Positions 1 to 38,241 of a DNA stretch of 38,241 nt are shown here, piece by piece; within the stretch, counting starts at the first letter, position 1, and each line of letters begins with the position of its first letter. Origin of the DNA: an uncultured Prevotellaceae bacterium (lineage in GTDB: Bacteria > Bacteroidota > Bacteroidia > Bacteroidales > Muribaculaceae); assembly GCA_900318065.1 (NCBI GenBank), contig ONIY01000015.1, forward strand, positions 1 to 38,241. Reading direction: 5' to 3'. Both the position numbers and the translations under genes were made by a program. The notes beneath the pieces are model-generated. The model was not told the DNA's origin. It did not search any database and saw only the letters and a program-made list of their open reading frames with translations.

Positions 1-338
1 CCTTGATAGATGAGCGAACGGGTATATTTCTCTTTATCACCTGACTTCTCGAAATATTCTACTGCTAAATTGATGGCGCTGTCGGTAGTCGCAACAATAT
101 AGTTCTTGTAGTCGCATTGAGTTCTGAGCAGGGCATGATAGGCTCGGTCTTGAGTGTTATAGTTGCTGGGGTCGCATTGCTTGAGCAGCGAGTCGGCTTG
201 TTCATATTGTGTGGCGTTAAGCAACGAGTCTACTTGCACCAGCTGGCTGTTGTAACTGCCGCGTCCGCAAGATGTGACCACCATTGCAAGCAGTGCCAGC
301 GCATGCACAATTTTTGGAAAAGCGAGGTTCATTTTCAT
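1..338 (-). CDS. TPR-type lipoprotein, N-terminal part (runs off the window)
   Basis: Reading the minus strand from the ATG at 338 gives an open frame to the window edge (112 complete codons, no stop). It begins MKMNLAFPKIVHALALL and has a lipobox-like VVTSC at about residues 20-24, so it is probably an outer-membrane or periplasmic lipoprotein. The mature part carries the pattern VDSLLNATQYEQADSLL, then helical segments with Tyr/Ala spacing (QDRAYHALL, INLAVEYFEKSG), which is how Bacteroidales TPR lipoproteins usually begin. A second in-frame ATG lies two codons in (332). A -7-like box on the minus strand (362-369, TATTTTTG) could drive it. Only the N-terminus is visible, so any C-terminal domain, such as the regulator-like tails found in some relatives, is unknown. 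Confidence 0.7.
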   Translation of the reverse strand, partial: MKMNLAFPKIVHALALLAMVVTSCGRGSYNSQLVQVDSLLNATQYEQADSLLKQCDPSNYNTQDRAYHALLRTQCDYKNYIVATTDSAINLAVEYFEKSGDKEKYTRSLIYQ

Positions 339-733
339 GTTGTTCTGTGTTTTGTTGAGGACAAAAATACTGCAAAAAACCGAAAAATTTAACAGTTAAA
401 AAGCCAGATGAACCCCAAATGAACTTTTATTTTTCCACATTCCTGAAAATCAATCACTTGAAAATCGTGAAATGAACCACGAATGTGGCACTTTTTTGCC
501 GAGGTTAACAATTAGTTTTTGTAACTTTGCAACCAGAAAAGTTTCATCTCACAAAGTTGCGAACTAAGTCGGTCACAAAGCCTGCTAACGCAGGAAAAAA
601 AATAATCTGGCGTAAAGCCAGCTTTTCAACAAGAAAGGTGTAGCTTTTTGATATTATTTTACTAACTTTGCTACAACTATTTGTCTGCCACACTAAAAAC
701 AAATGATATGAAAACAATAACCAGAATAAAATT
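339..733. other. Non-coding region with divergent promoter signals and small hairpins
   Basis: This 395-bp AT-rich stretch separates two divergent genes. Plus-strand -7-like boxes TAACTTTG occur at 522-529 and 663-670; neither has a TTTG at the usual 19-21 spacing (the nearest for the first is 495-498, 23 nt away). Between them are an inverted repeat (AACTTTG 523-529 / CAAAGTT 552-558) and two small hairpins in tandem: CCTGC-TAAC-GCAGG (581-594) followed by eight A, and CTGGC-GTAAA-GCCAG (607-621) followed by CTTTTC. If transcription starts near 535, the gene at 734 has a structured leader of about 200 nt. No gene is convincing here. Confidence 0.5.
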
Positions 734-1831
734 ATGAGAATCTTAGATGCCACATTCAAAATTTCTATAATGGTTCTTGCAATAATTGCTGTGCAATCAT
801 GCAAGGACTCTAACGACGAGCCAGGTGTTCCAGAGTCAAATGGAGATGTGACAGTTAACGCATTGTCATTTACCGCAAACACCCTTTACACAATGTCGAC
901 CAAGGATGGGATGTTGAAGACCTACGAATTCAGCACTGAGAATCCTTCGGAAAAATTGGATGGAATCATTGCCTACAATGGGCAAGCATGGTGCTGGAAC
1001 AACAATACTCAAAGTATGCTTCGATTTCAAGATGGCGTGGTTGTTGAGACCAAGAAAATACAGTTTCTTGACATGGCAAGATGCTCAGATTACTCACCAG
1101 GAGTGATTAATGGAAAATGTTATTTTTTTGGCAACGGTGGGGACAACCTGCTTGTTTATGACTCAAATGGAGCGTTGAGTCTTGTAAACATTCCCAATAA
1201 TAATGGTTACTTTAAAAATGATACTGTACATTCTTATTATTATAGGTGGGCTTTGGACATTGATTTCAATATCTACACCTGTGGTCATGTGAATAATAAT
1301 CCGTTGTGGGCTTTATTCAAGAATGAACAGAAATTTGCCGAGATACCATTTGTTACAGTTTATTCCAATGGATTAATTGATGGTGAATATTACGCTTTAG
1401 GTTCCTCGGCCAATGGTGTTGGCGCTTATTGGCATAGTGGAACTATTGTTGAGGACAATCACTTCACGATGATTACATGTGCCGCCTCGCTCAATGGCAA
1501 TCTGTGCTTGGGTGGATACAAGACCGATGAAGAGAATGTAAGGAGGGCTGTGCTTAAAATAGGTAATGTCTATCTTGATCTTACTGATGAAACCGGCTTG
1601 TACCGACTTGATGGTGCTAGCGGTGAAAATGTTCTCATTTATCCCCCGTCTTCTGTTGAACAGATAATTGTGGTAAATAATGAAGTGTTCTCTAAAGTCA
1701 CAAGAAGCTTGTATAATCCAATGAATGGAAATGAGCTGGTTCCTTATGCCGACGCCATCTTTAGAAACGGAAACAAGATCGTTGACTTTAATAACAAAAG
1801 AATCAAAAGCTTTGTCGTGACATCTGACTGA
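734..1831 (+). CDS. Secreted lipoprotein of unknown function
   Basis: This 365-residue protein has a lipoprotein signal peptide: a hydrophobic stretch at about residues 8-20, then a lipobox ending at Cys23 (VQSCKDSNDEP). The body has repeated short beta-like segments (TLYTMSTKDGMLKTYEF, GNGGDNLLVYDSNGALSLV), which suggests a beta-propeller-like fold, but I do not recognise the family. It is visibly more AT-rich than the following genes, which may mean horizontal transfer. A 9-codon ORF (708-737, MKTITRIKL) overlaps its start by two bases in another frame. The 734 start is supported by the complete signal peptide. It is monocistronic by appearance, since 264 bp separate it from the next gene. 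Confidence 0.75.
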   Translation: MRILDATFKISIMVLAIIAVQSCKDSNDEPGVPESNGDVTVNALSFTANTLYTMSTKDGMLKTYEFSTENPSEKLDGIIAYNGQAWCWNNNTQSMLRFQDGVVVETKKIQFLDMARCSDYSPGVINGKCYFFGNGGDNLLVYDSNGALSLVNIPNNNGYFKNDTVHSYYYRWALDIDFNIYTCGHVNNNPLWALFKNEQKFAEIPFVTVYSNGLIDGEYYALGSSANGVGAYWHSGTIVEDNHFTMITCAASLNGNLCLGGYKTDEENVRRAVLKIGNVYLDLTDETGLYRLDGASGENVLIYPPSSVEQIIVVNNEVFSKVTRSLYNPMNGNELVPYADAIFRNGNKIVDFNNKRIKSFVVTSD

Positions 1832-1903
1832 TTTCTTGCAGGAAAATGTGTAATGAGATTACATATTGTGTCAAACTGGTCCAAATTGCGTCAAGTGGAC
1901 TGA

Positions 1904-1921
1904 GTTTTTTGGTCAAAAAAC
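1904..1921 (+). terminator. Possible terminator hairpin
   Basis: GTTTTTT-GGTC-AAAAAAC forms a 7-bp AT-rich stem 73 bp after the stop of the lipoprotein gene. It lacks a GC stem and a clean U-tract, so this is a weak call; it may just be an AT-rich inverted repeat. Confidence 0.25.
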
Positions 1922-1931
1922 ATTGACGAGA

Positions 1932-1967
1932 CCATTTGTTTAACGTAGTTTAACAAATGGGGGGGGG
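1932..1967. repeat. Palindrome followed directly by a G9 tract
   Basis: CCATTTGTT (1932-1940) and AACAAATGG (1952-1960) are perfect 9-bp inverted arms. Inside them AAC-GTA-GTT can pair after one T-T mismatch. The right arm runs into nine consecutive G (1959-1967). The structure ends 19 bp before a -7 box (1987-1994), so the G-run lies where the -33 element of that promoter would be expected. It could be an operator, and the G-run could change length by slippage. Confidence 0.7.
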
Positions 1968-1986
1968 TAAATCAACAAATTTTCAC

Positions 1987-1994
1987 TAAATTTG
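1987..1994 (+). promoter_or_regulatory. -7 box of the promoter for the DUF3857 genes
   Basis: TAAATTTG matches the Bacteroidetes -7 consensus TAnnTTTG and lies about 100 bp before the first DUF3857 gene. No TTTG -33 element is present at 19-21 bp upstream; that position holds the end of the G9 tract. Confidence 0.5.
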
Positions 1995-2095
1995 CCGCCG
2001 TGAACGATGAATTATTACTAATTTAGGGGCTTCCTATTAGTCCATAACGGCCCCCAACAATTACTTGATATTCAAACCTAAAAAACAAAACTAAC

Positions 2096-3919
2096 ATGAA
2101 ACGCCTGCCAGTTATCATATATCTGATTCTTCTCACCTCACTTGCAGTGAACGCGCAGTCGCGCGACGATGAGGTGATGATTGACAATTGCACCGATGTC
2201 TATGAGTTCAAGCAGAACAAGGACAATGTGGTGGTGAAGAATAAAATCACCACGCAATATGTTGCACTGCGCGACTACGACTGCAAGATTCAGCCCTCGA
2301 TATTCTATGGCGACAACATCAAGCACGACAAGGCATCGTGCAGCAAGAGCTTCACCACCCCCGAGTATAAGTCGGTCACCCCCGACAACGTGTTCTATGA
2401 CGACTCCAAGGCGTGCTACTACAATTTGACCCTCAACCGCAAGAACAAGAAATGCGAGACAACTTTTGAGCGCACTTTCACCGACGTTCACTATTTCACC
2501 CGCATTCATCTTGCCGACGAGTACTTCATTCGCCAAAAGACGGTAAAACTCATAATTCCCGAGGACTTGGGCAACTTCACACTCATCCACAAGAACTTCA
2601 AGAACTTTTCAAGCAACATAAAGGTCGAATATCAGCAAGATGGCAAGAAACGCATTGTGGTCTATACAATCACCAATCTTCCTGCAATAAAAAGTGAGGA
2701 TAACATGCCATCGTTGTCAAGCGTTTATCCCATGATTTTGATTGGTGGTGCCTACAAAGACATTGGCGAACTTTATCACTGGAGCCGCAACCTCTCAAAT
2801 GTCGACACCAGCATTCCTGGCCTCGCCGGCATCCTCGACCAGATAGGTGCCAATGGACTGAGCGACTTGGAGAAGATAAAGAAAACCTATGCCTGGGTGC
2901 AGAGCAACATTCGATATGTGGCTTTTGAGGCAGGGATAAGCAGCCACCAGCCCGACACCCCAGCCGAGGTGCTGCGCAAGCGCTACGGCGACTGCAAGGG
3001 ACTGGCGCTGCTCATCAAGACCCTGCTTGTGGCTCAAGGCATTGACGCGCGCCTCACCTTCCTGGGGACCAACAGCGTGCCAGTGCACCTGAGCGAGCTT
3101 GCCACACTCTCATCAATGAACCATGTGATTTGCACCGCCCATCTCAATGGTAGCACCTATTATCTTGATGCCACCTGCAACTATATCCCCATCGATTTCG
3201 TCCCTGGCAACATTCAGGGCATGGAGGCACTCGTTGAGGATGGCAACAGCTACAAGCAGATTGCCCTTCCTGTGCTGCCGCCAAGCGCCAGTTGCGACAG
3301 TCTGCACATCAACCTTGCCCTTAGTGGAGATAACGTGCTCACCGGCAGCGCCGAGCGATGGGCGTCGGGCGACATGAAAGAGGCAATGCTCACCACCTAT
3401 CACAGTGGCGAGGCACGAGAGCGCAGCTCATTTGCCGAAACCGCCCTCAACGACGAGGCGCGCACCTTTAAGGTGGAGAACGCCCAGTGGATAAGCCAGG
3501 AGAGCAGCACCGAGTGGGCAGGCATTGGAGGCAGCGTTACCGACGCCAGCTCTGTCACAAGCCTTGATGGCGAGCTCTACATCGAGCTTGACCCCGACAT
3601 CTTCTTCATCACCACCCCCATTGACACCACCAAGCGCCAGCACGACTACCTCTTTCCCATGCCCATGCGCCAGGTCAACGAGGTGGTGTTCACGATTCCT
3701 GATGGCTACAAGGTGGAGGCTATGCCATCACCCTTCCATTGCGACACCGCAGTGGGCTCAATGGACTGTTCTTTCACGCAACAGGCTGGCAAGGTGGTCT
3801 TCACCAAGTCGATGACTATTAAACGGCGCCAGCTCAAGCGCAGTGAGATTGACGCATGGAACAGCCAGCTGCGCCAGTGGAGCGAGGCTTGTCATGAACA
3901 AATAACACTAAAACGATAA
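2096..3919 (+). CDS. Secreted DUF3857-transglutaminase protein
   Basis: This 607-residue protein has a signal peptide (MKRLPVIIYLILLTSLAVNAQS) and is probably periplasmic. An N-terminal DUF3857-like beta domain (about 25-230) precedes a transglutaminase-like core (about 255-375). The triad of the cysteine-protease-like fold is visible: Cys300 in RYGDCKG, His343 in MNHVIC and Asp358 in YLDATCNY. It could cross-link, hydrolyse or remodel proteins or peptides; the substrate is not known for the family. A C-terminal beta domain (DUF2569/DUF3858-like position) follows. The next gene begins 17 bp after its stop and carries the same N-terminal domain, so they are very likely co-transcribed and may act as a pair. 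The ATG at 2096 gives a complete signal peptide. Confidence 0.85.
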   Translation: MKRLPVIIYLILLTSLAVNAQSRDDEVMIDNCTDVYEFKQNKDNVVVKNKITTQYVALRDYDCKIQPSIFYGDNIKHDKASCSKSFTTPEYKSVTPDNVFYDDSKACYYNLTLNRKNKKCETTFERTFTDVHYFTRIHLADEYFIRQKTVKLIIPEDLGNFTLIHKNFKNFSSNIKVEYQQDGKKRIVVYTITNLPAIKSEDNMPSLSSVYPMILIGGAYKDIGELYHWSRNLSNVDTSIPGLAGILDQIGANGLSDLEKIKKTYAWVQSNIRYVAFEAGISSHQPDTPAEVLRKRYGDCKGLALLIKTLLVAQGIDARLTFLGTNSVPVHLSELATLSSMNHVICTAHLNGSTYYLDATCNYIPIDFVPGNIQGMEALVEDGNSYKQIALPVLPPSASCDSLHINLALSGDNVLTGSAERWASGDMKEAMLTTYHSGEARERSSFAETALNDEARTFKVENAQWISQESSTEWAGIGGSVTDASSVTSLDGELYIELDPDIFFITTPIDTTKRQHDYLFPMPMRQVNEVVFTIPDGYKVEAMPSPFHCDTAVGSMDCSFTQQAGKVVFTKSMTIKRRQLKRSEIDAWNSQLRQWSEACHEQITLKR

Positions 3920-3936
3920 TTTAAAGAAGCCACATT

Positions 3937-6108
3937 ATGCGACATTCATTAACACTATTCATTACTGCACTTGTGCTGAGCGCGTGCCTGATGCCTGCAC
4001 AAGCCAGCGACGAGAAGAAATACAACGAGCTTGCCACAGCGTTGCGGCAGCAGGTGTGGAGTGACAATACGCCCGAGTTCCACAATTACAATTGCCCCGA
4101 GGAGTACCTGACAGGGCACTCGGCGGTGATCCTCGCTTCAAGCACCGATGTTGAGTTCACCCGCAAGTCCTACATCAAGATGCGTGGCTGGCTGCAGTTT
4201 GGAAACGTCAAGAAACTGGGACGCCATGAGCTCACGCGCATGCTCATCAAGCTCAACGATGCTGCTGCCATCAAGAAGTTCTCGGAGTTTGACTATTTCA
4301 CCTTCAAGAAAAGCTATAACTACGACCTCAAGGAAACCGAGCAGCAAGTGCTGGGAGTGAGGGTCATCAAGCCTGGCGGAAAGATTGTGGAAGTGAGCAC
4401 CGACGAGTACATGGCAACTCGCGAAGGGAAGAAAGGCGACGAGGTGAGCTACAAGCTCGCTGTGCCAGGACTCGAGGTGGGCGACATCATCGACTTGTTC
4501 ACCTATGAGGAAAAGATTGTGCAGCAGCGCAACACTGAGCCCATCATCTTCTCGTTTGTCGCCGACTATCCCATGCTCTACTACAAGGCCAAGTGCACCA
4601 TCGACGACAAACTCACAGCACAGTATCGCACCTTCAACGGCGCCCCGGATTTCAAGGTCTCGATCGACAAGGACAAGAACACGATTCTCGAGGCCGAGGT
4701 GAGGAACGTTGAGGCTGTGGCTCCCCACTCATGGTACAGCCCCATCGACCAGGCTCCAATGATAAAACTCTATGCCTTCGACAAGAGCCTTACCAACAAG
4801 GAGCTCAAGAGCATCAGAAAAGGAGAGCGGCTACAGTCTAACCCCGACTACCGAGCCATCCTGCTCGACTGTTTCAACATGATAAAATTCACTAAGGATT
4901 ACTACAAGTACAGCGACATAAGGGATGCCCACAAGTTCATAGGCGACGATGTGGAAGCAGCTCGCAAGGCTACCGACAAACGCGCTGCCGCACGCCATCT
5001 TTACAACTCGGTGGTCTACTATTATATGGGATTTGACAAGTTTGACCGTTACTGCCCTGAGAATTTTATCGCAACTTTGAGTTTCATGCTTGAGCAGTCC
5101 AGGATTCCTTTCTACTATGTGGTGACCACAGCAAGCGACAAGGAGCCTCTCGACAAGCTCATATATTATGAAAACGCAACATGGGTGCTCATGACCACCG
5201 ATGGCGACTTCTTCACTGCACCACAATACAAGTGCCAGACGGCAGGGACACTGCCCGCCGAGCTTCAGGGACGCCTTGCGGCTGTCACTGCCAAGCTCGA
5301 TGGCGACAAGACTAATTACACTCTTGAGACTCTGCCGCAAGACAACTACAACATCAACAACAACCTCGCGCGCATCGATGCCACAATCGATGGCATGACC
5401 ATCGACGTCAACCGCACCGAGACGCTCAAGGGCACTACTAAGGAGACTTTCTCGGCAATGATTAGCGGCAAGCAGATGATTGAAGACTACGACAGGCTGT
5501 TGCATCGCAAGAAGACCTATCTTGAGGAAATCTCAAAGAAGGAACGAAAGGCTGTTGAAGAACAATTTGAGAAGGAGAAAGAGTCTCAGCTCGAACTGTT
5601 CAAAAGCGAAGCCGAGTTCTGCCACGATATCAAGCCCAAGCAGTACATAGGGTATAATATCCTAAGCACAGGACTCGACCCACAGTCGCCACAATATGTT
5701 TACAACACTCACTACACTCTCGATGGTCTCGTCAAGAAGGCGGGCAACAACCTCGTTGTGAGTGTGGGCAAGCTCCTGGGTAACCAGCTTTCTGTTGAAG
5801 GAGAAGAACGAAAACGCGACTGCGACATCTATCGCGACTCGCCCAAGTCGTTCGACACCATCATCTACCTGAGCCTGCCAAGTGGGTATACAATTACCGG
5901 CGACAACCTCGACAAGCTAAACGTCGATGTCAAGAACGAGGCGGCTGCCTTCAAGGTGACACCAAGCCTTGAGGGCGACAAGCTGCACCTGCTTGTGCAG
6001 AAAACCTATTACAAGGCTCACTACCCACAATCGCAGTGGCAAGACTTGCTCAAGGTCATTGACGCCGCAAGCGACTTCACTAATCGCCAGATAGTTATCA
6101 AGAAATAA
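3937..6108 (+). CDS. Secreted DUF3857 protein with apparently non-catalytic transglutaminase region
   Basis: This 723-residue protein starts MRHSLTLFITALVLSACLMPAQAS. That N-terminus can be read as a normal signal peptide cut after AQA, or as a lipobox (LSAC), so its anchoring is uncertain. A DUF3857-like domain spans about 40-270 (VLGVRVIKPGGKIVEV, VPGLEVGDIIDLFTYEE). The region equivalent to the transglutaminase core (about 340-440) has the helices and strands (LYNSVVYYYMGFDKFDRYC, ATWVLMTTDGDFFTAPQY), but I cannot find the GDC, NH and D motifs of its neighbour, so it is probably not an enzyme of that type. A charged helix, possibly coiled coil, lies near residues 520-560. It sits 17 bp after the catalytic paralogue and 29 bp before a BspA-like gene, in one probable operon. 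Confidence 0.8.
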   Translation: MRHSLTLFITALVLSACLMPAQASDEKKYNELATALRQQVWSDNTPEFHNYNCPEEYLTGHSAVILASSTDVEFTRKSYIKMRGWLQFGNVKKLGRHELTRMLIKLNDAAAIKKFSEFDYFTFKKSYNYDLKETEQQVLGVRVIKPGGKIVEVSTDEYMATREGKKGDEVSYKLAVPGLEVGDIIDLFTYEEKIVQQRNTEPIIFSFVADYPMLYYKAKCTIDDKLTAQYRTFNGAPDFKVSIDKDKNTILEAEVRNVEAVAPHSWYSPIDQAPMIKLYAFDKSLTNKELKSIRKGERLQSNPDYRAILLDCFNMIKFTKDYYKYSDIRDAHKFIGDDVEAARKATDKRAAARHLYNSVVYYYMGFDKFDRYCPENFIATLSFMLEQSRIPFYYVVTTASDKEPLDKLIYYENATWVLMTTDGDFFTAPQYKCQTAGTLPAELQGRLAAVTAKLDGDKTNYTLETLPQDNYNINNNLARIDATIDGMTIDVNRTETLKGTTKETFSAMISGKQMIEDYDRLLHRKKTYLEEISKKERKAVEEQFEKEKESQLELFKSEAEFCHDIKPKQYIGYNILSTGLDPQSPQYVYNTHYTLDGLVKKAGNNLVVSVGKLLGNQLSVEGEERKRDCDIYRDSPKSFDTIIYLSLPSGYTITGDNLDKLNVDVKNEAAAFKVTPSLEGDKLHLLVQKTYYKAHYPQSQWQDLLKVIDAASDFTNRQIVIKK

Positions 6109-6137
6109 GATTTTCACTACCTAAAAACAATAAAGCT

Positions 6138-8078
6138 ATGAAAACCAAGCTAAACCCATCGTTTGTCAGGACTATGTCGTTGGCTATGCTGCTGGCAATG
6201 GTCCTGCCTGCCAGTGCCTACGACTTCATGACCAACGGCATAGCCTACAACATCAATGAAGATGGTGCAACAGTCACTGTCACTCAGAACGTGCAGTCTC
6301 ATCCCACCTATAGTGGTGACATTGTAATTCCTGAGGCTGTATATAATTCTAATAATGGCGTGCATTATTCTGTCACTGCAATCGACAGGCTGGCATTCTA
6401 TGCATGTAGAGAAATGACATCGGTGACTTTGCCCAGCACTCTTGTTCAAATAGGGCAATCGGCTTTTTCCTATTGTAGTGGACTCGGCGAAATAGCAATA
6501 CCGGCATCGGTCCAAACTATTGGGCAAGGAGCATTTCAGGGTTGTACAAGTCTAGTGTCGATAGAGCTGCCCAGCGGTTTGACCGAGCTGAACAATAATC
6601 TTTTCATGTCTTGCTCAAGTTTGAGTGTTGTGAGATTGCCGCAATATCTCAAGCACATTCACAGCTGTGTCTTTGATGGCTGCTCCAGTTTGACCGAGAT
6701 TGTTATTCCCGATCATGTCGAGAGCATTGGCAATGACGCTTTTAGAGATTGCATTAACTTGGAAAAAATCACTATGGGTGAATCGCTCGAGAATATAGAT
6801 CGTGAAGTTTTCACATCTTCTTGCTCCAGTCTCAGGCACATCAAGTGGAATACAGTTGATTTTCAGGGGTTTGACAATGAGGATTACAATCCTTTTCATA
6901 TCGTGAACTTTGTCAACAATTGCATCACAAATTTTGAGTTTGGCAGGAAAGTAAAAACGATTCCTGACTATATTTGCCGGCAATTCACTGGGTTGACATC
7001 AATCTCAATTCCAGGTTCAGTGACAAAGATTGGAAAAGAGGCTTTTGCCGTATGTACAGGCGTGACTACGATTAATATCCCTGGGGCGGTGACCGAGATT
7101 GGCGAACGTGCCTTCGAGGGGTGCTCACAATTGACTTCAATATTCTCAAGTATCAATGACCTGCATTCAACTACATGTGATGTGAGCGCATTCAACCTTG
7201 CGAGTACTTCGACTTGCACACTTTATGTCCCCAAGGGAACGTTGAGCGACTACCAGACTACCGCTCCCTGGAGCCAGTTCATGAATATCGTGGAACTGGA
7301 ACCTGGCGACACCAACCTTGACGGCACTGTCACGAGTGCCGACGTCACAGCCCTCTACGACCACTTGCTTGGCTGCCTCGACAATGCCGCGGCAGTTGCG
7401 TGCGACGTGAATGGTGACGGAATGGTGACGGCTGCCGATGTCACCGCACTTTACAACATCATTCTGGGTAACGAGTCCCAGGGTCATGAGTGGGTTGACC
7501 TGGGACTGCCCAGTGGCACGCTGTGGGCAAAGATGAACATTGGCGCCAGCAGCCCCGAGGAATGTGGCGACTACTTCGCTTGGGGAGAGACCGCTCCCAA
7601 GGGTGTCTATGACTGGACAACCTACTCGTGGAGCAATGGCAGCGCCTCTATGCTCACTAAGTATTGCGAGAACAGCAGCTTTGGCTTCAACGGTTTTGTC
7701 GATTACAAAACTGAACTTGACCCTGAAGACGATGCCGCTGCAGCCAACTGGGGTGCTGAGTGGCGCATGCCGTCGGTGGAGCAGGTTCAGGAGTTGGTGG
7801 AAAACTGCAGCGCCCAGTGGACAACGCTGAACGGCGTCTACGGCAGGCTGTTTACTGGCAGCAACGGCGCCACCTTGTTCTTGCCAGTGACGGGCGAACG
7901 CGATGGCAGCGAGCTCAAATACACTAATGATGGCTTGTACTGGTTGCGCACGCTCAAACCCACCTACTCATGGAGTGCCTACCACCTATACGTTGGCCCA
8001 AGGGCAGTTAACTGGTACGACGACTGTTTCTACCGCAGCACCGGACTAACCGTTCGTGCAGTGCGCGCCTCTCAATAA
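6138..8078 (+). CDS. BspA-like LRR protein with dockerin and Fib_succ_major-like domain
   Basis: This 646-residue secreted protein (signal peptide about 1-28, ending ASAYDFM) starts with about ten LRR_5/BspA-type repeats (about 60-375; motif AFxxCxxLTSIxIPxxVxxIG). A dockerin type I pair follows at about 390-440, with calcium-loop patterns GDTNLDGTVTSAD and DVNGDGMVTAAD. The C-terminal domain (about 450-646) begins WVDLGLPSGTLWAKMNIGA and ends TVRAVRAS, as in the Fibrobacter-succinogenes-major-paralogue-like domains common in Bacteroidales. BspA repeats are known for adhesion to host or bacterial surfaces; binding here is inference. It starts 29 bp after the DUF3857 gene, and a longer paralogue follows 75 bp downstream. 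No T9SS tail is visible. Confidence 0.85.
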   Translation: MKTKLNPSFVRTMSLAMLLAMVLPASAYDFMTNGIAYNINEDGATVTVTQNVQSHPTYSGDIVIPEAVYNSNNGVHYSVTAIDRLAFYACREMTSVTLPSTLVQIGQSAFSYCSGLGEIAIPASVQTIGQGAFQGCTSLVSIELPSGLTELNNNLFMSCSSLSVVRLPQYLKHIHSCVFDGCSSLTEIVIPDHVESIGNDAFRDCINLEKITMGESLENIDREVFTSSCSSLRHIKWNTVDFQGFDNEDYNPFHIVNFVNNCITNFEFGRKVKTIPDYICRQFTGLTSISIPGSVTKIGKEAFAVCTGVTTINIPGAVTEIGERAFEGCSQLTSIFSSINDLHSTTCDVSAFNLASTSTCTLYVPKGTLSDYQTTAPWSQFMNIVELEPGDTNLDGTVTSADVTALYDHLLGCLDNAAAVACDVNGDGMVTAADVTALYNIILGNESQGHEWVDLGLPSGTLWAKMNIGASSPEECGDYFAWGETAPKGVYDWTTYSWSNGSASMLTKYCENSSFGFNGFVDYKTELDPEDDAAAANWGAEWRMPSVEQVQELVENCSAQWTTLNGVYGRLFTGSNGATLFLPVTGERDGSELKYTNDGLYWLRTLKPTYSWSAYHLYVGPRAVNWYDDCFYRSTGLTVRAVRASQ

Positions 8079-8153
8079 CTCAAAACTTCAAGCTAAACGA
8101 AATTTGTCAAACGGAGGCACTCAAAACCGCCACCACCTAAAAACGATATAATT

Positions 8154-11100
8154 ATGAAGACTACACTCAACACAATCACTCGGCATCTCTTGCTACTTGC
8201 GCTGTTATTAGCAGCAACTTTGCCAGCCAGAGCTTACGATTTTATGGAGGATGGATTGTGCTATAAAGTGAATAGTGGTAACACTACTGTGACTGTGACT
8301 TATCAAATTACAAACACAGGAACAAACGGTAATACTTACGGTGCAGGCTATGAGCATCTGACTGGTGACTTAGTAATTCCCGAGAATGTCATTCATCTTG
8401 GCAAAACCTATCAAGTGACATCAATAGGTGATCATGCATTCTATAATTGCACTGGTTTGACTTCGGTAACCATACCAAATTCGGTTACCACCATTGGCGG
8501 TGCCGACCAAATATCCTCGGACGGTGCTTCATTCTATAACTGCACTGGATTGACATCGGTTACAATTCCCAATTCAGTCACCTTAATTGGCAAAAATTCT
8601 TTCAATAGTTGTAGTGGACTCACTTCAGTTGTCATAGGTGATTCGGTGACTTTGATTGGCGAAAGAGCCTTTGAGAAATGCACTAACCTAACATCGGTAA
8701 CAATCCCTAACTCAGTGACAACGATTGGTGGTAGTGCCTTCTATAATTGCACTGGTTTGACTTCGGTGAACTACGGCAACTCAATAACGTCGATTAATGG
8801 CGGCGCTTTTTATAATTGTACCAGCCTGACTTCTCTTGCTCTTCCCAATTCATTGAAATATATAGGGGATGGCGCATTCGAACTGTGCACTGGTTTGACC
8901 GAGGTTACAATTCCTGACTCGGTGACACAGATTGGCGGCTTAGCTTTCGCTTATTGCGAAGGCTTGACCTCAGTTGATTTAGACAACTCGGTAAAAGATC
9001 TTGGCTGGGGTGCTTTTAAGGGATGTACGGGGTTAACATCGGTCACCATCCCCAATTCGGTGATTTCAATTGGCAATGAAGCATTCTCTGGCTGCAGTGG
9101 CTTGAAATCGGCAACTATTGGTGATAATGTATATTATATTAATGAAAAAGCATTCAGCCAATGTACTTCACTTGAAGAAATAGTGATTGGGAAATCTGTT
9201 GTAGAGATGGGATTAGAAGTCTTCTCAGGTTGCACAGCATTGAAAACTGTGAAATGGAACGCCAAAGAATGTGAACATTTCATTTTTAGCGAAAGTCCTT
9301 TTTACTGCATGAATAATATCGAATCTTTCATTTTTGGCAACACAGTAGAAATTATACCATCATTTCTTTGCTATGGATGTACTGGTTTGACATCGGTAAA
9401 TATTGGCGACTTGGTGACAACGATTGGGCAATCGGCATTTGGGTACTGCACTAGCTTACCACTGGTTGGTTTTGGTAAGTCGGTGAGAATTATTGAATAT
9501 GAGGCCTTTCGTGGCTGTAGTAGTTTGACCACAGTTGATCTTCCTAATTCGGTAACCAACATTGGTGGTAGTGCGTTTTATGACTGCGAAAGTTTGACTT
9601 CTGTTACAATCTCAAACTCTGTGGTTAGGGTTGGCAGTAGTTCATTCTATAATTGTGGCAGCCTGAACACAGTCACTTTTGGCGAAAACGTAAGTCTCAT
9701 TGGCCCTGAGGCTTTTAAAGGATGCACCTCTTTAGATAATATTGTTACATTAATGCGGCAACCAATATACATATCAAGTAGTGTGTTTGAAGGTGTGACG
9801 ACTGCAACTTGCGACCTTCATGTGAGACAAGGTTCGAAAACAGATTATGAGAATCAGGATGTGTGGAAAGATTTCTTGATAACCGAAGATGCTGAGGACT
9901 ATGCCGACATTAGTCCTGTGCCAGGCGATGTAAATTGCGATGGGGCTAAAAATGCTGCCGACATCACTGCGCTCTATGACTATATGCTCAATGGAGACCT
10001 GACTTATGTTGCCACATGCGATGTGAATGGTGACGGTCATATCAATAGTGCTGATGTGACAGCGATTTATGACATTCTGTTGGGAAACATGAGTCCAGAA
10101 TTGTATACTGGCCTTTACATGGGTATAACAGGCTTCAACCAATCGTTGATAAAGAATGGAATAAGCTTCGTAGATTTCGATAAGAAACAAGAGATGAGAG
10201 GCTTTATTGATAACTTGAGCACTAACAATGGCTCAATATTGTACTATGCAGTTGAAGAGGCTTTAAATGATATGGCTGAAGCCCAAGTTCCCGCCGATTT
10301 GTCGAATGTTTTTCTCATCACCTTTACCGATGGCCTCGACCAGGGCTCATTGGCTATGACAGACGCTTATAACAATGAGTCGCAATACTTGGCGGCATTG
10401 AACCACCGTATCAAAACTGTGCCGATACACGGAAAACCAGTAAAAGCCTATTCTATAGGTTTGCGCGGTAGCGATGTCACAAACTATGCAATGTTCCAAA
10501 ATAACCTGCAGTTGCTCGCAAGCGACAATGACAATGTAACAGAGGTAGCCGACATTGCTCAGGTCAAGACCAAATTACAGGAGATTGCCAATGAGATAGA
10601 CAAGATGTGCGTCGATGCGAAGCAGAGCGTGACAGTGACAATGACCGGCGTGGAAGATGGCAGGCTCATCCGCTTTGTGCTTGACGGAGGAACTGCCGAA
10701 ACTGCTAATCTTTACATTGAAGCAAGATTCTCCAAGCAAGACCACTGCCTCTACGATGTGTCATATCACGGGCTGACCTGTGAGAGTGGAAGTGTCATTG
10801 AGGCCACCAGTGTCAACAACCTAATTGATTCCTATATATTTGAGTTCAATGGATTGTGCACTCCATTTGGGGCTGGAATCAAGTTGGAAGATTTAGATGA
10901 ATATGTCAATATGATTATTTTCGATGTCTGGAACATTCCACATTATTTTGAGAAATTTTCCTATGAGATCTCCATTACTCGCAACAATACAAGCGCACTT
11001 GTGATGCTAGTGCTTGACTGCTCGTCTTCACTCGACAGTGATTTCTTAACGCTAAAGACCGCGGCTAAGGCATTTGTTAACTGCTCGCCAGCAAGCAAAC

Positions 11101-11708
11101 TCGCGCCTGGAGCTAGAGAATATGTTGATTTGGCCTTACCTAGTGGCACATTGTGGGCGACAATGAATGTTGGAGCAAGCAGTCCTGAGGACGCTGGTGA
11201 CTATTTTGCATGGGGCGAGACCGATCCGGAGCTAAAACGGTTCTATTATTATACCACTTACAAATGGTGTGAAGGTTCTGAATCAAGTTTGACCAAGTAT
11301 TGCTACAGTAGTCAATACGGCATTGTTGATAATAATCTGGAACTTGACCCTGATGATGATGCCGCAACAGTGAATTGGGGCACTGAATGGTGCACGCCTT
11401 CATTTGTTCAAGTAAAAGAATTGTTTGATGAATGCACATGGGAATGGACAGCTATACATGGCGCGAATGGTTATTTGGTCACCAGCAAGCATAATGGCGC
11501 CTCGTTGTTCTTGCCATCACCAGGTTTTTACAGTTGGGATGAGCTCTACGGCCACAATGCTGGCGGTCGATATTGGTTGCGAGAGGTTTCCAATCGTTGG
11601 CCATTTAATGCTAATAACATGGATACAAATTGTAATGAACCTGGCTGGGGCGCCAATGAACGCTGCTATGGTCGAAGTGTTCGTGCTGTTAGAGTTTCAA
11701 ATTATTAA
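8154..11708 (+). CDS. Large BspA-like LRR protein with dockerin, vWA-like and Fib_succ_major-like domains
   Basis: This 1184-residue secreted protein has a signal peptide of about 27 residues ending LPARAYDFM, the same mature start as the upstream paralogue. About 20 LRR_5 repeats fill residues 70-575 and are nearly identical in places (TSVTIPNSVTTIGG). A dockerin pair lies at about 590-645. A vWA-like region follows (about 655-985): FLITFTDGLDQ supplies the usual metal-site Asp (D726), while the first strand reads YMGITGFNQS instead of DxSxS. A separate LVLDCSSSLDSDF segment (D955) appears 229 residues later, just before the C-terminal domain (about 988-1184, YVDLALPSGTLWATMNVGA). It is AT-richer than its paralogue. 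It is likely a surface protein; partners are unknown. Confidence 0.85.
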   Translation: MKTTLNTITRHLLLLALLLAATLPARAYDFMEDGLCYKVNSGNTTVTVTYQITNTGTNGNTYGAGYEHLTGDLVIPENVIHLGKTYQVTSIGDHAFYNCTGLTSVTIPNSVTTIGGADQISSDGASFYNCTGLTSVTIPNSVTLIGKNSFNSCSGLTSVVIGDSVTLIGERAFEKCTNLTSVTIPNSVTTIGGSAFYNCTGLTSVNYGNSITSINGGAFYNCTSLTSLALPNSLKYIGDGAFELCTGLTEVTIPDSVTQIGGLAFAYCEGLTSVDLDNSVKDLGWGAFKGCTGLTSVTIPNSVISIGNEAFSGCSGLKSATIGDNVYYINEKAFSQCTSLEEIVIGKSVVEMGLEVFSGCTALKTVKWNAKECEHFIFSESPFYCMNNIESFIFGNTVEIIPSFLCYGCTGLTSVNIGDLVTTIGQSAFGYCTSLPLVGFGKSVRIIEYEAFRGCSSLTTVDLPNSVTNIGGSAFYDCESLTSVTISNSVVRVGSSSFYNCGSLNTVTFGENVSLIGPEAFKGCTSLDNIVTLMRQPIYISSSVFEGVTTATCDLHVRQGSKTDYENQDVWKDFLITEDAEDYADISPVPGDVNCDGAKNAADITALYDYMLNGDLTYVATCDVNGDGHINSADVTAIYDILLGNMSPELYTGLYMGITGFNQSLIKNGISFVDFDKKQEMRGFIDNLSTNNGSILYYAVEEALNDMAEAQVPADLSNVFLITFTDGLDQGSLAMTDAYNNESQYLAALNHRIKTVPIHGKPVKAYSIGLRGSDVTNYAMFQNNLQLLASDNDNVTEVADIAQVKTKLQEIANEIDKMCVDAKQSVTVTMTGVEDGRLIRFVLDGGTAETANLYIEARFSKQDHCLYDVSYHGLTCESGSVIEATSVNNLIDSYIFEFNGLCTPFGAGIKLEDLDEYVNMIIFDVWNIPHYFEKFSYEISITRNNTSALVMLVLDCSSSLDSDFLTLKTAAKAFVNCSPASKLAPGAREYVDLALPSGTLWATMNVGASSPEDAGDYFAWGETDPELKRFYYYTTYKWCEGSESSLTKYCYSSQYGIVDNNLELDPDDDAATVNWGTEWCTPSFVQVKELFDECTWEWTAIHGANGYLVTSKHNGASLFLPSPGFYSWDELYGHNAGGRYWLREVSNRWPFNANNMDTNCNEPGWGANERCYGRSVRAVRVSNY

Positions 11709-11717
11709 AGTAAATTA

Positions 11718-11748
11718 TAGCACCGCCTGGTTAACCGTGGCGGTGCTA
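11718..11748. terminator. Bidirectional terminator between convergent genes
   Basis: TAGCACCGCC (11718-11727) and GGCGGTGCTA (11739-11748) form a perfect 10-bp stem with an 11-nt loop. It lies 10 bp after the LRR gene stop and 31 bp from the 3' end of the convergent higA. T-rich sequence follows on both strands, so it can serve both genes. Confidence 0.75.
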
Positions 11749-11778
11749 ATTGTTTGTGTCTATAAAATTGATTTTTGT

Positions 11779-12120
11779 TTAGAGTGCCGCTGCGACTTTT
11801 CTTATGGCTTTTAGTCGCTTCATGAATGACTTGTCGCGCTCGGCAATGAGCATGTTGTACTCATTTTGCATTGCAAGTAGAGGTGCTGCTGGCACATCGA
11901 GTGCCGCCTCGAGCATCATTGCGAGTTGTGTGTTGAGCGCTCTTTTGCCATTAAGCATCTCGTTTAAAACCGAATAAGAGATGCCTAACTGCCGTGCCAA
12001 ACCGCGTTGTGAGATTCCCCGAAATTCCAGTTCGTCCTTTAATACTTCTCCTGGATGCGTGGGGACAAAGGGCTTCATATTATTGGCTATCATATTTGGA
12101 TTGCTTTGCTGTAAAGACAT
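11779..12120 (-). CDS. higA: HigA-family antitoxin (XRE-type HTH), orphaned
   Basis: This 113-residue protein matches HigA antitoxins: the HPGEVLKDELEFRGISQRGL start of the domain (about 21-40), then an XRE helix-turn-helix (LARQLGISYSVLNEMLNGKR, about 41-60) and NTQLAMMLEAALDVPA. The C-terminal tail (70 onward) is helical and charged. HigA normally neutralises the mRNA-cleaving HigB toxin and represses its own operon. Here the toxin-type frame lies 7 bp upstream in the usual HigB-HigA order but is reduced to its C-terminal third. The antitoxin looks intact and may now act only as a transcription regulator or as an anti-toxin against related HigB proteins; that is inference. Confidence 0.85.
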   Translation of the reverse strand: MSLQQSNPNMIANNMKPFVPTHPGEVLKDELEFRGISQRGLARQLGISYSVLNEMLNGKRALNTQLAMMLEAALDVPAAPLLAMQNEYNMLIAERDKSFMKRLKAIRKVAAAL

Positions 12121-12127
12121 GATTTTG

Positions 12128-12259
12128 TTACTTATAGTGATTTGACAATTCTGTTATGTTACAAATAGTTGCAATTTGCTCACCTTCTTTAATGGTTTCC
12201 TTAAACTCTATGCGATACTTGTCATTAACCTTTCGAAAACGATAATCATCTTGCTGCAA
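12128..12259 (-). pseudogene. higB: HigB toxin remnant (C-terminal 43 codons)
   Basis: The frame ending at 12128 reads RKVNDKYRIEFKETI ... ATICNITELSNHYK, the conserved C-terminal end of HigB/RelE-fold toxins, which are usually about 95-105 residues. Only about 43 codons match. The longer open frame (ATG at 12361) adds an N-terminus rich in Lys/Gln/Phe that does not look like HigB and that overlaps a perfect promoter motif. There is no ATG within the remnant; only a TTG (12259), which is itself part of the -7 box. I therefore call it a decayed toxin, not an expressed 77-residue protein. Confidence 0.7.
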
Positions 12260-12287
12260 AGTTACAACAAAAAATGGTGTTTGCAAA
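12257..12287 (-). promoter_or_regulatory. Bacteroidetes-type promoter for the higA transcript
   Basis: On the minus strand TTTG (12287-12284), a 19-nt spacer and TAACTTTG (12264-12257) match the consensus TTTG-N19-TAnnTTTG exactly. It overlaps the start of the HigB remnant, so the transcript would begin inside the remnant and lead into higA. Confidence 0.7.
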
Positions 12288-12368
12288 TTTGCGAACGCAT
12301 TTTTTTGTTGGCGGGCATTTTTATACTCTCTTTTTTGAAAAAAGGTAAAAAGTGAGGGCAAAAGTGGT

Positions 12369-12396
12369 TTTGTTTCGCAATTTATTAGTAAATTTG
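12369..12396 (+). promoter_or_regulatory. Possible promoter of rel
   Basis: TTTG (12369-12372) and TAAATTTG (12389-12396) are separated by 16 bp, somewhat short of the usual 19. They lie 42 bp before the rel ATG. The -7 box is good, the spacing is the weak point. Confidence 0.4.
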
Positions 12397-12437
12397 TAAT
12401 TTGGTATATAATTTGACGAAACTAAACCAGCCCAATA

Positions 12438-14699
12438 ATGAGTCCAGAAGAAGAAAACAAAATAATAGATGAAGCCTATCAGGCGCTCATAAACAGCTAT
12501 CTGTCAAGCAGTCACCGCAAGCATGTGGAGAGGATAGAGAAGGCCTATCGCTTTGCGCGCCGCGCCCATGAGGGCATCAGGCGCCGCTCGGGCGAGCCCT
12601 ATATCCTGCACCCCATCGCCGTCGCCACCATCGTGAGCCAGGAGATAGGGCTCGGGTCACGCTCGATATGTGCCGCCCTGCTTCACGACGTGGTGGAGGA
12701 CACCGAGTACACTCTCGACGACATCAAGGCAATCTTTGGCGACGAGGTGATTAACGAGACGGGGCAAAAGGTGGGCGACAAGGTTGCCAACATCGTGGAC
12801 GGACTCACCAAGATCTCGGGTGGCATCTTTGGCGACAAGGCGTCGGCACAGGCCGAGAACTTCAGGAAACTGCTCATGACCATGAGCAGCGACAACCGCG
12901 TGGTAATCATCAAGATGGCCGACCGCCTGCACAACATGCGCACCCTCTCGTCGATGCCTCCCGCCAAGCAAAAGAAGATTACCGGCGAGACAATGTATAT
13001 CTATGCGCCGCTCGCCCACAGGCTGGGACTATATGCCATAAAAACCGAACTTGAGGACTTGAGCTTTAAGTATGAGCACCCCAACACCTACGCGCGCATC
13101 TCGGAGGCCATAGCGGCATCGGAAGAGAAGCGAAACAGCGTGTTTGAGCGCTTCTCGCGACCCATCAGGGAGCGCCTCGACGAGGAGGGCTTCGTCTATG
13201 AGTTCAAGGCGCGCGTGAAGTCGTGCTACTCGATTTGGAAGAAGATGGAGCGCAAGCGCATCCCCATCGATGAGATCTACGACATCTATGCAGCAAGAAT
13301 CGTCTTTGAGTGCCCCGAGGGCCGCGACGAGAACGACGACTGCCTGAAGATCTACCGCATGATATCTCAGCTCTACCGCACCCATCCCGAGCGCACCCGC
13401 AACTGGCTCATCAACAGCAAGCCCAATGGCTATCGTGCCCTGCACATGACCGTCATGGGCCCCGAGGGCAACTGGATTGAGGTGCAGATTCGCAGCCAGA
13501 AGATGGACTACAACGACGAGCATGGCAACGCCGTGCACTGGTTCTACAAGGAAGATGGCGCCGAGATCGACGAGAACGACCAGTTTATCAAGTGGTATAA
13601 GGAGATTGAGGAGATTCTCAAGACTCCCGAGCCCAACGCCCTCGACTTCCTCGACTCGATAAAACTCAACCTCTATGCCCGCGACATCATGGTGTTCACC
13701 CCCAAGGGCGACATGCTGCTGCTGCCCAAGAATGCCACGGTGCTCGACCTGGCGTTCACGCTGCACTCCGAGATAGGCACCCACTGCATCGCCGGCAAGA
13801 TCAACCACAGGCTGGTGCCACTGTCGCACAAGCTCTCCAGTGGCGACCAGGTGGAGATCCTCACCTCGCAGTCGCAGAAGCCGCAGCCCGAGTGGGAGAA
13901 GTTTGTGATCACCAGCAAGGGCAAGCGCCGCCTCAACATGGCGTTCCGCCACATGCGCCGCGAGGCAATGGAGCGCGGCGAGGAGAAGTTCAAGGCGTTC
14001 ATGGCCGAGAACTCGGTAGAGATCACCAACGAGAACTTGGCGCGCATCATCAACCACCTGGGGGTGCAGAACAAGGAAGACCTCTTCTACAAGGTGGGGC
14101 AAGGCAAGATAGAACTCACTCCCATGATTATCAAGGCGCTCAAGCCTGCATCGCAAGGTTTCCTGACCAAGCTGTGGCGCAGCTCGTTTGGCTCGTCTAA
14201 GTCGAGCAAGACCACGAGCGAGCCCACCGGCAAGGGCGAGGAGATTGACAAGCGCAAGGTGTATGTGCTCAAGACCGTCGACGGCAAGAGCAACTACCAT
14301 CTTGCCAACTGCTGCCACCCGTTGCCTGGCGACGATGTGGTGGGATATATCGACAGCAACAACAACGTTGTGGTTCACAAGATGGATTGCCCCACCGCCA
14401 TGAAGCTCAAGACGGGATTTGGCAGCCGGCTGGTGGAGACGCAATGGGAGACGGGCAGCGAGAAGTTCTTTGCCTCGGTGCGCGTCGAGGGAGTAGACCG
14501 CATGGGAATCCTTCAGGAGATTATCTACCTCATCTCGACCAACCTTGCCATCAACATCCGGCGCCTGTCGATTAACAGCGACGGCGGGGTGTTTAATTGC
14601 GAGATGGACATCTATGTCGAGAACGTGAACACAGTTACCAAGATGTGCAAGCGCTTGTCGAGAGTGAAGGGTGTGACCAAGGCGATTCGCCAGAGTTGA
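12438..14699 (+). CDS. rel: Bifunctional (p)ppGpp synthetase/hydrolase (Rel/SpoT type)
   Basis: This 753-residue cytoplasmic enzyme makes (p)ppGpp from ATP and GDP/GTP and degrades it, so it controls the stringent response. The hydrolase HD domain (about 25-200) keeps H58, HD at 83-84 with ED at 87-88 (LLHDVVEDTEY) and the DRLHN motif at 162-166. This indicates an active hydrolase, unlike the inactive HD of RelA. The synthetase domain (about 245-370) has RVKSCYSIWKKM, SKPNGYRALHMTV and EVQIRSQKMD. A TGS domain (about 415-475), a zinc-finger/helical region with CCHPLPGDDV and a C-terminal ACT domain (about 675-750) complete the usual long RSH layout. Full family length. The next gene begins 40 bp downstream. 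Confidence 0.95.
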   Translation: MSPEEENKIIDEAYQALINSYLSSSHRKHVERIEKAYRFARRAHEGIRRRSGEPYILHPIAVATIVSQEIGLGSRSICAALLHDVVEDTEYTLDDIKAIFGDEVINETGQKVGDKVANIVDGLTKISGGIFGDKASAQAENFRKLLMTMSSDNRVVIIKMADRLHNMRTLSSMPPAKQKKITGETMYIYAPLAHRLGLYAIKTELEDLSFKYEHPNTYARISEAIAASEEKRNSVFERFSRPIRERLDEEGFVYEFKARVKSCYSIWKKMERKRIPIDEIYDIYAARIVFECPEGRDENDDCLKIYRMISQLYRTHPERTRNWLINSKPNGYRALHMTVMGPEGNWIEVQIRSQKMDYNDEHGNAVHWFYKEDGAEIDENDQFIKWYKEIEEILKTPEPNALDFLDSIKLNLYARDIMVFTPKGDMLLLPKNATVLDLAFTLHSEIGTHCIAGKINHRLVPLSHKLSSGDQVEILTSQSQKPQPEWEKFVITSKGKRRLNMAFRHMRREAMERGEEKFKAFMAENSVEITNENLARIINHLGVQNKEDLFYKVGQGKIELTPMIIKALKPASQGFLTKLWRSSFGSSKSSKTTSEPTGKGEEIDKRKVYVLKTVDGKSNYHLANCCHPLPGDDVVGYIDSNNNVVVHKMDCPTAMKLKTGFGSRLVETQWETGSEKFFASVRVEGVDRMGILQEIIYLISTNLAINIRRLSINSDGGVFNCEMDIYVENVNTVTKMCKRLSRVKGVTKAIRQS

Positions 14700-14739
14700 T
14701 TTTCACACGTGAATAAAAAGAGCAAAACACATAATATAA

Positions 14740-16803
14740 ATGAAGAATACGGCAAAAATAAATCTAACGGTAATGCTCCTCATCGCAGTGACGGTGGGAG
14801 TGTTGTCGCTATTCTTTGGTGGCGCTTCGAGCGATGCTCTGGTCTACAGCGAGGGAAGGCCTTGGAACTATCCCAAGCTGATAGCGCCGTTCGACATCCC
14901 CATCGAGTATGACTCGGTGAGCGCGTCGCGCATCAAGGATAGTATCGACACCAACTTTGCCCCCATCTTCTACGAGGATGAGGCACGCGAGATGAAGGCG
15001 ATGGAAAACATCACCGCCACGCTCGAGGAGATTAGCGGTGTGTCGGCGAGCATGAAGAACAAGATTCTGGAGTCGGCGCAGCGGGTTTTTGACGACGGCA
15101 TCGTCGACAATGCCACGCGCAGCAAGATCAACAGTGGCGCCATCAAGAATGTGAGGGTGATAAACAAGCAGGGCAACGAGTTTCGTGCTGTCGATGCCCA
15201 CTCGTTGCGCTCCACGATGGATGCCTACTCCTATATCGACTCGGTGGCTGGCATCAACATGAGCCAGGGCCCCGACTTGTCGCAGCTCATTCACAGCAGC
15301 CTCACTACCAATCTCGAATATGACAAGGAAAAGACCGAGGCGCAGCTCGAGGAGGCCTACAAGCTGGCACTGGCGCCTCATGGAGTGAAACTCACCGGTG
15401 AGCGCATCATCGACTATGGCGAGATTGTGACAGCACAGAAGTATGCTCTCATCAAGACCTATGAGCGCATGAGCGCCGAGCGCAACATCAACAATGCAGT
15501 GCGGCGCTTCTCGGTGCTGGGAAATCTTGTGGTGATAGCCTTGATATTGCTGGTTTACTTCTTGTATATCAAGATAATGTATCCCAATGTCTACCGCAGC
15601 CTGCGGCACATGACGTTCTTGTTCAGCTTTGTGCTGGTCATTGTGCTGGTGGTTTATGTGATAGCCCACTTCAGGTCGGGACTGTTGTACCTTGTGCCGT
15701 TTGCGCTGGTGCCCATTGTTGTGACGGTGTTCTTCAGCATCCCGCTGGGTTTCTTCACCCACATGGTGGTGGTGCTCATCAGCCTGCTGGTGGCTCCCGA
15801 GCCCAGCGACTTCGTGATCATGCAGTTCCTTGCGGGCGCCATAGCGATTGTGTCGATAAAGGGACTGATGCAGCGCTCGCAGCTGGTAGTGTGCGCGTTC
15901 TTCATCTTCCTGTGCTACTCGGTGACCTACGTCGCCCAGTATCTTGCGCGCAATGGCACGCTCGAGGCATTTGACTGGCACGTGATTCTCTACTTCGCGG
16001 TCAACTCGATTGTGCTATCGTTTGCCTACTTTGGCATCTTCATCGTGGAGAAGATATTTGGCTTCACGTCGCAGGTGACTCTGGTGGAGCTTAGCGACAT
16101 CAACAACCCTGTGCTGCGTGAGCTCTCCGAGAATTGCCCAGGCACTTTCCAGCACTCGCTGCAGGTGGCAACGCTTGCCGGCGAGGCAGCCCACCAGGTG
16201 GGCGCGAGTGTGCAGCTGGTGCGTGCCGGGGCCTTGTATCACGACATTGGCAAGATAGAGAACCCTGGCTTCTTCACCGAGAACCAGAGCGGTGTCAACC
16301 CGCACGATGTGCTCACGCCCGAGCAGAGCGCGGCAATCGTGATCTCGCACGTGACCGACGGCTTGCAGCGTGCCGAGCGTGCCAATCTGCCTCAGGTCAT
16401 CAAGGACATGATAGTGCAGCACCATGGCTGTGGACGCACGCGCTACTTCTACACCATGGCGTGCAAGCAGAGCCCCACGGGCACTGTCGATCCCGCACCC
16501 TACACCTATCCTGGTCCTAATCCACAGACGCGTGAGGCAGCGATCCTGATGATGGCCGACTCCTGTGAGGCGGCTACCAAGAGCCTGCCCGTGCCCAATG
16601 AGGAGAACATCACCAATCTGGTGAACAAGATTATCGACGGACAGGTTGCCGAAGGTCTCTTCAACGAGTCGCCCATCAGCTTCAAGGACATTGCTGTGGT
16701 GAAGGCAAGCCTCATCAAGCGATTGCTCACGTTCTATCACACTCGTGTGTCTTACCCCGAGGACATCAAGCCCGAGGGTGAGGTGGTCGATGAGAATGCT
16801 TAG
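14740..16803 (+). CDS. pgpH: PgpH-type 7TM HD-domain phosphodiesterase (probable c-di-AMP hydrolase)
   Basis: This 687-residue membrane protein has one N-terminal TM helix (about 7-27), an extracytoplasmic domain (about 30-255) of the 7TMR-HDED type, a bundle of about seven TM helices (about 260-435) and a cytoplasmic HD domain (about 450-660). HD-superfamily residues are visible: H472 (CPGTFQHSLQVA), H501-D502 (LYHDIGK), the His in VISHVTDG and HHG (MIVQHHGCG), plus MMADSCEAA. PgpH family members hydrolyse cyclic di-AMP; activity here is inferred from the domain layout. The ATG at 14740 is chosen because it gives the TM helix near the N-terminus. It follows rel by 40 bp in the same direction, so the two nucleotide-signalling enzymes may be co-transcribed. 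Confidence 0.88.
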   Translation: MKNTAKINLTVMLLIAVTVGVLSLFFGGASSDALVYSEGRPWNYPKLIAPFDIPIEYDSVSASRIKDSIDTNFAPIFYEDEAREMKAMENITATLEEISGVSASMKNKILESAQRVFDDGIVDNATRSKINSGAIKNVRVINKQGNEFRAVDAHSLRSTMDAYSYIDSVAGINMSQGPDLSQLIHSSLTTNLEYDKEKTEAQLEEAYKLALAPHGVKLTGERIIDYGEIVTAQKYALIKTYERMSAERNINNAVRRFSVLGNLVVIALILLVYFLYIKIMYPNVYRSLRHMTFLFSFVLVIVLVVYVIAHFRSGLLYLVPFALVPIVVTVFFSIPLGFFTHMVVVLISLLVAPEPSDFVIMQFLAGAIAIVSIKGLMQRSQLVVCAFFIFLCYSVTYVAQYLARNGTLEAFDWHVILYFAVNSIVLSFAYFGIFIVEKIFGFTSQVTLVELSDINNPVLRELSENCPGTFQHSLQVATLAGEAAHQVGASVQLVRAGALYHDIGKIENPGFFTENQSGVNPHDVLTPEQSAAIVISHVTDGLQRAERANLPQVIKDMIVQHHGCGRTRYFYTMACKQSPTGTVDPAPYTYPGPNPQTREAAILMMADSCEAATKSLPVPNEENITNLVNKIIDGQVAEGLFNESPISFKDIAVVKASLIKRLLTFYHTRVSYPEDIKPEGEVVDENA

Positions 16804-16886
16804 CGACTTGATGCAAGGGTGGAAAATCCCGAGTTTTGTTGCAAAAAAGTGATAAAAAAAGTTATTTAAAAAGAAAACTTCTCACA

Positions 16887-17375
16887 ATGTCAAGTAGCTT
16901 ATTATTACTCGTGATTGGGGTCATGTTCCTCACGCTTGCCATAGTGATGGTGTTCAAGCCCTGGTATGTTGCAGCCCTGCCGGCCTATGCCGGATTGTGG
17001 CTGCTGCACTGGAGCAGCTACACCTCTTTCCCGTCGTGGGTGTTTATCTTCTATGGTGTTGCAACATTAATGGTGATGGGCATTAGGTATCTATCGCCCA
17101 AGGGTGAGCCCGACGGAAAAACGACCGGCAATCTATACCTGGGACTGGGAGCGATGATGGGATGCATGCTGGGCATGCTGCTCGAGGCAAGGTTCATGGT
17201 GCTGGGAACTATTCTGGGCACTATTTTTGGTCTTTTTGCCTTCTCGCGCACCCCAGCCGGCAAGTGGCTCAGATTTCCTAGTTCCAATTTTATTCAGTAC
17301 CTTTGCGCCAAGGGACTGCCCGTAGTGGTGGCAGTGGCAATGCTGGGCATCGCCGTCGAGGGCTTTGTCTATTGA
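16887..17375 (+). CDS. Small integral membrane protein of unknown function
   Basis: From the ATG at 16887 this is a 162-residue, very hydrophobic protein with four to five predicted TM helices: SSLLLLVIGVMFLTLAIVMV near the start, a second around 40, a third after SWVFIFYG, a Gly-rich pair (GLGAMMGCMLGMLL, GTILGTIFGLF) and a last one at the C-terminus. The Gly-rich pair resembles the DUF456-type arrangement, but I am not sure of the family. A longer frame with a TTG start at 16836 exists, but its Lys-rich extension reads like leader DNA, so I prefer 16887. It lies 83 bp after the pgpH-like gene and 40 bp before the DUF4919 gene. Confidence 0.65.
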   Translation: MSSSLLLLVIGVMFLTLAIVMVFKPWYVAALPAYAGLWLLHWSSYTSFPSWVFIFYGVATLMVMGIRYLSPKGEPDGKTTGNLYLGLGAMMGCMLGMLLEARFMVLGTILGTIFGLFAFSRTPAGKWLRFPSSNFIQYLCAKGLPVVVAVAMLGIAVEGFVY

Positions 17376-17415
17376 TTGTAATGAACGAAACAAAAGTAGA
17401 AACTAACGAGAGATT

Positions 17416-18135
17416 ATGAAAGTAAATAAATCGATTCTTGCTCTATTGCTGATGCTGCTGGCGTCGATGTCGGTAGCTACTCATGCTCAATATAAGTTTG
17501 AGGTCCGCAGTCTGGATTTCGACAAGATTCAGCGCGACATTAGCGACCCAAGCTCTCTGTACTATTACCCCAAGCTGGTGAAGTGGTTCAACAGCAACGA
17601 CACCGTGATGAACTTTGAGGCCTATCGCGACCTATACTATGGATTCCTGTTCCAGGAGGACTACGACCCCTTCCGTCAAACTCAGCTCGAGGGCAAGGAA
17701 GAGGTGGAGCAGCTCTACTACAAGGACAAATTGACTCGCGACGAGTGCGACATGATAGAGCGCTACGCCGTCAGGGCGCTCGAGGACAACATCTTCGACA
17801 TTGACCAAATCACCTATTATATCTACGCGCTCAAGCAGAAGAACAAGCACGCGCGCGCTGCTGTGCGACAGTATCGTCTCGACAAGCTCATCGCAGCAAT
17901 CATGTCGAGCGGCCATGGCACCAAGGACGACCCATGGGTGGTGATCTTTCCCGAGCATGAGTACACGATAGTCAACTTCCTGGGATATGTGGCTAAAGAT
18001 CACGTGGAGCAGGAAAACGGCATCGACTGCGTCAAGGCCGAGAGCGAGACCGACAGCAGCAAGAAAAAGGATTTCTACTTCGACGTGGAAAAAATGCTCA
18101 GAGTAGCAGCACAAAAACACCCCGAGGACTTTTAA
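17416..18135 (+). CDS. Secreted DUF4919-family protein
   Basis: This 239-residue protein has a signal peptide (MKVNKSILALLLMLLASMSVATHAQ) and is probably periplasmic. The mature part has the signature of DUF4919, a Bacteroidetes family: YYPKLVKWFNSNDT, then FEAYRDLYYGFLFQEDY near residues 75-95, a mostly helical middle and a short conserved DPWVVIFPEHEYTIVNFLG near 175-195. No function is established. The C-terminal tail is charged (SETDSSKKKDF). It is 40 bp downstream of the small membrane protein and is followed by a strong hairpin (18174-18208), so it looks like the last gene of the group that begins at rel or pgpH. Confidence 0.75.
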   Translation: MKVNKSILALLLMLLASMSVATHAQYKFEVRSLDFDKIQRDISDPSSLYYYPKLVKWFNSNDTVMNFEAYRDLYYGFLFQEDYDPFRQTQLEGKEEVEQLYYKDKLTRDECDMIERYAVRALEDNIFDIDQITYYIYALKQKNKHARAAVRQYRLDKLIAAIMSSGHGTKDDPWVVIFPEHEYTIVNFLGYVAKDHVEQENGIDCVKAESETDSSKKKDFYFDVEKMLRVAAQKHPEDF

Positions 18136-18173
18136 ACTTGCCTGAAATAAACAGTAAGTTAAGCCGATTTGAT

Positions 18174-18208
18174 AATTGCAACGCACCCACTTAGGGTGTG
18201 TTGCAATT
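18174..18208. terminator. Strong hairpin, probable terminator
   Basis: AATTGCAACGCACCC (18174-18188) pairs with GGGTGTGTTGCAATT (18194-18208): 15 bp with one G-U pair and a 5-nt loop, 38 bp after the DUF4919 stop. The sequence after it is only mildly T-rich. Confidence 0.6.
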
Positions 18209-18266
18209 CTCTTGTTCCGGCAACTCAAGGAAGTCAAAGATGATGTTCTGATTAAGATTTTGCATC

Positions 18267-18313
18267 GATAATCTGCGGAGGTGGGCAAAAAAATGCAACT
18301 TCCGCAGGTTATC
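18267..18313. repeat. Long inverted repeat
   Basis: GATAATCTGCGGAGGT (18267-18282) and ACTTCCGCAGGTTATC (18298-18313) pair over 16 bp with two wobble pairs around a 15-nt loop containing seven A. Function unknown; it is a second stem 58 bp after the probable terminator. Confidence 0.65.
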
Positions 18314-18373
18314 GGGCGATTTTGTCTTCGGCTGGAATTTTTTCCATATTTGGGTTGGGGTGAGGTGAGGGTA

Positions 18374-18391
18374 AACTATTCATGAATAGTT
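18374..18391. repeat. Perfect 18-bp palindrome
   Basis: AACTATTCATGAATAGTT is self-complementary over its whole length. Such a site can bind a dimeric protein or mark a recombination point. A related half, GAATAGTT followed by a G-rich stretch, recurs at 18589-18596. Confidence 0.7.
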
Positions 18392-18411
18392 GTTGGGGCG
18401 ATTGTGACAAA

Positions 18412-18575
18412 TCAGCCGGAGGCTGACCCCATGTGTAACCCCCAGTACCGCCGTCGCAGCGAGCGTAAGCGAGCGGAGATGGCGGCACTGGGGGGTGGAA
18501 CGTCATCTTCTATTCTCTCAGCCGGAGGCTGACCCTATTATCTTCTTTGGGTTCAGTCTCCGGCTGATTAGCCGG
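18412..18575. repeat. Compound palindromic repeat element
   Basis: Direct copies of CAGCCGGAGGCTGACCC begin at about 18413 and 18519, each a small CAGCC-GGA-GGCTG hairpin. Between them lies a GC-rich stem: CCCCCAGTACCGCC (18439-18452) pairs with GGCGGCACTGGGGG (18481-18494) with one mismatch, and the loop has GCGAGCG twice (around 18459-18477). An inverted partner (CAGTCTCCGGCTGA, 18554-18567) and CCGGCT-GATT-AGCCGG (18560-18575) close the array. This resembles REP/BIME-type intergenic repeats. Confidence 0.65.
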
Positions 18576-18665
18576 CAGGAATTTCGCTGAATAGTTATGG
18601 GGGGAGGGGTTTCTTGTGTGAAAAATATCAAAAAATAAGTTTTTGGGAGAAAAAAGAGCGATAAA

Positions 18666-18697
18666 TTTGTTTTTATTGTATTTTTTATGTAATTTAG
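18666..18697 (+). promoter_or_regulatory. Possible promoter of xerC
   Basis: TTTG (18666-18669), a 20-nt spacer and TAATTTAG (18690-18697), a near match to TAnnTTTG, end 31 bp before the xerC ATG. An alternative -7 box TAAATTTG (18662-18669) has TTTG 16 bp upstream. One of the two is likely used. Confidence 0.35.
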
Positions 18698-18728
18698 TAG
18701 CGTCGCGAGAAAAACTTTAAAAAGAACT

Positions 18729-19628
18729 ATGGATGCCACTATCGACAAATTCTTGCAATACATAAGGTTAGAACTAAATCTCTCGCCTCACACTGTCACG
18801 GCCTATGGCACCGATCTCGACCAGTGGGAGCAATACCTCACGCAAGGAAAGAGGCAGCTCGACGTTGCCAGCGTCACGCCAAGCGACATCAGGGCATGGA
18901 TGCTGTGGCTCAACAACAATGGCGACGGAGCGAGGACAATGCGTCGCAAGGTGCAGGCGGTGCGCTCGTTCTACAAGTGGCTCATGCGTCAGGGCGTGGT
19001 CACGTCGAGCCCCGCGGCTGCTGTCGAAATGGCACGAATTCCCAAGCGGCTGCCATCGATGGTGCGCGAAACGAGCGTCGACTCGCTGCTCGACAGCGAC
19101 ATCGACATGGACGACTTTGAGCAGGTGCGCAACCGCCTGATAGTGATGATGCTATATGAGACGGGCATGCGCCGCGCCGAGCTCATAGGCCTGCGTGACG
19201 CTAATGTCGACACTGGCAAGATGGAGCTCAAAGTTCACGGCAAGCGTGACAAGGACAGGATAATACCTTTTGGCACCGAACTTGCACAATGGATTGACAG
19301 CTACCGGCGATTGCGCGACCAGCAGGCTGTGGGATGCGACAGGTTTTTTGTGCGCCCCACGGGAGAGCCGCTCTATCCCATGCTCGTCTACCGTGTGGTA
19401 AAGGAGTTGCTCTCGCAGGCTGGGGTGAGCAGCAAGCGCAGTCCGCACGTGCTGCGGCACACCTTTGCCACGGCAATGCTCAACAACGGCGCGTCGCTCA
19501 ACAGCGTGAAAGAGCTCCTGGGCCACGAGTCGCTCGCGACAACACAAATCTACACTCATGTGACTTTTAGTGAATTGAAAAATAATTATAAACTCGCCCA
19601 TCCCCGGGCACTTAAAAAAGGAGGCTAA
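18729..19628 (+). CDS. xerC: XerC/XerD-type tyrosine recombinase
   Basis: This 299-residue protein has the normal Xer length and layout: an N-terminal SAM-like DNA-binding domain (about 1-90, FLQYIRLELNLSPHTVTAYG) and a catalytic domain (about 110-290). The six catalytic residues are present: R148 (TGMRRAEL), K172 (GKRDKDR), H240 and R243 (PHVLRHTFA), H266 (LLGHESL) and the nucleophile Y275 (TQIYTHV). Xer enzymes resolve chromosome dimers at dif. Linkage to hpf, one base after the stop, fits the vertically inherited Bacteroidales xerC rather than a mobile-element integrase. The end of the gene carries the Shine-Dalgarno of hpf, so the two are translationally linked. Confidence 0.9.
   Translation: MDATIDKFLQYIRLELNLSPHTVTAYGTDLDQWEQYLTQGKRQLDVASVTPSDIRAWMLWLNNNGDGARTMRRKVQAVRSFYKWLMRQGVVTSSPAAAVEMARIPKRLPSMVRETSVDSLLDSDIDMDDFEQVRNRLIVMMLYETGMRRAELIGLRDANVDTGKMELKVHGKRDKDRIIPFGTELAQWIDSYRRLRDQQAVGCDRFFVRPTGEPLYPMLVYRVVKELLSQAGVSSKRSPHVLRHTFATAMLNNGASLNSVKELLGHESLATTQIYTHVTFSELKNNYKLAHPRALKKGG
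19617..19625 (+). promoter_or_regulatory. Strong Shine-Dalgarno of hpf inside the xerC end
   Basis: AAAAGGAGG within the last codons of xerC lies 6-7 bp before the hpf ATG at 19630. Clear AGGAGG sites are uncommon at Bacteroidetes starts, so this fits translational coupling and strong hpf expression. Confidence 0.6.
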
Positions 19629-19629
19629 T

Positions 19630-19923
19630 ATGGAAATTAAAGTAAAAGCCATTCATTTTGATGCAACCGAGAAGTTAGAGCAATTCATCAACAAGAAAGT
19701 TGAGAAGCTGGTGAAGCATCATGAGGAAATCACCAATGCCGAGGTGACATTGAAAGTTGTAAAACCCGAGACCGCGATGAACAAGGAGGCTAGTATCAAG
19801 CTCTTGATACCACGCAACGAGGACCTCTTTGCCAACAAGGTTGCCGACACCTTTGAGGAGGCTGTTGACCTGGCTGTCGACGCACTGAAACGCCAGCTCG
19901 AGAAAACCAAGAAAGATAAATAA
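19630..19923 (+). CDS. hpf: Ribosome hibernation-promoting factor (short HPF/RaiA type)
   Basis: This 97-residue cytoplasmic protein matches short HPF/YfiA proteins: MEIKVKAIHFDATEKLEQFI, then KKVEKLVKHHEEITNAEV and a final helix (VDLAVDALKRQLEKTK). Proteins of this family bind the 30S decoding region during starvation and inactivate or dimerise ribosomes. It lacks the extra C-terminal domain of long HPF. It is one base after xerC. In many Bacteroidales tRNA genes and tuf follow; here a terminator follows and no tRNA was found. Its role fits the stringent-response gene rel nearby, though it is not in the same unit. Confidence 0.9.
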   Translation: MEIKVKAIHFDATEKLEQFINKKVEKLVKHHEEITNAEVTLKVVKPETAMNKEASIKLLIPRNEDLFANKVADTFEEAVDLAVDALKRQLEKTKKDK

Positions 19924-20007
19924 TCTCTTGATAAGCAATATCGATCATCTTTCACTCACCGCACACACTCTCAACGCGTGAGATTTTCATAAGATAACAA
20001 CAAAACA

Positions 20008-20047
20008 CACAAGGAGTTGCACCGTGTCACAGGTGCAACTCCTTGTG
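20008..20047. terminator. Bidirectional terminator between hpf and the zinc-ribbon gene
   Basis: CACAAGGAGTTGCACC (20008-20023) and GGTGCAACTCCTTGTG (20032-20047) form a perfect 16-bp stem with an 8-nt loop. T-rich sequence follows on the minus strand (GTTTTGTTG), and the plus side has GTTTATAG, so it separates two convergent genes. Confidence 0.85.
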
Positions 20048-20076
20048 GTTTATAGGGTAATGATGTCGTCTATTGT

Positions 20077-21459
20077 TTATAGAGCCCTCTGGCCGCTTTG
20101 ACGCAGGCGTTCGTAGTCGAGGTCGCGGTGCGACTGACTGTTGTTATTATTATTGTTGTTGCTATTGCCATTGCGCAAGCGCTCGTAATCGTAGTCGCGG
20201 CGTGGAGGATCGTTGTACTGGTTGCGATTAGTCTTGGGATCAGGCTTGGTCTTAGGCTCTGGTTTGGCCTTAGTTGCCGGCTTGGTCTCAGGTTTGGTCT
20301 TGGGCGCTGGGCTGGTCACAGGGGGTGCTGGCCTGGTGTAGCCAGGATCGTCGCCCTCGTCGTCGTAGTCGCCAGGCTCGGTGATTTGGTCGTCGGGCAC
20401 TTCACCTGGGTCAAGACCGCCGTTGTCGTCACCATTCACGTCTCCGTTGTCATCTCCGTTGTCATCACCGTTGTCATCGGGATCGGTGCTGAAGCTGGTA
20501 TTGTCGTCGGCATCGTTGTTATTGTCAACTTGCTCGGTTTGTGGCTTGGTGCCTTTATCCTTGTTGAGGAACCAGTAGACGCCATAACCAATGCCGCCAA
20601 GCACTAGCAGACCCAGAATGATGCCAAGGATGAGTCCAAGAGGTGATTTCTTCTTCTCATGATAGTCGACAGGAGTAGCGGGAGCTGGCTGTGGCGCGGG
20701 CTGAGGAGCGGGTGGCGCTGGTGCAGGCTCTGGTGCTGGGGGTGCAGGTTTTGGTGCTGGAGGCGCAGGCTTTGGTGCTGGAGGTGCAGGCTTTGGAGCT
20801 GGTTTAGGAGCAACAGGAGGCTCAGGCACTGCAGGAGCGGCAGGAGCTACTGGTGGCTCGGGAACAGCGGGGGCTGCACTTGCGGCAGCAGCAGTGGCGG
20901 CAGCAGCTACGGTAGCAGCTACTACTGGTGGCTCGGGCTTAACTACCGGAGGCTCAGGCACCGCGGGAGCGGGAGCAACAGGAGGCTCAGGCACTGCAGG
21001 AGCAACTGGCTCGGGCTCAACCACAGGCTCGGGCTTAACTACCGGAGGCTCAGGCACCGCGGGAGCGGGAGCAGCGGGAGGCTCGGGCACTGCAGGAGCA
21101 ACTGGCTCGGGTTCAACCACTGGCTCGGGCTTAACTACAGGAGGCTCGGACACTGCAGGAGCAACTGGTTCTGGCTTAACTACTGGAGGCTCAGGCACTG
21201 CGGGAGCAGCGGGAGCTACAGGAGGCTCGGGCACCGCGGGGGCAGCAGGAGTAACCGGAGGTTCAGGCACTGCAGGCGCAGCGGGAGCTACTGGAGGCTC
21301 AGGCACTGCGGGAGCGGCAGCACCAGGAACTGGTGGCATTCCTGGCACAGCAGGAGGAGTGGCAGGAGGTGCCACTTCGATAGCATGGCCACAATTCATG
21401 CAGAATTTTGCGTCGTTGGGCACTAAGTTTCCACAATTAGGGCATTTGTTAGGTTCCAT
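20077..21459 (-). CDS. Zinc-ribbon membrane protein with Pro/Ala-rich repeats
   Basis: This 460-residue protein starts with a zinc ribbon (C6-x2-C9 ... C20-x2-C23, CPNCG and CMNCG). About 230 residues of repeats built from PAVPEPPVAPA and PPVVKPEPV follow, then one TM helix at about 283-305 (LGLILGIILGLLVLGGIGYG). After it come an acidic DDNG-repeat segment (about 325-365) and a basic Pro/Lys region. It ends with two copies of DYERLR/LDYERLR separated by an Asn-run. The zinc ribbon probably lies in the cytoplasm. It has no enzyme domain; a scaffold role linking a cytoplasmic domain to the envelope is only a guess. The repeats are long and nearly identical at the DNA level. Confidence 0.75.
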   Translation of the reverse strand: MEPNKCPNCGNLVPNDAKFCMNCGHAIEVAPPATPPAVPGMPPVPGAAAPAVPEPPVAPAAPAVPEPPVTPAAPAVPEPPVAPAAPAVPEPPVVKPEPVAPAVSEPPVVKPEPVVEPEPVAPAVPEPPAAPAPAVPEPPVVKPEPVVEPEPVAPAVPEPPVAPAPAVPEPPVVKPEPPVVAATVAAAATAAAASAAPAVPEPPVAPAAPAVPEPPVAPKPAPKPAPPAPKPAPPAPKPAPPAPEPAPAPPAPQPAPQPAPATPVDYHEKKKSPLGLILGIILGLLVLGGIGYGVYWFLNKDKGTKPQTEQVDNNNDADDNTSFSTDPDDNGDDNGDDNGDVNGDDNGGLDPGEVPDDQITEPGDYDDEGDDPGYTRPAPPVTSPAPKTKPETKPATKAKPEPKTKPDPKTNRNQYNDPPRRDYDYERLRNGNSNNNNNNNSQSHRDLDYERLRQSGQRAL

Positions 21460-21627
21460 ATTAAATATTTGTTACAGGTTAATTCAAATAAAATCAGTAA
21501 TTTTAAAGACAATATGCAAATTTGGGAAAAAATATTGAAATTACCAAGAAATGTGAAAGAAATCTTCATTTAGTTATTTTTTTTTCTTTTTATCATTGAT
21601 TGGTGTAATGGTTTATAAAATAATAGT

Positions 21628-21635
21628 TATATTTG
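21628..21635 (+). promoter_or_regulatory. -7 box of the TPR-barrel pair
   Basis: TATATTTG fits TAnnTTTG and lies 45 bp before the ATG at 21681, inside a 220-bp AT-rich gap between divergent genes. I see no clear TTTG at 19-21 bp upstream. Confidence 0.45.
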
Positions 21636-21680
21636 CATATTTTATTAGAAAGATAAAAATAATTAGAACAATATAGACTT

Positions 21681-24600
21681 ATGAAGTTAAAGAATGCATT
21701 GGTATTAGTGAGTGTGCTATCTCTCTCGGCTATGGCCCAGGAGATACCCTCGGTGATAAGCACAGGAGGTGATGGTTACTTCCTGAGGGGAAATTTGTTC
21801 CGTGAAATGCGCAACTATGTGGGCTCGACCCATCAGCTCAACCATTTCAACAGATACCTTACCCCATTTTTGAACCAAGACATCGAGGCAGAGTGGACCA
21901 CGGTGCTCAACGAGTTTGAGCTTGGCAGGCCCTCGAGCCTGGCGATGCTCGAGGAGTTTATCGAGAATCATCCCTACGACCCTCTGGCAGTGGCTGCCAG
22001 GGCCAAGGTGGGCGACTACTATTTCTATAATGGGGAGTTTGCCCAGGCATTGACCAACTATGAGATGGTGCGCCCCAAGGCTCTTGACTTCGACACCGAC
22101 GAAGACGTGCTTTATCGACGTGGCTATTGCGACCTGATGCTCGAGAACTACGACGAGGCACGGGTCATCTACGACGAGCTCTCCACCACCAAGCAATATA
22201 GCACAGCTTCCACCTTCTTCAAAGCCTATATAGAATATGCCAATGGCAACTATAACGATGCCTATCAGCTCTTTGACAGTGTGGACCGCACTGGCGAGCT
22301 GGGCTACCAGTCGCAGTACTACATGTGCCAAATCCTGTATAAGCTGGGCGACTACAAGAGCACTGTGAAGCTGGGCGAGTCGCTCATCGAGGATAACCAG
22401 AACGACTATTTCACCGCCGAGATGAACCGCATCGTGGGCGAGAGCTATTACCGCCTGGGCAACAACACTAAGGCGAAGCCTTTCCTCACCCGCTTCGTGG
22501 GATTGAGCGACGAGGAGACCACTGCCAAGCGCAATGCCAACTATATGCTGGGTGTTATCGACTTCAACAACCGTGACTACGACAGCGCCGTCTCTCGCAT
22601 GGCCGATGTGACCAACACCGGCGACGATGCCCTTGCACAGAGCGCTTTCCTCTACATGGGCCAGAGCCGCCTCAAGAGTGGCGACTACAACGGTGCCGCA
22701 CTGGCCTTTGAGCGTGCCGCCAGCATGAGATATGACGACAACGTGCGCGAGACAGCGTTCTACAACTACGCCATCAGCCAGAGCAAGGGTGGACGCACCC
22801 CGTTCAACCGCTCAATCGACATGTTTGAGCAGTTCTTGAACGAGTATCCAAACTCGGCCTACTACAACAACGTGGAGAACTACCTCATCGAGGCCTATAG
22901 CACCACCAGCGACTACGACAAGGCGCTGGCAAGCATCGCCCGCATCGACAATCCCAGCGACAAGGTGCTCAAGGCTAAGCAGACCGTCCTCTATCACAAG
23001 GGAGTGCAGCAACTGCGCAACAACAAGCCTGCCGATGCCGCACAGGTGCTCCAGCAAGCTGTGGACCAGGGCAAGAAGGATGAGGCGGTGTTCAACGACA
23101 GCAAGCTGTGGCTCGCCGAGGCTCAGTATCAGCTGGGCGACTACAAGAACGCTGCCAAGAACCAGCAGGACTATGTCAACGCCGTGTCGAAGAGCGACGA
23201 CAACTACGGCCTGGGGCAGTACAACCTGGGCTCGTCCTATTTTAACCAGCAAGAATACAGCAAGGCCATCACAGCCTTCCAAAAGGCTATCGAGACCAAC
23301 TCGCTGAGCCGCGAAATGGTGGCCGAGGCCTATAACCGAATAGGCGACGCCAAGTATTACGGCAAGGACTTCAATGGCGCTATCGACAGCTACAGCAAGG
23401 CTGCCGCCAGCAATGTCGACGCCTCGTCGGAGTATGCCATGATGCGCCGCGCCATTATCGCCGGCGACAAGAGCGAGTATGCCTCTAAGATTGCGCAGCT
23501 CGACGACCTCATCCGTGCTTACCCCAATTCGCCACGCGTGCCCGAAGCAATGCTCGAGAAAGGTAATGCTCAGGTTCACAGTGGCAAGCTGAGCGATGCC
23601 ATCAACACCTACTCGACACTCATCCGCAACTATCCCAAGCAGCCCGAGGCTCGTGAGGCTATGCTGCAGATGGCAATGGCACAAAAGAGCAACAAAGACG
23701 TGAACGAGGCTGTTGGCTCCTACTGGAACGTGATAGAGAAGTTCCCTGCCAGCAATGAGGCAAAGACCGCTGCCGAGGACCTCAAGCACATCTATGCCGA
23801 GCGTGGCGAACTTGCCGACTTCAGCCGCAGGCTCAACAACATTGACGGCGGGCCCAAGATCGACGTCAAGGAGGTGGAGAAAGCCGCCTTCGACGCCGCC
23901 GAGACCTATTATATCGACACCGACAAGATCTCGAAACTCGAGACCTACCTGCTCGACTATCCCAATGGCGCCTACACCAGCGAGGCGATGTACTACATAG
24001 GACACCACTATTACAGCAAGCGCGACTATGCCAGCGCTATGGATGCCCTCAACGATGCCCTCAATGGCAACGAGGACGCCGCCTTCGCACAGCGCGCTAT
24101 GGCTCTCAAGGGTGCCATCCTGCTTGAGCAGGGCAAGGGCGAGGAAGCCCTTGAGGTGTACAGGACCTGGGCTACCAAGGCCACCAACAACGACAACTAT
24201 GCTCTTGCACAGCTGGGTATGGTTCGCTCGGCTCGTGAGGCACAGCAATGGGGCGACCTTGTTGAGAGCGCCGATGTGCTGCTCGAGAGCGGATACACCC
24301 TGAGTGGCGACGTGGAGCAAGAGGTGATGCTGGCACGCGCCATTGCCAATGCCCAGCTCGGCAACAAGCACGATGCTCGTGTCGACCTCACATCGCTGGC
24401 ACAGAACCCGCAGAGCGAGGCTGGAGCACAGGCTGCCTATGAGCTGGCAAAGATGCGTTACGACGAGGGCGACCTTGCCGGCGCCGAGAAGATGCTCGAT
24501 GAGTTCTTCGACAGCGGCACCAGCCAGAGCTACTGGGTGGCCAAGGGCTTCATCCTGCTGTGCGACATCTACCACGACAATGGCGAGGACGACAAGGCTG

Positions 24601-24701
24601 TGGAGCACCTCGTGAGCCTGAAGAAGAACTATCCTGGCAAGGAGGGCGAGATTTTCAACGAGATTGACAGCCGCCTCGAGCAATGGAAGAAGTCGAAGTG
24701 A
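21681..24701 (+). CDS. Large secreted TPR protein
   Basis: This 1006-residue protein has a signal peptide (MKLKNALVLVSVLSLSAMAQ) and is filled with TPR repeats (about 95-990). Units such as GDYYFYNGEFAQALTNYEMV, AEAQYQLGDYKNAAKNQQDY, SYFNQQEYSKAITAFQKAI and GDAKYYGKDFNGAIDSYSKA show the TPR spacing. TPR proteins are protein-protein scaffolds; several units resemble YbgF/BamD-type repeats, which suggests envelope assembly or transport. An outer-membrane barrel gene follows 68 bp downstream in the same direction, an arrangement that suggests a pair acting at the outer membrane. No specific system can be named from the sequence. Confidence 0.8.
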   Translation: MKLKNALVLVSVLSLSAMAQEIPSVISTGGDGYFLRGNLFREMRNYVGSTHQLNHFNRYLTPFLNQDIEAEWTTVLNEFELGRPSSLAMLEEFIENHPYDPLAVAARAKVGDYYFYNGEFAQALTNYEMVRPKALDFDTDEDVLYRRGYCDLMLENYDEARVIYDELSTTKQYSTASTFFKAYIEYANGNYNDAYQLFDSVDRTGELGYQSQYYMCQILYKLGDYKSTVKLGESLIEDNQNDYFTAEMNRIVGESYYRLGNNTKAKPFLTRFVGLSDEETTAKRNANYMLGVIDFNNRDYDSAVSRMADVTNTGDDALAQSAFLYMGQSRLKSGDYNGAALAFERAASMRYDDNVRETAFYNYAISQSKGGRTPFNRSIDMFEQFLNEYPNSAYYNNVENYLIEAYSTTSDYDKALASIARIDNPSDKVLKAKQTVLYHKGVQQLRNNKPADAAQVLQQAVDQGKKDEAVFNDSKLWLAEAQYQLGDYKNAAKNQQDYVNAVSKSDDNYGLGQYNLGSSYFNQQEYSKAITAFQKAIETNSLSREMVAEAYNRIGDAKYYGKDFNGAIDSYSKAAASNVDASSEYAMMRRAIIAGDKSEYASKIAQLDDLIRAYPNSPRVPEAMLEKGNAQVHSGKLSDAINTYSTLIRNYPKQPEAREAMLQMAMAQKSNKDVNEAVGSYWNVIEKFPASNEAKTAAEDLKHIYAERGELADFSRRLNNIDGGPKIDVKEVEKAAFDAAETYYIDTDKISKLETYLLDYPNGAYTSEAMYYIGHHYYSKRDYASAMDALNDALNGNEDAAFAQRAMALKGAILLEQGKGEEALEVYRTWATKATNNDNYALAQLGMVRSAREAQQWGDLVESADVLLESGYTLSGDVEQEVMLARAIANAQLGNKHDARVDLTSLAQNPQSEAGAQAAYELAKMRYDEGDLAGAEKMLDEFFDSGTSQSYWVAKGFILLCDIYHDNGEDDKAVEHLVSLKKNYPGKEGEIFNEIDSRLEQWKKSK

Positions 24702-24769
24702 TAACAACGAGATACTAAAAGAGTTTCCACATTATATATAATATATATAGCATTATATTTATAACGACT

Positions 24770-26641
24770 ATGAATAAGAGATTAAAATACATGGCTCTGG
24801 CAGCCGCGGTAATGGTTACAGCGGGAGCTGGTGCGCAAAGTGTGGGTCAAAACAAGAATGATCTTAACAAGGAGATTACACTTGAGAGGGAGTTTGACCC
24901 GGTAAAGAAGAAGGTTGTGAAGAAAACCGTGCTTCCCAAGGAGATCAAGAAGAGCGACAAGGAGGCAGTGGCACCACAGTTCAGCGACTGGACAGTGCCT
25001 GCCATCGTGCCCGTCGACATCCCCACCATGTTGCCCTATGGATACCGCACACTGCACAACTTCTCCAACCAGAGAGGATATCTCAATGTGGGCGCCGGCA
25101 TCTATCTCAACACCGTGGTGAGTGCCGGATATCGAGCCATCGACAAGGAAGAGGAGCAACTGGGAGTGTGGCTGCAGCACAACAGCACATGGCTGGGCAA
25201 GAACACCACCAAGCTCATTGAGCAACCGTCGCAGCGGCAGAAGCAGCGCTTCAACGACAACCTGCTGGGTGCTGCTTGGTCCAAGAACCTGGGACGTGGC
25301 GTGCTGGGAGTTGACGGCAAGCTCCACTTCGACAGCTATAACTTCTATGGCGGCTTTGGCGACTTCCTCAAGGACCACAAGACGGCCTTCTTCGAGGCAC
25401 GTGTCAACGGCAAGTGGCAGAGCGAGTATAATCTCAACGATGACGACGCTATAGAATATGAGGCCAATGCCACCCTCGACTACTCGGGCTATGACAAGTC
25501 GCACATCGAGGGTATCGACGGTGCCAAGGAGTTCTGGGCAAGCGCCTCGATTGAAGGTGAGTACAATCTGGAAAAGATAGGCAACGTGGGGTTGCTCTTT
25601 GGTGGCGACATCGCCAATCTGCGCCGTCACAACCAGTTCACCAACGCCACTACCGACAAGACCTATGGCATCCTCACCCTGGCACCTTACTATAAGTACT
25701 CCAACGATATCTTCAACGCCAAGGCTGGCATTAAGGCACAGTTCTCGTTCAATGATGGAACTGCCGTGCGCCTCTCGCCCGATGTTGACCTCAACTTCAA
25801 GATTGTGAAGGGCGTGAGCCTCTTTGCTAATGCCTCGGGTGGAAAGTTTATCAACCATCTGGGTGATATGCACGATGCCAACCGCTACAACGACCCGCTG
25901 GCAATGTATGCCAACACTTACATCCCCTTCGACGGCAAGGTGGGATTTAATGTGGGACCGTTTGTGGGTTTCACGGCAAGAGCCTTTGTGGGCTATGGAT
26001 TTATTACCAACTGCCTCGACGCTGTGATTCCTGCTGCCCATAGCGGCATCTACAAGGACATGTATCTTGAGGAGGATCCCACCCCCGATGGCCCCTCGCC
26101 TTATTACGACGAGAACCAGTATGCCGCCATCATCTATATGATGACAAAATGTAAAGGTGCCTACATGGGCTTTGACCTGGGCTACAAGTACCGCACGCTT
26201 GCCGAGGCTAAGATGTCGCTGGTTCATTCGTTTGCCAGCGATGATGATTATCGCGAGGGCGTTCGCTACACAGGTTACCCACTGGGCGATGACGGGCCCA
26301 CCACCATCTTCAACCTCGACGTCACTGCATGGCCCATCAAGCCATTGATGGTGAGCGCCGGTATTTCTTGCCGCCTCAACCGCTCGGCGTTCACCCGTCA
26401 CTGGGTTAGCCCCTTAATTGACGATGACGGCACCGTGCTCGATCCAGGCAACTACTATGTGATTGGCAGCCTCGACCTGAAGGATGCGGTAGACCTGCAC
26501 GTGATGGCACGCTACAGCTTCAGTCATGTGTTCTCGGTATGGGCACAGGCCAATAACCTGCTGTGCAAGCAGTGGGACGTGATGCCAGGCATGGGAGCGC
26601 AGAAGCTGGGGCTCATGGGCGGCATCTCGCTCAACTTCTAA
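24770..26641 (+). CDS. Outer-membrane beta-barrel protein
   Basis: This 623-residue protein has a signal peptide (about 1-23, ending GAGAQ), then a charged helical segment with many Lys/Glu (DLNKEITLEREFDPVKKKVV). The rest (about 85-623) has alternating aromatic strands such as GYLNVGAGIYLNTVVSAGYR and GVWLQHNSTWLG, as in a beta barrel. It ends LGLMGGISLNF, a terminal Phe typical of outer-membrane barrels recognised by the Bam machine. I see no TonB box or plug domain, so it is not a typical TonB-dependent receptor. Its gene follows the large TPR gene by 68 bp, which includes a tract of TATATATAATATATATA. Function unknown. Confidence 0.8.
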   Translation: MNKRLKYMALAAAVMVTAGAGAQSVGQNKNDLNKEITLEREFDPVKKKVVKKTVLPKEIKKSDKEAVAPQFSDWTVPAIVPVDIPTMLPYGYRTLHNFSNQRGYLNVGAGIYLNTVVSAGYRAIDKEEEQLGVWLQHNSTWLGKNTTKLIEQPSQRQKQRFNDNLLGAAWSKNLGRGVLGVDGKLHFDSYNFYGGFGDFLKDHKTAFFEARVNGKWQSEYNLNDDDAIEYEANATLDYSGYDKSHIEGIDGAKEFWASASIEGEYNLEKIGNVGLLFGGDIANLRRHNQFTNATTDKTYGILTLAPYYKYSNDIFNAKAGIKAQFSFNDGTAVRLSPDVDLNFKIVKGVSLFANASGGKFINHLGDMHDANRYNDPLAMYANTYIPFDGKVGFNVGPFVGFTARAFVGYGFITNCLDAVIPAAHSGIYKDMYLEEDPTPDGPSPYYDENQYAAIIYMMTKCKGAYMGFDLGYKYRTLAEAKMSLVHSFASDDDYREGVRYTGYPLGDDGPTTIFNLDVTAWPIKPLMVSAGISCRLNRSAFTRHWVSPLIDDDGTVLDPGNYYVIGSLDLKDAVDLHVMARYSFSHVFSVWAQANNLLCKQWDVMPGMGAQKLGLMGGISLNF

Positions 26642-26659
26642 TGTTTCAAGAAACACGAT

Positions 26660-26689
26660 AATGGCTGTGGAGTCACTTCCTCAGCCATT
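26660..26689 (+). terminator. Terminator after the barrel gene
   Basis: AATGGCTG (26660-26667) pairs with CAGCCATT (26682-26689), with a further 3 bp inside after one mismatch. GTTGTATTGATATTTTTT follows, with the last T-run at 26702-26707. It lies 19 bp after the stop. Confidence 0.6.
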
Positions 26690-26710
26690 GTTGTATTGAT
26701 ATTTTTTGCC

Positions 26711-27202
26711 ATGAGAATAATTCGACATGCGATAGCCAGCGATATGGAGCGCATCATGGAGGTGCTCGCCGCTGCCAAGCAGGTGATGCGCCAGGCCGGC
26801 AATGCCAACCAGTGGATTGACGGCTACCCTGGCGAGCAAGCCATCCTCAGCGACATGGAGCAGGGTGGAGCAATGGTAGTGGAAGATGATGGCGAGGTGG
26901 TAGCCTACTTTGCCTTCCTGCCCTCTCCCGAGCCCACCTATGCCGCCATCTACGAGGGTGCATGGCTCGACGACACCATGCCCTATCATGTGGTGCACCG
27001 CATGGGTGGCGTGCCCACGGCAAAGGGCATCTTTGCTAGCGCCATGGACTATTGCTTCAAGGTAGACCCAAACATCCGCATCGACACCCACCGCGACAAC
27101 ACAATCATGCAGCACCTCGTCGAAAAACACGGCTTCACCCGATGCGGCATCATCTACCTCGCCAACGGCCACGAGCGCCTGGCCTACCAGAAATGCCTTT
27201 AG
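26711..27202 (+). CDS. GNAT-family acetyltransferase
   Basis: From the ATG at 26711 this is a 163-residue protein with a GNAT layout: MRIIRHAIASDMERIMEVL at the start, a beta-rich core (AMVVEDDGEVVAYFAF) and a final segment (IRIDTHRDNTIMQHLVEKHG, GFTRCGIIYL) with the THxDN-xxM-xHLxEKxGF pattern, which is typical of N-acetyltransferases that use acetyl-CoA. The substrate is not evident. A longer frame (TTG at 26696) adds only MIFFA, so the ATG is preferred. It ends 6 bp from the 3' end of the convergent ATPase gene. It is a cytoplasmic enzyme by absence of signal or TM segments. Confidence 0.85.
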   Translation: MRIIRHAIASDMERIMEVLAAAKQVMRQAGNANQWIDGYPGEQAILSDMEQGGAMVVEDDGEVVAYFAFLPSPEPTYAAIYEGAWLDDTMPYHVVHRMGGVPTAKGIFASAMDYCFKVDPNIRIDTHRDNTIMQHLVEKHGFTRCGIIYLANGHERLAYQKCL

Positions 27203-27208
27203 GTGATG

Positions 27209-28645
27209 TTAGAACAATTCGTCTAGTGTTATTTGGGCAAGAAACCTTTCACTGTAGGCATTGCGAATGGGTGGGTAGGTGGTGATGAGGGTAGGGATTA
27301 TACCTCCTTTAGCCCCTGTGCTATGCTTGAAATCTTCATATCGTCTTTGGCATTTGTCAAATTCATCCTTATCAAGACGATAGGGAGCTGCACTGTATTT
27401 GATCTCGCAGATGTTTGTCATTTTGTCGGCGCGTTCTATAACAAGGTCGATTTGTGATTTTTGTTTTCTGTCATCACCTTGATAGCGCCAGGAATAATAT
27501 TCTGTCTTGATTGTATCGATGTGCAAAGCTCTCTTGATTTCAGCAATATGCTTGTGGCATAGTCGTTCAAAGGACAATCCAAGCCAGGAACTGAGTTGTG
27601 GGGTGTTTTGACTCTTTGACCAAAACTGCTCTTCGCTGGTGCCATCTTTGACAAATGTCAGGTAGAAGATGCTATATAAATCGGTGAGTTGATAGAGTCC
27701 TCCACGAGTTGAAATTTTCTTGTTTTTCATGCGGTAGAACCTAATTATGTCGCAGTCAATGAGGTTCTGCAGCATTTGCGACAATCGTCCATTAGCATTT
27801 TTCCCAATGGCTTTGGCAATATCGTCACGTGATTTGCCTTGGCGAGTCTTGAAGAGGAATTCCACGATTGAGATATAAGGGTCGGGGATAGCAAATAATG
27901 TCTTATATAATCGGCCAAATTCTCTACGCATCTCTCCGCTGTTGCTGAAGAACAGTCGGTCAATATTCTGAGCCAAGCTTTCTTGCTTGTTGAGCAGGCT
28001 CAGATAATAAGGTATACCTCCCATAATCATATAGACTTGAGCCACCATCAGACGATCCCAATCAAATCCGTTGGCTTTAAGGTAACTCTCGGTTTCTCTC
28101 AGTGTGAATTCTTTTAAGTGTATTTCATGTGTGATGCGGTCGTGAAGTCCACCATGGCTATTAATTATATTTTTCATCATCCATGACGTGGCCGAACCGC
28201 ACACCACAAGCATTAGGTTAGGTTGTAGCGAAGCCCAACTATTCCAGAAGTGTCCCAGCGCATTGATAAAGTCGGAGAGATGAGTGTCGAAGCATGGTAG
28301 TTCATCAATGAATATCACACTGCGCTTTCCGTCAACCATTTTTTTCAACAGTAGATGTCGTAGTTCTCTGAAGGCAGCATACCAGTCGCTGGGTGCTTGA
28401 CTCAATGGCGAGCCATAGATGTCCATAGCGTCGATGAAAGAATTAATTTGCTCTCTCTTGTCACCGCCAATGATGCCTGTCATTGAAAAAACCAATTGAT
28501 TGCTGAACACATTGTTAATCAAGAAAGTTTTCCCTACGCGCCGGCGGCCATAGACAGCAATAAATTCGGCTTGATTTGAACTGGCATAACTGTTGAGAAG
28601 TGTGATTTCTTTTTCACGGCCTATGATGTTATCAACTGAGGACAT
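27209..28645 (-). CDS. AAA-type ATPase with C-terminal DUF234/nuclease-like domain
   Basis: This 478-residue protein belongs to the ATPase family first described from archaea (ATPase_2/DUF234 layout). The N-terminal P-loop domain has Walker A GRRRVGKT (33-40) and Walker B VIFIDE (110-115), followed by a sensor-like VVCGSATSWM (about 150). Helical winged-helix-like segments lie at about 255-330 (FLFKTRQGKSRDDIAKAIG). The C-terminal DUF234 part has QIDLVIER and NICEIKYSA, the D...ExK spacing of PD-(D/E)xK nucleases. Function is unclear for the family. The gene is AT-rich compared with its neighbours and occurs alone, with a palindromic 51-bp tandem repeat upstream; this suggests lateral acquisition. 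Confidence 0.85.
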   Translation of the reverse strand: MSSVDNIIGREKEITLLNSYASSNQAEFIAVYGRRRVGKTFLINNVFSNQLVFSMTGIIGGDKREQINSFIDAMDIYGSPLSQAPSDWYAAFRELRHLLLKKMVDGKRSVIFIDELPCFDTHLSDFINALGHFWNSWASLQPNLMLVVCGSATSWMMKNIINSHGGLHDRITHEIHLKEFTLRETESYLKANGFDWDRLMVAQVYMIMGGIPYYLSLLNKQESLAQNIDRLFFSNSGEMRREFGRLYKTLFAIPDPYISIVEFLFKTRQGKSRDDIAKAIGKNANGRLSQMLQNLIDCDIIRFYRMKNKKISTRGGLYQLTDLYSIFYLTFVKDGTSEEQFWSKSQNTPQLSSWLGLSFERLCHKHIAEIKRALHIDTIKTEYYSWRYQGDDRKQKSQIDLVIERADKMTNICEIKYSAAPYRLDKDEFDKCQRRYEDFKHSTGAKGGIIPTLITTYPPIRNAYSERFLAQITLDELF

Positions 28646-28681
28646 ATCTTTATTGTTTTGAGATTATTTGACTTCGGGATG

Positions 28682-28689
28682 CAAATATA
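28682..28689 (-). promoter_or_regulatory. -7 box of the ATPase gene promoter
   Basis: On the minus strand TATATTTG matches TAnnTTTG, 36 bp before the ATG at 28645. The expected -33 position falls on the left end of the tandem repeat (around 28709-28713), where no TTTG is present. Confidence 0.5.
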
Positions 28690-28705
28690 ATATTTATTTT
28701 TGATA

Positions 28706-28825
28706 ATAAAGTGCTAAATCGGCGTTTTTTTCTTCGCTATAGCACTTCATTACGAGATAAAGTGCTAAATCGGCGATTTTTTTCTCGCTATAGCACTTTA
28801 TTGCGAGATAAAGTGCTATAGCGGC
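28706..28825. repeat. 51-bp tandem repeat with inverted arms, 2.4 copies
   Basis: Units begin ATAAAGTGCT at 28706, 28757 and 28808. The first two are 51 bp each, the third is partial (about 18 bp and joins GCGGC). Each full unit contains AAAGTGCTA at its left and TAGCACTTT or TAGCACTTC at its right, so each can form a hairpin with a T-run in the loop. The repeat begins where the -33 region of the ATPase promoter is expected, so an operator role is possible. Confidence 0.8.
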
Positions 28826-28841
28826 TGTTGGGTGTCTGCTG

Positions 28842-28937
28842 CCAGTCCTAACGGACCAATGGTGCAAGTCGAATGCAGAATATCAAGCTTGCTTGATTTA
28901 TGCTGAGACGCAGCCCATTGATGCTGAAAGACTTTTA
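28842..28937. repeat. 96-bp inverted repeat, left copy
   Basis: These 96 bases are the exact reverse complement of 31714-31809. The copy has an internal hairpin ATCAAGC-TT-GCTTGAT and outer CCAATGG/CCCATTG arms, so it may fold as RNA or cruciform DNA. Weaker similarity extends past one edge (ATTGGTG on both copies). Confidence 0.9.
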
Positions 28938-28987
28938 TCGGACACCAATGAAGAGCTGCCTATAATCGCCTAATGACCTGTTCATGT

Positions 28988-31594
28988 TTATGTTCCCAGC
29001 AGGATGTTGTATACCGCAGTGACATCGCCGGCGGTGATGTTGCCGTCGCCGTCCACGTCGGCATTCACCAGGCTGGTGGTGTCGTTGTTGAGCAGGTAGT
29101 CGTAGAGTGCGGTGACATCGGCAGCAGTGACGCTTCCGTCGCCGTTCACGTCGCCAGGGATTGACACTGGGGCAGTACCACTGTTGTAGACGAATGAGAT
29201 GACGTCGCCATAGGGGGTGTTGGCAGCACCATTCTCGGTGTTGTAGCTGGCGCGGGCACGGGCATAGTAGGTGTTGCCGTCTTCCATGAGCTTGTTGTTC
29301 ACCTTGATTTGCCCAGCCGGCAGGGTGGTGTGGTAGGCGAAGTCGCGCACGGTTTCCACAAATCGGGTGCGGCCCCATGTGGTGGCGCTGGTGGATATCT
29401 CGATGGTGTAGCTCACGGCAGCCTCCTGGCGGTCGACGGTGACATACTGGTCGCTGTAGAGCGTGCCGCCTGCTGTTGGGATGGCAAAGGTGGGAGGCGT
29501 GGCATCGAGATAGGCAGTTTTGAACGTCACTGTTCCCGTCTCGCGGTAGTTGCCATTGTCAATCATGTGCACTCGCATGTAATAGTAGTTGCCTGGCACG
29601 AGGGTATACTTGGGAATGGCGAGCTCGCCAGTGGTGGAAGTGCCGGTGAAGACGATGTTGTTGAAAGTGTCGTCGGTGGCAATCTCAAGGGTGGCCTCGG
29701 CGCTGGAGCCGCCAGTGAGCCACTGCGCGGTGAACGATGGGTGAATGTTGTCCTGCCCATTCTCGGGATAGATGATGGTGAACACCTGTGGCGAGCACCA
29801 GCGTGTCTCGCTCACGCCGTCGCTGTAGCCCTCGGCACAGGCTCGCACGCGCCAGTAGTAGTTGCGAGGAAGGAATTCACCAAAGGCGCTCGACGAGATG
29901 CTGGTGGCGGTGGTGGTCATGCGCTTCACGTCGCTGAAGTCCTCGCTGGTGGCGAGCTCCACCATGTAGCCCTGCGCGCTGGGCACTGGCTCCCAACTCA
30001 TGGTGAATGGGTCGGGCACGAGGGCACCGTTGTCGGGCGAGAGGAGCACGGGTGCGGTGAGCTGCTGGTCGGCGGGAGGGATAAGAAATGCCGGATGGAA
30101 CTCGTTGTCGGTGCGGTCGACGGGGCACACGGCATAGTAGTAGCCAAAACGTGCCTCGTCGGGGATGGTGTAGTTGGTTGTGTAGCTCACGTCGAGCAGC
30201 ATCTCGGCCTCCTTGGCAAACTGCGATGGTTCAACACTGTTGGGCACAGCATAAATAGAGTATTTGTAGTTGTCAAATCCATTCCACGAGAGCACATGGT
30301 TGGCGCTGGTGAGATTAGTCACCACGCCAGGGTCATTGCCTGGTTTCCAGGGCATTGCCGGTGGCAGAGCAGGACGAGTGAACACCTTGCGCTTGAGATA
30401 GGTGGCAAGTTCCTCGTGGTTGCCGGTGCGGTACAGGTACTTGCAGCTGTAGAATATGGCACCAGGAGCGTCGTCGAAGCTGTAGTCGCGGTTGAGTTGA
30501 ACCTCGTTGGCATATTCCTCGTGTTGTAACTCGGTGCTTTGACTTGTCATTCCCGAGATAGAGTTGGAGACAAAGAGTTGTCGGTCGAAATAGTCGCACA
30601 CCTGGTTCCACCAGGGCACAATCTTGCTGTAGTCGGCAGTAGCGCCAATCTTCCAATATACTTGTGGCGAGATATAGTCGATAGTCTTCTCATTGAGCCA
30701 TGCCAGCGGGTCGCTGAAGATGCCGTTGTACTGCCAGTCGCTGCCGGCTGGGCAGTGGGGCAGTCCATAGCTGGGAGCCGAGGTGCCTGCCACGCCTGCT
30801 GGCGAGATGCCAAAGCGAATGTCGGGCCTGGTGGCCTGGATCATGTTGTACACCTCTCGCACCATGCGATTCACGTTGGCGCGACGCCAGTCGCCCAGGG
30901 TCATGTCAACGTTGGCGTCGAGCCATTCCTGGTAGTCGCCGGCACTGCTGTCGCTTGAGATGCCGTCGGGGTAGAAGTAGTCGTCGTAGAGGATACCGTC
31001 GACATCATATTTCGTGATGATTTCCTGGCACACGTTCACAATGCGCTGCACCGTCTCGTCGCGCGCCGGGTCAAGAACCACATAGTTGCCGGCGCTCAGC
31101 AGCAGTCCCGACTGGCGCAGGGCCATGTCCATGGGGTTGCCGGCAGCGTCCCACTGGTCGATGCCGTTGCTGCTGTAGCGGTAGGGGTTGATCCAGGCGT
31201 GGCACTCCATGCCTCGCTGGTGACATGCCTCGACGGCATAGGCGAGCGGGTCCCAGGTGGGCACCTGGCCGCGAGTGCCGGTGAGGTAGCTCGACCAGGG
31301 CTCGTAACTCGACTCATACATAGCGTCGCACATCGAGCGCACCTGGAAGTTGATGGCGTTGAAATTGTTGTTCTTGAGCGAGTCGAGCATGCGGTCGAGT
31401 TGCGCCTTCTGCTTCGCCTCGGCATTAGTGCCATAGGCCTGTGTCTCGGGCCAGTCGAGGCACCACACCGTTGCCACCCATGCCGAGCGGAACTCCCGTT
31501 TGGGCACAGTGTAGTTGTGTGACGCGGCTCGTGCTGCCAGTCCCAGTGTCAACAAAATGGCAATTAGAACAAGATAGTGTGTTAATCGTGTCAT
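28988..31594 (-). CDS. Secreted GHL10-family glycosidase-like protein with C-terminal dockerin
   Basis: This 868-residue protein has a signal peptide (about 1-23, ending ARAAS). The GHL10 (DUF187) domain covers about 30-400, with REFRSAWVATVWCLDWP at its start, AINFQVRSMCDAMYES, the YDVDGILYDDYFYPDG segment (about 195-210) and IRFGISPAGV. E. coli DigH of this family cuts peptide-free peptidoglycan glycan strands; the substrate here may differ. Fibronectin-III-like modules follow (about 430-800), then a dockerin type I pair (about 810-865, DVNGDGSVTAADVTALYDYL and DVDGDGNITAGD). The gene is alone, and both sides carry the same 96-bp repeat in inverted orientation. A -7 box (31634-31641, TAAATTTG on the minus strand) lies 40 bp upstream. 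Confidence 0.88.
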   Translation of the reverse strand: MTRLTHYLVLIAILLTLGLAARAASHNYTVPKREFRSAWVATVWCLDWPETQAYGTNAEAKQKAQLDRMLDSLKNNNFNAINFQVRSMCDAMYESSYEPWSSYLTGTRGQVPTWDPLAYAVEACHQRGMECHAWINPYRYSSNGIDQWDAAGNPMDMALRQSGLLLSAGNYVVLDPARDETVQRIVNVCQEIITKYDVDGILYDDYFYPDGISSDSSAGDYQEWLDANVDMTLGDWRRANVNRMVREVYNMIQATRPDIRFGISPAGVAGTSAPSYGLPHCPAGSDWQYNGIFSDPLAWLNEKTIDYISPQVYWKIGATADYSKIVPWWNQVCDYFDRQLFVSNSISGMTSQSTELQHEEYANEVQLNRDYSFDDAPGAIFYSCKYLYRTGNHEELATYLKRKVFTRPALPPAMPWKPGNDPGVVTNLTSANHVLSWNGFDNYKYSIYAVPNSVEPSQFAKEAEMLLDVSYTTNYTIPDEARFGYYYAVCPVDRTDNEFHPAFLIPPADQQLTAPVLLSPDNGALVPDPFTMSWEPVPSAQGYMVELATSEDFSDVKRMTTTATSISSSAFGEFLPRNYYWRVRACAEGYSDGVSETRWCSPQVFTIIYPENGQDNIHPSFTAQWLTGGSSAEATLEIATDDTFNNIVFTGTSTTGELAIPKYTLVPGNYYYMRVHMIDNGNYRETGTVTFKTAYLDATPPTFAIPTAGGTLYSDQYVTVDRQEAAVSYTIEISTSATTWGRTRFVETVRDFAYHTTLPAGQIKVNNKLMEDGNTYYARARASYNTENGAANTPYGDVISFVYNSGTAPVSIPGDVNGDGSVTAADVTALYDYLLNNDTTSLVNADVDGDGNITAGDVTAVYNILLGT

Positions 31595-31633
31595 AGTGCT
31601 AGGTATAAAGTGATGATTAATTTCTTTTCGCTA

Positions 31634-31641
31634 CAAATTTA
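31634..31641 (-). promoter_or_regulatory. -7 box of the GHL10 gene promoter
   Basis: On the minus strand TAAATTTG is a full match to TAnnTTTG, 40 bp before the ATG at 31594. It lies inside the segment bounded by the 96-bp inverted repeats, so gene and promoter would move together if that segment inverted. Confidence 0.5.
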
Positions 31642-31713
31642 TAAACTTTTTTCAAAAAATGCCATATTATAGAGGCGGATTTTTATTTATTATTGGTATT
31701 ATTGGTGCCGCGC

Positions 31714-31809
31714 TAAAAGTCTTTCAGCATCAATGGGCTGCGTCTCAGCATAAATCAAGCAAGCTTGATATTCTGCATTCGACTTGCACCATTGGTCCGT
31801 TAGGACTGG
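31714..31809. repeat. 96-bp inverted repeat, right copy
   Basis: Exact reverse complement of 28842-28937 over 96 bases (TAAAAGTCTTTCAGC at the left to CCGTTAGGACTGG at the right). It lies between the divergent promoters of the GHL10 and Nudix genes. Confidence 0.9.
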
Positions 31810-31936
31810 TAAGGGTTTAGGCAGGGGGGAGTGCGAAACACGGAGCCCGGCTTCAATGGAAGTCTCCTATTTTGCAGCTACTAATGTTTTTTCTAATGTT
31901 TTTTCAGTTTTGTTTTTTGGAGTGAATTAGTTTCCT

Positions 31937-31944
31937 TATCTTTG
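31937..31944 (+). promoter_or_regulatory. -7 box of the Nudix gene promoter
   Basis: TATCTTTG matches TAnnTTTG and lies 22 bp before the ATG at 31966, with TTTG (31916-31919) 17 bp upstream. The spacing is slightly short but the pair is plausible, and would give a very short leader. Confidence 0.5.
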
Positions 31945-31965
31945 CAGTAGATAACTAATGAAGCA

Positions 31966-32349
31966 ATGAAGACGATAGAGGTGGTAGCGGCTGTTATAGT
32001 CGATGGTGCAGGACGCACGCTTGCCACGCAGCGAGGCTATGGCAACATGAAGGACGGATGGGAGTTCCCCGGCGGGAAGATCGAGCCAGGAGAGTCGCCC
32101 GAGCAGGCTTTGCGGCGCGAGATTGCCGAGGAACTGGCGGTGACAGTGGAGGTGGGCGACAAGCTGTGCACCGTCGACTGGGACTATCCCGACTTCCATC
32201 TCACCATGCACTGCTATCACTGCCGTGTGGTTGACGGCAAGCTGGCGTTGCTCGAGCACGAGGCGTCGCGCTGGCTCAGCCCCAGCGAGTTGTGGACCGT
32301 AGACTGGCTCCCTGCCGACCGCCAAGTGGTGGAGCATCTTACAACTTGA
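31966..32349 (+). CDS. Nudix hydrolase (MutT-like)
   Basis: This 127-residue cytoplasmic protein has the Nudix box at about residues 37-59 (GGKIEPGESPEQALRREIAE followed by ELAV). It matches Gx5Ex7REUxEExGU with one change, Ala58 in place of the last Gly. The N-terminus (IEVVAAVIVDGAGRTLATQR) and C-terminus (EASRWLSPSELWTVDWLPAD) match the MutT/8-oxo-dGTP diphosphatase group that cleans the nucleotide pool, so that activity is likely but not certain. The start at 31966 is close to a -7 box, and no Shine-Dalgarno is evident. It appears to be a single gene; the next starts 157 bp downstream. Confidence 0.88.
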   Translation: MKTIEVVAAVIVDGAGRTLATQRGYGNMKDGWEFPGGKIEPGESPEQALRREIAEELAVTVEVGDKLCTVDWDYPDFHLTMHCYHCRVVDGKLALLEHEASRWLSPSELWTVDWLPADRQVVEHLTT

Positions 32350-32506
32350 AAAAGTCGTATTTTTGTGCCATCTCAAGTTGTCAAACGATTAAGTACGATT
32401 AAAAACTATTGAATATCAATAAAATATGGTTGGCGATATTGTTGAAAATTAGTGGTTTTTACTTTTTCAATTGGACTCAATGGATAACCATAATTTTTTT
32501 ACTGCT

Positions 32507-33025
32507 ATGAAGAAAATTTTCTTATTACTTGCTATTGCCCTTGTGCTTCCCATGGCAGCAAGTGCGCAAAAGATGGTCCCTGCCTTTGTGATGGACTCTA
32601 AGGGACCGGTTACCAACATCCGCACCGCACCTAACGCCAAGGCTAAGGTGGCGATGACATTGCCCACCGATAAAGGTTCCTACGAACTACTCCTGGGCGA
32701 GGTCAAGAACGGCTGGTGGAAGATTGAAGATAACATCTATGAAGCCGAGGAGAATGCCGAGGTCAAGCTCCATGGCTCCAAGACGGGCTACTGGATCCAC
32801 AACTCTATAGTGGGATTTGGTATCGCTGGCAAGCAAGATGATGCCTTGTATGCCAAGCCATCCAAAAAGGCACGGATGATAAAAGTGTCCCCTGGCGAAG
32901 GGCTCTACTTCCATCCTCTCGAGGTGCGTGGCAACTGGGTGAAAGTGGTTAGCATCGATGGCCGCTACACTGGCTGGATGCTCATCGACCGCATCTGCAG
33001 CAACTCTCTCACCACTTGCCCGTAA
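32507..33025 (+). CDS. Secreted SH3-like domain protein
   Basis: From the ATG at 32507 this is a 172-residue protein with a clear signal peptide (MKKIFLLLAIALVLPMAASAQ). An upstream TTG (32471) would only add 12 residues before the signal peptide, so it is rejected. The mature part contains two SH3b-like modules: about 22-80 (VTNIRTAPNAKAKV ... NGWWKI) and about 110-165 (LYAKPSKKARMIKVSPGEG ... GNWVKVV). Bacterial SH3 modules often bind cell-wall peptides or serve in secreted hydrolases; here no enzyme is attached, so the role is open. A strong terminator follows (33087-33123). Confidence 0.75.
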   Translation: MKKIFLLLAIALVLPMAASAQKMVPAFVMDSKGPVTNIRTAPNAKAKVAMTLPTDKGSYELLLGEVKNGWWKIEDNIYEAEENAEVKLHGSKTGYWIHNSIVGFGIAGKQDDALYAKPSKKARMIKVSPGEGLYFHPLEVRGNWVKVVSIDGRYTGWMLIDRICSNSLTTCP

Positions 33026-33086
33026 AAGAATCTAATCTTTCACACGTTGACTTCGAGTTCAACATCCACAGCATTACATTTTTGAT

Positions 33087-33123
33087 AGCACACTGCCCCT
33101 GACAGGGTGGTGTGCTGTTTTTT
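33087..33123 (+). terminator. Rho-independent terminator after the SH3-like gene
   Basis: AGCACAC (33087-33093) pairs with GTGTGCT (33110-33116), with CCC/GGG pairing further in. The stem is followed by G and six T (33118-33123). Confidence 0.8.
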
Positions 33124-33201
33124 GTGATTATTTTGGTTGAAATATGAAAAGATTTTTTGGAAGTTTCAGTGTTTTTTAATAATTTTGGGGCAAAATACTT
33201 G

Positions 33202-33218
33202 ACATTTGTTACAAATGT
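33202..33218. promoter_or_regulatory. Palindrome upstream of the propeller-amidase unit
   Basis: ACATTTG-TTA-CAAATGT is a perfect 7-bp inverted repeat with a 3-nt centre, 80 bp before the ATG at 33298. It has the size of a dimeric regulator site; no regulator is linked. Confidence 0.45.
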
Positions 33219-33297
33219 GTGGCAAAAAGTAGCAAACTGAGAATTATTACTATACTAATCTATTAACCATTTTGTGTAACTAAAAAACAAAGCATTT

Positions 33298-34200
33298 ATG
33301 AGAAAAGTTTTATTAGCTTTAGCATTATGCGTGTCTTTTAGTGGGATGGCACAGCTTGTGAATGTTACCTCGATCGACAAGGTGAACATTCCCGAGAGTG
33401 CCGTCAACAAGGTTGCGGCCATTAGTCCACAGGGCGACTACATCCTGGTGACTACCGACTACAACTGCGGTCTCACTAAATATGACTTGAGCACTGGCGC
33501 CTCGCAGGTGATAACCACGGCGCAGGGTGCTGGTTTTGACGCAAAGATTTCGGCCGATGGCAACACCGTTGTCTATCGTGAGAGATCTACTACCAAGAAA
33601 CACTTGCAGATGAAAGCCGTGAAAAGCAAGAATCTCGCTACTGGTGCCGAGCAGGTAGTTGTGAAGCCCACACGCGAGTTGCAAGGATTTGCCATCGATG
33701 GCAACACCGCTGTGGCTGTCAACAAGGGCAAGATTTCGAAGAAGGCTATTGCCGAGGGCAAGGCACAGGTCAACGCTCCCGTGCTGTCGACCAAGAACTT
33801 CTTGATGTACATCACCCAGGGCGGCAAGACCACCATGCTCGCTCCCAAGGGCCAGGGCTACCGCTACATCTGGGCGTCGCTCTCGCCCGATGCCAGCAAG
33901 GTGCTCTTCTGCTGCAGTGGCAATGGCGCCTATGTGTGCAACCTCGACGGCAGCGGCCTCGTGAGCCTGGGCAACTACCGCGCTCCCAAGTGGATGAGCA
34001 ACAACATGGTAGTGGCTATGGACTGCCGCGACAACGGCGAGGTGTTCACCTCGAGCGAAATTGTTGTTCTCGACCTCAACGGCAACAAGCAAGTGGTTAC
34101 CGGCAACGACGTGATTGCCATGTATCCCCTGCCTGCTCAGGGAAAGATTGCTTTCTCTACCCCCACCGGTGAGGCCTATATTATTAACGTTGCTAACTAA
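33298..34200 (+). CDS. Secreted beta-propeller-like (PD40/TolB-type) protein
   Basis: This 300-residue protein has a signal peptide (MRKVLLALALCVSFSGMAQ). The mature part shows repeated strands with the PD40/WD40-like pattern SPxGxxxLVTxxxxGxLxxxDLxTG: ISPQGDYILVTTDYNCGLTKYDLSTG, ISADGNTVVYR, LSPDASKVLFCCSGNGAYVCNLDGSG and IVVLDLNGNKQVV. A small propeller of four to five blades is likely, as in TolB C-terminal domains. It is 15 bp upstream of the large amidase-propeller gene, so they are probably co-transcribed and may work on the same periplasmic or surface target. No lipobox is present, so it is likely soluble in the periplasm. Confidence 0.72.
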   Translation: MRKVLLALALCVSFSGMAQLVNVTSIDKVNIPESAVNKVAAISPQGDYILVTTDYNCGLTKYDLSTGASQVITTAQGAGFDAKISADGNTVVYRERSTTKKHLQMKAVKSKNLATGAEQVVVKPTRELQGFAIDGNTAVAVNKGKISKKAIAEGKAQVNAPVLSTKNFLMYITQGGKTTMLAPKGQGYRYIWASLSPDASKVLFCCSGNGAYVCNLDGSGLVSLGNYRAPKWMSNNMVVAMDCRDNGEVFTSSEIVVLDLNGNKQVVTGNDVIAMYPLPAQGKIAFSTPTGEAYIINVAN

Positions 34201-34209
34201 AGGAGGAAC
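34200..34209 (+). promoter_or_regulatory. Strong Shine-Dalgarno before the amidase gene
   Basis: AAAGGAGGAA overlaps the stop of the upstream gene and ends 6-7 bp before the ATG at 34216. Such full AGGAGG motifs are rare at Bacteroidetes start sites; it suggests coupled and efficient translation of the 1264-residue protein. Confidence 0.6.
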
Positions 34210-34215
34210 CATATC

Positions 34216-37200
34216 ATGAAGAAATATATACTTTTACTGGCAGCAGCCGTAGTAGCTGGTTTCTCACTTCAGGCAAAGACCGTTGATGAGTTCCGCATTT
34301 ACTTGAATCCCGGTCATGGCAGCTATGGCGCCAACGACCGCCCCATGCCCACCATTGGTCATCCTCACACAGGACAACTCAATGCCGAGGGCACCACTTG
34401 GATCGACACCGACACACTGGGCTTCTATGAGGGACGTGGCACGCTGCCACGAGCTTTTGGAATAGGCAGCTACCTGAAATCGGTGGGCGTGAGCAGCGAG
34501 AACATTGTTTATTCTCGTCTTGCCAACGGCCCCTGGCCCTACACCACTCCCAACAGCGAGTATGACCCCGATGCCATCTACAACAAGAACCTCGCCGACA
34601 TTTGTGAGGAGGTAGAAGAAGGCAACTTCGACATGTTCATCTCGTCGCACTCTAATGCCGCTACCGATGGCACCAGCACCAACTACCCACTGTTCCTGTA
34701 TCGTGGCTACGACACTGGTCAAACCGGTGCCGCCGGTTACAACGGACCTGGCGTGGAGGGTAGCGACGACATGGCACGCACTGTGTGGCCCTATCACTAC
34801 ATGGGCGACATTGAGCCACAGAGCCACTACAGCGCCACCAGCATGAACGTGCGTGGCGACATCTCCTTCTATGGCAGCTACAGCACAGCCACCCGCAACA
34901 ACGGCAAGCAGTACAGTGGCTACCTGGGAGTGCTCAAGCATGGCGTTCCTGGCTATCTGCTCGAGGGATTCTTCCACACCTATCAGCCCTCGCGCCACCG
35001 CGCCCTGAACTTCGACTACGACCGCTTGGAGGGTATCCGCGAGGCTCGCGGTGTTGCCACCTACTGGGGATTTGACCTCAACGGCAAGGGCGAGATTGCT
35101 GGTACCGTGAAGGACATGCACGAGAAGATTAACGACAATCTCTACAAGTATGCCTACGGCACCGACGACCAGTGGCTGCCTATTAACGGCGCACAGGTAG
35201 TGCTCAAGAAAGACGGCACCCAGGTTGCCACCTATACCGTCGACAACGAGTGGAACGGCTTCTTCGCCTTCTTCGACCTGGAGCCCGGCAACTACACCGT
35301 TGAGGCTACTGCCGAGGGCTACAAACTCCTTGACGAGCCCATCGCAGCAACCGTTGCCGCCAACAACACTTGCTACTCATTTGTGAAACTTGAGAACGAG
35401 AACTACGTTCCCGAGGAAGAGGTTTATGAGAACTATCCCGACCCCGTTCAGCCCAGCTACCTTGGCCTTGCTGGCACCTATGTGTTTGGCCAGGACGAGG
35501 GCACTACCTATGATGGCGTAGTGGGCAACCTGGTTCAGTCGCTGCAGTATGGCGACTCTACCATCGTCCTCTCACATGAGGGCACGCTCGCCCACCTCTA
35601 CATCGTGGACAACAACACCAAGCAGGTGGTTAAGCAGCTCAACACCGAGGGCCTCTTCACCATGGAGAATAACCCTGGCTTCTACAACCAGATTGGCTCT
35701 ATCGCGCTCAGTGCCGACCGCAAGCTCGTGGGTGTTACCGCCGTGCGCACTTCTTTTGCCGACGGCAACGTGCCCAGTGGCTACCAGCGCGGCACAATGC
35801 ACGCCTACTACTGGAACGACTTCGACTCAGCACCCACCGACTGGTTCTCGACCCAATACTCCAGCAACTGGTATAATGCCGACCTGGGTTGGGGCGTAGC
35901 AGTGAGCGGTCCCATCAAGGAATGCATCGTGTGCGTTCCTGCTCCCACCAGTGGCTCTTCTCGTGGCATTCGTCCAGCGTTCTTTGCTATTGCCGATGGC
36001 AACGTGGTGAGCACCAGTCGTGCCAACGCCAACGCTACCATCGCTCTCACCGAGCTTGGCGACCCACAGGCCACCGAGGGCAACATCGACAGCTATCCTG
36101 TTGAGAACTTTGGACGCATCAAGGTGGCTGTGTCGCCATTCGACGACCAGGCATTCATCATTGGCGGCTCTAAGTGCGGCAAACTCTATGAGTTCCCCGT
36201 TACTGCCGATGGTGGCATACCTTCTTACAACATCTTCACTGCCGACGAGCAACTGCTGGGCAATGGTATGCAAATCTTCAAGTATGCCCACCACACTCTC
36301 CTGGTTGCTCCTTATGGAACCAAGAACGACGTGAAGGGTATCAAGATCTATGACGTGACCAACGGTCTTGCCAACGCTACTCTCATCAAGACTGTCAACA
36401 CCGACCTCGCCACAAGCAACGGCAAGGCTATCACTGCCAATGCCGCCGACTTTGCCTGGGCTGGCGCTACTGTCGACAGCGAGGACATCCACGCCTATCT
36501 CGTGGGCAGCGATGTGAATGTCGTGAAGTTTGCCACCGACGCCGAGGGCGTTGTGCAACCTAAGGTTAAGGGTATCTATGCCTACGACCTCAACTACAGC
36601 TACGACGGTGGGGCCTACACCTTCACCTTCAAGGCCAACGAGGATGCCAACGAGGCCTACATCACCTTCACCAACCCAACTACCGGTGAGATTCTGCTCA
36701 CTCTCCCCATCGAGAACGTGGTAGCTGGCACCAACGAGGTTGTCGTTCAGGGCGACCAGTTCCCAGCATTGGATGGCGAGAACAGGACTCTGATTTGGGA
36801 AATCTCCCTCGTGGGCGACCCCATCGCACGCATCGATGTGCTCAACAATCCTGACGACTACACGTTCAACCGCATTGGAAATGCTGTCGACGTTAATCCC
36901 GAGAGTCCTTACTTTGGACGCTTCTACCTCGTGAACCGCATTGGCTCGAGCAACACCAGCAACGCTATCTATGCCTACACTCCCGAGGGAGAGCAGATTG
37001 GCGGCCCCATCAGTGGCGAGTACACTCTGGGTAACCCATTCCGCCTGGCAATAGACCAGAATGGTACTGTTTACCTTGCCAACTGGGCCGACGGCGACCG
37101 CTCGGGTGTCTTCAAACTCAATCCTGAGACCCTGAGTGGCGACCTTGAGCCATTCTTCGTTGGTACTCACGCTTCTAATGGTGCTATCACCAATGCCGAT

Positions 37201-38010
37201 GGCGACGTGATGTGCACGTCCACTCCTTCGGTATTCATCGCAGGAACTGGTGCCGACACTCACATGTACTGCCACCTTGAGGATGCCGGCAACGACATTG
37301 CTCAATACAACATTGGCAATGCCGACGGCTCTATCATGGAGAACTGGACAGCAGCACCCACCCGCTTGTGGGGCGTGGGAGGCAAGTTGGCAAGTACTCA
37401 TGCAGCAGTAGTTGGCGAGAGCGAGGAAGGCGGCATCTGGGTAGTTCAGAACCGCAGCGCTGGCAACAACAATGCCGGTGTGCCTTCTATCATGTATGTT
37501 GATCCTGAGGGAACCATCACCTACAACAGTGGTACCGAGGGCAACCCAATCCATGAGCACCTCACCGGTACTCAGTACTGCGGTGGCGCACTCAGCCCCG
37601 ACGGCACCGAGCTCGTTGTGAACCAGCCCGACGGCACTCTCAAGTTCTTTGAGGTTGCTTACAATCGCGGCACTCCTACGCTCACTTGGAAGTATGACTA
37701 CAAGCACAATGTAGGAAACCTGGTTACTCAAATCAACTACGACTATGCTGGCAACCTCTTCGTTTCGGCTGGCAAGCTCGCCATCCTGTCGATGCCTACC
37801 GAGGAGAACATGCACTCCACACCATCTAAGATGGAGCTGGTAGTTCCCACTGGCATCAACGATGTGAAGACCGACGCTGGCAAGAAGGTGGTTTCGGTTA
37901 GCTACGTCAACGTTGCAGGTATCGAGTCGAGCACTCCATTCCAGGGTGTGAACATCGTGGTTACCCGCTACGAGGACGGCTCGCAAACCACAACAAAGGT
38001 TATCAAGTAA
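34216..38010 (+). CDS. Large secreted amidase-like protein with propeller region and T9SS-like tail
   Basis: This 1264-residue protein has a signal peptide (about 1-20, ending LQAKT). The N-terminal domain (about 26-290) resembles Amidase_3 zinc N-acetylmuramoyl-L-alanine amidases: H34 (NPGHG), E72 (FYEGRG), H145 (SSHSNA) and E250 (LLEGFF) sit as the zinc ligands and catalytic Glu would. A CarboxypepD_reg-like module follows (about 295-395, GNYTVEATAEGY). About 410-1180 is a long beta-rich, Gly/Asn-rich region that looks like propeller-type repeats. The C-terminus (about 1195-1264, VSVSYVNVAGIESSTPF and GVNIVVTRYEDGS) resembles the T9SS type A sorting domain, so it is probably exported to the surface. 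Predicted cell-wall or glycan hydrolase; the substrate is unknown. Confidence 0.78.
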   Translation: MKKYILLLAAAVVAGFSLQAKTVDEFRIYLNPGHGSYGANDRPMPTIGHPHTGQLNAEGTTWIDTDTLGFYEGRGTLPRAFGIGSYLKSVGVSSENIVYSRLANGPWPYTTPNSEYDPDAIYNKNLADICEEVEEGNFDMFISSHSNAATDGTSTNYPLFLYRGYDTGQTGAAGYNGPGVEGSDDMARTVWPYHYMGDIEPQSHYSATSMNVRGDISFYGSYSTATRNNGKQYSGYLGVLKHGVPGYLLEGFFHTYQPSRHRALNFDYDRLEGIREARGVATYWGFDLNGKGEIAGTVKDMHEKINDNLYKYAYGTDDQWLPINGAQVVLKKDGTQVATYTVDNEWNGFFAFFDLEPGNYTVEATAEGYKLLDEPIAATVAANNTCYSFVKLENENYVPEEEVYENYPDPVQPSYLGLAGTYVFGQDEGTTYDGVVGNLVQSLQYGDSTIVLSHEGTLAHLYIVDNNTKQVVKQLNTEGLFTMENNPGFYNQIGSIALSADRKLVGVTAVRTSFADGNVPSGYQRGTMHAYYWNDFDSAPTDWFSTQYSSNWYNADLGWGVAVSGPIKECIVCVPAPTSGSSRGIRPAFFAIADGNVVSTSRANANATIALTELGDPQATEGNIDSYPVENFGRIKVAVSPFDDQAFIIGGSKCGKLYEFPVTADGGIPSYNIFTADEQLLGNGMQIFKYAHHTLLVAPYGTKNDVKGIKIYDVTNGLANATLIKTVNTDLATSNGKAITANAADFAWAGATVDSEDIHAYLVGSDVNVVKFATDAEGVVQPKVKGIYAYDLNYSYDGGAYTFTFKANEDANEAYITFTNPTTGEILLTLPIENVVAGTNEVVVQGDQFPALDGENRTLIWEISLVGDPIARIDVLNNPDDYTFNRIGNAVDVNPESPYFGRFYLVNRIGSSNTSNAIYAYTPEGEQIGGPISGEYTLGNPFRLAIDQNGTVYLANWADGDRSGVFKLNPETLSGDLEPFFVGTHASNGAITNADGDVMCTSTPSVFIAGTGADTHMYCHLEDAGNDIAQYNIGNADGSIMENWTAAPTRLWGVGGKLASTHAAVVGESEEGGIWVVQNRSAGNNNAGVPSIMYVDPEGTITYNSGTEGNPIHEHLTGTQYCGGALSPDGTELVVNQPDGTLKFFEVAYNRGTPTLTWKYDYKHNVGNLVTQINYDYAGNLFVSAGKLAILSMPTEENMHSTPSKMELVVPTGINDVKTDAGKKVVSVSYVNVAGIESSTPFQGVNIVVTRYEDGSQTTTKVIK

Positions 38011-38037
38011 ACAAAATTGCTTGACATCCAGCTGATT

Positions 38038-38074
38038 AAAGATGCTGCGCAGAACTCTGCGCAGCATCTTTTTT
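38038..38074 (+). terminator. Strong terminator after the amidase gene
   Basis: GATGCTGCGCAG (38041-38052) and CTGCGCAGCATC (38057-38068) form a perfect 12-bp stem with loop AACT. It is extended by AAA/TTT pairing and followed by six T (38069-38074). Confidence 0.9.
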
Positions 38075-38117
38075 GGTCTATGAAGGAAGGGCACTAATGA
38101 TTTTTTCCTCTATAGCA

Positions 38118-38148
38118 GTTGCAGTTTTTCCATTTTTATGTAATTTTG
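38118..38148 (+). promoter_or_regulatory. Promoter of the last, partial gene
   Basis: GTTG (38118-38121), a 19-bp spacer and TAATTTTG (38141-38148) match the Bacteroidetes promoter TTG-N19-TAnnTTTG. The ATG follows 48 bp later. Confidence 0.6.
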
Positions 38149-38195
38149 AGGCATAAAATAGGAAGACCATATTTATAAACCAAAATTATTAGCAA

Positions 38196-38241
38196 ATGAG
38201 AAAATTCTTTACTCTACTCATGGCTGTGGCAATGGTTGCCA
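38196..38241 (+). CDS. Secreted protein, first 15 codons only (runs off the window)
   Basis: ATG at 38196 opens MRKFFTLLMAVAMVA, a typical signal-peptide start that resembles the neighbours at 33298 and 34216. It is preceded by a good promoter and a terminator, so it is a new transcription unit. Nothing can be said of its function. Confidence 0.6.
   Translation, partial: MRKFFTLLMAVAMVA

Follow-up and report, generated by a model that had tools for sequence, protein, structure and literature searches.

The window analysed here (the whole 38,241-nucleotide stretch of contig ONIY01000015.1, from an uncultured Prevotellaceae bacterium) contains one gene enclosed by two inverted copies of the same sequence (Table 1). 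A repeat search of the window returned these arms as inverted stretches of 99 nt with 99% complementarity (one mismatch), at a spacing of 2770 nt. A previous sequence-only reading had described perfect inverted repeats of 96 bp, and an exact core of that length does sit inside the 99-nt arms; an identity of this extent is far beyond chance. The partial palindrome noted earlier in each copy (ATCAAGC-TT-GCTTGAT) was also present. The segment between the arms held a single complete ORF of 868 aa with GHL10 (E 2.6e-51) and Dockerin_1 (E 7.8e-12) domains, and upstream of it, within the same segment, a -7-like box (TAAATTTG, read by eye), in agreement with the earlier description of one complete surface-hydrolase gene enclosed together with its -7 box. 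One copy lies past the stop codon of the resident gene and the other ahead of its promoter. The genes flanking the segment encode an ATPase_2/DUF234 protein and a NUDIX protein, and no recombinase or transposase family match was found in the eight proteins of the window that were scanned (ORFs lying between 21681 and 38010), as had been stated for the interior and surroundings of the segment. In the gap that separates the ATPase gene from the left copy, positions 28706-28825 consist of approximately 2.4 tandem copies of a 51-bp unit with an internal palindrome (ATAAAGTGCTAAATCGGCG...CGCTATAGCACTTTAT), for which no further match was found in the genome.

Table 1. Features of the inverted arms and of the gene between them (window coordinates)
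Feature	Position	Strand	Remarks
Left copy of dispersed hairpin element, subfamily A	28842..28940	+	R1 match 28853-28927, 71.4 bits
5' side hairpin GTCC-TAAC-GGAC	28842..28856	+	Sequence common to the two window copies only
Main hairpin, left copy	28857..28920	+	Outer stem CAATGG/CCATTG, internal loops, inner stem ATCAAG/CTTGAT
GHL10-dockerin surface hydrolase gene between copies	28988..31594	-	Resident gene, outside the element
Right copy of dispersed hairpin element, inverted	31711..31809	-	R1 match 31724-31798, 71.4 bits
Main hairpin, right copy	31731..31794	-	Fold of inverted copy

The two arms were found to belong to a repeat that is dispersed in the source genome (G000). The 99-mer gave 25 matches there, some of them partial, and R1, a covariance model built from 54 sequences, gave 38. 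Five copies, including the window pair, form subfamily A and match one another at 98-100% over 82 nt or more; the other copies in this subfamily carry a different short sequence in place of the GTCC-TAAC-GGAC side hairpin. Most of the remaining copies constitute subfamily B (75-78% identity), located inside a second dispersed palindrome (CTCCCCCTCTAAGATAGAGGGGGNNGGGGGGAGTATGA), of which 18 distinct stretches without and 15 with the core element were counted in the examined regions of the genome. This second palindrome, in the form CTCCCCCTCTAAGATAGAGGGGG..GGGGGAGTATGA, was seen with and without the core in L258, L260, L265, L277 and other loci of this genome. Isolated left-end fragments of subfamily A (approximately 21 nt) were observed near full copies at L085:7117-7137 and L091:6821-6842, one of them inverted. 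Of the three readings offered previously, that of two copies of a dispersed structured intergenic element was therefore borne out by the 25 and 38 matches, together with the covariation described below, and the proposed copy count, extended to relatives, placed the 99-mer at many unrelated sites, with matches in 28 of 61 genomes of the genus. For 38 copies placed at random, the expected chance of at least one inverted pair as close as this one is 0.49. The window pair shares 12 outer bases that no other 99-mer match in the genome covers, from which we infer that one copy was probably copied locally from the other. The arms had been taken to imply recent duplication, gene conversion or active recombination; the match is indeed beyond chance, while the arms are alike because the element is dispersed, with probable local copying in addition.

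Two further readings had been proposed, an invertible segment and a gene carried between two copies of a mobile repeat, and both were assessed at the corresponding site in relatives. Orthologues of the GHL10-dockerin gene were found in genomes G011, G001, G010 and G030 (84-91% protein identity), the one in G030 being split over two contigs. Those in G001, G010 and G011 (87-91%) stand beside conserved neighbours, and the gene has the same orientation as in the window relative to the right-hand neighbours in G011, the left-hand neighbours in G001 and the NUDIX gene in G010. No R1 match was found beside the orthologue in G001 or G010, the G001 contig ending 389 bp past the start of the gene; the upstream region in G011 holds an element of another subfamily in the opposite orientation. 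The suggested comparison of sites showed the gene without these copies in these three relatives; G030 and G027 offered no syntenic anchor within the regions compared. At the syntenic G001 site (L080) the ATPase_2/DUF234 gene (27209-28645) and the left repeat region are missing, and the flanking genes are approximately 105 bp apart. A composite mobile cassette whose ends brought in the GHL10 gene would account for a gene between two near-identical copies, but the presence of orthologues beside conserved neighbours, without these copies, does not support it, and we regard this reading as barely credible. An invertible segment, with phase variation of the GHL10 gene through recombination of one arm with the other, is very improbable in our judgement, although rare recombination events are conceivable: inverted arms of 96-99 bp are long enough for RecA-type recombination, but the orientation equals that in all three relatives by syntenic anchors, the segment includes the promoter, no recombinase is adjacent among the eight proteins scanned, and the repeat has 38 dispersed copies, of which the arms are two. 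Most likely, the arms mark where a repeat landed and are not a gene switch.

The repeat is a family of long covarying hairpins of Bacteroidales, approximately 65-100 nt in length and non-coding. In a first alignment of 138 R1 hits (137 distinct, from 100 loci, with loci L200-L244 kept outside), all 19 base pairs showed two-sided (compensatory) changes, with 565 two-sided cells relative to 143 in shuffled alignments and 96.7% paired relative to 31-44% when the alignment was slid; none of 500 shuffles reached any of the five measures. The second sample (61 hits from the 45 loci L200-L244) gave two-sided changes at 15 of 19 pairs and 250 two-sided cells relative to 68 in shuffles; four of the measures were reached by no shuffle, the number of further pair types by 9 of 500. 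As the alignments were fitted to R1, and loop bases were set in advance by the pattern search, the conservation of the loops in these rows is partly a matter of construction; the changes in the stem are not. On the strand carrying GTGCAA, G.U pairs outnumbered A.C pairs 54 to 31 and 6 to 2 in two alignments and equalled them (7 to 7) in a third, a mild excess obtained after rows with more than three non-standard pairs had been dropped, and from rows that are not independent.

The exact conserved pattern was found in at least 119 stretches of named genomes. Among the matches listed (80 titles), 79 were from Bacteroidota (Prevotella, Bacteroides, Parabacteroides, Muribaculaceae, Paludibacteraceae and others) and one was from a proteobacterium. 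With strict filters, R1 matched 8 of 296 genomes of the class, and the exact pattern 12 of 392 genomes of the order (G000 included in both cases), which reflects either a patchy distribution of the element or the strictness of the searches. By crude ORF calls, 47 of the 80 pattern matches were intergenic, between divergent (17), convergent (4) or same-direction (26) genes, and 33 were inside ORFs, many of which are probably spurious. Comparison with Rfam (the window at gathering threshold, and eight loci at E values up to 1) gave no match on the element; this comparison covered curated models. A search of the open-access literature for the conserved strings and for Bacteroidales repeats gave no description of this hairpin family.

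The ends of the element could be read from two copies that interrupt genes. In L038 the interrupted gene reads AACTTCTTCAA, a 68-bp insert and then (G/C)CGAGG; 12 of 20 loci compared run through the site, nine with an identical 2-nt AA overlap, and the remaining comparison loci comprised two interrupted forms (L289, L301), one with matches into the element (L290) and five in which the stretch was partial or absent. In L103, comparison with homologues showed that a copy interrupts an IS200-like transposase gene (L103:335-843) near its 3' end, with, in the orientation of the element, TTCAA as left flank and TCTAA as right end. Both insertions are placed 3' of TTCAA, have TCTAA as right end and break the reading frame, and neither has a duplication beyond the shared AA, which may be encoded by the element, so that a 2-nt AA target duplication would look the same. 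The left flanks of the hits had a corresponding composition, with A at -2, A at -1 and C or G at -3 in 96%, 89% and 83% of the 138 hits, and in 93%, 92% and 90% of the 61 hits of the second sample, respectively. Tandem arrays in genome G263 consist of units of approximately 66-67 nt that end in TATGCAA. The subfamily found in the window has GA where others carry CAA at the left end, and adjoins no -7 box. Another dispersed repeat of G263, approximately 180 nt long, was noted at L281 (around 8000-8190; query positions 1504-1690), with dozens of matches in that genome.

Promoters of Bacteroidales have a -7 and -33 consensus, and the element was often found next to a -7-like box. The -7 box TANNTTTG occurred in reverse complement (CAAANNTA) within 45 nt to the right of 49 of 138 copies and to the left of 4 of 138, relative to 1.8% of random 45-nt windows; in the second sample the numbers were 24 and 3 of 61, respectively. 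Both samples came mainly from one pattern search, some loci are near-duplicates, and 13 of the 54 R1 training sequences lie in loci of the second sample. Of the boxed copies, 19 of 49 and 10 of 24 also had a reverse-complement -33 TTG at 19-20 nt, leaving 30 of 49 and 14 of 24 -7-like boxes with no -33 at this canonical distance. An ORF of 100 aa or more, with its start no further than 400 nt away, was found on the promoter side of 31 of 36 boxed copies relative to 40 of 70 unboxed ones (p 0.002), and on the opposite side of 26 of 36 and 48 of 70, which is no difference; this test used 106 of the 138 hits (32 were dropped for short flanks), and its rows are not independent. With an opposite-strand -7 box just to its right, the element lies in the 5' leader, as exemplified by G263, in which an element array stands between a TATCTTTGC box and the leucyl-tRNA synthetase gene (leuS). 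In the leuS homologues of G239 and G213 the box is approximately 30-50 nt before the ATG (read by eye), and R1 gave no match in five loci homologous to G263 leuS; these homologues are only 71-74% identical and are therefore not close empty sites. Comparison of close relatives gave no empty site at a -7 box. Taken from sequence, these positions suggest that the element may insert into -7 boxes, which would be rebuilt in the process, and so come to lie in the 5' leader.

The same data bear on a different reading, in which the element is a cis-acting RNA that is retained for regulation as a structured 5' leader or 3' RNA and has spread by duplication. The strong covariation in both samples, the location of about a third of the copies by -7-like boxes on the leader side, and the leuS leader array of G263 all argue for it. 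It is nevertheless unlikely, as two copies lie in coding sequence and break the frame, presence or absence differs between relatives, and the promoters transcribe the reverse complement, whereas the mild G.U excess is on the other strand.

A mobilising enzyme was searched for among Y1 transposases. Y1_Tnp genes are present in G000 and relatives, and a tblastn search of the element loci with Y1 proteins gave no Y1 gene bracketed by the element. Short IS200-like Y1 genes at element loci were seen in L214 (approximately 4 kb away) and otherwise in loci that had been chosen for their Y1 genes. Over 53 Y1 loci, R1 gave matches in L103 only, one strong (the copy that interrupts the gene) and two weak ones with E values of 0.018 and 0.16, and no full-length relative with TnpA and the same ends was seen among the element loci. 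PF01797 had no match in the element-rich genomes G263 and G081, and a RAYT-like query was found in one of nine genomes, these two being without it. The RAYT-like genes of L327 (G586) and L118 (G028) had no R1 match beside them; according to our reading of their motifs they would belong to subclass 2.6, and atypical flanking structures are reported for Bacteroidetes RAYTs of this subclass in PMC6006769. With regard to a bias towards the lagging-strand template, the G-rich strand carried the element in 12 of 25 locus-strands of G000 and in 6 of 10 elsewhere (loci of at least 10 kb), the two strand proxies disagreeing.

Compared with known systems, the element invites comparison with REP/REPIN sequences and their TnpA-REP (RAYT) enzymes, with which it shares short imperfect dispersed hairpins, clusters in some genomes, a specific foot sequence and a lack of coding capacity; as a short imperfect palindrome in many dispersed copies it has one of the defining features of a REP. 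The canonical REP foot is GTRG, as given in PMC6006769, whereas the element is without a GTAG/GTGG foot and is flanked by (C/G)AA or GA. Its hairpin is also larger, with conserved internal loops, it is often beside -7 boxes, and no RAYT gene was found beside or flanked by its copies (53 Y1 loci). The ends of IS200/IS605 elements and their non-autonomous derivatives resemble it in the hairpin, the fixed right-end motif and the absence of a long target duplication, and oriented insertion 3' of a short fixed sequence was found here in the two gene insertions and the flank statistics; unlike them, it has no transposase gene inside, and G263 and G081 are without PF01797. Rickettsia palindromic elements also lie inside genes; the two gene insertions examined here differ in disrupting the frame. 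The terminal CGTC tag of CGTC repeats was not seen at the ends of this element, which is otherwise like both in being a palindromic dispersed repeat (PMC3733652). Covarying hairpins are also known as candidate structured RNAs of Bacteroidetes (PMC2864571, PMC8040213), the latter paper, with 3161 candidates, reporting palindromic ones in this phylum; the element differs in that no Rfam family matches it, a distinction that covers Rfam models.

Altogether, the arms are probably copies of a short, structured, non-coding DNA element of Bacteroidales, formerly or currently mobile, and they probably do not control the gene by inversion. Transposition of single strands by Y1 enzymes leaves a one-sided fixed target, a fixed right end and a folded strand, as described in part in PMC6006769. 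By analogy, a putative Y1 (HUH) type enzyme supplied in trans would move the element in the form of a folded single strand, making the left cut after (C/G)AA and the right cut at the element's own NAA end, as for REP and IS200/IS605 elements. Insertion would hit the CAA of a -7 box, perhaps when the box is melted, and the CAA of the element itself would rebuild it. Target, ends and fold fit a Y1 mechanism; with no cognate enzyme found, and without PF01797 matches in two element-rich genomes, the element is REP-like in its working and not a REP by membership. More speculatively, and with rather less chance of being right, a single-stranded DNA hairpin found throughout Bacteroidales may prefer melted -7 boxes at CAA, rebuild them with its own CAA and become a 5' leader without silencing the gene, the mover being an enzyme other than a RAYT.

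Many gut and rumen Bacteroidales carry a structured repeat that had no match to a curated RNA family in this analysis. If single-strand mobility and promoter rebuilding on landing are true, they would provide a natural route for adding RNA leaders to genes and would explain some inverted repeats that can be mistaken for switches, and the selection of promoter DNA as a single-strand target would be directly testable.
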